From: Polyangium aurulentum | Lineage (GTDB): Bacteria > Myxococcota_A > Polyangia > Polyangiales > Polyangiaceae | Length of the DNA: 64,000 nucleotides | Assembly (NCBI GenBank): GCA_945875545.1 | Contig: CAMCKZ010000001.1 | Location: forward strand, 1 to 64,000 | Direction of reading: 5' to 3' | Shown here: piece after piece, positions 1 through 64,000 of the stretch | How positions within the stretch are numbered: the first letter of the stretch is position 1 | Layout of the letters: every line of letters begins with the position of its first letter | Made by a program: the position numbers and the translations under genes | The notes under the pieces: generated by a model | What the model saw: only the letters and a program-made list of their open reading frames with translations | What the model was told of the DNA's origin: nothing | The model's database searches: none

Positions 1-95
1 CGGCCATCCGCGGCCGGCCGCGGCCAGCGCCAGTCACCTTTCCGTGAGCATATTTGCAATAAATCGTCTTGGCATTGCGCTTGCTTACGTGCTGC

Positions 96-809
96 ATGCG
101 AAGCGACGACGAATCATCCGCGACCTACCTTCCGTGCCCCCGCGGCGACATCGAGCTCGTGGCGCGGCTGCTCAGCGGAGGAACCCCTGGCCCCACGCAC
201 GTTCTCCTGGCCTCGCGCGTGCTCGAAGACATCGGTGGTCTCCGCGGCCTCGCCCGGTCGGGGCGTACGCGGCTCCTGGAGCGGGGCACGCTCACGGCGG
301 AACAGGCGGATGTTGTTCTGGCGGCCTTGAGCCTCTCGAAGCGACTCGAGGCGGCGGTGCATGCGCGACGCAAGGCCCCGAAGTTGGCCTCGCCGCAGGC
401 CATCGCCGCGTGGGCCATTCCGCGATTGGGCTACCTGGATCGGGAAGAAGTGTGGGCGCTCATGCTCGATACGCACTGCGCCCTGCTTGGGGCGCGACGT
501 GTCGCTCAGGGGGGTATTTGCTCGGTGGCCCTCGATTTGCCGACGCTTTTTCGGGAGGTTGCGTCGGAGGGTGGCCGCATTTTTGTCCTCGTGCACAACC
601 ATCCGTCCGGCGACGCGCGGCCCTCGGCGGAAGACATCGCGTTCACCAAACGCGTCGCGCGGGCGGCCGCCATCATCGATGTGCCGCTCGCGGATCACGT
701 CGTGGTTGCGGGCAAAGAGTGGGCCTGCGTGCCCTTTGAGACGGAGCGAACGGTGAGGCGAATTGCAGCGTCTGCGGGCAGCGACGCGATCGCAACGGCG
801 AACCACTAG
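96..809 (+). CDS. radC: RadC-family JAB-domain protein
   Basis: Member of the RadC/JAB metalloprotease-fold family. The biochemical role of the family is unsettled despite its name 'DNA repair protein'. The protein has an N-terminal helix-hairpin-like region (residues ~10-85), then the JAB fold with the zinc motif HNHPSG at residues 167-172 followed by a conserved S..D (PSAED) a few residues on, as in canonical RadC. At 237 residues from the ATG at 96 it has the normal family length. A TTG at 69 could extend it by nine residues; neither start has a clear ribosome-binding site. It stands alone on the plus strand and converges on phoU. Family identity is secure; function is not. Confidence 0.9.
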   Translation: MRSDDESSATYLPCPRGDIELVARLLSGGTPGPTHVLLASRVLEDIGGLRGLARSGRTRLLERGTLTAEQADVVLAALSLSKRLEAAVHARRKAPKLASPQAIAAWAIPRLGYLDREEVWALMLDTHCALLGARRVAQGGICSVALDLPTLFREVASEGGRIFVLVHNHPSGDARPSAEDIAFTKRVARAAAIIDVPLADHVVVAGKEWACVPFETERTVRRIAASAGSDAIATANH

Positions 810-839
810 CGCCCTTTTTGGGCGGCGCGAGGCGCTGGC

Positions 840-1571
840 CTAAACGGTTTTCTCCGGCGTCTCGGTCGGTGCAACAACGGCTGCCGCCTGCGGAGGCGGG
901 TTCGTGCGGATATGGCGCACGTCGTCGCCGTCGACCAAAAAGATCACCTCTTCGGCGATGTTCGTGGCGTGGTCTGCGATGCGTTCGATGTATTTTGCAA
1001 CCTTGATGACGCGCACCGCGCCCGGGATATCTCCAGGGTTTGTCGCCATGTAGGCCATCATCTTTTCGAGGATACCGCCGTAGAGGGCGTCGACGATGTC
1101 GTCGCGCTGAAGCACGTCTTTGGCCCGCGCGCTATCCGATTGCACGAAGGCTTCGAGGGCGTCTTGGAGCATGCGTTGGGCTTCGTCGCACATGCTCTCG
1201 AGGTCCGATTTTACGGCCTCGGTGGCCAATCCGTGCCCTTCGCGCGCGCGCTCGGCGATGTTGACCGACTCGTCTCCGATGCGTTCGAGGTCGGTGACGA
1301 GCTTGAGCGCTGTGGCCAAAAACCGCAGATCGAAAGCCACGGGCTGACGAAGCGCGAGAATGCGCAGAACGAGGGCGTCGATGTCCATTTCGTCGCGGTC
1401 GATGTGCCGATCAATCTGCTCAACCTCGGATGCGCACTCGAGGGACCCGGACCAAAAGGCTTTGAAGGCCAACTGAAGACTGCGCTCGCAGCGCGCGCCC
1501 ATCGCCAGCGCGTGGGCACGAAGCTCGCGCAGTTCGGCTTCAAAATCTCGGCTGGTGTGCATGCTCGGCAT
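840..1571 (-). CDS. phoU: Phosphate transport regulator PhoU
   Basis: PhoU is a cytoplasmic negative regulator of the Pho response, which links the PstSCAB transporter to the PhoR/PhoB two-component system. The 243-residue protein shows the two PhoU repeats: an N-terminal half with D..E.DIDALVLRILALRQP (about residues 58-76) and L..I.DLERIGD.. (~91-98), and a C-terminal half with the matching KYIERIADHATNIAE (~190-204). These E/D-containing motifs bind metal clusters in characterised homologues. It is the last gene of the pst unit, 20 bases after pstA. A proline/alanine-rich C-terminal tail of about 20 residues is not part of the fold. An internal ATG three codons downstream is a possible alternative start. 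Confidence 0.95.
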   Translation of the reverse strand: MPSMHTSRDFEAELRELRAHALAMGARCERSLQLAFKAFWSGSLECASEVEQIDRHIDRDEMDIDALVLRILALRQPVAFDLRFLATALKLVTDLERIGDESVNIAERAREGHGLATEAVKSDLESMCDEAQRMLQDALEAFVQSDSARAKDVLQRDDIVDALYGGILEKMMAYMATNPGDIPGAVRVIKVAKYIERIADHATNIAEEVIFLVDGDDVRHIRTNPPPQAAAVVAPTETPEKTV

Positions 1572-1591
1572 TGTCGTTTGGACCTAAAATT

Positions 1592-2557
1592 TTAGAACTG
1601 CGCTGGCTTCACTTTTCCGCGGCTCCGCGAACGCATGATGACCGCGACCAAGTTGAGGAGGAAGGTCAGCAAGAGAAGTACAAGAGCCGTGCCGTAGAGA
1701 ATCGGCTTGGTTTTTTCCACGTCGGGCGACTGCGTGGCCAATACATACACATGATAGCCCAGGTTCATAAACGAGTCGTTGAGATGCGAGGGCAACCGCG
1801 GGAGAAAGTACGCCGCCCCCGTAAACATGATGGGCGCAACCTCCCCGGCCCCACGGCTCACGGCCAAAATTGCGCCGGTCAAAATGCCGCCCATTGCCTC
1901 GGGCAACACGATGCGCGTGATGGTCTCGAGACGCGTCGCGCCCAGCGCCAAGCTCGCATCGCGGAGGCTTTGCGGCACCGATCGCAACGCCTCTTCGGTG
2001 GCCACGACCACCACGGGCAGGGTCAAAAGCGAGAGCGTCAGGGCGGCCCAAATGAGCGACGGCTGGGCGAACGTAAGCTCGCCGCCGAACAGCACGGAGT
2101 CGATGGCGCCGCCGAGGGTTGTGACGAAAAAACCGATGCCGAAAAGCCCAAATACAATCGACGGAACCCCCGCGAGGTTGGCGATCGCTACGCGCACACC
2201 CCGGGCCAATGGGGAGTTTGACGGTGCGTATTCCGTCAAATAGACGGCGGTCGCGACCCCCGCCGGAACCGCGGCGAACGTCATGAGAAAGGTCAAGAGA
2301 GCGGTGCCGACGATGGCAGGAAAAATGCCGCCCGCGGTCATGCCGTGCGTAGGCGCCGCCGTGAGAAATTCCCACGAAAGACGTCGTCCGCCGCCGACGA
2401 CGATATCGAGGAGAACGACTCCGAGCATCACGAGCATGAGCACGCACGCGGACCCCGTGCCCGCGACGAGCAGGCTGTCGACCAGGCCGTCTCGACGGGT
2501 GAAGACGCCGGCCGGCCGCGCGGGAGCCCCCGGAGGCACGAGCGAAAAAGTGGTCAT
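1592..2557 (-). CDS. pstA: Phosphate ABC transporter permease PstA
   Basis: Inner-membrane permease of the high-affinity phosphate importer PstSCAB. I chose the ATG at 2557 because it overlaps the pstC stop by one base (TAATG), typical of translational coupling. It gives 321 residues, close to the family norm. Six hydrophobic segments are visible, and the cytoplasmic EAA loop reads ATEEALRSVPQSLRDASLALGATR, partner surface for PstB, followed by GE.APIMFTGAAYFLP, a PstA-type sequence. An in-frame run of open codons upstream is only the shadow of pstC. The order is pstC-pstA-phoU, all on the minus strand. Confidence 0.95.
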   Translation of the reverse strand: MTTFSLVPPGAPARPAGVFTRRDGLVDSLLVAGTGSACVLMLVMLGVVLLDIVVGGGRRLSWEFLTAAPTHGMTAGGIFPAIVGTALLTFLMTFAAVPAGVATAVYLTEYAPSNSPLARGVRVAIANLAGVPSIVFGLFGIGFFVTTLGGAIDSVLFGGELTFAQPSLIWAALTLSLLTLPVVVVATEEALRSVPQSLRDASLALGATRLETITRIVLPEAMGGILTGAILAVSRGAGEVAPIMFTGAAYFLPRLPSHLNDSFMNLGYHVYVLATQSPDVEKTKPILYGTALVLLLLTFLLNLVAVIMRSRSRGKVKPAQF

Positions 2558-3549
2558 TAGCGACTCCCCTTGAGGCTCTGACGGGCGCGGTACAGGGCGC
2601 GCTCGGTGATGACGTTCACCACAAAAGTGACGAGAAACAGCAGGGAACCAAGGGCAAACAGCACGTGGTAATGCGCGCTCCCGACGACGACTTCGCCCAA
2701 TTCTTGCGCGATGGTGGCGGTCACGGTGCGGGTCGAGTGCCCGAGGTTCGCGTCGACGAGCGCCGCATTGCCCGAGGCCAAAACGACGATGAGCGTTTCG
2801 CCGATGGCGCGGCCAAAACCCAGCATAATTCCAGCGCCAATGCCCGGCATGGCTGCGGGAAGAATCACGCGCAAGAGGGCTTGCGTCGGCGTGGATCCGA
2901 GGGCCAAGGCCGCGGTGCGATAGGACTGAGGCACCGAGCGCAGGGCATCTTCGGAGACGGAAAAAATAACCGGGCACGTAGCGAACGCGAGGCCGAGGCC
3001 TGCCACCACAGCGTTGAGTCGGTGTTCCGTACCGAATGCATTCTGCACCCAAGTTGCGAGCACCACGAGGGCAAAAAAACCTGCCACCACCGACGGCACG
3101 CCGGCCATCAGTTCGAGGGCAGGCTTCAGAAATTCACGCACGCGATGGCTCGCGTATTCCGCGCAGTATACGGCGGCTGCTACGCTCGTGGGCACGGCAA
3201 AAAGCAGAGCGACCACGGTGACTTTTAGCGACCCAAGGAACAGCGGCAAGATGTTGTATTTCGGCACCTCGCTCACCGGTTGCCAGGAAAATACCGCGTG
3301 ACCGTTGACGTCGTGCGGAAAAATCATGGAGGCGGGCGTGACCTCTTCGTGCACGAGCGACGAGAAGAGAACGGGCAGCGCCTCTTTGCCAACGAAGATG
3401 AGAATCAGCGCCACCGACACAATCGACAGGAGGGCCACGGCCACAATCGCGGCCTCCGCAAACCGCTCCATACGCCGCGGACGTCTCCGAAGGTCAATCC
3501 CTTTGGCCGCAGTGGGAGGAGCCGTGGCGTCGGACTTTCTCAAGGTCAA
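2557..3549 (-). CDS. pstC: Phosphate ABC transporter permease PstC
   Basis: Second permease of PstSCAB. It has about 330 residues with six predicted membrane segments and the EAA loop EDALRSVPQSYRTAALALGSTP, followed by MLGFGRAIGETLIV, a PstC hallmark. Start choice: a TTG at 3549 overlaps the pstS stop as TTGA, the usual 4-base coupling. A GTG at 3615 would overlap pstS by 70 bases and add a tail without homology. A further in-frame TTG at 3543 is also possible. No strong Shine-Dalgarno site precedes any of these, so the exact start stays uncertain. Confidence 0.92.
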   Translation of the reverse strand: MTLRKSDATAPPTAAKGIDLRRRPRRMERFAEAAIVAVALLSIVSVALILIFVGKEALPVLFSSLVHEEVTPASMIFPHDVNGHAVFSWQPVSEVPKYNILPLFLGSLKVTVVALLFAVPTSVAAAVYCAEYASHRVREFLKPALELMAGVPSVVAGFFALVVLATWVQNAFGTEHRLNAVVAGLGLAFATCPVIFSVSEDALRSVPQSYRTAALALGSTPTQALLRVILPAAMPGIGAGIMLGFGRAIGETLIVVLASGNAALVDANLGHSTRTVTATIAQELGEVVVGSAHYHVLFALGSLLFLVTFVVNVITERALYRARQSLKGSR

Positions 3550-4430
3550 GTCTTCGGGAGAGGGTAGTAACCGGTGGACTCGATCACCGCTTGGCCGGGC
3601 GGCGAAAGAACCCACTCTTGGAAGGCTTTGGCGAGGCCCTGGGGCTGGCCCGCCGTGACGAAAAACAGGTAGCGACCGAGCGGGTAGGAGCCGTCTTGGG
3701 CGGTGGCGAGGGAAGGCATCACGGTGGGCGAAGTAGCGTCTTTTTTTACGCCAAGCGCGCGCACGCCTTCAAGGTACGCGATGCCGCCGTAACCGATTCC
3801 GAAGGCGTCGCCCTTGACCGCATTCGCGACGGCCGATGTGCCCGCCAAGGTCTGGGTGGCGGCCGCGAAATCTTTGTTGCTAAGTACATGTTCTTTAAAA
3901 TACGCGTACGTGCCGGAGTTGTTTTCGCGCCCGTAAAGAATGATGGCGTGGTCCACGCCGCCAAGGTCTTTCCAGTTGGTGGTCTCGCCCAAGTAGATTT
4001 TGGCGAGATCGGGCAACGAGATCGCGGTGATCGGGCTCGCGGCGTTCACGTAAACCGCAAGGGCGTCGAGGGCAACGCGGGTCTCCACCGCCTCGTGGCC
4101 GCGCTTTGCCTTTACCTCGCCTTGTTCCTTGGGCTTGAGTGGCCGGCTCGCCTGGCACACGTCTGTGGAGCCGTTAATGAGGGCTGCGATGCCTGTGCCG
4201 GACCCGCCGCCCGCGATTTGAATCGTCGAAGCGGGGTTCTGCTTCATGTACTCCTCGGCCCATCGTTGGCCGAGAATGACCATCGTGTCCGAGCCCTTCA
4301 CGGAAATCTTCGACGATGGCGCGCCCCCGCCCTTGGATTCTCCGGACTTTCGGGCGCAGCCGACCGTTGCACTGAGGGCGCTGACTGCGCTGACTGCGAG
4401 GAAGGCGATAGCCGTGCGTCGGTGGATCAT
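3546..4430 (-). CDS. pstS: Phosphate-binding lipoprotein PstS
   Basis: Extracytoplasmic phosphate-binding protein that delivers phosphate to PstC/PstA. The ATG at 4430 gives a compact signal peptide (IHRR, then a hydrophobic stretch) ending in a lipobox-like ATVGC with Cys25, so the mature protein is probably lipid-anchored. The mature part shows the PBP-like signatures VKGSDTM and AGGGSGTGIAALINGSTDVCQASRPLK, which form the phosphate pocket. A longer reading from a GTG at 4499 would bury the signal peptide and is rejected. It lies between pstB (upstream, 106 bases away) and pstC. Confidence 0.95.
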   Translation of the reverse strand: MIHRRTAIAFLAVSAVSALSATVGCARKSGESKGGGAPSSKISVKGSDTMVILGQRWAEEYMKQNPASTIQIAGGGSGTGIAALINGSTDVCQASRPLKPKEQGEVKAKRGHEAVETRVALDALAVYVNAASPITAISLPDLAKIYLGETTNWKDLGGVDHAIILYGRENNSGTYAYFKEHVLSNKDFAAATQTLAGTSAVANAVKGDAFGIGYGGIAYLEGVRALGVKKDATSPTVMPSLATAQDGSYPLGRYLFFVTAGQPQGLAKAFQEWVLSPPGQAVIESTGYYPLPKT

Positions 4431-4536
4431 GAAAATGCCTACTAGTTTTTCGATGTGTCGACCGCGTGACAGGGGTGCGACGGTTCTTTGAACTCTCACG
4501 GAACGGGCACGGACTCAACGCCGCACCGCCAAGGCG

Positions 4537-5331
4537 TCATCCGAAGCGGCCCGAAATGTAGTCTTCGGTGGCTTGTTCGCCGGGGCGCGTGAACATGCGC
4601 TGGGTTTCACCGACCTCGATGAGTTTGCCCATGTAAAAAAAGGCGGTGCGCTGAGAAACGCGCGCGGCCTGTTGCATGTTGTGCGTGACGATGACGATGG
4701 TGAGGTGCTCGCGCAGCTCGGAGATGAGGTCTTCGAGGCGGGCGGTGGCGATGGGATCGAGGGCACTGGCGGGTTCGTCCATGAGCAACACTTCGGGCTC
4801 CACGGCGAGGGCTCTCGCAATGCACAACCGTTGCTGTTGCCCGCCCGACAAACCGAGTCCCGAGTCGTGCAAGCGGTCTTTGGCTTCGTCCCATAGAGCT
4901 GCGTGACGCAAGGCTTTTTCCACGCGAATCGCGAGTTCGGCCTTGTCTTTCATCCCTCCGATGCGCAGGCCGTAAGCGACGTTGTCGAAGATGCTTTTGG
5001 GGAAAGGATTCGAACGCTGAAAGACCATTCCGACGTGGCGCCGCACCACGACCGGATCAACATCGGGCGCGTAAATCGGGCGCCCATCAAGCTCGACCTC
5101 ACCGGTGACGCGCACGCCATCGACGGTGTCGTTCATGCGGTTTAGTGAGCGCAAAAACGTGCTTTTTCCGCAGCCGCTCGGCCCGATGAGGGCTGTGACC
5201 TGGTTGCCGCCCACGTCGAGATCGACCTCGTGCACCGCCTGCTTCTCGCCGTAAAAAACGGAGAGACCCCGGGTTCGCATTTTTACAACAACGAGGGGAA
5301 GCTCCGGACTGGAACGGGGATGGGCAGGCAT
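4537..5331 (-). CDS. pstB: Phosphate ABC transporter ATPase PstB
   Basis: Cytoplasmic ATPase of PstSCAB. It shows Walker [10 protein letters not shown], the Q-loop in [13 protein letters not shown] (the NPFP element is PstB-specific), signature LSGGQQQR, Walker [13 protein letters not shown] and the switch histidine in IVTHN. The ATG at 5331 gives 264 residues; an in-frame ATG at 5280 ([11 protein letters not shown]) gives the usual family length and is also plausible. It is the first gene of the unit, upstream of pstS, whereas the classical order is pstS-C-A-B-phoU. The 106-base gap to pstS could hold an internal signal, but none is clear. Confidence 0.94.
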
Positions 5332-5495
5332 GACTACGCCGCTCCCTAGCGCGATTCTCGACCGCGCCGATGGACGCAATGAGGCGCGCCGTCATCTCGC
5401 GCGGAGGCACATTCACGCCTTGCGACCGACTTTCGCTGGCCATGGGAAACCCACCAAAATGCCTTGTTTACCGGGATGTTCCAATCCCGCCGCCA

Positions 5496-5513
5496 TAACG
5501 TTTGCAAAACGTC
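5496..5513. promoter_or_regulatory. PHO-box-like 11-base direct repeat
   Basis: The 207-base divergent region between pstB and the porin contains TAACGTT, four bases, then AAACGTC: two 7-mers with an 11-base period, the same 7-4-7 layout as PhoB boxes of other proteobacteria (the E. coli consensus repeats CTGTCAT). It sits 26 bases before the porin ATG. A PhoB-type regulator is encoded at 11586-12302. Spacing and location are seen; binding is inference. Confidence 0.4.
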
Positions 5514-5538
5514 ACGGAACTGAGCGCGGTCTTGGTCG

Positions 5539-6843
5539 ATGGTCCCGCGCATGATCCGCCCCCGTTGCTTTTGCGTTGCCATTCCGTTTCTTGCATCTGT
5601 CGCGTCGGCCCAAGACGAGTCCGCATCCGCCGCCCCAGAGGTGACTGCGCAGGCCTCCGTGGCCGCCGTTCGCGAGGCACCCTCGGCACTGCCCAGCGCC
5701 GAAGCGAAGGCCCAGGTCGTGCCCGTCAAGGCGCCCGCTTGGTACGAAAAACTCTTGGTGCGCGGCTACACGCAGCTTCGCTACAACAACCTTTTGCAGA
5801 CCGCCCCAGGCCTCGTCTACCCGCAGAACGACAAGGGCATTGGAGGCAACGCGGGATTCACCATTCGGCGAGCGCGCCTCGTGCTCAGCGGAGAAGCGCA
5901 CCCGCGCGTATCGTTCTATTTTCAAACAGAATTTTCGGCGGACGCGGGCTCGCCGGCCACCGCCCACGTGGCCCAAATACGTGACCTTTACACGGATGTT
6001 GCACTGGACGACGCAGCGGAATTTCGGCTCCGTCTTGGCCAATCGAAAATTCCTTTTGGTTTTGAAAACCTTCAGTCCAGCGGCAACCGCGCGCCCCTCG
6101 ATCGCACCGAGGCGATGAACAGCGCGACGCCGGGTGAACGCGAACTCGGCGCCTTCGCGATGTGGGCACCGAAGGCGATCCGCGCGCGCTTCAAGCACCT
6201 GGTCGACGCAGGTCTCAAGGGCAGCGGCGACTACGGCGTGGTGGCCCTCGGGGTTTACAACGGCCAGGGAATCAACAAGGTCGACGCCACCCCTTCGCGC
6301 GCCGTGGTCGCGCGCGTGACGTGGCCGTTTGACTTCGGCGGGCAGTTTGTTGAAGTCAGCGCGCAGGCCATGATGGGCGACCTGTCCATCGCCCTCGATC
6401 CCAAAATGAAGGTCGGCACCAAGGAAATTGGCGGTCCGTCGTCGCTCAATTTCAGCGGCGAAAAACGCGCAGCGCTCTCGCTTGTTATCTACCCGCAACC
6501 CTTTGGTTTTCAGGCGGAGGCGCAGGTGGGCCGCGGACCCGTGTTTGATTTGAAGGAGCGCACTGTGCTGCGTTCGGACCTTTTCGGGTACTACGCGATG
6601 CTCTTCGGCAAGTTCGGCGACGCCATTCCGTACCTTCGCTACGCGCACTACACGGGCTCGCGGCGGACCGAAACCAATGCCCTCGCAACCTCGTCAGACG
6701 AGTTCGAAGGCGGCGTTGAATACTCGTTCAACAAAGCCCTCGAGGTGACAGCCGCGTGGCAGTACGCAACGCGCTTCAACCAGAAATCGCTGGAAAATAC
6801 CACGGGTTCGTTCGCCCGGGTGCAGGTCCAATTCAACTTTTAA
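5539..6843 (+). CDS. Phosphate-selective porin (OprO/OprP type)
   Basis: Outer-membrane beta-barrel porin of the phosphate-selective porin O/P family; OprP/OprO channels pass phosphate or polyphosphate. It has 434 residues from the ATG at 5539 (another ATG at 5551 is as good), a signal peptide ending near SVASA^Q, and an alanine-rich linker. The barrel follows, with family motifs FTIRRARLVLSGEAHPRVSFYFQTEF and LRLGQSKIPFG, ending in the aromatic QVQFNF expected for barrel insertion. It is divergent from the pst operon, which supports a role as the outer-membrane entry for phosphate. Substrate preference is inferred from family and context. Confidence 0.88.
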   Translation: MVPRMIRPRCFCVAIPFLASVASAQDESASAAPEVTAQASVAAVREAPSALPSAEAKAQVVPVKAPAWYEKLLVRGYTQLRYNNLLQTAPGLVYPQNDKGIGGNAGFTIRRARLVLSGEAHPRVSFYFQTEFSADAGSPATAHVAQIRDLYTDVALDDAAEFRLRLGQSKIPFGFENLQSSGNRAPLDRTEAMNSATPGERELGAFAMWAPKAIRARFKHLVDAGLKGSGDYGVVALGVYNGQGINKVDATPSRAVVARVTWPFDFGGQFVEVSAQAMMGDLSIALDPKMKVGTKEIGGPSSLNFSGEKRAALSLVIYPQPFGFQAEAQVGRGPVFDLKERTVLRSDLFGYYAMLFGKFGDAIPYLRYAHYTGSRRTETNALATSSDEFEGGVEYSFNKALEVTAAWQYATRFNQKSLENTTGSFARVQVQFNF

Positions 6844-6865
6844 GGCGCCGTTTCTCAGCGTCGAC

Positions 6866-7777
6866 CTAGTGGCGAACGATGACGCGGGATGGCGTGACCT
6901 CCACGTGGCACGGCCCCTTTTCGACCTGCACCTCCGCGAGATCGACGTGTGCATCCGAAGGGCGAACGAACGCCACGAGGTCTTCGGCGCGCGCCGGAGT
7001 GGGGGCCTCAACGGGGCACTCAAAGCGCACGGCGACCGTGGTTGGTTGCGTCTTCGCTGCGGCGAATCCGACAACCGCGACCGCCACTTTTGGAAACAGT
7101 TGCACCGTGGTGGCCTGGCGCAGGGTGAACTTGACGAGCACCTGGGAGGGCTCAATACCGAGGAGGCCGTCGGGCAGGACAAGGCCCACGGCGCGTTCTG
7201 TATATCCTTGAAATGAATCATAAAAATGCACAACGTCCGTCGTCGTGGCTTGGAGCGTATTGAGCTTGCGAGCGAGACCCCGCACGGTCACTTTCGCGGG
7301 TTCTATGCTGGGGGCACCATCGAAGACGAGGCCCGCCGGAAGGTCTCCGAGCGACAAGCGCACGGGCAAAATGCGCGTGAGGGCCTTCTCCCAGTGGAAC
7401 GAAACTTCACCGGGTTCCATGCGCTCTACACGTACTCCCGCAGGAAGATCGATCTGCGAGCCGTCGAGTTCCACCCGGTCCACGGTGAGCGACTGCGCGT
7501 CGAGCGTGATGGGCGGAATGCCCTCCGCGCGCAGGTCTCGTAGCTTGGTGCGAGGCCCCCGAAGCGAGACCAAGATGGTCGGCGGAAGCGGCTCGGCCAA
7601 GATCAGATCGGTGCGCGGAAGTGTGGCCACAAGCGGCACAGAAAAGGTTTGCTGCGCGTCTTCGGTGCCGTGCGCCACGGCGTAAAGGCCGATAGCGATG
7701 GCAAGAGCAGAAGCCTTCAGCGGGAGGTTGGCGAAGAGCCCCGAGCCCCATGGACCGTTCACGGCTGGTGGCGCCAT
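6866..7777 (-). CDS. cdaR: YbbR-domain protein, CdaA regulator-like
   Basis: Membrane-anchored protein with YbbR-type repeats. One N-terminal membrane helix (about residues 19-37) precedes about 260 extracytoplasmic residues with at least three YbbR-like beta repeats (each with a P..V.V.G pattern, e.g. EPAKVTVRGLARKL). In Firmicutes CdaR binds and modulates the diadenylate cyclase CdaA. Here it directly follows cdaA, with its ATG overlapping the cdaA stop as TAATG, so the two should be co-translated. No glmM gene follows, unlike the common cdaA-cdaR-glmM order. The family is clear; a regulatory role is inferred from context. Confidence 0.85.
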   Translation of the reverse strand: MAPPAVNGPWGSGLFANLPLKASALAIAIGLYAVAHGTEDAQQTFSVPLVATLPRTDLILAEPLPPTILVSLRGPRTKLRDLRAEGIPPITLDAQSLTVDRVELDGSQIDLPAGVRVERMEPGEVSFHWEKALTRILPVRLSLGDLPAGLVFDGAPSIEPAKVTVRGLARKLNTLQATTTDVVHFYDSFQGYTERAVGLVLPDGLLGIEPSQVLVKFTLRQATTVQLFPKVAVAVVGFAAAKTQPTTVAVRFECPVEAPTPARAEDLVAFVRPSDAHVDLAEVQVEKGPCHVEVTPSRVIVRH

Positions 7778-8817
7778 TAATCTTCTCCGTCGTCGTCATC
7801 GACAGTCTTGCGGGTCGCCATGGGAACGGCCGGAGGAATCGACCGCGTCGTGCGCACGCTGTCGATGGCAGCCTGGGCGACGAGTTCGTCGTCGGATGGC
7901 GGCGCGCGATGAACGATCGGGGCATGTGGGGCATGTGGGGCATGGCGCTGAGGCCGAGGCGGGCGAGCCCCGTCCGTGTCGTCGCGCAAGGCGGACGGAC
8001 CAATTCCGAGCAATCGATGAAGCGTTGCACGAAGGGCCGGGCCGTCGAGGTGACTGATAAGATTGCCGCCAAATGCCAGGGAAATCGCTCCTCGCTCTTC
8101 GCTGACAATGACCACGACTGCATCGGTTTCTTCGGTGATGCCGATGGCCGAGCGATGCCTTGAGCCGTAGGCGCGCTCGTTGACCAGGCCCTCGGGCATC
8201 GGAAAAAAAGTGCCTGCTTCGGAGATGCGAAAGTTGCGCACGATCACCGCGCCGTCGTGGAGTTCGTTGATGCCCTCGGGCACAAAGAGCCCCACCAAAA
8301 GTTCGCGATGCATCGCCGCATCGATGGGCACGCCGGCCGACGACACAAAGTCTGCGAGGTTCGCTTCTTGCTCAAAACAGATGAGCGCGCCTATGCGATG
8401 CCGCGCCAACGTGGTCGCCGTGGCCACGACCTCCTCGATGGCCCGGGCTGCCTCGGCGCCGCCAATCCGCGAAAAAAATGTGCGCGTTCCGAAGCGCATG
8501 AGGACGCGGCGAATGTCGTTTTGAAAGACCACCACCACGATGAGCACCACCGACGACAACACCGACGAGAGCATGTCGTAGAGGGTCGTGAGGCCCAGGC
8601 GCTGGGCGGTGCTTTCGACCAGCCAGAGAAGGGTGAGCCCCGTGGCCATTTGAAGCGCCCGCGTGCCTCTCATCAGGAGAACTGCTCGGTAAATGATGAA
8701 AGCGACGACGAAAATATCGATCGCGTCGAGGGCGATTTCTGCCGCAGTTCGCCGAGAAAAGAGGTGCGCAAGGCCCACAAGAAAGGGCGCAACAATGCGG
8801 CGCAGCGGCTCAAACAT
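7777..8817 (-). CDS. cdaA: Diadenylate cyclase CdaA
   Basis: Makes cyclic di-AMP from two ATP. From the ATG at 8817 it has 346 residues: three N-terminal membrane helices (about 30-50, 54-72 and 82-100), then the DAC/DisA_N domain with both catalytic motifs, DGA at 188-190 and RHR at 220-222. After the domain comes a poorly conserved tail with a tandem HAP repeat. The ATG overlaps the folP stop by eight bases (ATGTTTGA), so folP-cdaA-cdaR looks like one operon. A longer reading from 9003 has no homology in its extra segment. Both catalytic motifs are intact, so activity is expected. Confidence 0.93.
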   Translation of the reverse strand: MFEPLRRIVAPFLVGLAHLFSRRTAAEIALDAIDIFVVAFIIYRAVLLMRGTRALQMATGLTLLWLVESTAQRLGLTTLYDMLSSVLSSVVLIVVVVFQNDIRRVLMRFGTRTFFSRIGGAEAARAIEEVVATATTLARHRIGALICFEQEANLADFVSSAGVPIDAAMHRELLVGLFVPEGINELHDGAVIVRNFRISEAGTFFPMPEGLVNERAYGSRHRSAIGITEETDAVVVIVSEERGAISLAFGGNLISHLDGPALRATLHRLLGIGPSALRDDTDGARPPRPQRHAPHAPHAPIVHRAPPSDDELVAQAAIDSVRTTRSIPPAVPMATRKTVDDDDGED

Positions 8818-9709
8818 CGGGCCCGCCCCGCGCAAGCAACTGCTCCATCGCGAAGGCTTGCGCGGTCTCGCCCACGTCGTGAACACGCACCATCGCCGCA
8901 CCATGACGCCGCGCCCACAAGGCACTCGCAAGGGACGCCGGCAGTCTTTCTGCGGGTGAAATCGCCCCGGTGGCCAAGGTGAGAAAAGACTTTCGACTGG
9001 CACCTACGAGCACCAGAGCGACTTCGGTGAACGCCGCAATCTGCGACAACAAGCGTGCACTCTGCAAGTAACTTTTCGTGAAGCCCAAGCCCGGATCGAA
9101 GACAATGGCTGCTTCTCTCACCCCGCATCGTACGAGGCGCTCGCGGGCGATTTTTAGTTCCGCAAGAACCTCGGTGGTCACATCGGCGTAACCGCTTTCG
9201 GGCCACGCGCCGAAGTCGCCCATGGCGTCTTGCCCCGAGCGCGCGTGAGAAAGAATGTATCCTGCATTGAATTGCGCAGCAGCCTCGCCGAGGGCGTTGC
9301 TTGCCCCGCAGGCAACGTCGTTGATCGCAATTGCACCAGCAAAAAGGCAGGCGGCCGCGACTTCGGCGCTCGTCGTGTCGATCGTGATGGGCATGTCGGC
9401 CGCGAGCGATTCCACGACGGGAAGGGCTCTTCGCAGCTGCTCTTTCGCGCTGACGGGTGGGGCCCCCGGGCGCGTGGACTCAGCGCCGACGTCGACCATC
9501 GTGGCCCCCGCGGCCATCAGGAAACGGGCGCGAGCGACGGCCTTATCGACGAGCTCGTAACGGCCGCCGTCGGTGAACGAATCGGGCGTCACATTCAAGA
9601 CCCCCAAGAGTGCGCACCCATGAACGCGACGCCCGTCGGCGATCGCATGCAAAAATCGCTGCGACCGAGCCTGAGCTCCTGGGGTTGAAGGTTGTGGCGC
9701 GGCCAACAC
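8810..9709 (-). CDS. folP: Dihydropteroate synthase
   Basis: Condenses p-aminobenzoate with dihydropterin pyrophosphate in folate synthesis. It carries the family signatures LGVLNVTPDSFTDGG, VDVGAESTRPGA, ITIDTTSAEVA, INDVACG and, at the C-terminus, VLVGASRKSFL and RVHDV. The start is uncertain: a GTG at 9709 (299 residues) or a TTG at 9730 gives a sensible leader, while the open frame continues antisense into the next gene up to 10006 and is not believable there. First gene of the folP-cdaA-cdaR series; folP next to cdaA is known from other proteobacteria-like genomes. Confidence 0.92.
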   Translation of the reverse strand: MLAAPQPSTPGAQARSQRFLHAIADGRRVHGCALLGVLNVTPDSFTDGGRYELVDKAVARARFLMAAGATMVDVGAESTRPGAPPVSAKEQLRRALPVVESLAADMPITIDTTSAEVAAACLFAGAIAINDVACGASNALGEAAAQFNAGYILSHARSGQDAMGDFGAWPESGYADVTTEVLAELKIARERLVRCGVREAAIVFDPGLGFTKSYLQSARLLSQIAAFTEVALVLVGASRKSFLTLATGAISPAERLPASLASALWARRHGAAMVRVHDVGETAQAFAMEQLLARGGPDV

Positions 9710-9920
9710 GTCGCGAAGTCTAACGCGCAATGCGAAGTTTCGCGCGCGGTCTGCCTCACGCGGAGGGCGTTTCCACGTCGACCCGCGGCATGGGCGAGCG
9801 CGCAGACGACGCACGCACGTGGTATTGCTTGGGGGCCTCCGCCACCGAACCCAGGTTGACCAGATGATAGCCGACGCAAGTTTTCTAAAATCGCTTTTCT
9901 GCGGCATCATTCCCGAGTCG

Positions 9921-11579
9921 ATGGCCTTTCCGTTTCCCGGGCCAAGTCGCGCGGAGGCAGAAGAAACGCTGGCGATCCTCGATACCCTCAAGCGCTTCAT
10001 GCGCACCGTGTACGAGCCCCAACGCGGTTCGCTCGATTCGCCAATCTCTCAAGAAATTCTCACCGAGGCCGGCAGTCTCGGACTCTTCGGACTGTCGCTT
10101 CCCCGCGCGTATGGGGGTCGCCAACTTTCGCCCACAAGTTTCGCGCGCATTCTTCAAGAGCTTGGCGCCCTCGATCCGTCCCTCGCGCTCATCGTGCGCG
10201 CCCACCAAACGCTCGGCGCCCACCCTCTCGTGCGCCACGGCACCGTGGGGCAAAAGGCGCGATGGCTTGCCAAGATGGCCAGCGGACAGGCCTTGGCCGG
10301 GTACGCGCTGACCGAAGAGAGCGCGGGTTCCGACGCGGCCGGCGTTCGCACCTACGCGCGATCCGAGGGCACGAACTGGGTCCTCGATGGCAAAAAAATA
10401 TGGGTCACAAATGGCCCAATCGCCAGCGTTTTTACTGTATTTGCGCGCACATCTCCGGTCGAAGAGGGGATCAAACCTAAGCTAACAGCCTTTGTGATCG
10501 ACAGGGACGACGGCATCATTACGAATGCTGGTATCAATATGCATGGCGTACGTGGCGTGCAGGTCGGCACGTTGCTGCTCGAGAATGTGCATCTCGATGC
10601 GTCGCGGGTTCTTGGCACCGTCGGGCAGGGCTTCATGATTGCCGTCGAGACGCTCAATCACGCGCGCTTGGCCAGTGCGTCAGCGGCGTCTGGGTCCGCG
10701 CGACAGCTCCTCGACCTGAGCATTCGTTACGCGCGCGAACGGGCCGCGTTCGGCCGAGCGATTGGCGATTTTGGGCTTATCAAAGACAAGATCGCCTCGA
10801 TGCTTTCCGAGGTATTTGCCCTCGAAAGCATGGTTTTTCTGACCACGGGAATGCTCGACGGCGCTGGGTCAGATTGTTCGATCGAGAGTGCCGCGTGCAA
10901 GGTTTTTGGGTCCGAGGTTTTGCAGCGCGTGGCCGAAGGTGCGGGTGCCATCGCGGCGGGTCGTGGGTTTGCCAGCGGGCATGCGGTGGAACGGGGCCTT
11001 CGCGACGCGCGGCATCACTTGGTTTTGGACGGCACCAACGAAGTGCTCCGCGCGTTCATCGCGCTGTCGGGCATGCAGGCCCCCGGGCGCGACTTGGCGA
11101 ATGTGGTCAAGGCGATGCGCGAGCCCATCAAGGGCTTCGGGTTGCTCGGCGAGTTTGCGGTGCGAAAAGCCAAGAGTGCCCTCGGCCGCGAGCGGCTTAC
11201 CCGCGTCCATCCGCTGCTCAATCGCGAGGTGGTTCTTTTCGAAGATTACGTGAGTGATCTCGCCAAAAACGCTGAAAAAATGTTGCGTCGCCACGGCGTC
11301 GCGATTGCGGAAATGCAGTATTCCCAACGCCGCGTCGCGGACCTTGCGATCGATCTTTATGCGTTGGCCGCGGTGCTTTCGCGCACGTCGAGGGCCATCG
11401 AGCGCAGGGGCGAAGAGGGGGCGCGTCGTGAGGTCGATCTGGCCTGCATCTTCGCGGCGAGTGCCGAAAAGCGCATGGCAGCGAACGTCGCGGGCTTCGA
11501 CAAGAACGACGACGAGCAGCGAAAAAACGCCGCCGCACGAGCCTACCAAGATGGCGCTTACCCCTTCGAACTTTTTTGA
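9921..11579 (+). CDS. Acyl-CoA dehydrogenase, very-long-chain type
   Basis: FAD-dependent acyl-CoA dehydrogenase for beta-oxidation, 552 residues from the ATG at 9921. The ~600-residue architecture and the sequence after the active-site loop (GTNEVLRAFIALSGMQAPG) match the VLCAD/ACAD9 branch, which has an extra C-terminal helical domain. FAD-binding elements YALTEESAGSDA and KKIWVTNG are intact. The position of the catalytic glutamate (FEGTN in VLCAD, YEGT in MCAD) is Asp370 here (LDGTN). It converges on the PhoB-type gene seven bases away, with no electron-transfer flavoprotein gene nearby. Upstream in-frame starts (from 9819) lie inside the folP leader. Confidence 0.9.
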   Translation: MAFPFPGPSRAEAEETLAILDTLKRFMRTVYEPQRGSLDSPISQEILTEAGSLGLFGLSLPRAYGGRQLSPTSFARILQELGALDPSLALIVRAHQTLGAHPLVRHGTVGQKARWLAKMASGQALAGYALTEESAGSDAAGVRTYARSEGTNWVLDGKKIWVTNGPIASVFTVFARTSPVEEGIKPKLTAFVIDRDDGIITNAGINMHGVRGVQVGTLLLENVHLDASRVLGTVGQGFMIAVETLNHARLASASAASGSARQLLDLSIRYARERAAFGRAIGDFGLIKDKIASMLSEVFALESMVFLTTGMLDGAGSDCSIESAACKVFGSEVLQRVAEGAGAIAAGRGFASGHAVERGLRDARHHLVLDGTNEVLRAFIALSGMQAPGRDLANVVKAMREPIKGFGLLGEFAVRKAKSALGRERLTRVHPLLNREVVLFEDYVSDLAKNAEKMLRRHGVAIAEMQYSQRRVADLAIDLYALAAVLSRTSRAIERRGEEGARREVDLACIFAASAEKRMAANVAGFDKNDDEQRKNAAARAYQDGAYPFELF

Positions 11580-11585
11580 CCGTGT

Positions 11586-12302
11586 CTACGAATCGCTCGA
11601 CGCGTTTTCGAGGTCGGGGGTTTCGCTAAAGCGGTAACCAACGCCGCGGACGGTTTCGACGAAACAGCCAGCATTTCCAAGCTTTTCGCGCAGTCGTTTG
11701 ACGTGCGTATCGACCGTGCGCGTGGTGACGTCGGCGGTGATTCCCCATACATCGTTGAGAAGCGTTTCTCGTCGTTGCACGCGATTTTTCCGCTCATGAA
11801 GCGTGACGAGAAGTTTGAATTCGAGGGCGGTCAATTCGATCGCGCGGCCTTCGACCCACGCGCGATGGGCCGCCACGTCGACGCGCAGCGAGCCAAATTC
11901 AAAACCTGCGTCGTGGGGGCCCGAACCCCGACTCGCGGACCGCCGGAGGATGGTCTGCACCCGCAAAAGTAGTTCGCGTATGCTGAACGGCTTTGTCACG
12001 TAATCGTCGGCACCGACCTCGAATCCGACGACGCGATCGACCTCTTCGCCCTTGGCCGTGAGCATGATCACGATCATGGCCGAGGTGTTTGGATCCCTGC
12101 GAATCGCCTGGCAAACCTCTTTGCCTGAGAGCCCTGGGAGCATCAGATCGAGGAGCATGAGGTCCGGCTGCTGGAGCTTCGCCATGCGGAGGGCATCGTC
12201 GCCGCGGCTCGCCAGCAAAACCTCGTAACCCGCCTGCTGCAAGTTGTACGCGATGATGTCTTGGATGTCTCGCTCGTCCTCGGCCACCAGGATTTTCCCC
12301 AT
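11586..12302 (-). CDS. phoB: PhoB/OmpR-type response regulator
   Basis: Two-domain response regulator, 238 residues: a receiver domain (acidic ED at 8-9, phospho-acceptor Asp in LLDLMLPG, Thr in MLTAKG, Lys in VTKPFS) and a winged-helix DNA-binding domain ([44 protein letters not shown]). Overall sequence resembles PhoB most, and the pst operon with its PHO-box-like repeat is about 6 kb away. No PhoR-type histidine kinase is adjacent. PhoB assignment is therefore likely but not proven. Confidence 0.8.
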
Positions 12303-12429
12303 GGTGAACGAGTAGCCGACGCCGTGTGACGGTCAAGAAACACTGTGGGGCCGATTGCATGACCGGCCCCATGCGAAGCGGCGCATCGGGGAGGCGGCCG
12401 AGCGCGACCTCTCGCGGATTGGAAGCCAC

Positions 12430-13005
12430 CTATGGCGTGCAGCGCCCGCCGTTGAGGAACACGATGCCCCCGGGAACGCCCACGGAAGGTACGGCCGTTT
12501 TGCACGCGGCGTCCGTCGGCCGGGCGCAACACGTCGTGTCGAACGCGACGGTGTAGAGCGACGGCGGGATATCTTGTTCACACACATTAAGTGTGTAGTT
12601 CTTGAGGGTTCCAGTGCCCGAGCAGTTGAGGTTTCCCGCGAATTGCACGAATGAAAACGAGCCATCCGCGTTGCAGCGGATGTCGTTGGCGGAGTTGTCG
12701 TGTGTGCGACCTCCGCCGACGGCCTGCCAGCCGTGGCAGTCGCTGGCCTTGAGCCCGACGGGCCAGGCGTGTGTATTGCCGCCGCCGCACGCGGAGTCCG
12801 AGCCCGTGCGCAACCACACCACCGGCGACGCGCAGGCGCTCGCCGCGATTGGCCCGCCATCGGCGGAGGTTCCCGCGTCGGCGTTCGCTGCTGCTGCATC
12901 GGATGAACCAGGGTCGGCGGCCTTCTGGGCGGCATTGGGAGGCCCGGAACAACCGGTGAGCAAGAAAACGGACGGAAGGAAAAAGAGACCGCGTCGGAAT
13001 GCCAT
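12430..13005 (-). CDS. Cysteine-rich lipoprotein, function unknown
   Basis: I do not recognise a family. The ATG at 13005 gives a short signal peptide with lipobox LLTGC (Cys19), then an Ala/Asp-rich low-complexity linker and a ~135-residue domain rich in cysteines (about ten, including a CC pair) with many Gly, Asn and Thr. This suggests a disulfide-bonded, exported, surface or periplasmic domain. A longer start at 13035 is possible but weakens the signal peptide. It sits alone between the phoB-like gene and a hypothetical gene. Confidence 0.6.
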   Translation of the reverse strand: MAFRRGLFFLPSVFLLTGCSGPPNAAQKAADPGSSDAAAANADAGTSADGGPIAASACASPVVWLRTGSDSACGGGNTHAWPVGLKASDCHGWQAVGGGRTHDNSANDIRCNADGSFSFVQFAGNLNCSGTGTLKNYTLNVCEQDIPPSLYTVAFDTTCCARPTDAACKTAVPSVGVPGGIVFLNGGRCTP

Positions 13006-13059
13006 GGCCCAGGCGTTTACGCGCAGCGGTTGCACCGGGCAACGGCATTCGTATGACGG

Positions 13060-13470
13060 TCAGGGGGCCACGATGCACCACGCAAGGGGTATCGCCGCGG
13101 CGTCGTACACGACAAGCACGATGGGGCCATCGCGGTGGATGCCCGCGAGGATTGCGCCGTCGCTCGAGGCCGTGATCGCGCCGCGGTACACGACGGGCGC
13201 CTCGTGAAACGGCGTGTGAACGCGAGCCTCCACCGCCGCCGCCGGGCGCGCGAACGTGCCCTCCCAGTGCACCGCGAGGTCGCCGTTGCCCTGAAAAACT
13301 GAGCGAATTACCGGCGATTTCTCGTTCGCCAAACTCCGTACTTCGGCGGCAAGTAGGCCCCAGCCATCCGCGTCGCCGTCGACGCGCGCCGGGTTCGCCA
13401 AGTGCAATCCCTTTTCGCGGAGCGCATCGAGGAGAGCGTTCGCTTTGCCCGCGAGGTCGCCGGTGCTCAC
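13060..13470 (-). CDS. Hypothetical protein coupled to ribF
   Basis: Small soluble protein of 136 residues with no recognised family. The GTG start overlaps the ribF stop (GTGA), so it is probably translated together with ribF. No signal peptide; predicted alpha/beta content, with hydrophobic strands near the C-terminus (GPIVLVVYDAAAIPLAWCIV). The coupling and normal codon use support a real gene. Confidence 0.6.
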   Translation of the reverse strand: MSTGDLAGKANALLDALREKGLHLANPARVDGDADGWGLLAAEVRSLANEKSPVIRSVFQGNGDLAVHWEGTFARPAAAVEARVHTPFHEAPVVYRGAITASSDGAILAGIHRDGPIVLVVYDAAAIPLAWCIVAP

Positions 13471-14414
13471 GCGCCACCCGCGCGAAGATGAACCCGCGCC
13501 GATGCACAGTCGCCCGAAATCGCGGTCGTCAGCGCAGCGAGCCCGGAAAACTTTTGCTCGCCGCGCAAACGCTCGACGAACGTGATGCGAAGCTTCTCGC
13601 CGTACATAACCTCGCTGCGATCGAAGACGTGAGCCTCCACGGTCACGCCGCGTCCGTCGTTCATGGTCGGGCGCTCACCTATATTGACCACACACGGCCA
13701 GCATCCACTGCCAAGAACATTACATTCCGCATACGCAGCGTATACACCGTATGCTGGCAATTGGCGTCCAGTGGGCGAGATATTCGCGGTTGGAAAACCC
13801 AGCGTACGCCCGCGCTGCAGGCCTTGTTCTACCGTGCCTGTGAGGGTGTAGTTTCGCCCGAGCAGAGCAGCTGCCGCGCGCACGTTTCCTTGGGAAAGTG
13901 CTTGCCGAATGCGCCTGCTCGCGACCGGCCCGATTTCGTCTGTTACGAGGGGAACGCAGTGCACGCGCATGCCGCGCGCCTCGCCAAGAGCTGTGAGAAG
14001 CGCGCCGTCGCCGGCCCGTTGATGGCCGAAGCGAAAGTCCGTGCCGACCACAATGCCCTTGGCCCCGAGTCGATTTTGGAGAAGTTCGGCGACGAAAGCC
14101 TCCGGCGAAAGATGCGCGAAGGCGTCGTCGAAAGGCTGCACGATGAGGCCCGCGAGGCCGCATTCCACGACCAACATGGCCCGCTCGTCGAGGGGGGTGA
14201 GCAGGCACAATTCTTTGCCCCCGAGGACCACGGCGGGGTGCGGATCGAACGTGAGCGCGTAGGGCGCGGCGCTCAGCTCGCCCGCGAGCGCGTGTGCGAC
14301 GGCGAGAAGGGCCCGATGCCCGAGGTGCACGCCGTCGAAGTTTCCGATCGCGATGACGCTCGGCTCGCGGACGACGGCGCCGGGAAGCAGCAAGAGGTGT
14401 GGAGACGCGCCCAT
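13467..14414 (-). CDS. ribF: Bifunctional riboflavin kinase/FAD synthetase RibF
   Basis: Converts riboflavin to FMN and FMN to FAD. The N-terminal FAD-synthetase nucleotidyltransferase domain shows IGNFDGVHLGHRALL and TFDPHPA, with VVGTDFRFGHQRAGD further on. The C-terminal kinase domain has GRTLGFPTANI, PAYGVYAAY and VNIGERPTM. The ATG at 14414 gives 315 residues, normal length; a GTG three codons upstream is also possible. Between the kinase motifs an AT-rich stretch (about 13680-13760) encodes an atypical CNVLGSGCWPC loop. It follows recQ by 12 bases on the minus strand. Confidence 0.93.
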   Translation of the reverse strand: MGASPHLLLLPGAVVREPSVIAIGNFDGVHLGHRALLAVAHALAGELSAAPYALTFDPHPAVVLGGKELCLLTPLDERAMLVVECGLAGLIVQPFDDAFAHLSPEAFVAELLQNRLGAKGIVVGTDFRFGHQRAGDGALLTALGEARGMRVHCVPLVTDEIGPVASRRIRQALSQGNVRAAAALLGRNYTLTGTVEQGLQRGRTLGFPTANISPTGRQLPAYGVYAAYAECNVLGSGCWPCVVNIGERPTMNDGRGVTVEAHVFDRSEVMYGEKLRITFVERLRGEQKFSGLAALTTAISGDCASARVHLRAGGA

Positions 14415-14426
14415 CGACGACACGCC

Positions 14427-16469
14427 CTAACCCGCATCGCGCAGCACCGCGAGCAGTGCCTCACCGTGCTTGCGCACGAGGTTCAACCCGAGCCCTTTGA
14501 CCTGCAACAGCTCGGCTTCACTTCTCGGGCCCATCGAGGCCACGCCCTCCAAAACTTTGTCGGAGAGAATACGAAACGCGGGCACGCCATGGCGCTGGGC
14601 CTCAGCTTTTCGCCAGCGTTTTAAGGCGTCTACGACGTGAGCAGGCACGTCGGCGTCGGGGCCCGCGGAGGCTTTTCGCGGCGTCTTTTTCGGGGTCTTT
14701 TTCTCCCCTCTTTTCTCGCGGCCTGCGGCGCTCGCACGCACGACAAAAAGTGAATCGATGGCGGCCGTTTCGCCGTCGGCCATGCGCGCGCGCTGAAACG
14801 TAATGAGCTCGCCGTCTTTGTTGACGAAGCTCGCCTCGTCGATGCGAACCTTGCCGCTGCGTACAAGCCCGCCGAGAACGTGCTCGAAGGAGCGCCGGTC
14901 CATCGACCCTTGGCCCTCTTGGTAACGGCGAAAGAGCTGACCGGTCGCCACACTTGTGCATTCTGCAAGTAGTGCCAAAAGCGCGCGGGCCGCGTCGAGT
15001 TCTTCGCTGCCTGCTGCCCTGTGTTTTTGCGCGACGCACTCGTCTGGGGCGCAGATGTCGCAGTGGCCGCAGGGCTCGTCTTCGTTGTCGCCGAAGTAGC
15101 GAACCAGCTGGATCATGCGGCATCGCGGGGCATCGATGTAGCGGCGTACGAAGCTGATTTGGCTGCATCGATGCTGACGCTGCGCGGTGTAGGCGGGGGA
15201 CCACGGCGCATCGGTTGCCTCGAGCGTGTCGTCGTCGTTCGCCTTGATGCCGCCGTGGAGCCAAAGCTTCTCGATGGCCTTCTCGATGACCTCGGGCGTT
15301 CCCAATCGACTCCTGCGAGCAATGGCCTCCAGCGTCAGCGGGCCCTTCGCAATTTCAGTGTAGATTGCACTTACAACTTCGACGGGTGGGTAATCGCGAT
15401 CGACAAAAAAGCCCTGCATGCGTTCGTCGACAAACGACTGCACGAGGATGGCGCGGGAGGGAGCCCCGTCGCGGCCAGCGCGCCCAATTTCCTGGTAATA
15501 TCCCTCTAAAGAGCCGGGCAGCGCTGCGTGAACAACGGTGCGCACGTCGGCTTTGTCGATGCCCATTCCGAAGGCCACGGTGGCCACCATCACGTCGAGG
15601 GAGCCGCCGAGAAAGTTTCGTTGCAGGTCGTCGCGCGTCGAGGCATCGAGGCCCGCGTGGTAGGCTGCCGCAGGAAAAAATTCGGACAGAGAGCCCGCGA
15701 GTGCCTCGGCAACTTTGCGCGTGCCCGCGTACACGATGGCGGGGCGTCGACCGGGCTCACGCAATATCTCGGCGATGATCGCAGGCCTGTCCGATGGGGC
15801 GCGTTCGAGCACCTCGATGGCCAGATTGGTGCGACGAAATCCGTGAATGGAAAGAATGGGATCGACCAGGTTCAGCTGCGTCGCGATATCGGTCTGCACG
15901 TGCGGCGTCGCCGTGGCGGTGAGCGCGATGACCGGTGCGGGGCGAAGGGGCAAAATGCCCTCCGCGAGCAGGCGGTAATCGGGGCGAAAATCGTGGCCCC
16001 ATTGGGAGATGCAGTGGGCTTCATCGATGGCCACGAGCCCGGGCGTTCGCTTGGCGAGCATGGGCACAAAGCCGGCCACGCGCAGGCGTTCAGGCGCGAT
16101 GAAAAGAAAGTCGAGGTCGCCGTCGAGGTAGCGCCGGCACACGTCGCGGGAGGCTGCGCGATCGCGCCCGGAATGAATGCGTTCTGCACGCAAACCAAGG
16201 GCTTGCAGCTTGCCCACTTGGTCTTCCATCAGTGCGATGAGGGGAGAAACCACCAGCGTCACGCCGCCGCGCACAAGGCCAGGTAGCTGATAACAAAGGG
16301 ATTTTCCGGCACCGGTCGGCATCACCAGAAGAACATCGCGGCCTGCCACCACCGCGCGGCACACATCTTCTTGATGCCGCCGAAACTCCCCATGACCAAA
16401 AACCCGCGCGAGCGTTTCACGCACGGCGTTGCCTTCGTTGGCCGGATTGGCCTCTTGCGAAAAGGTCAC
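14427..16469 (-). CDS. recQ: ATP-dependent DNA helicase RecQ
   Basis: 3'-5' DNA helicase for recombination and replication-fork repair. It has 680 residues from a GTG at 16469: helicase domain with Walker A MPTGAGKSLCYQLP, DEAH box IDEAHCISQWGHDFRPDY, aromatic-rich loop and motif VI QEIGRAGRDG; RecQ-C-terminal zinc module with C(x16)C..C..C around CGHCDICAP; a basic linker (EKRGEKKTPKKTPRK); and a C-terminal HRDC domain. It starts eight bases after the kinase gene, suggesting read-through transcription. Complete and apparently functional. Confidence 0.95.
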   Translation of the reverse strand: MTFSQEANPANEGNAVRETLARVFGHGEFRRHQEDVCRAVVAGRDVLLVMPTGAGKSLCYQLPGLVRGGVTLVVSPLIALMEDQVGKLQALGLRAERIHSGRDRAASRDVCRRYLDGDLDFLFIAPERLRVAGFVPMLAKRTPGLVAIDEAHCISQWGHDFRPDYRLLAEGILPLRPAPVIALTATATPHVQTDIATQLNLVDPILSIHGFRRTNLAIEVLERAPSDRPAIIAEILREPGRRPAIVYAGTRKVAEALAGSLSEFFPAAAYHAGLDASTRDDLQRNFLGGSLDVMVATVAFGMGIDKADVRTVVHAALPGSLEGYYQEIGRAGRDGAPSRAILVQSFVDERMQGFFVDRDYPPVEVVSAIYTEIAKGPLTLEAIARRSRLGTPEVIEKAIEKLWLHGGIKANDDDTLEATDAPWSPAYTAQRQHRCSQISFVRRYIDAPRCRMIQLVRYFGDNEDEPCGHCDICAPDECVAQKHRAAGSEELDAARALLALLAECTSVATGQLFRRYQEGQGSMDRRSFEHVLGGLVRSGKVRIDEASFVNKDGELITFQRARMADGETAAIDSLFVVRASAAGREKRGEKKTPKKTPRKASAGPDADVPAHVVDALKRWRKAEAQRHGVPAFRILSDKVLEGVASMGPRSEAELLQVKGLGLNLVRKHGEALLAVLRDAG

Positions 16470-16476
16470 GCGAGTC

Positions 16477-18177
16477 TCAGTATGGCTCGTCTTTGTAGCC
16501 CGCCGCGGGGGCCGAACTCGGCTGTTCAGCAGGCTTTTGGGGGCGCGGCATCGCCACGGGTGCGGCCTGCGGAAAGCGAACCAAGATCACCTCGGGGTCG
16601 CCCTGGCCGACGGCAAACATGGTTTCTTTGTCGAAGAAACCATCGCGATGGAACTTCAAGGTGATGGCATGGCCGGTCGCTGCGCCGGGCCCCGAAATGG
16701 TGATGGCGCATGGGGTTGGCCCGCAGCGGTATTGCCCCGACGAGTCGACGACGCTGGCACCCGGCGGGTTCGAGCGCAGGTTAAGCGTAGCCGTGAGCAC
16801 CGCCGGCGGCGCGGGCGGCGCGACCTGCGCGACCTGCGCGACCTGCGCCGCGTCGCCTGCTGCGAGAGCCGCGGAGGCTGCCGCGCCCGGAATGGCTGCG
16901 GTTTCGTGCGCCCCGTTTTCGTGGGCGTGGGCGAGTTCGACGGGCGCTCGCGCCGGTGGAACGGCAGCGAACGGGGATTCTTTTTTGGAGACGGATTGCA
17001 CCACAAAAAAACCGAGAATCGCCGCCACGAGCGCCCCGCCCACCGCTGCGGGGAAGACTCGCGACATGGCCGACGGAGGGTCTTCGGGGGGAGGAACAGA
17101 AGTCTTTTCGCGAGGGATTTCGCTGAACGCCGGGGGATGCACCGAGCCTGTGCGCGCGACTCGATTGCCGCCCGTGGCATTGCCGAGCGCCGCGTTCGCA
17201 TCGGAGACCGAGAGCGCGCGGAGTTCGCCCGTTCCGGCGTAGCTGCCCATCGTTCCTGTGAGGGCACCACCGGCCGTTCGCTTCAAGGCAGTAAGAACGG
17301 CGTCCATCGTATCTGGACGATCACCCATGTTTTTTGAGAGGCACGACGCCACCAGGCTCTCGAGCTCTGCGCTGATGGCGAGGCTCGGATTGATGGTGCG
17401 CATGTCCGGCGGCGCCTCGTTCACGTGCGCCATCAAAATGTGAACGCTGTTCGGGCGATCGAAAGGCACTTTGCCCGAGAGCATTTCGTAAAGAATGACG
17501 CCGAGCGCGTAAATGTCGGTGCGGCAATCGACGCGCTGCCCCTGGATTTGCTCAGGCGCCATGTATTTCGGCGAGCCCATGAAGAGGCCCGTTTGGGTCA
17601 GGTCTTCGGTCTGGGAGTCGGACACATTTTTGACCAAACCGAAGTCGAGGACCTTCACAAAATCGGTTTCGTCGCCGTGCTGCACGAGGAAAACATTGGC
17701 GGGTTTTAGGTCGCGGTGAATCACGCCAAGCCCATGGGCCTCGCGCAGCGCACGGCAGATTTGGCGAGCCACGTGGCAGGCGCGTTCTTCGGAAAAAAAG
17801 CCCGCTTCACGAATGCCGCGCTGGAGCGTTTGGCCCTCGAGGTACTCCATCGCCATGAAGTAAAAGCCGTCGTCGCCGTCGGTGCGGCCGTAGTCAAAAA
17901 CCGTGACCGTGTTCGGGTGCGTCAGCTTGGCGGCAATGCTGGCTTCGAGAAAAAACCGCTTTTCAAACTCGGGGTCTTGATCGCCCGCGTAGTTGGAATT
18001 CAGCACTTTTACAGCGCAAACGCGATTTAGCGGGCGCTGGTCGGCCTTGTAAACCTTGCCCATGCCGCCCCGGGCGATGAGGCCCGAAATGGTGTAGCGG
18101 TCTTGGATGACGCGACCCACCATCGGGTCCGGCGCGGCGGACGCTCGGTTTGCGGCGGTTTTCGGTCGGTCGGACAT
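16477..18177 (-). CDS. Membrane Ser/Thr protein kinase with PEGA domain
   Basis: Eukaryotic-type kinase, 566 residues. Kinase domain at residues ~28-300: glycine loop ARGGMGKVY, ATP-binding Lys57, HRD at 154-156 (HRDLKPANV), DFG at 178-180, APEQ. A Pro/Ser linker follows, one membrane helix at ~376-396, an Ala-rich segment with a QVA tandem repeat, and a PEGA domain (LNLRSNPPGASV...) at ~465-540, probably outside the membrane. The HRD arginine and DFG are intact, so catalysis is expected. Substrate is unknown. Divergent from the MYXO-CTERM protein gene. Confidence 0.92.
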   Translation of the reverse strand: MSDRPKTAANRASAAPDPMVGRVIQDRYTISGLIARGGMGKVYKADQRPLNRVCAVKVLNSNYAGDQDPEFEKRFFLEASIAAKLTHPNTVTVFDYGRTDGDDGFYFMAMEYLEGQTLQRGIREAGFFSEERACHVARQICRALREAHGLGVIHRDLKPANVFLVQHGDETDFVKVLDFGLVKNVSDSQTEDLTQTGLFMGSPKYMAPEQIQGQRVDCRTDIYALGVILYEMLSGKVPFDRPNSVHILMAHVNEAPPDMRTINPSLAISAELESLVASCLSKNMGDRPDTMDAVLTALKRTAGGALTGTMGSYAGTGELRALSVSDANAALGNATGGNRVARTGSVHPPAFSEIPREKTSVPPPEDPPSAMSRVFPAAVGGALVAAILGFFVVQSVSKKESPFAAVPPARAPVELAHAHENGAHETAAIPGAAASAALAAGDAAQVAQVAQVAPPAPPAVLTATLNLRSNPPGASVVDSSGQYRCGPTPCAITISGPGAATGHAITLKFHRDGFFDKETMFAVGQGDPEVILVRFPQAAPVAMPRPQKPAEQPSSAPAAGYKDEPY

Positions 18178-18302
18178 GCGGGCCTAACCGGAGAGAATGC
18201 CGATCCGCAGGCCACGTGTCAACGAACGCGGCCTCGACGCTGCGGTATTCTTCGGGCCCTTCTCCATTCCTCCAAGGGCCGACCTTCGCTAACGTTTTGC
18301 CT

Positions 18303-19088
18303 ATGCCGTTTTCGCGAATCCGAGCCGTCGCTATTTCTGCCATTTTTGTCTGCGTGGCCTCCGTGGCGCAGGCGGGCGGAGGGGTTGTCAAACTCCGCAC
18401 GGCCGACGCGCAAGAGGCCTCGGGGGGCACGTGGCGCATCTTCATGTCGATCGCGCTGCCCCATCCTCCGAGCATGCCGCACGTGCCGATGAAATTCGTT
18501 TTCACCCAGCAAATTCGCTTCGAACGCACCCTCGTCGATGGTGCCGAAGGCCCGCAAATGATGCGCGTGCCGGTCTCCGTGAGCACGCCGATTATCGAGA
18601 TGGTGGACGTGGGCTTCGGCGACGGACGGGGCAAAGTCTTTAAAGATTCTCGCTACGATTTGCTCATCAATCGCGAACGCGGTTTTGAGGCGGGCGAGTG
18701 GAAGTTGCAGGTCAAAGACAGCGACGGGCGCGAGATTGGGGCGCCCCTCAGTCTGGTCTTGAAGGGCGACAACGACGTCGTTGACCGGCGTTCCATGGTC
18801 TTTGGTGACAAGGGCTCGGCGAAGAAAAAGTCGCGCGAAGAACGGGCCGCGGCGGCCGCGATGAACGCCGATGGATCGGGCGAAGAAGAGGTCAAAGCGT
18901 CGGGCCCGATTCCGTCGTTTGTCGATCCCGCAGCCCACGGCAAGACCGCCGAAGAAGACATCAAAGTGCGCAAGCGCGGCTGCGCCTGCTCCGTTTCACC
19001 TGTAGAATCGCTGGGTTTTGGCCCGTGGGCTGCGTGCGCCACCCTCGTGTCGCTTTCCCTCATTCGCCGTCGCCGGCATCCGTCGTGA
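18303..19088 (+). CDS. Secreted protein with MYXO-CTERM-like anchor
   Basis: 261-residue exported protein of unknown function. A signal peptide ends near VASVAQA^G. The central ~170 residues form a beta-rich domain without a recognised name, followed by a charged Lys/Glu/Ala-rich spacer. The C-terminus has the MYXO-CTERM layout: RGCAC cysteine motif, a hydrophobic helix (GPWAACATLVSLSLI) and RRRR. In myxobacteria this tail is thought to be recognised by a rhomboid-type protease (myxosortase) and to give surface anchoring. Its stop overlaps the holA GTG (GTGA). Confidence 0.8.
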   Translation: MPFSRIRAVAISAIFVCVASVAQAGGGVVKLRTADAQEASGGTWRIFMSIALPHPPSMPHVPMKFVFTQQIRFERTLVDGAEGPQMMRVPVSVSTPIIEMVDVGFGDGRGKVFKDSRYDLLINRERGFEAGEWKLQVKDSDGREIGAPLSLVLKGDNDVVDRRSMVFGDKGSAKKKSREERAAAAAMNADGSGEEEVKASGPIPSFVDPAAHGKTAEEDIKVRKRGCACSVSPVESLGFGPWAACATLVSLSLIRRRRHPS

Positions 19089-20104
19089 CCACCGACGAAC
19101 TCCTTTCCGTCGTCTCGCGCACCGGCGCGCCTCCGGTGCTGTTTATCGTGGGCGAAGAAGCTTTTTTGGCCGACGAAGCGGTGGCTGTCTTGCGCACAGC
19201 GGCCCTCGGCGGGCAGGGCACGGCCTTCGACGAAGACAAGTTTACGGGCGGAGAAACACCTGTGCTTCGCGCGCTTTCGGCCGCAAAAACGCTGCCAATG
19301 CTCGCGCCCAAACGGTTTGTCTACGTGAGGCAGGCCGAGAGATGGGAGGGCGAAGGAGAGAACGCGTCCGAGGGTCTGGAAGCACTTGCAGAATACATAC
19401 AAGATCCGAGTCCATCCACGTGCTTCGTCGTTGTGTTTCGCAAGCTCGACATGCGCCGCAAACATGCGCTTGCGGCGAAGAAGAAGGGAATTATCGTCTC
19501 GTGCGAGGCCCTGACCGGGGCGGCTCTCGTGCGTTGGGTGGAGAGTCGATCGCGAGCAAAAGGCCACGCCATTCACCACGACGTCGCCGAGCGTATTGCC
19601 GCATTGTCCGGGCCCGAACTCTTTGTGATCGAAGATGTGCTCGAGCGCCTTGGCCTCTATGTGGGTGCGGGGAACGCCATCGACGACCCCGCGGTGGCGG
19701 CCCTGGTGACGCGTGTGCGCCTCGGCGACACGTGGGGCCTCGTAGATGCGGTGGCCCAGCGCGACCTCGCCAAGGCCCTCTCAGCGCTCGCAGATGCCTA
19801 TGATCCGAAGGACCGCGGACTGCCGCTGCTCGGTGCGCTCGCCTGGTCGGTGCGCCAACTGGCGAAGCTTCAAGCGGGGCTCGCGTCGGGGATGAGCGAA
19901 GGCGAAGCGGGCAAATTTGCTGGTATTTTCCAGCCGTCGCGTTTGCGCGAAGGCCTCGGGCGGGCCCGGGCGATGAAGCTTGGCGAGGGGGAGCGGTGGC
20001 TGCGAATTCTGGCGGAAACCGACCTAGCGTTGAAGGGGAGTCGTCGCCCGGCCGAGGCCATTCTTGAAGACATGCTGATTCGCCTCGTACGAAAATCGGC
20101 CTGA
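19085..20104 (+). CDS. holA: DNA polymerase III delta subunit
   Basis: Clamp-loader delta subunit, which opens the beta clamp. 339 residues from the GTG at 19085, chosen for the 4-base overlap with the preceding stop. It has the HolA layout: an N-terminal AAA-like domain without a P-loop (FIVGEEAFLADEAV), a KRFVYVRQAE strand, LVRWVESRSRAKG in the lid domain, and a C-terminal alpha domain with a LLGALAWSVRQLAKLQ collar motif. Sequence conservation in this family is low, but order and motifs fit. Longer in-frame starts (19025) would overlap the upstream gene. Confidence 0.87.
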   Translation: MTTDELLSVVSRTGAPPVLFIVGEEAFLADEAVAVLRTAALGGQGTAFDEDKFTGGETPVLRALSAAKTLPMLAPKRFVYVRQAERWEGEGENASEGLEALAEYIQDPSPSTCFVVVFRKLDMRRKHALAAKKKGIIVSCEALTGAALVRWVESRSRAKGHAIHHDVAERIAALSGPELFVIEDVLERLGLYVGAGNAIDDPAVAALVTRVRLGDTWGLVDAVAQRDLAKALSALADAYDPKDRGLPLLGALAWSVRQLAKLQAGLASGMSEGEAGKFAGIFQPSRLREGLGRARAMKLGEGERWLRILAETDLALKGSRRPAEAILEDMLIRLVRKSA

Positions 20105-20249
20105 CGGTCGACGCAGAGCCCGGGCGGGTAGCCCTGACGAGACGCGTATGCCCTCGCCAACCACGCAAAGATCGCGGCACCTTTCACGAGGTCCCTGCGC
20201 GTGCTTAGCTACAGACGATGCCTTGCTGCTCTGTGCACGGAGTTTCAAA

Positions 20250-20933
20250 ATGAGCGTAACTGACGGACCAGACGAACCACGCTGCCGCTGGGTAGCCTCG
20301 GCTCCTCTGCCCACGCGGTTTGGCACCTTTACGACCCACGTTTTTCGCGCAACCGAGCAGGAAGCCAACGAAGAAGTGGAGCGCGAGCACCTGGTTTTGG
20401 TCTTCGGAGACGTGGCCGATCACGTCGGGGTTCCCGCCCGCGTGCACTCCGAATGCATCACGAGCGAGGTCTTCGGGTCGCTCAAATGCGACTGCAAAGA
20501 CCAGCTCGATTCCGCGATGGGCGAGGTCGTCAGTCGCGGTTTCGGTGTGGTTTTTTACCTGCGGCAAGAAGGCCGGGGCATTGGTCTCGGCAATAAAATC
20601 CGAGCCTACGCGCTCCAGGCTCAGGGCCACGACACCGTCGATGCCAACCGCCTGCTCGGTCTCCCAGACGACATGCGGCGCTACGATTCTGTCGTGGCCA
20701 TGATGGCCCATCTCCGCATCAAGTCGCTGCGGCTCATGACGAACAACCCGCTGAAAGTCTCGTCGCTCGAGCGTTTGGGCATCGTCGTCGAGGGCCGACT
20801 GCCCGTTGTGTGCTCGCCTAATCCGCACTCGGCGGGGTACCTTGAGACGAAGCGCACGCGCATGGCCCACCATCTTCCCGCGAGTTTCGCAGAGATTCCG
20901 CTGCTTCGCGTCGTCGGCGGCGACACCGAGTAG
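20250..20933 (+). CDS. ribA: GTP cyclohydrolase II
   Basis: First step of riboflavin synthesis, GTP to 2,5-diamino-6-ribosylamino-pyrimidinone phosphate. 227 residues, single-domain (no fused DHBP synthase). Zinc ligands Cys69, Cys80 and Cys82 (HSEC...KCDC), then LRQEGRGIGLGNKIRAYALQ and NNPLKV, all canonical. The ATG at 20250 lacks a strong ribosome-binding site; an upstream start at 20148 adds a non-homologous leader. No other rib genes follow; ribF lies 6 kb away. Confidence 0.94.
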   Translation: MSVTDGPDEPRCRWVASAPLPTRFGTFTTHVFRATEQEANEEVEREHLVLVFGDVADHVGVPARVHSECITSEVFGSLKCDCKDQLDSAMGEVVSRGFGVVFYLRQEGRGIGLGNKIRAYALQAQGHDTVDANRLLGLPDDMRRYDSVVAMMAHLRIKSLRLMTNNPLKVSSLERLGIVVEGRLPVVCSPNPHSAGYLETKRTRMAHHLPASFAEIPLLRVVGGDTE

Positions 20934-21029
20934 CCCTTGATCCCGGCCCGGTCGAGCGTGGTCGCGGCTCGTCGCGCAGTAGGTTTTCCCGTGTTTGTGA
21001 AACATATTTGGTATGCGGCTGGTAATCGT

Positions 21030-22217
21030 ATGGTGAATGTAAGGCGCTGGGCTGTTGTTGTACTTTGCACGCTTGGTTCCGAGGCCCAGGCGCACGCCGA
21101 TGAGTCCTCCGATGGGCACTCCGATGGGCTCGTCCCGGTCGATGCGCGGTCGGTCGATGCTCCGCTCACGTGGAACACGGTTGGCGTTCTTCGCGCCACA
21201 GACCCTCTCGGCACTGGAAATGCGTCTGTTCAGCTTTTTTCCACGTACCGCACCGTTCCTCGGGCCCTCGACGCCGCCGCACGTCCCATGGTTTTGGGCG
21301 AAATAGCGGCGGCTTTTGGTGTGAGTAACTCCGTGTCCGTCGGGATTTCTCTCCCCGTTTTGGTGCGCGGGTATGGGGTGTATGGCGTTCCTCTATCGGC
21401 GCTCGGAGATGCTCGTTTCGTGCTGTCGCACAGTCCCTTGATTCCGGGGCCGATTGGTCCGGGGTTTTCGTGGACGGTGGGCCTTCGTGCGCCCACGGGC
21501 GATCGCGCGAGCGGTATTGCCTACGCCTCGACGGCGGTTCTAGCTTCCGCGCACGGAGAGATTCGCCTGGGAATTGCCGATGTTTTGGGGCATTTGGGCG
21601 TCACGCACGCGGTGGATCACGCCGCTTCGAGCGCCGGGGCCGTGAGGGCGGCACCGAGCAGTCTCGTGGACGGTGGTTTTGGGCTTACGGCGCGCCTACA
21701 TGATCTGGTTCGCGCAGCACCGGAGCACATACGGCTAGAGCTGGCGGTCACCGGGCGAAAAGCGCTGGCGGGATCGAACACATTTGACGCGGCGTTTCTC
21801 CACTTGTCGCAGCGCTTTTATTTGGATCGGGACGACGAAATGGGGCTCGTCTTGGGGTTGGCGATGGCCGTGAGCGGGACGCCGGAAGCGTCGGGAACCC
21901 TGGGTTTTCGCTACGCGCCACGTCTTCACGATCGCGACGGAGACGGCGTGCCCGACCGCCTCGATCAATGCCCCGAACTTGAAGAAGACCGCGACGGGTT
22001 CGAAGACTCGGACGGCTGCCCGGAGATCGACAACGACGGCGACGACGTCAGCGACGAAGACGACAAGTGCCCGAATGAGGCCGGCGATGCCGAAGCCTTC
22101 GGATGCCCAGCGCCGCCCGTAGAGGCCAATCCTGCGGAGCCCGAGACCGGCGAGACCGGCGAGACAGGGCTTGCGCCGGTCACCGATTCAAAGCCTACGA
22201 CTGCGCCTGCGCGATAA
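21030..22217 (+). CDS. Outer-membrane barrel protein with acidic DxD repeats
   Basis: 395 residues. A signal peptide ends near SEAQAHA. It is followed by ~280 residues of alternating beta strands that look like an outer-membrane barrel, then a thrombospondin type 3-like, Ca2+-binding-type segment (DRDGDGVPDRLDQCPE, EDSDGCPEIDNDGDD, DEDDKCPNEAG). A Pro/Glu/Thr tail with a TGE tandem repeat follows. In related myxobacterial proteins this acidic segment precedes an OmpA peptidoglycan-binding domain; that domain is absent here. Function unknown. An upstream GTG/TTG region (from 20937) is not supported as coding. Confidence 0.65.
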   Translation: MVNVRRWAVVVLCTLGSEAQAHADESSDGHSDGLVPVDARSVDAPLTWNTVGVLRATDPLGTGNASVQLFSTYRTVPRALDAAARPMVLGEIAAAFGVSNSVSVGISLPVLVRGYGVYGVPLSALGDARFVLSHSPLIPGPIGPGFSWTVGLRAPTGDRASGIAYASTAVLASAHGEIRLGIADVLGHLGVTHAVDHAASSAGAVRAAPSSLVDGGFGLTARLHDLVRAAPEHIRLELAVTGRKALAGSNTFDAAFLHLSQRFYLDRDDEMGLVLGLAMAVSGTPEASGTLGFRYAPRLHDRDGDGVPDRLDQCPELEEDRDGFEDSDGCPEIDNDGDDVSDEDDKCPNEAGDAEAFGCPAPPVEANPAEPETGETGETGLAPVTDSKPTTAPAR

Positions 22218-22226
22218 AAAAACGGC

Positions 22227-22258
22227 AAAAAAAAGGCCCCGCCCTTGCGAGCGGAGCC
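22227..22258 (-). terminator. Rho-independent terminator of groEL
   Basis: Read on the minus strand: stem GGCTCCGC / GCGGGGCC with an eight-base loop (bases 22235-22258), then eight T residues (22227-22234). It lies 40 bases after the groEL stop and just past the end of the convergent plus-strand gene. Confidence 0.85.
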
Positions 22259-22298
22259 AATTTGCGAAGGGAATTCCCTCGCGGTTCACAACAACGGC

Positions 22299-23927
<1,629 letters not shown>

Positions 23928-23957
23928 CTATGCTCCGAAATACTTAAAAATACTAAA

Positions 23958-24251
23958 TCAGGATTCGAGGACAGCGAGGATGTCGTCTTCGCGAAGGATT
24001 AGGCGGTCGTCGCCGTCGATCTTGACCTCGGTGCCGCTGTACTTGCCGAAAAGAACGCGATCGCCAACCTTGACGTCGAGCTTGCGAACCGTGCCGTTTT
24101 CCAGGGCTTTGCCGTTGCCGACCGCGAGAACTTCACCTTCGATGGGCTTCTCTTTGGCCGTATCGGGGATGATGATGCCGCCCTTGGTCTTCTCTTCTTC
24201 CTTGAGGCGCTTGACGATGATGCGGTCGTGAAGGGGACGGATGTTCGCCAT
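23958..24251 (-). CDS. groS: Co-chaperonin GroES
   Basis: 10-kDa co-chaperonin, 97 residues, which caps the GroEL ring. It has [32 protein letters not shown] (the mobile loop covers about residues 16-32) and the C-terminal [11 protein letters not shown]. First gene of the groES-groEL operon. The ATG at 24251 is preceded by two CIRCE elements within 160 bases. Codon use and length are typical. Confidence 0.97.
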
Positions 24252-24306
24252 GATGGTTCTCCAGAGGGGGTCGATTTTGCGGGGATTGAGATTCGCCGGG
24301 GAGCGA

Positions 24307-24333
24307 TTGGCACTCGCGTGGTGAGAGTGCTTG
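24307..24333. promoter_or_regulatory. CIRCE operator, proximal to groES
   Basis: Inverted repeat TTGGCACTC - nine bases - GAGTGCTTG, close to the HrcA operator consensus TTAGCACTC-N9-GAGTGCTAA. It lies 56 bases before the groES ATG. HrcA repression of groESL is the established role of this element. Confidence 0.9.
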
Positions 24334-24380
24334 GTGCCGCGGGTTGATTCGCGGCGGCACCGCTTGTGCCCGAGGGTGCT

Positions 24381-24407
24381 TTGGCACTTGCATGATGCGA
24401 GTGCCAA
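24381..24407. promoter_or_regulatory. CIRCE operator, distal
   Basis: Second inverted repeat with the same spacing: TTGGCACTT - nine bases - GAGTGCCAA. Its start is 74 bases from that of the first (about seven helical turns). Between the two lies another inverted repeat with 8-base arms (GGTGCCGC / GCGGCACC, about 24332-24362). Two HrcA sites suggest tight repression. Confidence 0.85.
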
Positions 24408-24689
24408 CGCGTTTGTGGGGGCGAAAGTAGCCCTCCGCGCCCAGGTGTCAAGGCTGCGCGCGCGCAAAAAGCGCTTGGCGTGGGAAACGCCGGGCAAACG
24501 TTGCAGAGCCCGTTTTTGGCACACGGACGTTGAGAGCGCTTGCTCGCGGTTAGGCAGTCTCTCGCTGAAAGTGCTGAAGTGCTTAGAAAGACGAGAAAAA
24601 ACGCTCATGGAGTGGAGGTTTGCCCGCGCGAGCCGTACACCAAAGAGAGGCCCCATTCGTTTGTGTCCTACGGGGTCCGGAGGTAGCCC
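24408..24689. other. Intergenic region with no gene seen
   Basis: 282 bases between the groESL control region and the next plus-strand gene. It holds a small perfect hairpin (GGCGT / ACGCC, 24477-24491) and, at the end, GGAGGT six bases before the ATG at 24690. I see no convincing small ORF or RNA. Confidence 0.5.
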
Positions 24690-25298
24690 ATGGCCATCGT
24701 TGCAAGCGCATCCGTCCGCGACTTTTTCGAAGAGTCCGTCAACGAATCCCTTCGCGCGCGCTCGCTCGATGCGAGCGCCGGAGCCCGGGCCTACTTAATC
24801 GGCGTCCTCGAAGACCAGGCGAAACCTTCGAGGCGCGTGGATCAAGCCATCGACGGTCCTCTCGCGTTCATGTTGGCCGACGCCTTGGCCGTCGCGCGGC
24901 CAGCGGAGCGCTTCGAGCGACTGCGGTGCCTCGGGGACGCAGTGCTCTACGCCGCGGGCTTTTTTCGTGGCCACTTTGGGGCGCGGGGCGTGGACGAAAC
25001 TTACGTGGTTCGCATGGGGCAAAAAGCTTACTCGGGCGCGCGCCAAGTGCTCGTGCCGGGGGGCCGCGAAGTCGCGAGCGACGCGGACGTCTTCGGAGAG
25101 TTGTCTGACGGATTCGAAGCATTTTTGCGGGTTTTCGAAGACGTTGCCGACGGCACCAAGTGCCTCGGCGCGAGCTCGTCGACGGACGTTCTGAAGCTCT
25201 ACGAACGCTGGCTCCAGACCGGGAGCGACCGCCTCGCGACGGCCCTTGGGGCGCAGGGAATTTCTCCCGTCCGCAAAGTTGCCACGGGCCTCCAGTGA
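24690..25298 (+). CDS. Hypothetical protein, helical, first of a pair
   Basis: 202-residue soluble protein, no recognised family. The ATG is preceded by a strong GGAGGT at good spacing. Mostly helical, with a conserved-looking core ([45 protein letters not shown]). Its stop overlaps the start of the next gene (GTGA), so the two are probably made together and may interact. No signal peptide or membrane segment. I infer a myxobacteria-restricted conserved gene, which cannot be confirmed here. Confidence 0.7.
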
Positions 25299-25978
25299 GG
25301 CGACCTGTGCATTCTGCATGCAACGGAGACGGCGTTCGTCACGCGGTCGAGGCTCCGTGCGCGGCGCTCGAGGGGAACGGCGCGGGCCTTGTTCGCGAGC
25401 TCGAACTGGCGCGCAAAGTCCAGCGGGCCCTCGAAAGACTTTACGCCGTGGCCCCCCTCGACGACGTGCGCGAATACGTGCAACCTGCACGCAATGGACG
25501 GGAAGAACTGCTCGTGCGCGAGACGCGCGGAGTCCTTGAAATTGCAGTGCATTTGCCCGAATTGGCCAAGAGTGAACCTCTCGACGTGGACGGCTGGTGC
25601 CAGGTGATTGAGGGGGTCAGTCACTTTGTTCTTTTGGCGGATCGCGCGCGGGAAGATCGCTCGGTCAGCCGCTTGGAGCTCGAGCTGCAAGCGGAAGTGG
25701 ACAAGTTCGTCGTCCTTTTTTCCGCGATGCAAATGCCGTCGCTGGCGAACGGCGAAAGACTGATGCACCGGCTTTACGACTCGGTGCAGTTTGCACACGC
25801 TGAAGACACGGAGCTCGGCGCGCGGTACCGCCAAGCGAACGGCGTGGCGCGCCGGTGGGTCGCCCGCACCGGACTGCGCTTCGCGTCGCCGCTCGATGTC
25901 GGCGGCTTTCGCGCCGCGTTGCGGGCCTTTTTTCGCGCGCCCCTCGAGGAGAAAATGCACCGCGCGCTCGCGGCGTGA
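25295..25978 (+). CDS. Hypothetical protein, second of a pair
   Basis: 227 residues from the GTG at 25295, translationally coupled to the preceding gene by a GTGA overlap. No recognised family. It appears helical, with a central segment (LDVDGWCQVIEGVSHFVLLADRAREDRSVSRLELELQAEVDK) that looks like a conserved core. A copy of the 11-base TGCATTCTGCA word lies in its first codons (25308-25318). A longer frame beginning at 25160 would run through the upstream gene and is rejected. Confidence 0.68.
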   Translation: MRRPVHSACNGDGVRHAVEAPCAALEGNGAGLVRELELARKVQRALERLYAVAPLDDVREYVQPARNGREELLVRETRGVLEIAVHLPELAKSEPLDVDGWCQVIEGVSHFVLLADRAREDRSVSRLELELQAEVDKFVVLFSAMQMPSLANGERLMHRLYDSVQFAHAEDTELGARYRQANGVARRWVARTGLRFASPLDVGGFRAALRAFFRAPLEEKMHRALAA

Positions 25979-26247
25979 GTGCGCGCGGGATGCCCGAAAA
26001 ACGGCGCGTGAATCGCGTTCAGCCCCTTTTGCGCGGTGTCACTTTTCGTCGCGCTGCACCGACGCCGTCGGCGCTCGGTGGGGCCAACCGCGAGGGCCTT
26101 TTTCGATGGATTTCGATGGATGCACCTCGCGCATACGTCGCTCTCATATTGCGCGTACAACAGATGTATAACAGTCATCTAATCAATATCGTATGTATGT
26201 TTGATAGATATGTATAGAAGTACGTCGTATGTCTATGCCCCGTCGCG
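25979..26247. other. Intergenic region with AT-rich island
   Basis: 269 bases. The second half (about 26140-26235) is strikingly AT-rich for this genome, with stretches such as ATGTATAACAGTCATC and TATGTATGTTTGATAG. It probably contains the desaturase promoter, but I cannot define a -35/-10 pair with confidence. Confidence 0.5.
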
Positions 26248-27534
26248 GTGAAAGGGCTCGCTCCGCGCGCAGCTCCACGCGTGAATGTCCTGGTGGTTCG
26301 CGGTCGCCCTTGGTACCGGCGTCGCGTGCGCCCGCGTGATCCTCTCCCGTCCCTCGACTACGCCGCTTTTGCTCGCGATCTCGATGCCATTCGCGCGGAA
26401 GCCGTGGCGTCCATCGGGCCAGGCGACCTCGCGCACTTGCAAAAAATGGAGCGATGGGGGCGCGCGTGCGAAGCCTTTGGGTACGCGACGGCGTGGGTTG
26501 CGCCGAACCCCGTTTCCGCGTTGGCCATCGCCCTCGGAAGCACCGCGCGGTGGACGATCGTCACCCACCACGTGACCCACGGCGGCCTCGATCGCGTGCC
26601 CGGTGCGCCGGCGCGTTACACGAGCAAGGGCTTCGCGAAGGGCGCGCGCCGGCTCGTCGATTGGTTCGACTGGATTCACCCCGATGCGTGGCACTACGAA
26701 CACAACGTTTTGCACCACTACCGCACGAACGAGACCGCCGACCCGGACCTCGTGGAACAAAACTTCGCGGGCCTTGAGGGCTCGTCGCCGGCGGTGCGTT
26801 GGGCCGCGGCGGGGTTCTTCGCGCTGACGTGGAAGTGGTCGTATTACGCGCCCAATACGTGGCAAGTACTGCGCCGCGCCGAACGCGAAAAGGCCGCGGG
26901 CCGCCCCGTTTCCGTTGACGGAATCGCGAACCCGGAGCCGCTCCTTGAGGCCTTCGATCCGCGCACCGCCGAGGGCCGAAGCTTTTGGCGGGCGTGCCTC
27001 TTGCCCTACGGTATCACACGATTTGTGGTGTTACCCGCGGCGTTCGCGCCCCTGGGGCCCTGGGCCGTTTTCAGCGTGTGGGCCAATTCGGTCGTCGCCG
27101 AATTCGTGGCCAACGTGCACAGTTTTCTCGTCATCACGCCAAACCACGCGGGCGACGATATTCACCGGTTCGACCGCAAGCCCAGCGATCGCGCGGAGTT
27201 TTACGTGCGCCAAGTGCTCGGCAGCGCGAACTTTTCCACGGGCGGCGACCTGCGCGATTTTTTTCACGGGTTTCTGAACTACCAAATCGAGCATCACTTG
27301 TGGCCCGATCTGCCGCCTTCGGTCTACCAGCGCATTCAGCCGAAGGTCAAAGCTGTGTGTGCGCGCCACGGCGTGCCGTACGTGCAGCAGCCTCTCCACC
27401 AGCGCGTCCGCCAACTTTGGGGGATCATGCTCGGGTCGCGAAAAATGCAACGCAGCGAGACCCGATCGCGCACCGAGCGCCGCCGCGACAGCGCCGAGGT
27501 GGAGGCTTCCGGCGAGGTTGCTCATGGCGGCTAA
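26248..27534 (+). CDS. Membrane fatty acid desaturase
   Basis: Di-iron membrane desaturase-like protein, 428 residues. Histidine boxes: HHVTH (about 110), HNVLHH (~151-156), NHAGDDIH, and QIEHHLWP (~350), the last typical of front-end and acyl-lipid desaturases. Hydrophobic segments flank the boxes. The exact substrate and position of the double bond cannot be told. The start is the GTG at 26248 (no good ribosome-binding site) or a GTG at 26281. The ~45 C-terminal residues are Arg/Glu-rich and outside the family. An AT-rich upstream region may respond to membrane state (inference). Confidence 0.82.
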   Translation: MKGLAPRAAPRVNVLVVRGRPWYRRRVRPRDPLPSLDYAAFARDLDAIRAEAVASIGPGDLAHLQKMERWGRACEAFGYATAWVAPNPVSALAIALGSTARWTIVTHHVTHGGLDRVPGAPARYTSKGFAKGARRLVDWFDWIHPDAWHYEHNVLHHYRTNETADPDLVEQNFAGLEGSSPAVRWAAAGFFALTWKWSYYAPNTWQVLRRAEREKAAGRPVSVDGIANPEPLLEAFDPRTAEGRSFWRACLLPYGITRFVVLPAAFAPLGPWAVFSVWANSVVAEFVANVHSFLVITPNHAGDDIHRFDRKPSDRAEFYVRQVLGSANFSTGGDLRDFFHGFLNYQIEHHLWPDLPPSVYQRIQPKVKAVCARHGVPYVQQPLHQRVRQLWGIMLGSRKMQRSETRSRTERRRDSAEVEASGEVAHGG

Positions 27535-27546
27535 ACCGTAATTATA

Positions 27547-30234
27547 TCAATCATATCCGTCATTCGCGTTCGCGAGTTCGAGCGCCCGGCGGGTCACACT
27601 TTCTCGGCACGCCAGCACGGTTTCCAAGGTGCCCTCCACGACCACGTTTCCGCCAGCGCGTCCGGCACCGGGGCCAAGTTCCACAATCCAATCGCTGGCC
27701 GCCATCACCGCGGCGCGATGTTCCGCCACCACCAACGTCGCGCCGCGCGATCGCAGTCGGCCCGTCGCGGACAAAAAACTTTCCACATCGTCGGCGGACA
27801 ACCCCGACGTGGGTTCGTCGAGCAGCACGAGCGCACCCTGAAGATCGGCGCGGGCGATCACGCGCGCGAGGACGATCCGTTTCGCCTCGCCGCTCGAAAG
27901 CGTGATCGTGCTCTGCCCGAGGGGAAGGTACCCGAGGCCAAGATCGGTGAGCGCATCGAGGCGCGACGCCAAGCGCATGTTGCCGCGAAACATGGCGGCG
28001 ACCTCCATCACGGGGAGAGCCAGGAGCTCACCGAGGGCATGCCCGTGGACGCGAATCTCGCTCGTCTCGCGGTTGAAGCGAAGGCCGTTGCACGCCGTGC
28101 AGGGCATGGTGTCGAAGCGGTCGAGGCCGCCGGGTTCGAGGCCCGTGCCCTCGCATCGTTCGCAGCGTCCGCCTCGTAAATTGTAGGAAAAACGCGCGAT
28201 TCCGTAACCGCGAGCCCGCGATTCTGCCGCGTTGGCGTAGGCCTCGCGAAGCCCGTCCAAGACGCCAATCGCGCTCGCCACGGTGCTTCTTTGACTTCGC
28301 GCGAGGGGGCGATCATCGACCAGCACCACGCTCGTGGGCGGCGGTCCAACCAATGTGCCGTGCCCGAACGGGGCCGGAAAATCAAAGCGCCGCGCCTCGG
28401 CGGCCACCGCAAGACCATCGCGGAGCAGCGTGCTTTTTCCGCTGCCCGAGACGCCGGTGAACGTCACCATCGCGCCCTGCGGAATGTGCACAGGCATTCC
28501 TTTTAGTTCGTGTATTGTGCATCCTGTTAGTTTCCACGCGGCTCCGAGAGTCGTCGAAGGTGCTCGTGCTTTTGTGGGCAGACGAGGCACGACACGGCGC
28601 GGTTCTCCTTCGTCGAGGAGGCGTCCTCCATGTTTTCCCGCGCCTGGTCCAAGCACGATGGCGTGATCCGCCCTGGCAATTGTCAGGGGATCGTGCGCGA
28701 TGGCGACGACGGTGGCCCCTTCGGTGATGAGGGCCCGAATGGCCTCCAAGACCGACTGCGCGTCGAGAGGATGAAGCCCGTCGGTGGGCTCGTCGAGCAG
28801 GTGCATCACCGACTCCAGAGGTGCCCCCATTTGCGCCACCAACCGCGCGCGTTGGAGCTCGCCCCGTGACAGGGTGTGCCCTCGACGCCGCAGCGAAAGG
28901 TGCGCGAGGCCCATGCGCGAAGCGGTCTCAAGACGCCGGTGAAGCTCGGTCCACACGGCTTTAAAACGCCCCTCCGGTGGTCCGCTCGGGCTGCCTTCCA
29001 AGAGCATCTTCGCGGCCATGGAAAGAGGCGCGGCCTCAAGCTCCGTCAAGCGGTGAGCGCCGAGCCTGTGCGCACGAAAACCCAGGGAACGCCCTGTGCC
29101 CGCGCACGATGGGCAGGGAGCGTCGCGGAGGAATGACGCGGGGCCCGGAAGGTCGGATTCGCCGCCTGCTTCGCGCGTGAGAAGCTCGCGCAATACGGTG
29201 AAAGTGTCTTCCGAATCGCCGGGCCCACCGAGGGCCGCGGACACCGCTTTTTCGTCGAGGGACGAAAGAGCGACCGTGGTCGTGAGCCCATGGGCCTTCG
29301 CGAGGGATTGAATCAGGGCCTTGGCGCCTGCCGTCGTGCCCGAGCCCCACGCGCGCACAGCTCCCGCTTGGAGACTTCGCGTCATGTCCACGGCCCGGGC
29401 GTGATCGAGGGCCGACACAAGCCCCGTCCCCTCGCAGGCGTCGCAACGACTTCGGGGGGAAGAGCATACAAGGTCTTCCGGTGTCATCCGTGGTATAGTT
29501 ATGGTACAACTATGGCAGCGTGGCTCCTGCGAGATGAGTAAATCATCAGCATTTTCCCTGGCAACACACGCGCTGCCGTTGCCGAGCCGCCACGCAAGTT
29601 CAATGGCGTCCACGAGTCTTCCGCGCACCCCGTCGCGCAGCGCGATGCGGTCGATCACCAGATCGGCGGGTTGACCGGCGACAAATTCTTCGAGGGCGAC
29701 GAGCTTGCCGTGCACGCGAACGCGAACCCATCCCTCGGTCAAAAGCGATTCGCGAAGAGCCCCATCGAGGATCACGAGCGGCGCCATAACGGTCACCCGT
29801 CCGCCGGGCGCTTCCGCGAGCCACGCATCGGCGTAGGCGTCGGCGGTGAGCGAGGCCATGGGTTCGCTGCATTGCGGGCATGCGAGGTTTCCGACGCGGG
29901 CTGCGAGGAGGGCGACGGCGTCTTCGATGGCGGTCAGCGAACCAAGGGTTTTGGCGGAAAAAAGTCCTGTAAATTCACGGGCATGCGCGAGTGTAGGCAG
30001 CAGGCCCAATGCCCTATCGATGGGCGGGCGAGCCACATTTGCGACGAGCTTTTGCCGGTCGACCGCCACGAGTTCGTCGAGGCGTCGCCGCGCCTCTGCG
30101 TGAAGTGTGTCGAGCAGCAACGTCGATTTTCCTGAGCCACTTGGCCCCACGATCACCGTGAACGCGCGATGCGGAATGGTCACTTCGTCGATACGCAAGT
30201 GCCGCGTGCGAACGCCGTAAAGAACGGTCTTCAT
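27547..30234 (-). CDS. Divergent UvrA paralogue (UvrA2-like ABC ATPase)
   Basis: 895 residues, two fused ABC ATPase cassettes of the UvrA type. Walker A: GPSGSGKS (30-37) and GVSGSGKS. Signature motifs are altered: LSRGELQR and LSSGEAKR instead of LSGGEQQR/LSGGEAQR. Walker B: LLDEPTDGLHPLD and LLDEPTSGLSADD. Zinc modules include CDACEGTG...CPSCAGTG and CERCEGTG...CTACNG; the last is shorter than in true UvrA and lacks the EMHFLPDVYV element. These are traits of UvrA2-type proteins, some linked to tolerance of DNA-binding drugs. ATG directly abuts the stop of the upstream PLP-enzyme gene, so both are co-transcribed. Confidence 0.85.
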   Translation of the reverse strand: MKTVLYGVRTRHLRIDEVTIPHRAFTVIVGPSGSGKSTLLLDTLHAEARRRLDELVAVDRQKLVANVARPPIDRALGLLPTLAHAREFTGLFSAKTLGSLTAIEDAVALLAARVGNLACPQCSEPMASLTADAYADAWLAEAPGGRVTVMAPLVILDGALRESLLTEGWVRVRVHGKLVALEEFVAGQPADLVIDRIALRDGVRGRLVDAIELAWRLGNGSACVARENADDLLISQEPRCHSCTITIPRMTPEDLVCSSPRSRCDACEGTGLVSALDHARAVDMTRSLQAGAVRAWGSGTTAGAKALIQSLAKAHGLTTTVALSSLDEKAVSAALGGPGDSEDTFTVLRELLTREAGGESDLPGPASFLRDAPCPSCAGTGRSLGFRAHRLGAHRLTELEAAPLSMAAKMLLEGSPSGPPEGRFKAVWTELHRRLETASRMGLAHLSLRRRGHTLSRGELQRARLVAQMGAPLESVMHLLDEPTDGLHPLDAQSVLEAIRALITEGATVVAIAHDPLTIARADHAIVLGPGAGKHGGRLLDEGEPRRVVPRLPTKARAPSTTLGAAWKLTGCTIHELKGMPVHIPQGAMVTFTGVSGSGKSTLLRDGLAVAAEARRFDFPAPFGHGTLVGPPPTSVVLVDDRPLARSQRSTVASAIGVLDGLREAYANAAESRARGYGIARFSYNLRGGRCERCEGTGLEPGGLDRFDTMPCTACNGLRFNRETSEIRVHGHALGELLALPVMEVAAMFRGNMRLASRLDALTDLGLGYLPLGQSTITLSSGEAKRIVLARVIARADLQGALVLLDEPTSGLSADDVESFLSATGRLRSRGATLVVAEHRAAVMAASDWIVELGPGAGRAGGNVVVEGTLETVLACRESVTRRALELANANDGYD

Positions 30235-31467
30235 TTACGGTGCCAGGGCCGCATCGAGGGCGCCGAGCAGGTCTTGTTCGAGGGCTGCCGCACCCTCAAG
30301 GCCCACGCTGAGACGCAGGAGCCCGTCGGCAATTCCAGCGGCGCGCCGCGTTTCGGCGGGCATGGTGGAATGGGTGGTGGATGCAGAATGCACGACCAGC
30401 GTTCGCGCGTCGCCGAGACTCACCGCGTGGGTCGCCGTGCGCAACGCGTTGATCACTTTGCGCCCGGTGCCGAGGGCATCGCAGCCACCCATGGGCGTCA
30501 CCTCGAAGGCCATCATGCTGCCAAATGCGAACATCTGTGCGGAGGCAAGTTCGTGCTGCGGGTGCGAGGCCAGAGAGGGGTGATGCACGACCTCAATGGC
30601 CGAATGCGCGTGCAATATTTTCGCCAGGTAAGCCGCCGTGCGATTGGCCTGTTCTTGGCGCAAGGCGAACGTGCGAAGGCCTCGTTCTATCAAAAATGCG
30701 CTCAGGGGTGGAAGCACGGCACCCAGGCCTTTTACAGTGTATTCGCGAACGCGGTCGACCAAAAGCCGTGAGCCCGCAACGACCCCGCCCACCACATCGC
30801 CATGCCCCGAAAGTGCCTTGGTGGCCGAGTGCAGAACGAGGTCCGCACCGAGGGCGAGGGGCGTCTGGCAAAACGGCGTCGCGAAGGTGTTGTCGGCGAT
30901 GAGCAGCAGTCCGTGAGACCTCGCGAAGGTCACCGCGTCGCGGATGTTGGTGATGGCCAGCGTCGGGTTCGCAGGAGTTTCTATGTAGACTGCACGCGTA
31001 TGTGCCGTGAGTGCGGCCTTCCAATCGTCCGGGTTCGCAGCGTGGACGAAGGTCGTGCCGATGCCGTGGCGCGGAAGGCGCTCCCGTAGAAGTCGCGCCG
31101 ATTCGGCGTACATCGCCACGGGCGCGATCAGGTGGTCGCCAGCGGAAAAGAGGCCGAGCAGCGTCCCCGCGATGGCCGCCATGCCGCTCGATGTCACCGC
31201 GACCGATTCCGCGCCCTCCACGGCCGCAAGGCGAGACTCCAAATGACTCACGGTCGGATTTCCCCACCGGCCGTAAATCCAGGCCTCGTTGCCGCCTTGG
31301 AACGCGAGGGCCGCGCTCTCGGCGTCGTCGAAGCGAAAGGCAGTGGAAAGCACCACCGGCGCGTCGGTCGCACCGTACGGGAGGGGCTGCTCGCCGCCGT
31401 GGATGCAGGTCGTTGTCAAATACTCTGCGCGGGCTCGCAGTATTCCTTCGTATGCGCTCGAGTCCAC
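30235..31467 (-). CDS. Cystathionine gamma-synthase/lyase-family PLP enzyme
   Basis: Trans-sulfuration-type PLP enzyme (fold type I), 410 residues. PLP lysine is Lys217 in HSATKALSGHGD; other landmarks are YGRWGNPT, SSGMAAI, PVAMYAES, ETPANPTL and ADNTFATPF. This places it with cystathionine gamma-synthase, gamma-lyase, methionine gamma-lyase and O-acetylhomoserine enzymes, which motifs alone do not separate. Start: GTG at 31467 preceded by GGAAAGG at good distance; longer frames overlap the divergent gene at 31577. It is followed with no gap by the UvrA-like gene. Confidence 0.9.
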   Translation of the reverse strand: MDSSAYEGILRARAEYLTTTCIHGGEQPLPYGATDAPVVLSTAFRFDDAESAALAFQGGNEAWIYGRWGNPTVSHLESRLAAVEGAESVAVTSSGMAAIAGTLLGLFSAGDHLIAPVAMYAESARLLRERLPRHGIGTTFVHAANPDDWKAALTAHTRAVYIETPANPTLAITNIRDAVTFARSHGLLLIADNTFATPFCQTPLALGADLVLHSATKALSGHGDVVGGVVAGSRLLVDRVREYTVKGLGAVLPPLSAFLIERGLRTFALRQEQANRTAAYLAKILHAHSAIEVVHHPSLASHPQHELASAQMFAFGSMMAFEVTPMGGCDALGTGRKVINALRTATHAVSLGDARTLVVHSASTTHSTMPAETRRAAGIADGLLRLSVGLEGAAALEQDLLGALDAALAP

Positions 31468-31576
31468 TTCGCTAACCTTTCCGTGAAGGCCTTTCGGCGC
31501 GGGCCGGCACGTAATTATCTGCTGGCGTTTCACCTCGCCGGAGAACCGATGTAGCATCTCGACGGAGGCCGGAGTC

Positions 31577-34500
31577 ATGTTGAAGGTGGAATGCGAGTCG
31601 TGCGGCACACCGTTTCAGGTGGATGAAAAACGCGTTCCAGCCACGGGTCTGCGCATGCGGTGCCCCAAGTGCGGTCATGCCTTCACCGTGGTGCAGCCCA
31701 CCATGGAACTGAATCTGGATTTGCCCCTTGCTGCGGCAATAACCTCGTTGCCAGTCACCGTCGTAGGCGACCCAGACTCCTCACCCACCGCCCTCAGCGA
31801 CCTTCCGTTGCCCTCCGCTTTTGCCCTTCCGTCGAACGACCGACCGACCGCGCGCCCCACGTCGGGCAGCCCTCCGAACCCGCTGCGATCGTTTCCGCCA
31901 CCGCCGCCCCTGATGCCCCCGCTCGCATCCCCGTTGCTGCCCTTGGACCTCCCGCGGGCGGCGAAAGTTTCCGACTTGCCGATGCCTCTCGCGCCGCCAA
32001 TGTTGCGCACCGGGCCGCAGAAAACAGTGCCTTCGCTGTCGTCCGACTTGCCCGAGCCGGCGCGCCCAAAGGCCCGCGGTGGGGCGCGCGAACTCGACAT
32101 GCACACGCCTCCCGCGGGGTTGCGTCGAGGTGGTCCGCGTGAACTTGAATTGTTGGGCGCGGTTCCGCAGCCGAGCGCGGATCTCCCAGCCCCCTACAGC
32201 TCGATGGAGGCCATCGGTGACTTCGGTGAGCTCGATCTGCCGTCCCACGCCAGTCCGCAAAATGTCTATTCGGTGAGCGACGGAAACGAAGCGTTCGCTC
32301 CCGGTGCAGCGCCGGTCATGAAAACGGCGGCATTCGGATCGTTCGACTTTGAGGCCAGCGGAGAAACTCCTATCGCCCAGGGTGACCGGCTCGACAAGGC
32401 CGACCAGCCCGCATCTTCTCGGGGCGCGCAAGAAGCGCTTCTCGAAGAAGACCTCACCGGGCGTGTAGAGAATCCCCGCGCCCCAGCCCCTAAAGGCCGG
32501 GAGGGTGACCGCCCAACGAAGCGCCGCCGAGGGCTTCGGCGATCCATCGCCGCGGCCGTCGCCTTGGGCATTGGCGTCACAGGGGTTTCCCTGCAAGGAA
32601 CGGCCTACGGCGCTTTTGGTTACCGGGTTTTCGATGAAGCCATTCATCGCTCGGAATACCGAAACAAGCTCGCGGAAGCCCGCGCCATTACCATGGATGC
32701 ATTGGGCCGCGACGCCGACGCCGACGCGCGGGCCGCCGTGCAGTCGCTCGCGACGTTGGCCAACGCAGTACCTCGAGCCACGCGGCTGGCAGCGTACCAG
32801 GCCTTCATCGAGGGGCTTTCGGATCTGCGATTCGGGGTCGATGTCGCCAGCAAGCAGAGCGCTGGAATTTGGCGACCCGGAGCGTTTCCGGATCAAACCT
32901 CGAGCGTCGAAAAACTTGCGTCCAGTGCCGGCGCCCTGGCCCGAGGCCAAGTTGATGAAGCCGACAGACTGGCCACCGAAGGCCTTGCGCGTGGGGCCCG
33001 CGATGAGTTTCCTGAAGAGGTCGCGTCGCTCAACTTCGAAATAGCTTTGCTTCGAAACGACTTTCCGCGAGCCCGGGCAGAAGTTGAGCGCATGGCGACG
33101 TGGGGTCTGCGGGGTCCGTTTGCGCTGGCCCGCGTTGAGTCGGCGGCGGGTGCCATCGACAAGGCCAAAGAGGCCCTCGATTCGGTGTTGGCGGTCGACC
33201 CCAATCACGCCGGTGCCCTCGTTCGGTCGTCGCGCATTGCCCACGAAGTGGACCACAATGACGGCCTCGCGCTGCAGCTCGTGGAGCGGGTGTTGTCGCC
33301 CACCCGCGCGGCACCGGCATCGACGACGGAACGGTCGCTGGCCCTCGCATTGCGCGGCCGCATCGCCGATTCCCGCGGCGTCCTCGGGGAGGCGCAGAAG
33401 TCGTACACCGAGGCACTTTTGCTGTCGCCGTCGAACGCGTTGGCGCTCATGGGCCAGGGCGAAATCGTGTTCACCGAAGGCCGTTACGCGGAAGCCCTCA
33501 CGCGCTTCGACGCCGCGGTCCAGATCGAGCCCGGAAATATTTTGGCGATTGTGGGCAAGGCCAAAGCGATGGTGGGGCTTGAGCGCTTGGCAGACGCGCA
33601 GGCGGTTTTGGCGAGCGCGCGCGAGCGATTTCCCAAAGAAATGCGCATCGTGAACGGGCTGGCAAACGTCGAGCGAGCCCTCGGATCGGTCGTGGAAGCG
33701 GAGCGCGACTACCTCGAGGCCATCGCCCTCATCGACGTGACGGCGCCCGAGGCCAGCGCCCCGTACCTGGGTCTTTCCCTCCTTTTGGCGTCGCAAGATC
33801 GCGGGACGGAGGCGCGCGAAAAGCTTCGCGAAGCACGTCAAAATCTTCCCGATTCGGCCGCCATGAACCGCGCCTTCGGCGAGGTGGCTCTCGTCGAAGG
33901 CCGCTACGACGACGCCATCGGAGACTTCAAGAGAGCCCTCGAACAATCCCTGGCGGATGTGGCCGCGCGATTTCGTTACGGCGTCGCTTTGCGCCGTGCG
34001 CGCCACTTCGATGAAGCCGCCACGGAGTTCGCCGCCGTGTCTCAGGTCGACCCGGATTTTCCAGGCTTGGCCCTGGAGCGCGGCCTCATGTTTGAGCAGT
34101 CGGGGCAAGTTGAAATGGCGCTGCGGCAATTTGAAGGCGCGATCAAAAAAGCGCCAGACGATCCGGATTTGCAGCTCCGTGTCGCGAGCATGTACGTCAT
34201 CGTCGGCCGCTTTGACGACGGCCTCAGCATTCTTCGTAAGGTCGCGCAGGCACGGCCAAATAGCGCGGAAACCGCCCATTTTATTGGGCGCGCGCTCTTC
34301 GGAAAGTCGCGGGGCAACGCCGAACCAGAGGCGCTGCGGCAACTCAAACGCTCCGTCGACCTCGATAAGAACAGGGCTGAATATCACTTGTATTATGCAT
34401 GGGCCTCCAATGAGGCCGTGCCGCCGCAACTTGATCTCGCGCGCAGCGAGGTCGAGATCGCTCTGAGGCTCGACCGCCTTCAGCCCGAGTCTTACTGGCA

Positions 34501-34960
34501 GCGGGCGGTGATTGAGAGGCGTCTGTCGGCGATCGACGACGCCCTCGATGACGTGAACCGAGCGCTCACGCTCAAGCCAAGTCTCTTGGAGGCGCAGGCC
34601 ACCCTCGCCGAGTGCCTCGAAGACAAAAAGCAATACGGGAAGGCGCTCGAGGCTTGGAAGCGGGCGATTGAGGCCCCCCAGTCGTGGCCCGAATGGCATT
34701 ACCGTTATGCGCGCCTCGTGGCCGACTCGCCCAAGCGAAAAGATGCGGGGCTGTACGCAGTATTTGCGGCGACAGAAGGGGCCAAGCGGCATGGCAAGCC
34801 CGCGTGGGTTAACCAAGCGAATTTCCTAGCGGGCGAGCTCTTGTTCGAGGCCAAAAAAATGGTCGAAGCGCAAGTTTTTCTGGAGCGCTTTGTCGAAAAT
34901 GCGACGCCCCGCGATCCGGATCGGGAGTCGGCGAAGAAGATGCTCGAGAGCCTGCGGTGA
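31577..34960 (+). CDS. Zinc-ribbon/TPR membrane protein
   Basis: 1127 residues. N-terminal MJ0042-type zinc ribbon (Cys6, Cys9, Cys29, Cys32), a long Pro/Leu/Ser-rich linker, one membrane helix at about 323-345 (AAAVALGIGVTGVSLQG) and then ~750 residues of TPR repeats in a continuous superhelix (e.g. A.LLSPSNALALMGQGEIVFTEGRYAEALTRFD). The topology is cytoplasmic ribbon, periplasmic TPR. Such proteins are common in myxobacteria, with a scaffolding or assembly role suspected. ATG with GGAGG 11 bases upstream. It overlaps the DUF58 gene by four bases (GTGA), which suggests the two work together. Confidence 0.85.
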   Translation: MLKVECESCGTPFQVDEKRVPATGLRMRCPKCGHAFTVVQPTMELNLDLPLAAAITSLPVTVVGDPDSSPTALSDLPLPSAFALPSNDRPTARPTSGSPPNPLRSFPPPPPLMPPLASPLLPLDLPRAAKVSDLPMPLAPPMLRTGPQKTVPSLSSDLPEPARPKARGGARELDMHTPPAGLRRGGPRELELLGAVPQPSADLPAPYSSMEAIGDFGELDLPSHASPQNVYSVSDGNEAFAPGAAPVMKTAAFGSFDFEASGETPIAQGDRLDKADQPASSRGAQEALLEEDLTGRVENPRAPAPKGREGDRPTKRRRGLRRSIAAAVALGIGVTGVSLQGTAYGAFGYRVFDEAIHRSEYRNKLAEARAITMDALGRDADADARAAVQSLATLANAVPRATRLAAYQAFIEGLSDLRFGVDVASKQSAGIWRPGAFPDQTSSVEKLASSAGALARGQVDEADRLATEGLARGARDEFPEEVASLNFEIALLRNDFPRARAEVERMATWGLRGPFALARVESAAGAIDKAKEALDSVLAVDPNHAGALVRSSRIAHEVDHNDGLALQLVERVLSPTRAAPASTTERSLALALRGRIADSRGVLGEAQKSYTEALLLSPSNALALMGQGEIVFTEGRYAEALTRFDAAVQIEPGNILAIVGKAKAMVGLERLADAQAVLASARERFPKEMRIVNGLANVERALGSVVEAERDYLEAIALIDVTAPEASAPYLGLSLLLASQDRGTEAREKLREARQNLPDSAAMNRAFGEVALVEGRYDDAIGDFKRALEQSLADVAARFRYGVALRRARHFDEAATEFAAVSQVDPDFPGLALERGLMFEQSGQVEMALRQFEGAIKKAPDDPDLQLRVASMYVIVGRFDDGLSILRKVAQARPNSAETAHFIGRALFGKSRGNAEPEALRQLKRSVDLDKNRAEYHLYYAWASNEAVPPQLDLARSEVEIALRLDRLQPESYWQRAVIERRLSAIDDALDDVNRALTLKPSLLEAQATLAECLEDKKQYGKALEAWKRAIEAPQSWPEWHYRYARLVADSPKRKDAGLYAVFAATEGAKRHGKPAWVNQANFLAGELLFEAKKMVEAQVFLERFVENATPRDPDRESAKKMLESLR

Positions 34961-35952
34961 GGTGGTTCAGCGCCCGTCTCAAAGACCGAAAAGACGGCGA
35001 AACGAGCAGCCCCGGCGGCGAACCGATTTTGCCCGGTGATGCGTTGCGAAGACTTCGCCTCGAGGCCTCGCAGGTGGCCGATGGAGTGATGAGCGGCTTT
35101 CACGCGAGCGCGCGCCTCGGCCGGGGTATCGAGTTTGCCGGGTTTCGCAGTTACGTCCCCGGAGACGATCTGCGGTTCCTGGATCGGCGAAGAAGTCTTT
35201 CGGACACGGGGCTTCTCGTGCGCCAATACGCTATCGAACGCGATCGGCAACTGCTGACCATCGTCGACGGCTCCGCATCGATGGGCCTGGCACCGGGCCT
35301 GGCACCGGGCCTGGAGAGAGGGCAGGGGCTTTTGCGCAAGCGTCGATGGGCAGACGTGCTGGCAGCGGCCCTCGTGCGAATCGCGGCCGCGCAGGGCGAT
35401 GCGGCGTGCGCTGCAACCATCGGCCAAACGTGGGCCGTGAGCGGTTTCTTTCGGGGCAAGAAAGCCTTTGAGCGCGCGACGGAGGTTCTGCAACGGCCAG
35501 GCCGTTCCGACGTCGCCTTGCCCCGGTCTGACGCCGCGCCGGAGGCGGCGCTCGCAGGTGCCATCGCGCGCGTTGCCCGGGGAGCGGGTTGGGTGGTTTT
35601 GCTGAGCGATTTTCTCGATGAACGGCCGCCACTTATGGGGCTCTTGGCGGAGGCGCGCGGCCGGGGGGCCCACGTGCTGGCGGTGCGCATCGAGGCCCCC
35701 GAAGAGCGCGATTTTCCTTTCGAGGAGACCGTGCACCTTCGTTGCCCCGAGACGCTGGACCGCCTGGAAACGTTCGGCCCGGCGGCCCGCACACGGTACC
35801 TCGGGGCGCGTGCAGGTCATCGCGCGGCGACAACGGCGCTACTGACCGCGCGGGGTATTTCCGTCGTCGATGCGTGCACCGATGACCAGCCCGCGCGCGT
35901 CCTTGTGCAGGCCATCGAGGCGCTTCGTCGCCGGTCATCAGCCGTCAAATAG
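34957..35952 (+). CDS. DUF58 domain protein
   Basis: 331 residues, soluble. It shows the DUF58 signature FRSYVPGDDLRFLDRRRS and a VWA-like strand with VDGSASMG (degenerate MIDAS). DUF58 proteins usually act with a MoxR AAA+ ATPase and VWA proteins in envelope assembly or stress responses. No moxR is in this stretch, but a VWA membrane protein follows after tyrA. A 12-base tandem repeat encodes GLAPGLAPGL at ~111-120. Start is the GTG at 34957, overlapping the TPR gene stop. Confidence 0.85.
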   Translation: MRWFSARLKDRKDGETSSPGGEPILPGDALRRLRLEASQVADGVMSGFHASARLGRGIEFAGFRSYVPGDDLRFLDRRRSLSDTGLLVRQYAIERDRQLLTIVDGSASMGLAPGLAPGLERGQGLLRKRRWADVLAAALVRIAAAQGDAACAATIGQTWAVSGFFRGKKAFERATEVLQRPGRSDVALPRSDAAPEAALAGAIARVARGAGWVVLLSDFLDERPPLMGLLAEARGRGAHVLAVRIEAPEERDFPFEETVHLRCPETLDRLETFGPAARTRYLGARAGHRAATTALLTARGISVVDACTDDQPARVLVQAIEALRRRSSAVK

Positions 35953-36083
35953 ACGGCGTATGTTTCACCATCGGGGCCGCCGCGATGGGGAGGGTCGGCG
36001 GGCAAAGAAAAAAGGGATGCGGGGTCGTTCGGAACGGGCACAAAGCGGTTGCGCGCACCCGCAGAACACGCGACGAAGCTCAT

Positions 36084-37145
36084 GTGAACGTCTCGCGCAT
36101 TGGATTTGTGGGCTTCGGTAAATTCGGCCGAGCCTTCGCCGAACTTCTCGCGGAGGTAGGCCTCGACGTGCGGTTTCTTGACCCGCACACCCACGATGAA
36201 GACCCTCGGCGCGTGGCATCCACGGGTGAACTCGCCGCGTGGTCCGAGGTTTTGATCCTCGCCACGCCAGCCCTCGCGATGGCCCAAATTTTGCGGGAAC
36301 TCCTGCCATTTCTCACGCCGGCGCACGTCGTGTGCGACGTAGCAAGCGTGAAAGTTGTGCCCTGGCGAGCTCTCACCGAGGCCCTCGGCGACCGCATTCC
36401 GTGGGTTGCCACCCATCCACTTTTCGGCCCCGTGAGTTTGGCCCGAGCCGAGCGACCACTGCGCGTTGTCGTGTGCCCGCAGCCCCGTTTTCCCGAGGCG
36501 CAGCAGCTCGTTGAGGCTCTGTTTTTGCGTGTAGGTTGCACCATTGTTCGCCGCGACGCCGACGACCATGATCGCGGCATGGCCGATACGCACGCGCTCG
36601 CATTTTTCGTTGCAAAAGGCGTCTTGGAGGCGAACTTTCCCATCGACGCCCCGGATGCACCTCCGTCGTTTCAAGCCATTGCGCGAACGGTCAAAACGGT
36701 CCGTGAAGACGCGGGGCATCTCTTCGCGACTATCGAACTCGACAACCCGCACGCGAGGTCCGCGCGCCTGCGCCTTATGGAGGCGTTGGGTCGTGTTCAC
36801 GGCCAGCTCGAAGATGCGGATTTGGCCCGGGGCGACGCCGCCGCCGAGGCGCGATTGAGTCTCCCGCCCACGATGGCGGTCACCCCCGTGTTGGTCGAAA
36901 CGCGCACCATGATCGACGAGATCGACCGGGAACTATTGGCGCTTTTGGCACAACGCGCCGAGCTTGGTCGCCGTGCGGGCGCTGAGAAAGAGCGCTTGGG
37001 GCGCGCCATCCGAGACCGAGGTCGCGAGGCGGCCATGCTGCAAGAGCGCCGTGTGTGGGCCGAAGAAAGGTCCCTCGACGGAGAAGCTGTTGCGGCGGTT
37101 TTTGAGGCCATCCTGCATCTCTCGCGGCGCGCGCAGGGCGCCTAA
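36084..37145 (+). CDS. tyrA: Prephenate dehydrogenase-chorismate mutase fusion
   Basis: Tyrosine synthesis: chorismate to prephenate and on to 4-hydroxyphenylpyruvate. From the GTG at 36084 it has 353 residues. An N-terminal NAD(P)-binding domain (GFVGFGKFGRAFAE) and the prephenate dehydrogenase helical domain with THPLFGP and D.HD...A..HAL are followed at ~272-353 by an AroQ-type chorismate mutase (TMIDEIDRELLALLAQRAELGRR...LGRAIRDRGREAAM). The order is the reverse of E. coli TyrA, where the mutase comes first. It is inserted between DUF58 and VWA genes. Longer in-frame starts (35985) have no homology. Confidence 0.9.
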   Translation: MNVSRIGFVGFGKFGRAFAELLAEVGLDVRFLDPHTHDEDPRRVASTGELAAWSEVLILATPALAMAQILRELLPFLTPAHVVCDVASVKVVPWRALTEALGDRIPWVATHPLFGPVSLARAERPLRVVVCPQPRFPEAQQLVEALFLRVGCTIVRRDADDHDRGMADTHALAFFVAKGVLEANFPIDAPDAPPSFQAIARTVKTVREDAGHLFATIELDNPHARSARLRLMEALGRVHGQLEDADLARGDAAAEARLSLPPTMAVTPVLVETRTMIDEIDRELLALLAQRAELGRRAGAEKERLGRAIRDRGREAAMLQERRVWAEERSLDGEAVAAVFEAILHLSRRAQGA

Positions 37146-37162
37146 ACCATGCGGGGCTCTTG

Positions 37163-39112
37163 ATGGCGTTTCAGGCCATACTTGCCCTCGCGATCGGCAC
37201 GTTTGTGCTGCTGCCGTGGCTCGCGCATCGCCTTCGCCGCAGTCCGCCGCGCGAACGAATTTTTGCTCCCTTGCGCTTTGTTGCCGAGACCACTTCTCCG
37301 AGCAATGTTCCAAGCGGAATCGACGACCGCGCGCTGTTTGCAGTCCGCACGATCATCGTCGTTCTCCTCGCGTTGCTCGGTGCCGGGCTGCGCACCCGGA
37401 GCCATGGTCTGTCGCTCCGAACGGGAGACGAAAACGCGAGCCTCGTCGTGCTCATCGACGACAGTTTGAGCATGCAGACGGTCGAAGGCTCCACGACGCG
37501 GTTCGATCAGGCGAAAGATGCAGTCTACAAGGTTTTGGCCGATCTCGACGGCGGCGATCGTGTGGCGCTCGTCCTTGGCGGAAAACCTGCACGCATTTTA
37601 CGTGGCTTTTCGCAGGATATTGGAGCTGTGCGTCGTGCCGTGAAGCTCCTCGAACCATCGGATCGCGGCACCGACTTGCACGGCGCGATTTTGCTGGCGG
37701 AGGGCCTGGCCAGCGACGCCGCCGCGGGCACCGTGAGCTTGATCGTGGCCACCGATGGGCGCGGCGGGGCGGGGCCGATCGCCATCGATACCGCGCTTCC
37801 ATTGCGCATCGAGCTTGTGCCCTCGCTGCGCACGGACGACTGCGCGGTCATCGAGGCGCGGGGAAGGCTCGGCGCCGTCGATGTTTCGATTGCCTGTGAA
37901 AAACCAGCCCATCGGCGCGTTCATTGGCTTCGAAGCCCGGGCGAAATAACGGCCATCGAGGCCGACCTCGGTGAAGGCACGACGCTCGTGCAGCTGATTT
38001 CGGCGGGAGCTTTGCCGAGGGGAACCGTCGCGCTGGAGGCCCGCGATGGTGTGGCCAGCGACGACGCGGCACCGGTTCTCGATGGGCCTTCGCGCATGCG
38101 CGTCGCGGTCGTCGACAGCGCCACGGGCGTCGACGATGAGGAGCGAACGCCGAGGGCTTTGTTCCGCGCGCTCGAGGCGGTCGCGCCCCAAGCGGAGGTG
38201 CTCCGTGCCCAGCGAATTCCCACAGATTCGTCGCTCTTGGCCCTCGACGTATTGGCCGTGGACAACGCCGCCGCGTGGACGGCAGACACGCGACTCGCCT
38301 TGCAAGCGGCGGTCGAAGGGGGGCTCGCGGTCATCGTTACGCTGGGCCCGGCCTCGGCGCGAGGCGGCCTCGGAGCGTCGTTTGATCCGTTTCTCGATGG
38401 CCCCGTGGGTTGGGAATCGGGGCAGTTTGGCCTTCTGCTTCCCGGGTCCGAAGGGCCCATGACCCTCGATGCGCGGGCTCGTTTTGTGGCCAACGCCCCA
38501 GGCTCCGAGGTCATTGAGGCCTTCGACGATGGCTCGCCCTTCATGGTGCGTACGCCGCGAGGCGAGGGTTTTGTCACGTGGATTGCTGCACCCGCCGATC
38601 CTCGTTTGGGAGACGTGGCGATACGCGCCGGATTCATCGACGGATTGGCGGAGGTCGTGGACAGGGCTCGCCGCATCCATCCTCGGGGCTTGCTCCGCGT
38701 TGGAGAGGCTCTGCTTGTACCCGCGGGGGCGCAAGTTACCGGCCCCGCTGGGCCCGTGCCCGTTACGGTCCGCAACCACGGCCAGGGGGAGGGCGGAGAA
38801 GTGGATTTGGCGATTCACGGCACCTATTCGGTGGAGGCCCAGGGCACGACCCACGTGCGCCAAGTCATCCTCGACGAGGAAGAAATCCTCGGCCATTCTC
38901 TGGAAATATCTTCGCGCGGGGGAATCATTGCCACCCAAGAAAGTCTTCGCGACAGGTCCCCGTGGGTGGTCGTCCTTTTGGTGATCGCGGTCTGTGCGGA
39001 GGCAGCTCTCAGGCTTCGGGCATCGGGGCGATCCGGGGCTCCAGGAGTCACGTTTCGCGTGCCTCGCTTTTTGCGCGCGATGTTCAAAGTACGCGAGCGC
39101 ACCGATGCGTAG
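37163..39112 (+). CDS. VWA-domain membrane protein (BatA/aerotolerance type)
   Basis: 649 residues. An N-terminal membrane helix (~5-22), a BatA-like segment, a second helix (~60-76) and a VWA domain with an intact MIDAS DDSLS (Asp100, Ser101, Ser103) and ATDGRGG. Further on there is a glutamine-amidotransferase-like/CARDB-like periplasmic region and a C-terminal helix (~605-625). The family resembles BatA/BatB proteins working with MoxR and DUF58, so it probably belongs with the DUF58 gene at 34957. ATG at 37163; a TTG three bases upstream is the only alternative. Confidence 0.82.
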   Translation: MAFQAILALAIGTFVLLPWLAHRLRRSPPRERIFAPLRFVAETTSPSNVPSGIDDRALFAVRTIIVVLLALLGAGLRTRSHGLSLRTGDENASLVVLIDDSLSMQTVEGSTTRFDQAKDAVYKVLADLDGGDRVALVLGGKPARILRGFSQDIGAVRRAVKLLEPSDRGTDLHGAILLAEGLASDAAAGTVSLIVATDGRGGAGPIAIDTALPLRIELVPSLRTDDCAVIEARGRLGAVDVSIACEKPAHRRVHWLRSPGEITAIEADLGEGTTLVQLISAGALPRGTVALEARDGVASDDAAPVLDGPSRMRVAVVDSATGVDDEERTPRALFRALEAVAPQAEVLRAQRIPTDSSLLALDVLAVDNAAAWTADTRLALQAAVEGGLAVIVTLGPASARGGLGASFDPFLDGPVGWESGQFGLLLPGSEGPMTLDARARFVANAPGSEVIEAFDDGSPFMVRTPRGEGFVTWIAAPADPRLGDVAIRAGFIDGLAEVVDRARRIHPRGLLRVGEALLVPAGAQVTGPAGPVPVTVRNHGQGEGGEVDLAIHGTYSVEAQGTTHVRQVILDEEEILGHSLEISSRGGIIATQESLRDRSPWVVVLLVIAVCAEAALRLRASGRSGAPGVTFRVPRFLRAMFKVRERTDA

Positions 39113-39171
39113 ACGCCCGAGGCTCGGCTACACTGGCATCTCCCCTTATCCCCTCAGGAGAGCCCCTGACC

Positions 39172-40308
39172 ATGACCATCCCTGAGTGCTCGAGAACCCT
39201 CCGTGTTCCTGCTTTCACGACGGCGCATTCCCACGCGTTTCAGCGCGCTTTACGTGGAAAAGCCCAGCGCCCTGGCCCCTTAGCGCAAGACGATTTTTGG
39301 ACGTGGCGGGAGGCCATGTACACGCTTGTCGAGGGTCTCACGCCCGACAGCGTCGAAGCGATTGCGCGCGTGGCCTATCGCGAACTTCACGCGTCCGGGG
39401 TTCGCACCGTCGGTGAATTTCATTACGTGCATCATGCACCGAATGGCGTTCCCTACGACGACGGCAACGAGCTCGCTCATCGCGTCATTCGGGCCGCGCT
39501 CGACAGCGGACTGCGCATCTCGCTACTCCGAAGCATCTACCAGCGCGGCGGGCATGGCCGGGGTTTGGCCAAGGCGCAAGAGCGATTCGCTGACAAATCC
39601 CTGGATGCCAGCCTCCGCGCCATTTCCGATTTGCAGTCGTATTACGTAAACAATCCACTGGTTCGTATTGGTATTGCTCCGCACTCAACCCGCGCGGTTC
39701 ATCCCGCGGCGTGGAAAGAGATCGTCGCGTTTGCCCAGGGGCGAGACCTTCCGTTTCACGTGCATGTGGCGGAACAGCCCCGCGAGCTTGACGAATGCCT
39801 CCACGAAACGGGCATGCGTCCGCTGCAACTCCTCGAAGATCGCGGGGCTATTTCCCCGAGACTCGTCGTCGTGCACGGCACGCACTTGCTCCCCGAGGAA
39901 TCAGAAATACTGGGAAAATCGCAAGGGTTTGTGTGTATGTGTGCCACGACAGAGAGAGACCTCGGCGACGGTCTCCCGAACCTCGGTGCCATGCGCGCGG
40001 CCGGTGTTCGCTTGTGCATGGGCATCGACAGCCATGTGGTGTGCGATCCCTTCGACGACATGCGCGCTCTCGAGACCCACGAACGCCTTCGCACAGGCCG
40101 ACGGGTGGCGGCGCGGGTTGCGCATCCAGCCGCATCGTTGTGGGCTTCAGCATCGACCGAGGGCGCAAAGGCATGCGGTTTCGACGGCGACGGACCCTCG
40201 TTAACCGTGCGCACAGACGCCCCGTTTTTTGCCCTCGTCGACGCGGGCGATGAGCTGGATGCCTTGGTATTTTCCGGCACACGCGCACTTGATGGGCTTT
40301 TCGCGTGA
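39172..40308 (+). CDS. HutF-like formimidoylglutamate deiminase, short
   Basis: Amidohydrolase of the HutF/formiminoglutamate deiminase group: [11 protein letters not shown] (metal ligands His19, His21), [36 protein letters not shown], and GIDSHVV. 378 residues, whereas HutF is usually ~450: the N-terminal composite beta-sandwich strand region ahead of the first HxH is missing, and only ~16 residues precede it. AGGAG precedes the ATG by about 12 bases. No hut genes are nearby; the stop overlaps the uvrB GTG. Function may thus be a related deiminase rather than histidine catabolism. Confidence 0.78.
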
Positions 40309-42395
40309 CCGGTGCGCCGCCGGTTTTTCGCTTGGCCACCCGGTTCGATCCGATGGCGGATCAGCCCAAGGCGATTGACGAATTGACGAGCGGTTTGCTC
40401 CGCGGCGACGCGCACCAAGTGCTCCTCGGAATTACCGGCAGCGGCAAGACCTTCACGATTGCGAATGTGATTGCGCGCACGGGCCGGCCCACGCTGATTC
40501 TTGCGCCAAACAAGACCTTGGCCGCCCAACTTTACGGAGAGATGAAGGAGCTGTTTCCCGAAAACGCGGTGGAATATTTCGTGAGCTATTACGATTATTA
40601 CCAGCCAGAAGCCTACGTTCCGTCGTCCGACACGTTCATCGACAAAGACGCCATCATCAACGACGCCATCGATCGCATGCGGCACGCGGCGACCTACGCG
40701 CTGCTCTCGCGCCGTGATGTGATCATTGTGGCATCGGTCAGCTGCATCTACGGAATTGGTTCTGCGGAGGCCTACCATTCGCTCGTGGTGAACGTTCAGG
40801 TGGGCGACGAGATGCCGCGCCACGAACTGCTTCGTCGCTTGGTCGACATTCGCTACGAGCGAAACGATACGGATTTTTCCCGCGGCACGTTTCGCGTTCG
40901 GGGCGATATTATCGAGGTATTTCCCGCATATGAAGAGGCCAAGGCGATTCGCATTGAGCTCTTTGGCGACGAGGTCGAGGCGATTCGCGAGATTTGCCCG
41001 CTGCGCGGCAAGGTGCTGCGTTCCTTTGATCGGTACGCCATCTTTCCTGGGTCGCACTACGTGACGCCGGAGCCCTCGCGTATTCGCGCCATGAAATCGA
41101 TTCGCCAAGAGCTCCGGGAGCGGTTGTCATTTTACGAAAAAGAGGGCCGCGCTCTTGAGCGCCAACGCATCGAGCAACGCACAAGCTTCGACCTCGAGAT
41201 GCTCGAACAGGCTGGATTTTGCCACGGAATCGAGAATTATTCGCGGCACATGTCGGGCCGTGCAGCGGGCGAGCCCCCTCCGACACTGATTGATTACTTC
41301 CCTCCCGATTTGCTCATCGTCGTCGACGAATCGCACCAGACCATTCCGCAGCTCGGTGCCATGTACAACGGCGATCGCGCGCGCAAGCAGACGCTCGTCG
41401 ATTACGGTTTTCGACTGCCGAGTGCCCTCGACAACCGGCCGCTCCGTTTTCAAGAATGGCAAGAGCGTGCGAAGCAGGTCATCTACGTATCGGCAACGCC
41501 TGGCGACTGGGAAATCGCTCAGGCCGAGGGAGTCGTCGTGGAGCAGCTTGTCCGGCCCACGGGCCTCCTCGATCCGCAGGTGACTGTGAAACCGGTGGCC
41601 GGGCAAGTCGACGACTTGCTCGAAGAAATTCGCGTCACCAAAGAGCGGGGAGAACGGACGCTCGTGACCACGCTTACCAAGCGTATGGCCGAAGACTTAA
41701 CAGAGTATTACCGTGAGCGCGGCGTGCAAATTCGCTACCTGCACTCGGATGTCGAGACCCTGGAGCGCATCGCGATTTTACGCGCGTTGCGCCTGGGGGA
41801 GTTCGACGTGCTCGTCGGAATAAACCTTCTGCGCGAGGGCCTCGACTTGCCCGAGGTGAGTCTTGTGGCCATCCTCGATGCCGATAAAGAGGGCTTTCTT
41901 CGCAGTCGTCGGTCGCTCATTCAGACCATGGGGCGCGCCGCGCGAAATGTGAATGGTCGCGTGATTCTTTACGCCGATCGCGTGACCGATTCGATGCGCC
42001 TCGCGATGGACGAAACCGAGCGACGGCGCGAGGTTCAGGCCGCTTACAACGAGGCGAATGGCATCGTGCCAGCGTCGACCGTGCGAACCATCGATTGGTC
42101 GAATCCCGCGATGGGGGCCGGCGATCATCTTCGCATTTCAACGACGGCATCGAGCGAAACCTCGGGCCTGACGGCGACGGAACGGGCGGAGCTTTTGCGC
42201 GCGCAGATGCTGGAGGCCGCCGAGTCTTTGGACTTCGAGAAGGCTGCGCGCCTGCGCGATGAGCTGCGCGGGGTCGAGGCACAGACGATAGATGGTTCTA
42301 GCAAAGACAAGAGCTACGACCCGTATGACCGCAACCAAAAAAAGGCCAAAAAACCAGGGCCCGCGCCCAAGCCTGCTCGTTCGCGATTTCGTTGA
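40305..42395 (+). CDS. uvrB: Excinuclease ABC subunit B
   Basis: Nucleotide-excision repair: helicase-like UvrB loaded by UvrA at damage. 696 residues: Walker [14 protein letters not shown], beta-hairpin [22 protein letters not shown] (motif II), [35 protein letters not shown] and a C-terminal UvrC-binding domain. Start is the GTG at 40305, overlapping the preceding stop by four bases. The neighbouring UvrA-like gene at 27547 is a paralogue; the canonical uvrA is not in the window. Confidence 0.97.
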
Positions 42396-42439
42396 CGGCC
42401 TCCATGGTCGGTGCGACCGTGGAGGATTAGGGGGCCGGT

Positions 42440-44245
42440 GTGACCAAGGGAGAGCCAGCGACTGCGCGGTGGATGACGTGCCACTTTGAGGGGTTCGCGC
42501 TTGGCCAGCACACTTCTGGCGGGTTCGCCGCGCCCGCGCCTGGTTGTGGGGCGGGCGATGACCGCGATGGTGACCTCCAAACATTTCAGGAGGGGGCGTC
42601 GTTCAACCTGCGCGTCGTTCGTGGCCGGGCCGAAGACATCAAGCAAGGGCAGGAGCCGCTCGTCGCGCGACCCCACGAGCGCCATCTCTTCATCGATGAA
42701 TTGCCTGAATTTTTCCTGCCAAAAAAGCGTACTGCGGTCTCGCTTGGCCCCGAGTGGCGGGCCGTTCGAGTCCACGGCGCGCGTCTCTACGACGTCGTCT
42801 TCGTGCCCCTCGAATGCGACGGATCCGTCACGCGAAGCTCCATCGCGGGAACCCTCTTTTTTGACGCCGCCGCCATCGACTTGGACGGCCCGGCGGGCCC
42901 AGTAGTCAAGGAAAAAGAGCCTCGACTTCCGGGCTTCTCGCGAGACGGAACGGGGCGCTGGTTTGCCGATCTCTTCACGCCGTTTTCCTGCCTGACAGAC
43001 CTCATCGCGGGGATTTTTGCAGTGCGCCACGTCGGCCACTGCCGCGAAGCCGTCATCCGGGTGCTGGCCGCCTACGCGCTCCTCCGCCTCGTGCGGTCGT
43101 TCGCACCGCTTGAAGCGTGGCGACAGGCCGCCGTAAACCGTCTGGAACGCACCGACTTTGGCACCGCCGCGCTCTGGGCCTTGTGGGCCGTCTCGGCGCT
43201 TGGGGGTATCGCCGGGCTCCTCTTGGCTTTCGGCGACGTGCAGACCACCCACTGCGCCGCCGATAGCCTCGCCCGCGTGGGAACCGCCGCCGTCGCCGGG
43301 GTCCTCATGCTGGCCTCCCCCGCGCAACGACTTCAGGCACCCGCCATTTTCGCCCTACCGCTCCTGGCGGCCTCCGCGGTTCTCACGTGCCCCTCGGCCA
43401 ATTTTGTGTGTGATGGCGATCCGGCAACGCACTCAGACCGTGATGGTGAGCGCGCGCCCGAGGGCAGGCCCGCGTCTCCGAGCGCTCGGGCCACGGGCGT
43501 ACCGTGCGCGGCACCGCTAACCCAGGGTGGCGAGGTGGCCCGGCCGCCGTCCGACAACGCGTCGGCACATGAATCCGGGGCAAATCCCAGCATATCCAAC
43601 GCGGCGGCGGCTGACGATGGCGGGGCCACATGGATCGAGCGCCTCCGCGAGCAAAGCGGTCGTTTGGCGGACGCCGTGACCGGTGCCGGCGCGGGCTCCG
43701 ACGAAAAGTCGCTGCTCGCCGCAAGTGGGGCCGCGGCGACGAAGTCGACCCTCGACGACGCGGAAGAAGACGACCCCTTTCGCGAAGCGGCGGGCCTCCG
43801 CATTCGGGGTGCCCACGACACATTCTGCGGAAAACCTCTGTTTCTACCGGCTTCCGAGCTGTTTGCCCCCGGCGGTTCCGCCATTTTGCCTGGCGGCGAG
43901 TCCATCTTGCGCCGCGTGGGTCGCCTTTTGGTTCGCCATCGGGAGCGCGCGTTTATTGTCGCGGGTCACGTTCCGAGCGAAAGCGCGACCCATCCTGAGG
44001 TGCTCTCCCGCGAGCGCGCCGTCAGCATCGCCGCGTGGCTAAAAGCGTGGCCTGGGCTTGCCCAGACGACGTTTGTGGCCCAAGGCCTGGGCAATCGCGA
44101 TGGCCTCATCGACTCCGCCGGTAAGGGCACCGTCGCGCGCCTTAACGATCGAATCGAGGTCGGGCTGTCCTGCGCCGACGGCGCGGAGGTCTCCGAATCG
44201 ATTGAAAAACAACCTAAAAAACCTGCGCGCAAGAGGGTGCCATGA
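42440..44245 (+). CDS. Membrane protein with OmpA-like C-terminal domain
   Basis: 601 residues, first of a four-gene module. An N-terminal cytoplasmic domain of ~170 residues has no recognised family. Hydrophobic segments lie at about 240-264, 281-293 and 301-317, then a long Ala/Ser/Asp-rich linker. A C-terminal OmpA-like peptidoglycan-binding fold follows at ~465-580: LFAPGGSAILPGG, FIVAGHVPSE, LSRERAVSIAAWL, GLGNRDG and NDRIEV. The Asp of the usual GHTD is replaced (GHVP), but the Arg near the end is kept. Its stop overlaps the next ATG (ATGA). The start GTG is uncertain; an ATG at 42473 is an alternative. Confidence 0.7.
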   Translation: MTKGEPATARWMTCHFEGFALGQHTSGGFAAPAPGCGAGDDRDGDLQTFQEGASFNLRVVRGRAEDIKQGQEPLVARPHERHLFIDELPEFFLPKKRTAVSLGPEWRAVRVHGARLYDVVFVPLECDGSVTRSSIAGTLFFDAAAIDLDGPAGPVVKEKEPRLPGFSRDGTGRWFADLFTPFSCLTDLIAGIFAVRHVGHCREAVIRVLAAYALLRLVRSFAPLEAWRQAAVNRLERTDFGTAALWALWAVSALGGIAGLLLAFGDVQTTHCAADSLARVGTAAVAGVLMLASPAQRLQAPAIFALPLLAASAVLTCPSANFVCDGDPATHSDRDGERAPEGRPASPSARATGVPCAAPLTQGGEVARPPSDNASAHESGANPSISNAAAADDGGATWIERLREQSGRLADAVTGAGAGSDEKSLLAASGAAATKSTLDDAEEDDPFREAAGLRIRGAHDTFCGKPLFLPASELFAPGGSAILPGGESILRRVGRLLVRHRERAFIVAGHVPSESATHPEVLSRERAVSIAAWLKAWPGLAQTTFVAQGLGNRDGLIDSAGKGTVARLNDRIEVGLSCADGAEVSESIEKQPKKPARKRVP

Positions 44246-44751
44246 GCGCCTCCGTGCCCCCCTATTCCGTGCGCCTCAGGCGGTGGCTTGCGGCCCCAGC
44301 GTGTTTGAACGCACACATAGTGGAGCCCATTCGTGCTGCCGGCGGCCGGGCGACCGTCGTCATAACCTTGAGCGGGGTCGGCCGTGTCGTGTGCGGATGG
44401 ACGTTGCCATTCAATGCCACACACACGCCCTCGGGAACGGTCCAGGTGCGTATTCCAGTGGAAGTAGGTCAACAGGTTAAGATATGCGTAAAAGACGTAT
44501 TTCGTCGTACGGTTATCCTACTGGATATTGACGCGACTGCTGACCCGCTGCCAAGCTCCCGCGTCGTCCAGAGCCCTTCCCGGTGGCCCAAAGTCGAGCG
44601 AGCAACGCCGGCCGTAATGGGCTCCGCGGTGGGCGCATTTCCAGTAATTCCCCTGGCCAGTATGCCGAGCGTCGCGTTGCAAGGGCTTGCCCCCGCAGCG
44701 ACGCTGCTGTTTCCCCTTCGTCTTCGGACGCGTCGCTTTTCAGTCACATGA
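44242..44751 (+). CDS. Small unknown protein of the DUF4407 module
   Basis: 169 residues, coupled to the upstream gene by an ATGA overlap and ending just before the DUF4407 gene. I recognise no family. The first ~100 residues look beta-rich (VVITLSGVGRVVCGWTLPF, VQVRIPVEVGQQVKICVKD), like a PilZ- or PDZ-sized beta domain; the C-terminal third is Pro/Ala-rich. Frame and composition look coding. A role with its neighbours is inferred from the tight packing only. Confidence 0.6.
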   Translation: MSASVPPYSVRLRRWLAAPACLNAHIVEPIRAAGGRATVVITLSGVGRVVCGWTLPFNATHTPSGTVQVRIPVEVGQQVKICVKDVFRRTVILLDIDATADPLPSSRVVQSPSRWPKVERATPAVMGSAVGAFPVIPLASMPSVALQGLAPAATLLFPLRLRTRRFSVT

Positions 44752-44759
44752 GGTCATCC

Positions 44760-46070
44760 ATGAGCACGGCAACACCATCCCAGCACGACGAGCTTGTCTC
44801 CCAAGAAAAGATAGGTACGGTAACGCGCTTTCTTTGGAGTTGCGCCGGGGCCGATGCGGGCATTCTGGAGCGTTGCCCACACTCAGATCGTGTCAAGTAC
44901 CAAGGCCTGGGTGGCATGGTTCTCTCAACGGGCGTGCTTGCCTTCGTGTCTGGATCGTACGCATTGTACACTGTCTTTTGCCCAAAGAGCGACACCGTTT
45001 TGGCCCTTTCTCGCCAGGCGACTCACTGGCCGACCGTTGCGATTGCGGTCCTTTTTGCCACGGTCTACGCGGCTATTATCTTCAATATCGACAGGTTTAT
45101 CGTCTCAAGTTCGGGCTCCGGCGACGGCACCGAGGCGGTGACCGTTTCCGAGCTCGTCCACGCGCTGCCGCGCATCCTCATGGCGGTCGTCATCGGTTTG
45201 TGCATGTCGGCGCCCCTGGAAATTCGCGTGATGCAGTCGGAAATAGAGGCACGGCTGGAGCTCGAGCAAACCTCGTATCGCAAAGAACTCGACGACAAGG
45301 CAGCGCTTTTGTTCGACGGCGACAAGCTGGAGCTGGAGAGGCGCCGCGAGGTGTTGCAAAAGCGCCTCGATGACGCGGATGGGCATTTTGAAGCCATTCG
45401 CCAAGAGATTGATACGCAAGTCGAATCCCTTAACCGCGAGGTGCAAGGGCAGGTGGGCAGCGGAAAGGCAGGAGAGGGGCCGGCGGCACGCGTTCTCAAG
45501 GAAAACCTCGCGAACAAGAAGGCCGATGTGGAGCGCATGAAGGGGGAAGAGCGAATTAAACTGCAACCTGTGGTCGATGAAATTGCCCAAGTTGCAACTG
45601 AGATTGCTGGCAATCGGCGGGAGTTGGCGGCGCGGAAAGAGTCCAATGAACGCGCTTCTCGGCATCGGGACGGATTGGCGGAGCGCATTCGCATCGGGCA
45701 CGAGGTGAGCCCGGGGATTAGTGTGCTGCTCGGATTGCTGCTGCTTTCAATTGAATGTGGGCCTATTTTCTTTAAGATGATGATCGCCTCGGGAACTTAC
45801 GACGCATTGAGCGCGAATCTCAAACTTGTAGTAATGGCCAAACACGGCATTGAAAAGCGCATTTTTATTGACGAAATTGGGCTTGAGCGCCACGGCGAGG
45901 TTTTCCATGGGGTCCAAGCCCTCCTGAGCGAGGAGCGTCGTCGCCTGCAAACCGAGGACGGTTTGGCGAAGGTGGTTCACGAACAATACCGGCAGAAACT
46001 CGAACGCGAGATCGCCGCGGCGCCCGAGGCGTTCTTGGTGCCACCGGCAAACGGCGTGGATGTTCGCTAG
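44760..46070 (+). CDS. DUF4407 membrane protein
   Basis: 436 residues with the diagnostic DUF4407 N-terminus: FLWSCAGADAGILERCPHSD, YALYTVF, IIFNIDRFIVSS and LPRILMAVVIGLCMSAPLEIR. Topology: two helices (~42-62, ~80-100), a third (~135-153), a long coiled coil (~160-300, rich in Glu, Arg and Gln), then a fourth helix (~320-345). The function of DUF4407 is not established. ATG at 44760 has GAGGT six bases upstream; an ATG at 44748 overlapping the previous stop is the alternative. It overlaps the next gene by 11 bases. Confidence 0.85.
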   Translation: MSTATPSQHDELVSQEKIGTVTRFLWSCAGADAGILERCPHSDRVKYQGLGGMVLSTGVLAFVSGSYALYTVFCPKSDTVLALSRQATHWPTVAIAVLFATVYAAIIFNIDRFIVSSSGSGDGTEAVTVSELVHALPRILMAVVIGLCMSAPLEIRVMQSEIEARLELEQTSYRKELDDKAALLFDGDKLELERRREVLQKRLDDADGHFEAIRQEIDTQVESLNREVQGQVGSGKAGEGPAARVLKENLANKKADVERMKGEERIKLQPVVDEIAQVATEIAGNRRELAARKESNERASRHRDGLAERIRIGHEVSPGISVLLGLLLLSIECGPIFFKMMIASGTYDALSANLKLVVMAKHGIEKRIFIDEIGLERHGEVFHGVQALLSEERRRLQTEDGLAKVVHEQYRQKLEREIAAAPEAFLVPPANGVDVR

Positions 46071-47079
46071 GCTGGCGGGTTTTACCCCGCATCACGTGGC
46101 CCGGCTGCCCGCTGCGGCAAGGCGCCGCCTTGAGGGCTTCGGCGTTGCGTCCGTGGCCGCGTCTTTCACCGTTTTCCTGGGACTCGGTGAACTTTTTCGC
46201 GCCATGTTGGGTTCTGTTTTAGTGGGGCTGACGGTTGGCCTATTCCTTTCAATCCTATTTTTAACGGTTGTTCGTATACTCGTCGCGGGCGGCGGAATGT
46301 CGCTCGGCGTGGGTCGGGGTGAGGCCGCGCGCTGGCGGGCAGGGAGGGCGCCCGTCTTAATATTCGCCATTATCGGAGCGATTAGCGCGCAAGGTATTGT
46401 TGTTATGGCGCTGGACGGCCCGTTGGCCAGGTCCGTGGCGGAGTACCGCAAGGCCCTGTTGGAGGTGCGGCGCCAAGGTCGCGAGGCCGCCTTCGACGCG
46501 GCCGAAAGCGCCTTCACCGAGGAGGCCAAGCAACTGGCTCGCGAGGAAAAACCCAGTGAGTTCCGCACTAAGATGGCCACGAAGCGCCACCAAGAGGAGC
46601 TCCATGCTCTGGACCGCCGGCGAGCCGATTTAGGCGAGGCACGGCGGCTGGGCGAGCGCGACTTAGGGCTGTACGAGGCGCATTTGCAGGAGCGCGAGTT
46701 CGAAGGGCGTCGCATCGCCGAGGCCTGGCGCACGGCGTCGCTCGTCAGTTTGGTCGTGCTCTGCATCGTGACGGGCATTATCGTATCGCCCGCGGTCCTT
46801 CGCGTGGTCTTTCGGTCGGCGCTCGCGTCGTACTACGCGCGCCGATGGGAAGCCGATCGCCGTATTGTGCTCGCAGACTACGAACACAGCGTGCATGCGG
46901 CCCACACGGCGATGGGCCAATATTTGAGGGCCATCAACGATGCCGCGGTGAATCCGCAGCATCCGCCCGGTCCATTTAAGGACCCCGCATTTCGCACCGC
47001 GCAACGCGCCGGTCACGGTTTGCTCGACGGGGTGGTGGTCGATACGCGCCATCGCCAGGGCACACAGGGCAAAGGGTAG
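46060..47079 (+). CDS. Second DUF4407-like membrane protein
   Basis: 339 residues with the same layout as the preceding DUF4407 protein but diverged sequence: two helices (~27-46 and ~50-75), a third (APVLIFAIIGAISAQGIVVMAL, ~97-118), a charged coiled coil (~120-215) and a fourth helix (~222-246), with a ~90-residue cytoplasmic tail. It overlaps the DUF4407 gene by 11 bases. I infer a paralogue that could form hetero-oligomers with it; sequence identity must be tested. It converges on the co-chaperone gene. Confidence 0.7.
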   Translation: MFARLAGFTPHHVARLPAAARRRLEGFGVASVAASFTVFLGLGELFRAMLGSVLVGLTVGLFLSILFLTVVRILVAGGGMSLGVGRGEAARWRAGRAPVLIFAIIGAISAQGIVVMALDGPLARSVAEYRKALLEVRRQGREAAFDAAESAFTEEAKQLAREEKPSEFRTKMATKRHQEELHALDRRRADLGEARRLGERDLGLYEAHLQEREFEGRRIAEAWRTASLVSLVVLCIVTGIIVSPAVLRVVFRSALASYYARRWEADRRIVLADYEHSVHAAHTAMGQYLRAINDAAVNPQHPPGPFKDPAFRTAQRAGHGLLDGVVVDTRHRQGTQGKG

Positions 47080-47105
47080 CGGCCCGCGGCTTTCCGGCGA
47101 GCGAT

Positions 47106-48050
47106 CTACAGCTGGACGTCGGCGCGGGGGTCTGACTCGGGCTCTTCGGCGGGCATCGACGCGACCCAGCGATCGACCTCGGTCTCGCTCGCAATCGGCA
47201 TGACCAAGCGGAGGTGCACGTAGAGATCCCCGGGGGTCTCTTTGCCGCGTGCGACCCCTTTGCCGCGGAGGCGCAGCATGGTGCCCGCGGGACTTTTTGC
47301 GGGCACCGTGAGGGTCACCGAGGCGTCGATGGTGGGCACGCGAACTTTTGCCCCGCGCCAAGCTTCGCCGACGGTGACGGGGAGGTCCAGGTGCAGGTTG
47401 TCGCCGTCGCGGCGAAAGTGTTTGTGCGGCTGCACCTCGATCGTCAGGTGCAGAGTGCCCGGAGGCCCGCCCGCCGGCGAGAGGCCACCGCCACCGCGAA
47501 TGGTCAATTTTTCGCCATCGCGAACGCCGGGCGGCACGCGAATTTTGAGGGGCTCGGTGCGCGACGGATGCGAGCGTACGTCGAGGGTTGCACCGCGGAT
47601 CGATGAGGCAAAATCCACGGAAATGGTTGCCACCGCGTCGGAGCCCGGCACCCGCGACGGGGCGCGCTGCTTCTCGAACATATCGCCGAACAGGTCGTTC
47701 AGATTCTGGTGCCCTGCGGTGCCGAACAGATCGTCGAAATTGAAGCCCGCGTTGCCATGCGACCCGCCGCTCGTGGGCTGAGAACTGTGCCGACGGTACG
47801 CGCGCATGCGGTCGGGATCGAATCCGTCGCGCAAACCGTCTTCTCCGAACTCGTTGTAGAGTGCACGCTTATGCTCGTCCGACAAAACATCGAAGGCGCG
47901 GTTGACGGCTTTGAATTGTGCCTCGAGGACTTTGTCGTCGGGGTGGCGATCCGGATGAAGATCTTTGGCGAGTTTTCGGTACGCACGCTTGATGACGGCG
48001 GGATCGTCGTCGCGGGAAACACCGAGCACGCTGTAGTAATCCTGAGCCAT
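47106..48050 (-). CDS. CbpA-type DnaJ co-chaperone
   Basis: Hsp40 protein, 314 residues: J-domain at ~4-70 with the HPD motif (DLHPDRHPDD), Gly/Phe-rich stretch (NAGFNFDDLFGTAG), no CxxCxGxG zinc region, and two DnaJ C-terminal beta domains (VPPGVRDGEKLTIRGGGG, LRGKGVARG.ETPGDLYVHL). This is the CbpA/class B layout. It stimulates DnaK ATPase (family knowledge). ATG at 48050 chosen since the three extra upstream residues have no support. No dnaK is nearby. Confidence 0.92.
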   Translation of the reverse strand: MAQDYYSVLGVSRDDDPAVIKRAYRKLAKDLHPDRHPDDKVLEAQFKAVNRAFDVLSDEHKRALYNEFGEDGLRDGFDPDRMRAYRRHSSQPTSGGSHGNAGFNFDDLFGTAGHQNLNDLFGDMFEKQRAPSRVPGSDAVATISVDFASSIRGATLDVRSHPSRTEPLKIRVPPGVRDGEKLTIRGGGGLSPAGGPPGTLHLTIEVQPHKHFRRDGDNLHLDLPVTVGEAWRGAKVRVPTIDASVTLTVPAKSPAGTMLRLRGKGVARGKETPGDLYVHLRLVMPIASETEVDRWVASMPAEEPESDPRADVQL

Positions 48051-48172
48051 TCGCCACACCCTAAGTCGCCCTCACGACGGAGGCAACTGACTGACCACGC
48101 ATGGAAGTTCGCGCGCCTGCCGACGCGCAAATCTCTTGAAAATATGCTGAACAAGATGCAAACGCCCGGGGC

Positions 48173-48616
48173 CTAGGGCTCGTGCCTTGTCGCGTCGGAG
48201 AACGGAACCTCCACGGCCCATCGATCGCCCTCGCGCACCAAATTGAGTTTGCCGTGCTCGAGCGATTCGTTGGCGCCGAAGACCTCCACCACCGCACGGT
48301 CTCCGCGCAGCTCCGTCTTCGTTCGCACGACCTCAAAGCGCGCAAAAATAAAAGCGTCCGCGATGAGTTCAACGCTCTCCACGCGTCGCCCAAGAATGAC
48401 CGAAGCCCGCTTCGCGCGGTCGTCGAGATCGCGGCGCGAGGAAGCCGGCAACGCCCCGAGCGCGCGCCTCGCCCGCACCAAATCTTCGTCGGCGTGACGC
48501 AAATCTTGAAGCAGATCGGTCACGGTGCGCCCGGGGTCGGGCGACTCCGCGCGGCATCCCAAGACCCCCGCGAAGGCAAGAGCGAAAACGGGGCGAAGCA
48601 ACCGAAAAAACGTCAC
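48173..48616 (-). CDS. Small lipoprotein, function unknown
   Basis: 147 residues from a GTG at 48616: signal peptide ending with lipobox GVLGC (Cys21), then a helical region (LLQDLRHADEDLVRARRALGAL) and a beta-rich end. It looks like the NTF2-like/DUF4878 type of small lipoprotein, but I cannot name the family. It lies 123 bases upstream of the CbpA-type gene on the same strand. Confidence 0.6.
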   Translation of the reverse strand: MTFFRLLRPVFALAFAGVLGCRAESPDPGRTVTDLLQDLRHADEDLVRARRALGALPASSRRDLDDRAKRASVILGRRVESVELIADAFIFARFEVVRTKTELRGDRAVVEVFGANESLEHGKLNLVREGDRWAVEVPFSDATRHEP

Positions 48617-48746
48617 CCCGAGACTATAGAGCGTATTTCGCTATGCACACAATAACCATCTCGCCACTTGTGCGGCGGTTTCCCAAGATGTGCCCTTTTG
48701 CAGGCAGTAATTGGCCATTTGTCGCACATGTAAATACAGTGAAGGC

Positions 48747-49766
48747 GTGACTTCTCGACCACTACGCCTCCATTGGACTGGACGTCCGTCAAATTTCAGC
48801 GACGGGCGCGAAGGGCCTTCCTTGGCGCGCGCCACGGTTGCCCGGCGGTACGCCACGGCCGATGGTCGGGGCGAATTTTTCGAGGGAGACAACCTGCGAA
48901 GTCTCGATGCCCTCGTCCGCGAACGCGAGGCCTCCGTGGCCCTCGCGTATCTCGATCCGCCGTTCGACACCGGGCGCGTTTTCGAGACCCAAGGTCGCCT
49001 CGCCGCGGGCGATGGAAAAACGGTTGCTTACGATGATCGGTGGTCGGATCGCGCCGAGTGGCTTGAGGCGTTGGCGTCGCGGCTGGCGCGCATTCGCGAA
49101 CTGCTCGCGCCGCATGGCTGCGTCGTCGTGCACGTGGATCCGCGTACCAGTCACTACGTAAAAGTGCTCATGGACGAACTCTTCGGCGAAGAGAATTTCG
49201 TCAGTGAGATCATCTGGCGCTACAGGCGATGGCCAGCAAAAACGCGGAACTTTCAGCGCGTTCACGATGTCATGTTGCGTTACCGAAAAGACGCCCGGTG
49301 CGAGGGCCGGTGGAACCCCCTCTACGAAGATCTGGCGCCGTCGACGAAGGCCACATGGGGCACGCGCAAGCAACGCGCAGTCGTGGATGCAAACGGAAAA
49401 CGCCTTCGTTCCACCACCGAAGACGTGGAGTCGAAGGGCGTTCCGATGGGCGACGTTTGGGATATCGGCGTTGTCGCGCCGGTTGCAAAAGAGCGCACGG
49501 GGTATCCTTCGCAGAAGCCCGAGAGTCTCCTGTCGCGGCTCATCACAAGTCTGACAGACGAGGGAGATCTGGTGCTGGACCCTTACGCGGGCAGCGGAAC
49601 GACGGCCGCCGCAGCGTGGAAACTAGGGCGACGTTTTGTGACGATGGACGCGGGAGAAGCCTCTCGCGATGTGGTTCTGGCCCGCCTTGCTGCAATCGGG
49701 GCAAATCTTCGGCATGAAGATCACCCGGAAAAAACCAGCATAAACGTAAAAGTCGCGGCTGCCTGA
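48747..49766 (+). CDS. Site-specific DNA methyltransferase (DPPF type)
   Basis: Adenine-N6 or cytosine-N4 methyltransferase, 339 residues. Catalytic motif IV DPPF at 70-73 precedes the AdoMet motif I YAGSGTT (280-286), the permuted beta-class order; the middle contains a target-recognition region and the SQKPESLL element typical of type III Mod and related proteins. GTG at 48747 with AGTGAAGGC upstream. No restriction subunit lies on either side, so it looks like an orphan enzyme. It may modify the genome for regulation or protect against restriction (inference). Confidence 0.88.
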   Translation: MTSRPLRLHWTGRPSNFSDGREGPSLARATVARRYATADGRGEFFEGDNLRSLDALVREREASVALAYLDPPFDTGRVFETQGRLAAGDGKTVAYDDRWSDRAEWLEALASRLARIRELLAPHGCVVVHVDPRTSHYVKVLMDELFGEENFVSEIIWRYRRWPAKTRNFQRVHDVMLRYRKDARCEGRWNPLYEDLAPSTKATWGTRKQRAVVDANGKRLRSTTEDVESKGVPMGDVWDIGVVAPVAKERTGYPSQKPESLLSRLITSLTDEGDLVLDPYAGSGTTAAAAWKLGRRFVTMDAGEASRDVVLARLAAIGANLRHEDHPEKTSINVKVAAA

Positions 49767-49857
49767 GCGCAAAAGGTGAAAGTTTCTTACGGAGCGAGCC
49801 GTATGCCATCCCGTTAGGCCTATTGCCTTTCGGCACTCTCGAATCGGATGATTCGCC

Positions 49858-51780
49858 ATGACCGTTTCCGTCAAGCAAATATACGCAGCCCTGGCCGTTA
49901 TCGCGGTCGGCATTATCCCCATGTTTCTGCCCAACCGAGACGTCGGGCAGTACACGCTTGCCGTGGCCATCGTCGCCGCGATCGTGAACCTGCTGGCATC
50001 GGTGGGTGGGGCCGGGAGCGCGCCCATCGTCGAGGCGGTGCGCCGCGCGTCGAACGGAGAGCGTCCGATTGCACCTGGCGATGCGGCACCGGATGTTGCT
50101 CGAATCATTGAAGAAATTGGCACCATGGTCGACGCGCAAAAACGCCGCGACCAAGAAGGAACCCAGCGTCGCGCGGCGGTTGCTAGCCTGCCCGATGCGG
50201 TGCGCCGAGCCATGGTTGGTGAGCGCGTTGTGCCCGCAGACGAAGTGCCCACCGACGTGGCCCGTGTCTACGACGAACTTGGCCGTTTCGTGGATGCCCG
50301 CCGCCGCGATACCGCAGAGGAGGCCGCGCGAAAGGGCGTGTACACTGTGCTCACCGAGGCCATCAAACGGGCCTGGGCAGGCGACCACACAAGCCCGCCG
50401 CAAGAGGCCCCGAACGACCTTATTCGCCTCTACGATGAGCTTCGCAACCTCGTCGATGCGCGGCGCAAAGAGGCCGCTGACCTGGCTTTGAAGAAGGCCG
50501 AGATCGATCAGAGCGAGTGGAGTGTCGAAGAGGCTGGCAAGCGTCTCGTTGAGAACATGACGGTGGCACTCACGGCCATCGACGAAACCGGAACGGTCAT
50601 TCGTGATCTCGCCGCAACGGTGCGAGAAGTGGCGTCGCACGTGGAATCGCTCACGGGCAGCGCCGACGAATCCACCACCTCGGTGCGCGAGATTTCCGCC
50701 ACAAACGATGTCGTCGTCGAGAACGTCATTGAGCTTGCGGGGTCTGTCAAAGACGGCGCCAAGCAGATGGAAGAAATGCACGCCTCGATCAAGGAGGTTG
50801 CTCGCTCCGTCGAGATGCTTTCTCAGACCGCCGAAGAGACCTCGAGCAGCATGAACGAGATGGACGTTTCCATCGCGCAAGTGCAATCGAACGCAAACGA
50901 AACCGCACGTTTGTCTGAAGAAGTGGCTCTCGACGCCGAAAAGGGCGCGGAAGCGATCCTGAAAACCCTCTCTGAGATGTACCGCATCAAAGAGTCGTCA
51001 CAGGAAGCCGTCGCGGTTATTTCGAACCTCGGCTCGCGCATCGAGGCCATCGGCCAAATCATCAACGTCATCGACGACGTCGCCGAACAAACGAACCTTC
51101 TCGCCCTCAACGCCGCGATTATTGCCGCGCAAGCCGGTGAACAGGGCAAGGGCTTTGCGGTCGTCGCCGACGAAATCAAAGAGCTGGCGGAGCGCGCCGG
51201 TGCAAGCACGCGTGAAATCACCGACCTCGTGAAAACCGTGCAAGCCGAGTCTCGCAACGCCATCGCGGCGGTGGAGCGCGGCAATCACAACGTCGACCGC
51301 GGGGTCGAGGTTTCGAACGAAGCAGAGCGCGCGCTCAAGAAAATTCTTGAGTCCTCGCAGAAGTCCACGAACATGGTGCGGGCGATTGCGCGTGCCACCG
51401 TCGAGCAGGCAAAAGGCTCGAAACAGGTGACCGACGCCGGCGGACGCATCGCTGAAACCATGCAGCAAATTGCCGCGGCAACGCAGCAGCAAGCGCGCGC
51501 CTCCGACATCATTCTGAAGAGCTCCGACAAAATGCGCATGATTGCGTCGCACGTCGAGCGTTCGTCGCAAGAGCAGGCTCGCGGCTCCAAGCAGCTCCTC
51601 GGGGTCATCGAGCACATCTCGAACATGGTGCGCGCGCTGAACCAAAGCGAGAGAGCGCAAATGCGTTCCGGGGAACAACTCATCGGAGCGGTCGGCCGTA
51701 TCGAAGACGCCATTCGTGGCCAAGATGGCTCGTTGAAGCAGCTTATGGGGTCCGTCGAGCGGATGAAAAAAGCCCTTTAA
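49858..51780 (+). CDS. Methyl-accepting chemotaxis protein, poly-HAMP
   Basis: 640 residues. Two closely spaced membrane helices (~8-24 and ~32-52) with almost no periplasmic loop, so there is no external ligand-binding domain. Then three tandem repeats with an exact period of 54 residues (EAVRRA at 59, DAVRRA at 113, EAIKRA at 167; VDA at 91, 145, 199) that resemble HAMP units. A long coiled-coil signalling domain follows, with the conserved tip [24 protein letters not shown]. No cheA or cheW lies next to it. It may sense the membrane state or cytoplasmic signals (inference). Confidence 0.9.
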
Positions 51781-52007
51781 TATCCGGCTCCGGCACCGGG
51801 GTAAGGGCCGGTTTACGGTCGGGGAGAGCGCATGCTGCCGCTCCCCCGACGACCCCCACCAGCTTTTATGCTGACTCGCCCGCCTCCATCCGGGGTCAAT
51901 GCGACTGAAAACCGCTCTAGGGCTCGCGCGTTTTGTCTTTTTGCGATGGGTCTCCGGCGTCACGTGGCGCTTGGATTGCGTTTGGATTTCGAGCACGGTG
52001 CACATGC

Positions 52008-52700
52008 ATGCAGAACGCACCAAAGCGCACGATACTGATCATCGACGATGAGGTTCAAATCGTTCTTGGACTCCGCGACGCTCTCGAGTTCGAGGGCTTT
52101 CGTGTGGTGACAGCGGAGCTCGGACTGGTGGGTGTGGAGCTCGCCAAGAAAGAGCGCCCCGAGGCGATTCTCTTGGATTTGATGCTCCCGGATGCCAACG
52201 GGTACCAGGCGTGTGCCCTCATTCGGGCCTTCGATCGGCGCGTGCCCATCTTGATGCTGACGGCGCGTTCCCAAGAGGGCGACAAGCTGCGTGGCTTCGA
52301 GGCGGGCGCAGACGACTACGTCACGAAGCCATTCAGTGTGAACGAGCTCATCGCGCGGTTGCGGGCGATTGTTCGGCGTACCGAGTGGCAGCCCCAGTCG
52401 CCAGAAACCACCGTCATCGGCGAGGCAACGATCAACTTTGGTGCCCAAACCTCGCGCCGAGGCGGGCTCGAAGAGCCTCTAAGTTTTTACGAGGTGGAGG
52501 TCTTGCGCTTGCTCGTCGAGAAGCAGGGGCAGGCCGTGGCCCGCGACCATATTCTCGAAAGGGTGTGGGGCCTTCAGAACGTCGCGACGAACCGCACCGT
52601 CGACAACGTCATCGTGAAGTTGCGGAAAAAGATTGAGTCCTCCGCGGAGAAACCCCTGCATATTCTCACGGTATACGGCTTTGGCTACAAGCTCGCGTAG
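52008..52700 (+). CDS. OmpR/PhoB-type response regulator
   Basis: 230 residues: receiver domain (DDE near residue 14-16, phospho-acceptor in LLDLMLPDANG, MLTARS, VTKPFS) and winged-helix domain (LSFYEVEVLRLLVEKQGQAVARDHILERVWG, NRTVDNVIVKLRKKIE, LTVYGFGYKLA). A CpG-rich 227-base leader separates it from the chemoreceptor. No histidine kinase is nearby. The ATG lies in a copy of the near-variant TGCAGAACGCA (52009-52019). Confidence 0.9.
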   Translation: MQNAPKRTILIIDDEVQIVLGLRDALEFEGFRVVTAELGLVGVELAKKERPEAILLDLMLPDANGYQACALIRAFDRRVPILMLTARSQEGDKLRGFEAGADDYVTKPFSVNELIARLRAIVRRTEWQPQSPETTVIGEATINFGAQTSRRGGLEEPLSFYEVEVLRLLVEKQGQAVARDHILERVWGLQNVATNRTVDNVIVKLRKKIESSAEKPLHILTVYGFGYKLA

Positions 52701-52898
52701 GTGGATATTCGGAAGGCACGGGCGCAGCGCTGCGTCCGCGTGACCGCGGGCTCTTGTCGGCGGCACCAAAGAAACAAGAGGCAGTCTGCATGCACATGTT
52801 GGTGAACGGTTGCTCCCGAGGGAAGACGTTCCTCGGCCCAACAAGATGCAGAATGCATGCAGCTGCGCGTGTCACGAGCTGCTAGCGCACGCGGAGCG

Positions 52899-53300
52899 TT
52901 ACAAGTTCTTGTCGAAGCTCAGAGACGCCGAATTGATGCAGTAACGGCGCCCGGTGGGGAGCGGGCCATCGTCGAATACGTGGCCCAAATGGGCACCGCA
53001 GCTTGAGCACACGACCTCGGTACGGGCCATGCCGAGGGAACGGTCCACGTGTTCCTCGACGCCGCTTCCGGGGACGGTCGCCTGGAACGACGGCCAACCG
53101 CAGCCCGAGTCGAACTTGTCTGCGGAGGCAAAAAGCTCATCTCCACAGCAAATACACAGGTAACAGCCGCTTTCGTGGTGGTCCCAGTAGCGGCCCGTGA
53201 AGGCTCGCTCCGTCGCCGCCTCGCGGGTCACGGCGTACTCCATGGGGCTCAAACTTGCCCGCCACTCTTCAGGTGTTTTCTCGATTCGATGCTTGCCCAC
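52899..53300 (-). CDS. msrB: Methionine-R-sulfoxide reductase B
   Basis: Repairs methionine-R-sulfoxide. 133 residues from the GTG at 53300, chosen for the strong GGGAGG five to six bases upstream. Zinc ligands Cys49, Cys52, Cys98, Cys101; resolving Cys67 in SGCGWPSF; catalytic Cys121 in [10 protein letters not shown]. All key residues are present. A longer frame from a TTG at 53357 has no ribosome-binding site. Likely cytoplasmic. Confidence 0.95.
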
Positions 53301-53427
53301 GTGTGCCTCCCACGACCTGCGATTGTGCTTTTCGGTGACTATTTTGAGATTGGGCAAATTGTGCCGAACTGAGGTCTTCTCAGACGCCCGTTACCCTGGC
53401 ACACTGATGTCTCCCATAAGGAATGCC

Positions 53428-53799
53428 ATGCATAAAGTCCTCGTCGTTGACGACAGCATTACGGTAGCCCGCCAGCTCCAGAGAATTCTCGAAGGCAGCG
53501 GCGATCTTCAGTTCGTCGGGCACGCCAAGAATGGCGCTGAAGCTCTCAAGATGAAGGCGACGGAAAACCCAGACATCGTCTGCATGGATATGTCCATGCC
53601 GATCATGGACGGCGTCCAGACCCTTCGCGCGATGATTGCGAAAGACCCGAACGCCAAGATTGTGATGATTTCTTCGCTTGCGGGCGTCGGAGACAAGTTC
53701 ACCGAGGTCATCAAGCTGGGGGCCAAGAACGTCCTCTCGAAGCCTTTCGAGGCCGAGCAAGTTCTTTCGACGCTCAGGGCCGTTCTCGCGGCCGGCTGA
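53428..53799 (+). CDS. CheY-like single-domain response regulator
   Basis: 123 residues, receiver only: DD at 8-9, phospho-acceptor Asp54 (DMSMPIMDG), MISSLAG, SKPF. ATG preceded by AAGGAA. Immediately followed by 10-base tandem repeats and the CheX-like gene, whose product would dephosphorylate CheY-P in the established CheC/CheX/FliY scheme. No kinase is adjacent. Confidence 0.93.
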   Translation: MHKVLVVDDSITVARQLQRILEGSGDLQFVGHAKNGAEALKMKATENPDIVCMDMSMPIMDGVQTLRAMIAKDPNAKIVMISSLAGVGDKFTEVIKLGAKNVLSKPFEAEQVLSTLRAVLAAG

Positions 53800-53840
53800 A
53801 ACGGGCCGAAGGTTCGACCCCTGGCGTGTACGGCAAGGGT

Positions 53841-53893
53841 TGGCCCCATTGGCCCCGGTTGGCCCCGGTTGGCCTTGATTGGCCCCGGTTGGC
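53841..53893. repeat. 10-base tandem repeat GGCCCCGGTT
   Basis: Five imperfect copies of GGCCCCGGTT in tandem between the CheY-like gene and the CheX-like gene (GGCCCCATT, GGCCCCGGTT, GGCCCCGGTT, GGCCTTGATT, GGCCCCGGTT). They are outside any supported gene. Its role is unknown; it may act as a spacer or regulatory site, or be neutral slippage. Confidence 0.85.
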
Positions 53894-53968
53894 AGGGGTG
53901 TTTGGTGTGGTTCTCCGACACGCGCGTCTCCATTTCCGTCTGGGTAGCCCGGCAACAAGGGGTGGTTC

Positions 53969-54835
53969 ATGGCAGTCAAATTCTTCGGCCAATTCCTTGT
54001 GGAACAGCGCGTGGTCTCGGCCGAGCAAATCCTTGCGGCCATCAAGCTTCAAGAGTCGCGCAACCTGAAATTCGGCGACATGGCCGTCTTCCTTGGGTTC
54101 CTCTCGGAGCGCCAGATGGAGCTCGCTCATCGTGCTCAGCGCCGCGAAGATTTGCCCTTGGGTGACATGCTCGTGAAGCTTGGTTTTCTCACCAACTTTC
54201 AGCGAGAAGCGGTGCTGGCGCGGCAGAAGTCGCAGCACCTGTTCATTGGTGAGGCGCTCGTAGAACTCGCGGTGCTCGACCACACCAAGCTCGGGTATTA
54301 CCTAAACGAGTTTAAGCTCGACCAAGCCGCATACATTACCGACGACATCGACATGCCGGAGGATGTTCCCCATCGGGACTTCTGTGTTTTCTGCGCAGAC
54401 ATTACCTACAAGCTGCTCACGCGCATGGCGGGCGTGCGGCACCGGCCCGTTCCGGCGCAAATAGTCGACGCCCTCGAGGGCAACGACGTCGTCGTGACCA
54501 TGAGCTTGGTCGGCAGTGTCAACGCGATGTTTATTGTCTCGGTGTCGCGCGAGATCATGAACGCCCTGGCGCGCTCGGTTCTCGAGATCGACGACGTGGG
54601 TCCGGAGCCCGACGAAGTGCTGATCGACACGGTGAAAGAGTTCGCCAACGTCGTCATCGGCAACGTCGTCGCGAAGGCCCAAATCAAGGGTTACAAAGTC
54701 GACATCGTTCCGCCAGAATTGCTTGAGGTTGGCGATGGCCTCATCGCCGTTCCGGGGAATATGGTCGGCGTTTATTTCCCCGTGGTCGTTCCAAACGGAT
54801 CGCGATGCGAATTTGCTCTATTCGTCACGCCGTGA
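53969..54835 (+). CDS. CheX-domain protein with MshEN-like N-terminus
   Basis: 288 residues. The N-terminal ~120 residues contain two repeats of a MshEN/T2SS-E N-terminal-like fold (FGQFLVEQRVVSAEQILAAIKLQ and KLGFLTNFQREAVLARQK). The C-terminal ~150 residues are a CheX/CheC-type phosphatase domain with DTVKEFANVVIGNV, in which the E..N pair forms the CheY-P phosphatase site. MshEN domains bind c-di-GMP in some proteins, so a link between c-di-GMP and CheY signalling is possible (inference). Upstream: single-domain CheY. Confidence 0.8.
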   Translation: MAVKFFGQFLVEQRVVSAEQILAAIKLQESRNLKFGDMAVFLGFLSERQMELAHRAQRREDLPLGDMLVKLGFLTNFQREAVLARQKSQHLFIGEALVELAVLDHTKLGYYLNEFKLDQAAYITDDIDMPEDVPHRDFCVFCADITYKLLTRMAGVRHRPVPAQIVDALEGNDVVVTMSLVGSVNAMFIVSVSREIMNALARSVLEIDDVGPEPDEVLIDTVKEFANVVIGNVVAKAQIKGYKVDIVPPELLEVGDGLIAVPGNMVGVYFPVVVPNGSRCEFALFVTP

Positions 54836-55512
54836 AGCTCATTACCAAAGTGGCGCGCCTTGACGCGCCCGTTCCTTCGCGTGTTTTGGCCCGCGCTCTT
54901 GTCGGCGTCGTCATGTTGGCTCTCTCTTCGTCCGTAGCGGCCAGCGCTGGGCCTGCGGGGGGGGTAGGCGAGGCGCTCGTTCCGGGCGCAGTGTTGCCGG
55001 CTTCGGAGGCCGCGGCGGGCGTAGCGGGGGCCGCGGGGGCGGCGGGCGGGCACGGTGCGTCAGCCGGCCATCCGGACACCGCGGCGGACGACGGGGCGTT
55101 CGTCCAGGGGGAAAAATCCGTTGAAGCGCGGGTGCTTGCGCCCTGTTGCTGGAACCAAACCCTCGACGTGCACGAAAGCGATCTCGCGCGCGAGCTCCGT
55201 CGTGAGATTAGGGCCCGGCTTCGCGCCGGTGAAACGGTCGATGGAATTGAGGCGTCGTTCGTCGAGCGGTACGGCGAGCGCGTGCGCGCGGCACCGGCAG
55301 ACGAACGCGTGGGTGCCCTTCTTGGGGTTGGTGTTTTGGCGATGGCCGTCGTGGCCGGATGGGTCCTCCGGCGTTCGTTCGCGTCCATGGGGGCGGGGGC
55401 GGGCACCGGGGCGCGCGTGGGCGCGGGGCCTGTGGTGACGACGACGCGCGACGAATGGGACGAGCGTCTCGACGAGGAGCTTCAGCGACGGCGCGAACAA
55501 ATGCGTGCATAG
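54832..55512 (+). CDS. CcmH/CycL-like protein with CC motif
   Basis: 226 residues. N-terminal membrane helix/signal (~18-38), an Ala/Gly-rich stretch, then a CcmH-like domain APCCWNQTLDVHESDLARELRREI...YGERV, and a second helix (~165-190). Classical CcmH has CxxC for haem ligation to apocytochrome c; here the two cysteines are adjacent (Cys105-Cys106), as known in some CcmH-like variants. The GTG at 54832 overlaps the CheX-like stop (GTGA); an ATG at 54805 is the alternative. No other ccm gene lies in the window. Confidence 0.72.
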   Translation: MKLITKVARLDAPVPSRVLARALVGVVMLALSSSVAASAGPAGGVGEALVPGAVLPASEAAAGVAGAAGAAGGHGASAGHPDTAADDGAFVQGEKSVEARVLAPCCWNQTLDVHESDLARELRREIRARLRAGETVDGIEASFVERYGERVRAAPADERVGALLGVGVLAMAVVAGWVLRRSFASMGAGAGTGARVGAGPVVTTTRDEWDERLDEELQRRREQMRA

Positions 55513-55590
55513 TGCACGCCGTGTGCATGTAGAATACAACGGTGCGGAGCGCCCTCCCGCGAAGGCAAATGTGCCGCGGGAGGCGAACCG

Positions 55591-57216
55591 TCAGGTGTCG
55601 GTGATGTCGGTCATGCTCATGAGGCCCTGAGGCAGGCCCACTTCGCGATCGAGGGCCGCCTGCGTTTGGTCGAACCACTGTTGCGTTTCGGCGTGGGTAT
55701 CGCCGATGCAGGTGATGCCCACCTTGCCGAACTGACTGAGGGCGCCCGTGAGCTGGAAGATGACGCCGGAGTCCGTCCAGGGGCGGTAATGGAGGCCGTG
55801 AACCGCGGCGATGTCGAGGAGGTCTTCGACCGCGAGCCCTTTGTACTCGGGCCGCATCAAGCTGTCGCTCGCGACGTAGCAGCGCTCTTCGCCGCGACGC
55901 GTGCGGAATACACCCGTCGCGGGATCGTACTTTCCGTCGTTGACGAGCTTCATGAGTTTGAGCGGATGCGTGGTGCCGCTCATACGAAGGTTGATCTCGA
56001 TGGCCGACCTGCCCCACGTGCCATCGGGGTTTCGGAACGTCACAAAGTCGACGGCGGCGCGCCCAATAACGCCCTTCGAGACGAGCACGCGGCCGACCTT
56101 CATGGCGTCTGCTTGGATGGCGAGGCGGTACTCGGGATCGGCCGGAAACCGGCACCCGAGGTAGGTCTGGCCGTCGGCTCCGAGAATTTGATCGTGCGTT
56201 GAAATAGCCTGCAATTCGCCGCGCGGATTGATTCGCAGTTGCGCGCTCGGGCTGTTCTTATCGACGCCCTCGACGAACGCTTCAACGACGCCGCCGAGGG
56301 CTTGCATGCGGCTCCGAAACGAGGCCCAATTTTCGTGTTTCGCAAAAAACCGCATGTGCGGCAAGGCCCCGATCACGGCCTCTACACGGCCCGAATGACT
56401 CGCTTGGCCCGGCGCCGCTCCGTCGAGGGGTGCCAGGTCCAAACACGCGTTGCCTTCGCCGCTAAAGCCGTCGTCGTGCTTCACCATCACGCGGCGCAAC
56501 GTGGGATCGTCTTCCCACATACCGGCCACCGCTTCGCCCACTTCGCGCTCGCTTCGAACGTCTTCGGCACCGGCAGGAAACGGAATGCCCGCCGCACGAA
56601 ATGCCTTGCGCGAACCGGACTTGGTACCGAGGTGCACAAGCTCCGGATCGAGCCCGTAAAGCGGAATGCCAATGCGCACCGCAAGCGATCGCTCGCGATG
56701 CGTAGCGGCGAAGCACATCATGTAGGCGCGATCCGGATCGATGGACCGACGAATGCGTTCGATCAACCGCGGGCGCTCAAGAACCTTCTCGGTGAGCGGC
56801 TTCGGAGTGGCGTCGTAACACGAGAGAAACGACACGCGTTCGCGCACGTGAGCCGACGGAATGCCTGAAATTTGCGCGATAATGTAATCGATCGTCGCGG
56901 GATGCATAGGCTGGCTCGTCACGTAGACGATACGCGCCCGCGCATGCCGGAGCATGGCGAGGGAAAAGAGCATGCGTTCTTCGTAGTGGTTGAAACCCGC
57001 CACCGACGAATACGACATGCCCTCGAGGGAGAGCGACGGCACGACGACGATGTAACGGCGACCCGCGTCGAGGGATCGAACCTTTTCCCAAGCGTCGAGG
57101 AGCTTCGATTGGAGCCCGGCAAAGCGCTCAAGTTCTTCGTCGGGGGTCGGCGGAGGGTTCGAGCGGAAAGCCGTGGGAAGGCGGTGAGGCTGGGAGCTCT
57201 CGAGGTCAAAGCGCAT
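55591..57216 (-). CDS. ATP-grasp peptide ligase, PGM1-related
   Basis: 541 residues. It matches the peptide-ligase PGM1 group of ATP-grasp enzymes: an N-terminal Rossmann-like region with VVPSLSL and HYEERMLFSLAMLRHA, VYVTSQPMHPATIDYII, KVLERPRLIERIRR, GTKSGSRKAFRAAG, VKHDDGFSGEGNA and, near the end, EINLRMSGTTHP (metal/ATP ligands). PGM1 joins a guanidino-type amino acid to a ribosomal peptide in pheganomycin. The ATG at 57216 is preferred over a GTG at 57228. Last gene of a minus-strand series, following a 14-bp-stem hairpin. Substrate unknown. Confidence 0.85.
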   Translation of the reverse strand: MRFDLESSQPHRLPTAFRSNPPPTPDEELERFAGLQSKLLDAWEKVRSLDAGRRYIVVVPSLSLEGMSYSSVAGFNHYEERMLFSLAMLRHARARIVYVTSQPMHPATIDYIIAQISGIPSAHVRERVSFLSCYDATPKPLTEKVLERPRLIERIRRSIDPDRAYMMCFAATHRERSLAVRIGIPLYGLDPELVHLGTKSGSRKAFRAAGIPFPAGAEDVRSEREVGEAVAGMWEDDPTLRRVMVKHDDGFSGEGNACLDLAPLDGAAPGQASHSGRVEAVIGALPHMRFFAKHENWASFRSRMQALGGVVEAFVEGVDKNSPSAQLRINPRGELQAISTHDQILGADGQTYLGCRFPADPEYRLAIQADAMKVGRVLVSKGVIGRAAVDFVTFRNPDGTWGRSAIEINLRMSGTTHPLKLMKLVNDGKYDPATGVFRTRRGEERCYVASDSLMRPEYKGLAVEDLLDIAAVHGLHYRPWTDSGVIFQLTGALSQFGKVGITCIGDTHAETQQWFDQTQAALDREVGLPQGLMSMTDITDT

Positions 57217-57274
57217 GGACGATGGCACACGCCAATCGTCGCGGTTTTTTCGCGATCAGGGAAGCCCGTAAATG

Positions 57275-57309
57275 CCGAGAGGCACCAACTTATGATTGGT
57301 GCCTCTCGG
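57275..57309. other. Perfect 14-bp hairpin between two ligase genes
   Basis: Inverted repeat with arms CCGAGAGGCACCAA / TTGGTGCCTCTCGG and a seven-base loop, lying between the two ATP-grasp genes. There is no T-run directly after either arm, so it is not a standard intrinsic terminator; it could act in mRNA processing, stability or attenuation. Confidence 0.85.
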
Positions 57310-57333
57310 TCGATGCTCAGAAACGCGGGCGGC

Positions 57334-58362
57334 CTATTTTTTCTTCTTGGCCGATTCGCTCTTCGGGGCCGCCGCCGCATTGAGCCGGGCCACAGGGCCG
57401 AGATCGTTCGCGTGGGCACCGCCCGCAATCCACTCTTGGAAGAGGTGGCGCTTTGGGGGAGCGATTTTGCCCTTGACGATGCCCACCGTGAACTGGGCCA
57501 TCTGATCGACGACGAGGTCGAAATAGTGCTCTGTTATCGACCACTTATCCATGTCCGGGGCAGGGTTCGTGAAGTCGATCGCGTAGGGCACGCCGTCTTT
57601 GATCGCGAACTCCACGGAGTTCATGTCGTAGCCGAGGCCGTGGCATAGCTTCCACGCGCCATCGACGACTTTTTGGTTCAGATCGGCACCGAGCCAGTCG
57701 GGTTCTTCAACGAGGTACCGGCCCATGCCGATGGGACCGCGCAATTTGGGATCGTAGTGAATCGGCAAAATGAAGTCGCGGCCGATGCAGATGCAGCGCA
57801 CGTAGTTGTCGAAGTCGATGAACTCTTGGAGCGTCATCGGGAGGATGTCGCTTTTGTTGTAAGCTACAAACAGTTCTTCGATGTTGTTGACTTTGGTGAC
57901 GTGCTTCCAGCCGCCGCCCTGGGCGGGTTTCAAGATCGCGGGAAAGCCGATGTACTTGCAAATTCCCTCCCAATCGATGGGGAACTCGAGGTTGCGCAGC
58001 GAGCGCTGCTTGTCGATGGCGGGAATGTATTCGCGCTGAGGGAGCAGCACGGTTTTTGGAACGGTGACGCCGAGCTTTGCTGCCACGCTGAAGCCAAAAA
58101 ACTTGTCGTCTGCGGACCACCAAAGGGGGTCGTTGATGCAGTAGGTACCCGCGAGCTGCGCCGCCTTCAGGTGAAGCCTGTAGTGCTCAACTTCTTGAGA
58201 AATGCGATCGATGAGCACGGAGTATTTTTTCTCGAATCGCTCGTCGGTGCCGCCAATTTTGGCGAGCTCCGCGGTGACGCCAGACTCCTTGTTCACGCGA
58301 TCGATAAACGCGGGAGGGAAAGTGTTTTCCCAGCCAACCAACAGGCCGATGCGCTCCGACAT
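57334..58362 (-). CDS. ATP-grasp carboxylate-amine ligase, unknown substrate
   Basis: 342 residues, ATP-grasp fold: FPAILKPAQGGGWKHV (phosphate-binding loop) around 155-170, adenine-side LQEFIDFDNYV, and metal ligands in SVEFAIKDGVPYAIDFTNPAPD. Family beyond ATP-grasp is not clear. ATG at 58362 has GAGGAG five bases upstream. A lysine-rich tail (SESAKKKK) ends it. It lies between the GATase-like gene and the PGM1-type ligase on the same strand, so the three are probably one pathway. Confidence 0.85.
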   Translation of the reverse strand: MSERIGLLVGWENTFPPAFIDRVNKESGVTAELAKIGGTDERFEKKYSVLIDRISQEVEHYRLHLKAAQLAGTYCINDPLWWSADDKFFGFSVAAKLGVTVPKTVLLPQREYIPAIDKQRSLRNLEFPIDWEGICKYIGFPAILKPAQGGGWKHVTKVNNIEELFVAYNKSDILPMTLQEFIDFDNYVRCICIGRDFILPIHYDPKLRGPIGMGRYLVEEPDWLGADLNQKVVDGAWKLCHGLGYDMNSVEFAIKDGVPYAIDFTNPAPDMDKWSITEHYFDLVVDQMAQFTVGIVKGKIAPPKRHLFQEWIAGGAHANDLGPVARLNAAAAPKSESAKKKK

Positions 58363-58497
58363 ATGTGCTCCTCAATCGTATGCGGGACCAAAGCTGGCCT
58401 CGCGGTATCGTTGTCGCAAAGCCCAGCGCCACGCTCAAGTAGAACTTTTGCCGCGAAGAGTTTTAGCGTGAAGCGCGACCGCTGGCGTTGACGCCCC

Positions 58498-59445
58498 TTA
58501 AGGTGCCGAGGGAAGGTCTGGATGCATTCCGAGCAGTACCGAAAGATCGGCACCGGAAAGGGCTTCCACGGGGCCGTACGGCATGCCGTCCCACCCACGG
58601 GCGGCGGAAATGGCGTTAAATCGGCGCCGCATCCACCCGGGAATAACCTCGTGATGCACCCGCGCGACCCGCTCGGGGTTTTTGATCGTCTTGAGCATGC
58701 GGTCGAAGGTGAGGTCGCCGTAGCTATCGACGAAGGCGCGCTGTTGCTCGGGGCGATCGATCCAATTGAAGATGCCCGCGAGGTCGGCTTCAGGATGAAA
58801 CTGCACGGTCTCGATGGCCTCGCCGACGTTGAACGCCAGCACCGCAAAGCCCTTGTCGTCTTGGCCCTCGCGGGATTCGCGCGCAAGAATCGAGCCGTTG
58901 AGGGCCGCGAGCCGTTTTTCGTCGAGGTTGATGACCTCCCAATTGCGATGCTCGAACGCAAAAAGCCGATCGCCAAATGGCGCCAACAGCGGGTGCCGAC
59001 GGCCTGCCGCCGTCGTGTAGACGGGCATCACGCCGAACTTGCGGCCGTCGCGCGGAATGACCTCGGCGATGTTCAAGTGCATCGTCACGAGTTCGTAAGA
59101 ATAGCAGATGGCGAACATCGCGGGCGCGTCGCCGGGATCGCGATCGTGCGCCTCGACGAGGCCGTCGCTGAAACGCCGAAAATCATCGTACCACGGCGTG
59201 CCCAGGCCCTCGAGCGGCGACCCCGGACCACCACTCGCAATGTACAAATCTTGGTCGCGCGGAATGGGGTTCAGCGTGTCGCGCGGACTCACGGAACGGA
59301 CCTCGATGGGCAGCGTGGGATTCGACTCGCGAAGCTCGCCCTCAAATCGTGCGATGACCGATTGCAGGCACCGCATTGCCTGATTCTCGACCCCCGCGTT
59401 CATGTCGATAAAGCAGACTTTCACGGGGGGAGGCGCGGCGGGCAT
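58498..59445 (-). CDS. Class-I glutamine-amidotransferase-like protein
   Basis: 315 residues. Class-I GATase fold with SGGPGSP, nucleophile elbow FAICYSYEL (Cys114) and the catalytic His217/Glu219 in FHPEAD. The elbow departs from the usual G-x-C-x-G-x-Q, which may mean a different substrate or hydrolase activity, though the triad is intact. ATG at 59445 with GGAG/AAGG upstream; longer frames run into the divergent gene. First gene of the minus-strand ligase series; probably supplies ammonia or trims a gamma-glutamyl-type product (inference). Confidence 0.85.
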   Translation of the reverse strand: MPAAPPPVKVCFIDMNAGVENQAMRCLQSVIARFEGELRESNPTLPIEVRSVSPRDTLNPIPRDQDLYIASGGPGSPLEGLGTPWYDDFRRFSDGLVEAHDRDPGDAPAMFAICYSYELVTMHLNIAEVIPRDGRKFGVMPVYTTAAGRRHPLLAPFGDRLFAFEHRNWEVINLDEKRLAALNGSILARESREGQDDKGFAVLAFNVGEAIETVQFHPEADLAGIFNWIDRPEQQRAFVDSYGDLTFDRMLKTIKNPERVARVHHEVIPGWMRRRFNAISAARGWDGMPYGPVEALSGADLSVLLGMHPDLPSAP

Positions 59446-59614
59446 GACCCTTAACTCCGTATCACGGGACCCCTGCCGGTACGAAGTGGCCGTTAAAGTA
59501 TTTTGGGGAAGAGGTGAGAAATTCTTCGGATTTCGGGCGGCTAGCCCACGGTTCTTGCATGAAATGCGGTGAAAGCTCGACACCACCCCAAGACGCTGTT
59601 TCAAGGGGGTGTCC

Positions 59615-60793
59615 ATGGCCGCCGAATCGTCGTCGTCTCCCCCGCCCGTTGAAAGTATCAGTCCACCGCCGGGACTGCCGAATGTTGGGCCCCTTGCGAG
59701 CCGCATGGAGACCAATGCGGACTTCACGGGGCGCGGCATCACGATCGCGTTTATCGATTCGGGCTTCTACGCGCACCCGGACCTCACCGAACCGCGGAAC
59801 CGCATCCTCGTTCACTACGATGTTCGCGCCGGAGTGACGACGATTCGCGCGTGCCCGCCCCCCGACGTCAGTTCGTGGCACGGCATGATGACGAGCGTCG
59901 TGTGCGCGGGCAATGGCCACCTTTCGAAGGGCCGATACGAGGGTTTGGCACCGGACGCCGAGGTGGTTCTTCTCAAGGCAGGAACCGTCGGGCGCATTGC
60001 CCATCACGACATTCGTCGCGGCATCGATTGGGCGATCAAGCACCGCGAAGAATACGCGATTCGCGTGCTGAATATTTCGTGCGGCGGCGATTACGAGGCC
60101 ACGTACGTCGACGACCCCATTTGCCGCGCCGTCGAAGAAGCCACGCGTGTGGGCATCGTGGTTGTGGCCGCCGTGGGCAACGCCGGGTGGAATACGAGCC
60201 ATCGCGTGCTGCCTCCCGCAAGCTCCCCCGCCGCCATCACCGTGGGCGGAATCGACGACGCGAAAGACGCCATGATCGGGCGCGTGGGCATGTACCACTC
60301 GAGTTTCGGGCCCACCATCGATGGCCTTCAGAAGCCAGAAATCACAGCGCAAGCGAACTGGGTTGTGGCACCGATCCTTCCGCAAACGCCCACCTCGGCG
60401 CAGGCGCAACTTCTCGACGGCCTCGTGCGCTGCGCAACCGACGAAGAGGCCAAGGCGTTGCTTCTCGCGAACGCGGGCGTCGATGCGGATCTCGATGCGG
60501 TCGTGAACCGCGAAAGTTACTTTCTCAAGAACCTCCTCGACATCAAAAGGCGCGATCAAAAAATCGTTTCGGGTCACTACAAATACGTCGACGGCACCTC
60601 GTTTGCGGCACCGATCGTCAGTGCCGTGGTCGCGCAGATGCTCGAAGCGAATCCGCAACTCGCGCCGTACCAAGTGAAGAAGATTTTGATCGACACCGCA
60701 ACGAGGTTGCCAAACGTGCCCGTGGACCGCCAAGGTTGGGGCGTTATCAACCCGGCAAACGCTGTAAAAAAAGCTCAAAAGTGCCGATTGTGA
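59615..60793 (+). CDS. Cytoplasmic-type S8 subtilisin-like protease
   Basis: 392 residues. Serine protease triad Asp48 (IAFIDSGFY), His89 (SSWHGMMTS) and Ser329 (VDGTSFAAP), plus the oxyanion Asn in VGNAGW. No signal peptide: the N-terminus is a short Ser/Pro-rich stretch. The ~60-residue insertion between Asn and Ser regions (about 240-310) is unusual for small subtilases. AAGGGGGT precedes the ATG. Divergent from the amidotransferase/ligase series with only 169 bases between, so probably part of the same system, perhaps as a processing protease. Confidence 0.9.
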   Translation: MAAESSSSPPPVESISPPPGLPNVGPLASRMETNADFTGRGITIAFIDSGFYAHPDLTEPRNRILVHYDVRAGVTTIRACPPPDVSSWHGMMTSVVCAGNGHLSKGRYEGLAPDAEVVLLKAGTVGRIAHHDIRRGIDWAIKHREEYAIRVLNISCGGDYEATYVDDPICRAVEEATRVGIVVVAAVGNAGWNTSHRVLPPASSPAAITVGGIDDAKDAMIGRVGMYHSSFGPTIDGLQKPEITAQANWVVAPILPQTPTSAQAQLLDGLVRCATDEEAKALLLANAGVDADLDAVVNRESYFLKNLLDIKRRDQKIVSGHYKYVDGTSFAAPIVSAVVAQMLEANPQLAPYQVKKILIDTATRLPNVPVDRQGWGVINPANAVKKAQKCRL

Positions 60794-60960
60794 CAGGGCG
60801 CGCAATCTCGCTGGCATGCGGACGCTCGGACTCGCTCGGAATAGCCTGAAGGGCGCCTATTGCAGTGAGCGCGCACTCTTCCGCGCATGCTGCGTGTAGC
60901 CTCCGCATCGGTGAAGTTACGGGCTCGCCGTCATCAATCGTGTCGTGTTAGGCACGCGGT

Positions 60961-61698
60961 ATGCGTTCCGTCGTCGCGCCGATTTTCGTTGGCTTCCTCC
61001 TCGCCGTTGGTTCCTCGGGCTGCCAGTCCAAAGACGAGATGAAGTACAAGCCTTCACCCGTTTCCACGGCCGCGAAGCCGGTGCTTCCCGCCGTTCCCAC
61101 CATCGCCACCAATTTCAAAGAGGGCGAAGCCTTCACGGTCTACGGGGCAACGCACCATCTCAAGAGCCGCATCCACAGCAAAGATGTGACCAGCAAAGAG
61201 ATCACAATCGTTGGCACCATCGTTTCTGAGAACATCTCGTCGGCAGACACTTGCGCGTGGCACAAGACCGGCAAGGCCGACCCGGAAGACTGCAAGACCG
61301 ACATCCCGACCTTCGCCATCGCCGACGATGCCGCCGCCGATCCGGGAGGCACCAAGCCGCGCATTCGCGTGATCGGCTGGGCTTCGAACTTTGCGAACGT
61401 CTTCGAGGCTTTCAACGCGTACCGAGGCAAAAAAGAAGCGCCGAAAGAACCCGTGGCCGACGAGCTGAACGGCAAGCAAATTCCCTTTCCGCTGCCTGCG
61501 GTCGGCGCGCGCGTTAAGGTCACCGGTACCTACGATTTTGGCTCCTCGGGCAAGGTTTCAGACCCGGTGAACGGCGTCATGACCTACGCGAAACTTGAAC
61601 TGCTCACGCCGGCGCCCGCCGAAGTGGAGGCACCACAGGCCCCGCCAGCCGCGTCACCAAGTAAGTCAGTAGGCAAGCCCGCGGGCAAGAAGAAGTAG
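60961..61698 (+). CDS. Lipoprotein, function unknown
   Basis: 245 residues. Signal peptide and lipobox GSSGC (Cys21), a short linker, a beta-rich domain (~55-215) with an OB-like appearance (RIRVIGWASNFANVFEAFN, ARVKVTGTYDF) and a Pro/Ala/Lys tail. Family not recognised. It lies after the S8 protease but 167 bases away, so it is probably independent. Confidence 0.65.
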   Translation: MRSVVAPIFVGFLLAVGSSGCQSKDEMKYKPSPVSTAAKPVLPAVPTIATNFKEGEAFTVYGATHHLKSRIHSKDVTSKEITIVGTIVSENISSADTCAWHKTGKADPEDCKTDIPTFAIADDAAADPGGTKPRIRVIGWASNFANVFEAFNAYRGKKEAPKEPVADELNGKQIPFPLPAVGARVKVTGTYDFGSSGKVSDPVNGVMTYAKLELLTPAPAEVEAPQAPPAASPSKSVGKPAGKKK

Positions 61699-61783
61699 GG
61701 TTCTCGCGGCGTCGAACAGGGTGCTCCCTTCACGTAAATTGCCTGCGGAGTGCACGTAGATTGCATGCAGAGCGCACGTAACC

Positions 61784-62908
61784 TTATGGGACGAGCGAGC
61801 TGGCGCGAAGGGCTCGGTACCCGTCCAAAAAGCGTTGGCGGTCCGTCGCGCTGCCATCGGATATTTCAAAACCAAAGCCCATGGGTACGGTGGCTTGGTC
61901 GTTCGGGCCATAGGGCCTGCGCCACTGCACGACGCCCTCAAGGCGCACGCGGCGGTCGGAGCGCGGCGGCTGAAGCTCGAGCCACACGGTCTCTTTGGCC
62001 GGGGGCGCAAGAAGCGTGCGCACGTACATCCCCGTTTCGCTCACGTTGTACGTGATGCCCACTTCATCTTCGGCGCGCCCCGCGAGGCGAAAATGCACCG
62101 TCGAACCGAAGAGGAGCCGCGCGCTTCCCCGGCCCTCGGTGCCCCCACCGCGGGCCAGTTCGTTGGCGACGAAAAGGACGTTCTCCGGCGGTGCGAAGGC
62201 GTCTGCGAGGGCGACGTAGGGCAGCCCCTCGATGAGTGGTGCCAGCTGGGGCACGCGCTTTGGCTCCACGACCAGAACCCATTGAGAGGGCAGCCCGGCG
62301 AGACGCGCCCGCTTGATCTTCGCGAGCGCCGCCGCCGGGTCATCGGTGCCATCGAGAACCGCGAGCTTGGCGTTGTTTTTTTGCGCCGACTCCACGGCCT
62401 CTGCGGCGTCGCCGGCAAACTCGATGGCGTAACCCGCCGTATGCAAAGTGCGCCCGAGAACGATGCGCCGCCGCGGGTCGTCGCTGGCTACAACGGCCAC
62501 GCCGCGCTGCCGCATCGAGAGAGAAGCGGTAGATGCATTCTGCAAGCTTCGAATGCGCGGGATCAACCGATGCAGGTGAGATTTCGGAACAACCTCGTCA
62601 CCGCCGTAACCATAATTCGTGGAAAAAGACAGCTCATCAGCCGATGAAGCGAGCCCGATCAGCGGCGTTGACGCATGTTCGGGCTTGCGGCGAAGGGTGA
62701 GGGCGGAGTCCTCTGCGCCGTCGTCGTCGCCGTCGACCAAGGCGATGCAAGGCTCGCCGGCCTCGAGGTAGGCGAGCGCCGCAGCACCTGAAAGAAGAGG
62801 GAGCGCCAGATGGGGCAGTGCCTCGCGTACGGCAATGGAGACGCTGTCAAGAAGCGCGCGATTCGCACGTCCGATCAGAACAACGGGCCGCTGGTTTTCT
62901 GAACTCAT
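61784..62908 (-). CDS. Double receiver-like PilZ protein
   Basis: 374 residues: two receiver-like (pseudo-REC) segments (~6-125, with VDGDDDG; ~135-255, with VLDGTDD) and a C-terminal PilZ domain (~262-365) with NVSETG and the following strand; the first PilZ arginines are not clearly in RxxxR form. PilZ usually binds c-di-GMP. The first phospho-acceptor pockets look degenerate. ATG at 62908 ends the RsmE intergenic gap; longer frames have no support. Possibly a c-di-GMP-responsive regulator. Confidence 0.78.
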   Translation of the reverse strand: MSSENQRPVVLIGRANRALLDSVSIAVREALPHLALPLLSGAAALAYLEAGEPCIALVDGDDDGAEDSALTLRRKPEHASTPLIGLASSADELSFSTNYGYGGDEVVPKSHLHRLIPRIRSLQNASTASLSMRQRGVAVVASDDPRRRIVLGRTLHTAGYAIEFAGDAAEAVESAQKNNAKLAVLDGTDDPAAALAKIKRARLAGLPSQWVLVVEPKRVPQLAPLIEGLPYVALADAFAPPENVLFVANELARGGGTEGRGSARLLFGSTVHFRLAGRAEDEVGITYNVSETGMYVRTLLAPPAKETVWLELQPPRSDRRVRLEGVVQWRRPYGPNDQATVPMGFGFEISDGSATDRQRFLDGYRALRASSLVP

Positions 62909-62973
62909 GGTGCCCGAAGGAGACCGTGTTTTTGCCGGCAGCACAAGACGCAGAACGGCCTCGTGCGCGGCCC

Positions 62974-63702
62974 TCAGGTGTCGTCGAAAGCCCGCAGTGC
63001 CCCGAGCGCGGCCGCACCCATGGTCTCCGTTCGGAGCACCGACGAACCAAGGCGAACCGGGAGCCATGCATGCGCTTCGGCCCCTGCAATTTCAGCGGTT
63101 GTAAAGCCGCCTTCCGGGCCGATGGCGAGGGCGAGGGCCGTCCCCTGGGCAGCCGACGCGAGGGCTTCAAAAAACGGAAGAGGTGCCAGCGGATGAAGGA
63201 TAAGACGCAGCGGCTCCGGTGCCTGCGCGAACACATCGAGGAGCGGCAGGGGGCCTGTGACGTTGGCCACGCGGGGAGTCAGGGCTTGGCGCGCGGTGTC
63301 CGCCGCGATTCGCTCCAGGCGAGCACGGAGTTTAGCACCCGCCGCGGCATCGAGTTTTCGGACCGAGCGCGCCGCATCGGCCACGACAAATTCTTTGACT
63401 CCAAGCTCGCAGGCGTCGCGAAGAACGTCGTCGATCTTGTCGCCCTTTCCGAGGCACTGAATGAGGCGCACGTCGCGAAGGTCATCGTTCGCGACCACGA
63501 CCTCGGTCACCTCGATGTGCAGCGCGTCGGCCTCAAACCCAGTAAAATTCCCCCTTCCAGCGGTGCCGTGGCCGTCGAAGAGCTCGACCAACTGACCCAC
63601 ACGCGCGCGATGAACCACCGCCGCGTAGGCGAAGGCGCTGCCCCGAAGAGTGACCGGCCCGAGAGCGATCGGGGAATGAAAAACACGCAGCCGCCGGGCC
63701 AT
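62974..63702 (-). CDS. rsmE: 16S rRNA m3U1498 methyltransferase RsmE
   Basis: SPOUT methyltransferase, 242 residues: an N-terminal PUA-like part, GPEGGFTTAEI and, near the end, LGSSVLRTETM, the SPOUT knot/AdoMet signatures of RsmE. ATG at 63702 is seven bases after the prmA stop, a common prmA-rsmE order. Intact. Confidence 0.95.
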   Translation of the reverse strand: MARRLRVFHSPIALGPVTLRGSAFAYAAVVHRARVGQLVELFDGHGTAGRGNFTGFEADALHIEVTEVVVANDDLRDVRLIQCLGKGDKIDDVLRDACELGVKEFVVADAARSVRKLDAAAGAKLRARLERIAADTARQALTPRVANVTGPLPLLDVFAQAPEPLRLILHPLAPLPFFEALASAAQGTALALAIGPEGGFTTAEIAGAEAHAWLPVRLGSSVLRTETMGAAALGALRAFDDT

Positions 63703-63709
63703 CAGATGG

Positions 63710-64000
63710 TCACGTGATCGGGGCCACGCCCGGCAACGGGGGTGCGCGAAAGACGAGAGCTATCCACTCGCCGCGTTGGCGTTCGTCGATGAACGTTGCG
63801 CGGGCATAGGCCTCCATCACGCTCTTACGTTGAAACGCGAGGAGGCCCGAGAGGAACACAAGACCGGCGGGTTCAACGCGCTGAAGAATTTGTTCGGCGA
63901 AGGGAACCAGCACCGAGGCCTCGATGTTTGCGAAGACGAGCGGCGCCTTCTCGCCCCCATCGGCGACGCCTGCAGCGCGCGTTGTGATGCGGGCCTCAAA
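63710..64000 (-). CDS. prmA: Ribosomal protein L11 methyltransferase, partial
   Basis: C-terminal 96 residues of a protein cut by the window edge. They read as the end of PrmA: ANIEASVLVPFAEQILQRVEPAGLVFLSGLL (the ANI...L core), with a typical PrmA finish. The adjacent rsmE supports this. The N-terminus and AdoMet motifs lie beyond 64000. Confidence 0.8.
   Translation of the reverse strand, partial: FEARITTRAAGVADGGEKAPLVFANIEASVLVPFAEQILQRVEPAGLVFLSGLLAFQRKSVMEAYARATFIDERQRGEWIALVFRAPPLPGVAPIT

Follow-up and report, generated by a model that had tools for sequence, protein, structure and literature searches.

In the 64,000-nucleotide stretch of DNA analysed here (the window), three neighbouring genes, encoding an ATP-grasp ligase (A1), a GATase-fold protein and an S8 protease, form the core of a module that is held together by co-occurrence rather than by a single operon, its genes being scattered in many genomes (Sorangium-type). 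Their grouping is not due to chance. We tentatively assign this core, with A1 paired to a second ligase, to a pathway for a peptide or gamma-glutamyl conjugate, at slightly below even probability. The carriers are a set of myxobacteria from soil and fresh water, and in our best model the module is a conserved Polyangiales pathway.

Gene content of the window

A reading of the sequence alone (the sequence-only reading) had described GATase-like, ATP-grasp and PGM1-type genes on the minus strand with a divergent S8 protease, and all four reading frames proved open and complete (Table 1). A CcmH-like domain protein (PF03918, 54805-55512) adjoins the cluster on the other strand, with no link to the module seen.

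Table 1 Features of the module region in the window
Feature	Coordinates	Strand	Basis
PGM1/BesA-type ATP-grasp amide ligase (predicted), 541 residues	55591-57216	-	PF18105 and PF24923 above cut-off; BesA structure match
Hairpin in the A1/PGM1-type gene interval	57275-57309	-	14-nt perfect inverted repeat; 15-bp stem
A1, RimK/LysX/Ddl-type ATP-grasp ligase (predicted), 342 residues	57334-58362	-	Fold; TIGR00768; invariant residues
Class-I GATase-fold enzyme (predicted) with helical C-terminal extension, 315 residues	58498-59445	-	Fold; invariant triad; co-distribution
Spacer separating the divergent S8 and GATase genes	59446-59614	.	<350 bp spacing in 14 genomes
S8 (subtilase) serine protease, apparently cytosolic type, 392 residues	59615-60793	+	PF00082; invariant catalytic residues; co-distribution

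A1, GATase and S8 co-occur across related genomes

Among 59 related genomes, with presence of A1 and GATase called at E<1e-70, both proteins were found in the identical 18 genomes and in none of the remainder, and the S8 protease accompanied them in 17 of these 18 and in 0/41 others, G005 and G033 having just a ~39% paralog. Fisher tests, which ignore shared ancestry, gave P-values of 1.5e-15 for the pair of A1 and GATase and of 6e-14 for S8. Shared ancestry alone does not explain this pattern, because the presence of the module varies within families f1 and f6 with its genes changing together (in f6, G197 carries them and G041 and G055 do not). In a sample of 189 genomes from across the phylum, with a handful of very weak GATase matches disregarded, strong matches to A1, GATase and S8 coincided in five genomes (G000, G002, G022, G027 and G197), and the extras comprised one partial A1 match (G007) and one lone S8 match (G220).

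The arrangement of the genes recurs among relatives down to ~40% identity. In 14 genomes, fewer than 350 bp separate the divergently oriented GATase and S8 genes; the distance is 1.5 kb in one more genome and 1.8–7.5 kb in three. A1 lies downstream of GATase on the same strand in eight; elsewhere, parts of the module are far apart or on separate contigs and still co-occur. MurJ, an amine oxidase and other neighbours of GATase in Sorangium-type genomes were considered as further members and set aside, as they look like local synteny. In five large-genome relatives (L120, L122, L123, L124 and L126), A1 is closely preceded by genes for tRNA-Val and tRNA-Asp.

The second ligase is replaceable

The sequence-only reading had treated the PGM1-type ligase as one of a set of four genes and had suggested a genome-neighbourhood search as the check. 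That search bore out A1, GATase and S8, which co-occur almost perfectly and are often neighbours, and it detached the PGM1-type ligase, which is distributed independently. This ligase was found in 12 of the 59 relatives (5/18 module genomes versus 7/41 others; P=0.48, Fisher test ignoring shared ancestry) and, weak matches included, in 56 of the 189 phylum genomes. We therefore rejected a fixed four-gene operon, and the proposed set resolves into a three-gene core plus a replaceable ligase.

The slot beside A1 usually holds a GCS2/YbdK-type carboxylate-amine ligase (NCBIfam PRK13515, E=4.7e-155; match to YbdK, PDB 1r8g), which forms a same-strand tandem with A1, at most 1.5 kb apart, in 24 genomes; the window has the PGM1-type ligase instead. 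A gamma-glutamyl ligase standing in tandem with an ATP-grasp ligase would be the mark of a glutathione-like two-ligase pathway, a possible reading of the GCS2/A1 pairs. Thirteen of the 18 module genomes carry GCS2 and no PGM1-type ligase, and the other five (the window's genome, G001, G002, G022 and G042) carry the PGM1-type ligase and no GCS2. For an independent set of 17 GATase-bearing genomes outside the 18 (16 from a separate scan plus G197), the presence of GCS2 was predicted and was observed in 17/17; a PGM1 homolog was absent from 14 of them, and the three others, close relatives, have a 43–45% homolog belonging to a separate clade. Overall, GCS2 is present in 30 of 35 module genomes, and the remaining five carry the PGM1-type ligase.

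The protein encoded at 55591-57216 scores above the curated cut-offs for both the IQCH-like ATP-grasp domain (PF24923, 95.4 versus 27 bits) and its PGM1_C partner (PF18105, 44.4 versus 22.5 bits), the combination that defines the PGM1/BesA type. Over residues 74-508 it matches the structure of BesA (8yi6, E=6.4e-38), named L-propargylglycine-L-glutamate ligase, and it reaches 155.4 bits against the cut-off of 750 for the BesA equivalog NF042917; by these scores it is predicted to be a BesA relative and not BesA itself. It resembles the pheganomycin ligase PGM1 and BesA in its PGM1_C domain and BesA-like match, and differs from them in having no precursor peptide, in its neighbours and in falling far under the equivalog score. 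As its curated name conveys, BesA forms a gamma-glutamyl amide. GCS2 enzymes form gamma-glutamyl amides (PMC2588565), and because both ligase classes include makers of such amides, we read the PGM1-type ligase as a probable replacement for the GCS2-type ligase.

This replacement is clear in one clade only. In the window, G001 and G042, A1 is immediately followed by the PGM1-type gene (with 4 bp between the called genes in G042), and trees join the genus of the window with G042 both for A1 (SH-aLRT 88) and for the PGM1-type protein (SH-aLRT 82), a grouping consistent with one replacement. The G022 copy of the PGM1-type gene sits on a different contig and clusters in the tree with that of a genome without the module, which makes an ambiguous case for replacement. 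If a swap from GCS2 to a PGM1/BesA-type ligase did take place, it would hint at the reaction of the widespread PGM1-type enzymes of Myxococcota.

Predicted folds and catalytic residues of the core proteins

A1 matches the RimK alpha-L-glutamate ligase family at a score well below the family level (TIGR00768, E=5.9e-10, 39 bits versus a cut-off of 143.4). The nearest folds to its AlphaFold model (modest confidence, pLDDT 69) are RimK, the graspetide ligase AMdnB, LysX/ArgX and Ddl, with the graspetide ligase MdnC likewise among the matches, and Lys145, Glu251, Asp263 and Asn266 are invariant in the alignment. It thus has its fold and ATP-grasp residues in common with RimK and LysX/ArgX ligases, although it is only ~14–17% identical to their solved members and falls short of the TIGR00768 cut-off. 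We therefore class A1 as a predicted distant relative of the RimK family, weakly by profile and more clearly by modelled fold. In four genomes, A1 is adjoined by a weakly matching permuted ATP-grasp (CP_ATPgrasp_2).

The structure model of the GATase-like protein (pLDDT 82) matches class-I GATase folds, DnfC first, with Arabidopsis gamma-glutamyl peptidase 1 within the top ten and GMP synthase-type and other glutaminase folds also among the matches. Cys114, His217 and Glu219, the Cys-His-Glu triad characteristic of class-I GATases, are invariant across 23 orthologs. Because its PF00117 score lies under the Pfam gathering score (13.2 versus 22.8 bits) yet its modelled fold is that of a GATase, we class it as a divergent class-I GATase-fold protein. 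Its modelled fold and its triad are those of gamma-glutamyl peptidase 1, at 12–14% identity, and the window protein has extra C-terminal helices.

The protein at 59615-60793 belongs to peptidase family S8 both by PF00082 (E=1.8e-39, 136.2 versus a cut-off of 21.8 bits) and by its Asp/His/Ser triad, with Asp48, His89, Asn189 and Ser329 invariant across 19 orthologs. No signal peptide was seen in it, as the sequence-only reading had noted, and several orthologs begin right before or at the catalytic core, leaving little room for a propeptide; because of these starts, the protease appears to be cytosolic and to lack a propeptide. Assignments to the PatA/PatG cyanobactin proteases (TIGR03895, 40.2 versus 421 bits) and to the mycosins (TIGR03921, 113.9 versus 278.75 bits) were rejected as below cut-off, and a defence-system reading was dropped after PADLOC gave the protease no more than generic subtilase and weak IetS matches. 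A family-specific insert of ~65 residues (residues ~256-320) precedes the catalytic Ser and is followed by an invariant HYK.VDG motif.

A probable orphan partner family and a search for a precursor

A family of ~410-residue proteins, F57 (for example L114:8523-9764), occurs in 16/18 module genomes and in 0/41 others, and is a probable partner of the module. It gave no Pfam or NCBIfam match and no convincing PDB match; a conserved lysine motif noticed by eye had suggested an ATP-grasp, and profile comparison with a permuted ATP-grasp family and A1 lent this no support. In some genomes, F57 has an esterase, a second A1-like ATP-grasp or both as neighbours; it is absent from the window's own genome (97.5% complete) and from G022.

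In the intergenic stretches and within 3 kb of the genes, we found no precursor ORF common to different genera once tRNA-derived and antisense artefacts were put aside: what looked like small ORFs common to Sorangium-type genomes were tRNA genes read as protein, and further ones lie antisense to A1. Nor was a carrier or LysW-like C-terminal motif found near the genes. The sequence-only reading, which had seen no precursor peptide gene in the window, is thereby extended across genera, and the absence of a conserved small ORF nearby therefore disfavours a RiPP precursor or a carrier protein encoded nearby.

Proposed pathway and alternative explanations

Gene content, catalytic residues, co-distribution, adjacency and the replacement pattern were observed here; in the following proposal, we infer all substrates, the sequence in which the steps follow and which way the GATase reaction runs. 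The replaceable ligase, usually of GCS2/YbdK type and of PGM1/BesA type in the window's genus and one other family, would join the gamma-carboxylate of glutamate to an amine to form a first amide. A1 would then add a further amino acid or couple the first product to a peptide. The Cys-His-Glu triad of the GATase may hydrolyse a gamma-glutamyl amide, in trimming or recycling, or may supply ammonia, and the S8 protease would cut a peptide or protein partner, releasing or clearing it. The role in peptide or amino-acid conjugation put forward by the sequence-only reading stays the best one, with the PGM1-type gene no longer a fixed member. A more specific version, which we regard as possible and short of probable, is an undescribed lineage-specific peptide-conjugation pathway of four parts inherited together (RimK-like ATP-grasp, GATase-fold hydrolase, cytosolic S8 and F57) with the gamma-glutamyl step swapped between the unrelated GCS2 and PGM1/BesA-type folds.

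Several points speak against the proposed conjugate pathway. The scattering of the genes in many genomes, the restriction of a clear replacement to one clade and the hairpin after A1 all weigh on this side. It would be unusual for a subtilase to work on a substrate as short as a di- or tripeptide, and a small gamma-glutamyl peptide alone therefore leaves the protease unexplained. Furthermore, the best fold match of the modelled GATase is DnfC and not gamma-glutamyl peptidase 1, and such matches would not separate a hydrolase from an ammonia donor. An ammonia donor would suit a glutamine-dependent amide synthase, in which GATase-derived ammonia would be used by A1 to amidate a carboxylate, as in CarA/CarB, with the other ligases and the protease acting before or after. 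A1 and GATase are indeed the tightest pair (18/18) and stand in tandem in eight genomes, and the GATase matches include GMP synthase-type and other glutaminase folds; however, the closest folds to A1 (RimK, LysX/ArgX and Ddl) are users of amino-acid amines and not of ammonia, A1 lies beside a second ligase in most genomes, and S8 is given no role, so that we consider this explanation unlikely.

Protein or peptide tagging would accommodate the protease, since an intracellular S8 enzyme would normally need a polypeptide substrate. Here, A1 and the second ligase would attach glutamate or some other residue to a host protein, at its C terminus or on side chains; the GATase would take off gamma-linked residues, and S8 would remove the tag or degrade the tagged protein. 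The best fold matches of A1 include RimK and LysX/ArgX, whose substrates are the C termini of proteins, and the Pup ligase has its closest kin in GCS2-type ligases (PMC2588565); this explanation nevertheless lacks a known target, neither a LysW-like carrier nor a conserved small ORF was found near the genes, and we judge it improbable. We give still less weight to a RiPP pathway of pheganomycin or graspetide type with its precursor encoded elsewhere, which we hold to be very unlikely: the PGM1_C domain, the AMdnB and MdnC matches of A1 and a weak PatA-like similarity of the protease are in its favour, but precursor ORFs common to different genera are missing within 3 kb, most module genomes lack the PGM1-type gene, and the cluster has no transporter.

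The conjugate pathway that we prefer has parallels among described systems. Glutathione-like peptides have been proposed as the product of a GS-fold ligase family whose genes stand next to that of a GATase-like thiol peptidase (PMC2588565), and linked ligases have been proposed to act in succession (PMC4431377). The neighbourhoods of Iyer et al. 2008 (PMC2588565) combine a GS-fold carboxylate-amine ligase with a GATase-like enzyme as the module does, whereas the module adds a RimK-like ATP-grasp and S8, and the window has a PGM1-type ligase in place of GCS2; the ligase family in question is a GCS2-sized relative and not GCS2, and its amidotransferase-like peptidase may be of another class. A literature search, with the amidoligase neighbourhoods of Iyer et al. 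2009 outside its reach, returned no description of this gene set. These comparisons point to a variant on known amidoligase neighbourhoods, and the near-constant joint occurrence of A1, GATase and S8 points to a so far undescribed pathway that builds or attaches small peptides. GATase and the GCS2 ligase are also present in the cultured Sorangium cellulosum and Minicystis rosea; the module is a coherent unit, and its product may be a new peptide of low molecular weight or else a new protein tag.

Intergenic regions

Within the window's genus, the intergenic stretches are conserved only at the ribosome-binding region, at a hairpin and in short elements that look regulatory. The S8/GATase interval has no conserved small ORF and is poorly conserved within the genus save for a short element upstream of GATase, near TCGTACCGGCA and CCGTGATAC (GATase strand), which is kept in three species. 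The hairpin, just after A1, has a predicted energy of -29 kcal/mol (z=-7.5), and its stem is kept in two congeners though both arms differ in sequence; a search for known RNA elements gave no Rfam match. It is a possible terminator or attenuator, and argues against simple co-transcription of A1 and the PGM1-type gene in this genus. In G002, contigs C160 and C337 (L003:1-376 and the end of L132) overlap by ~85 bp in the same interval, and C160 runs on into an open frame resembling a phage terminase, probably an assembly branch.
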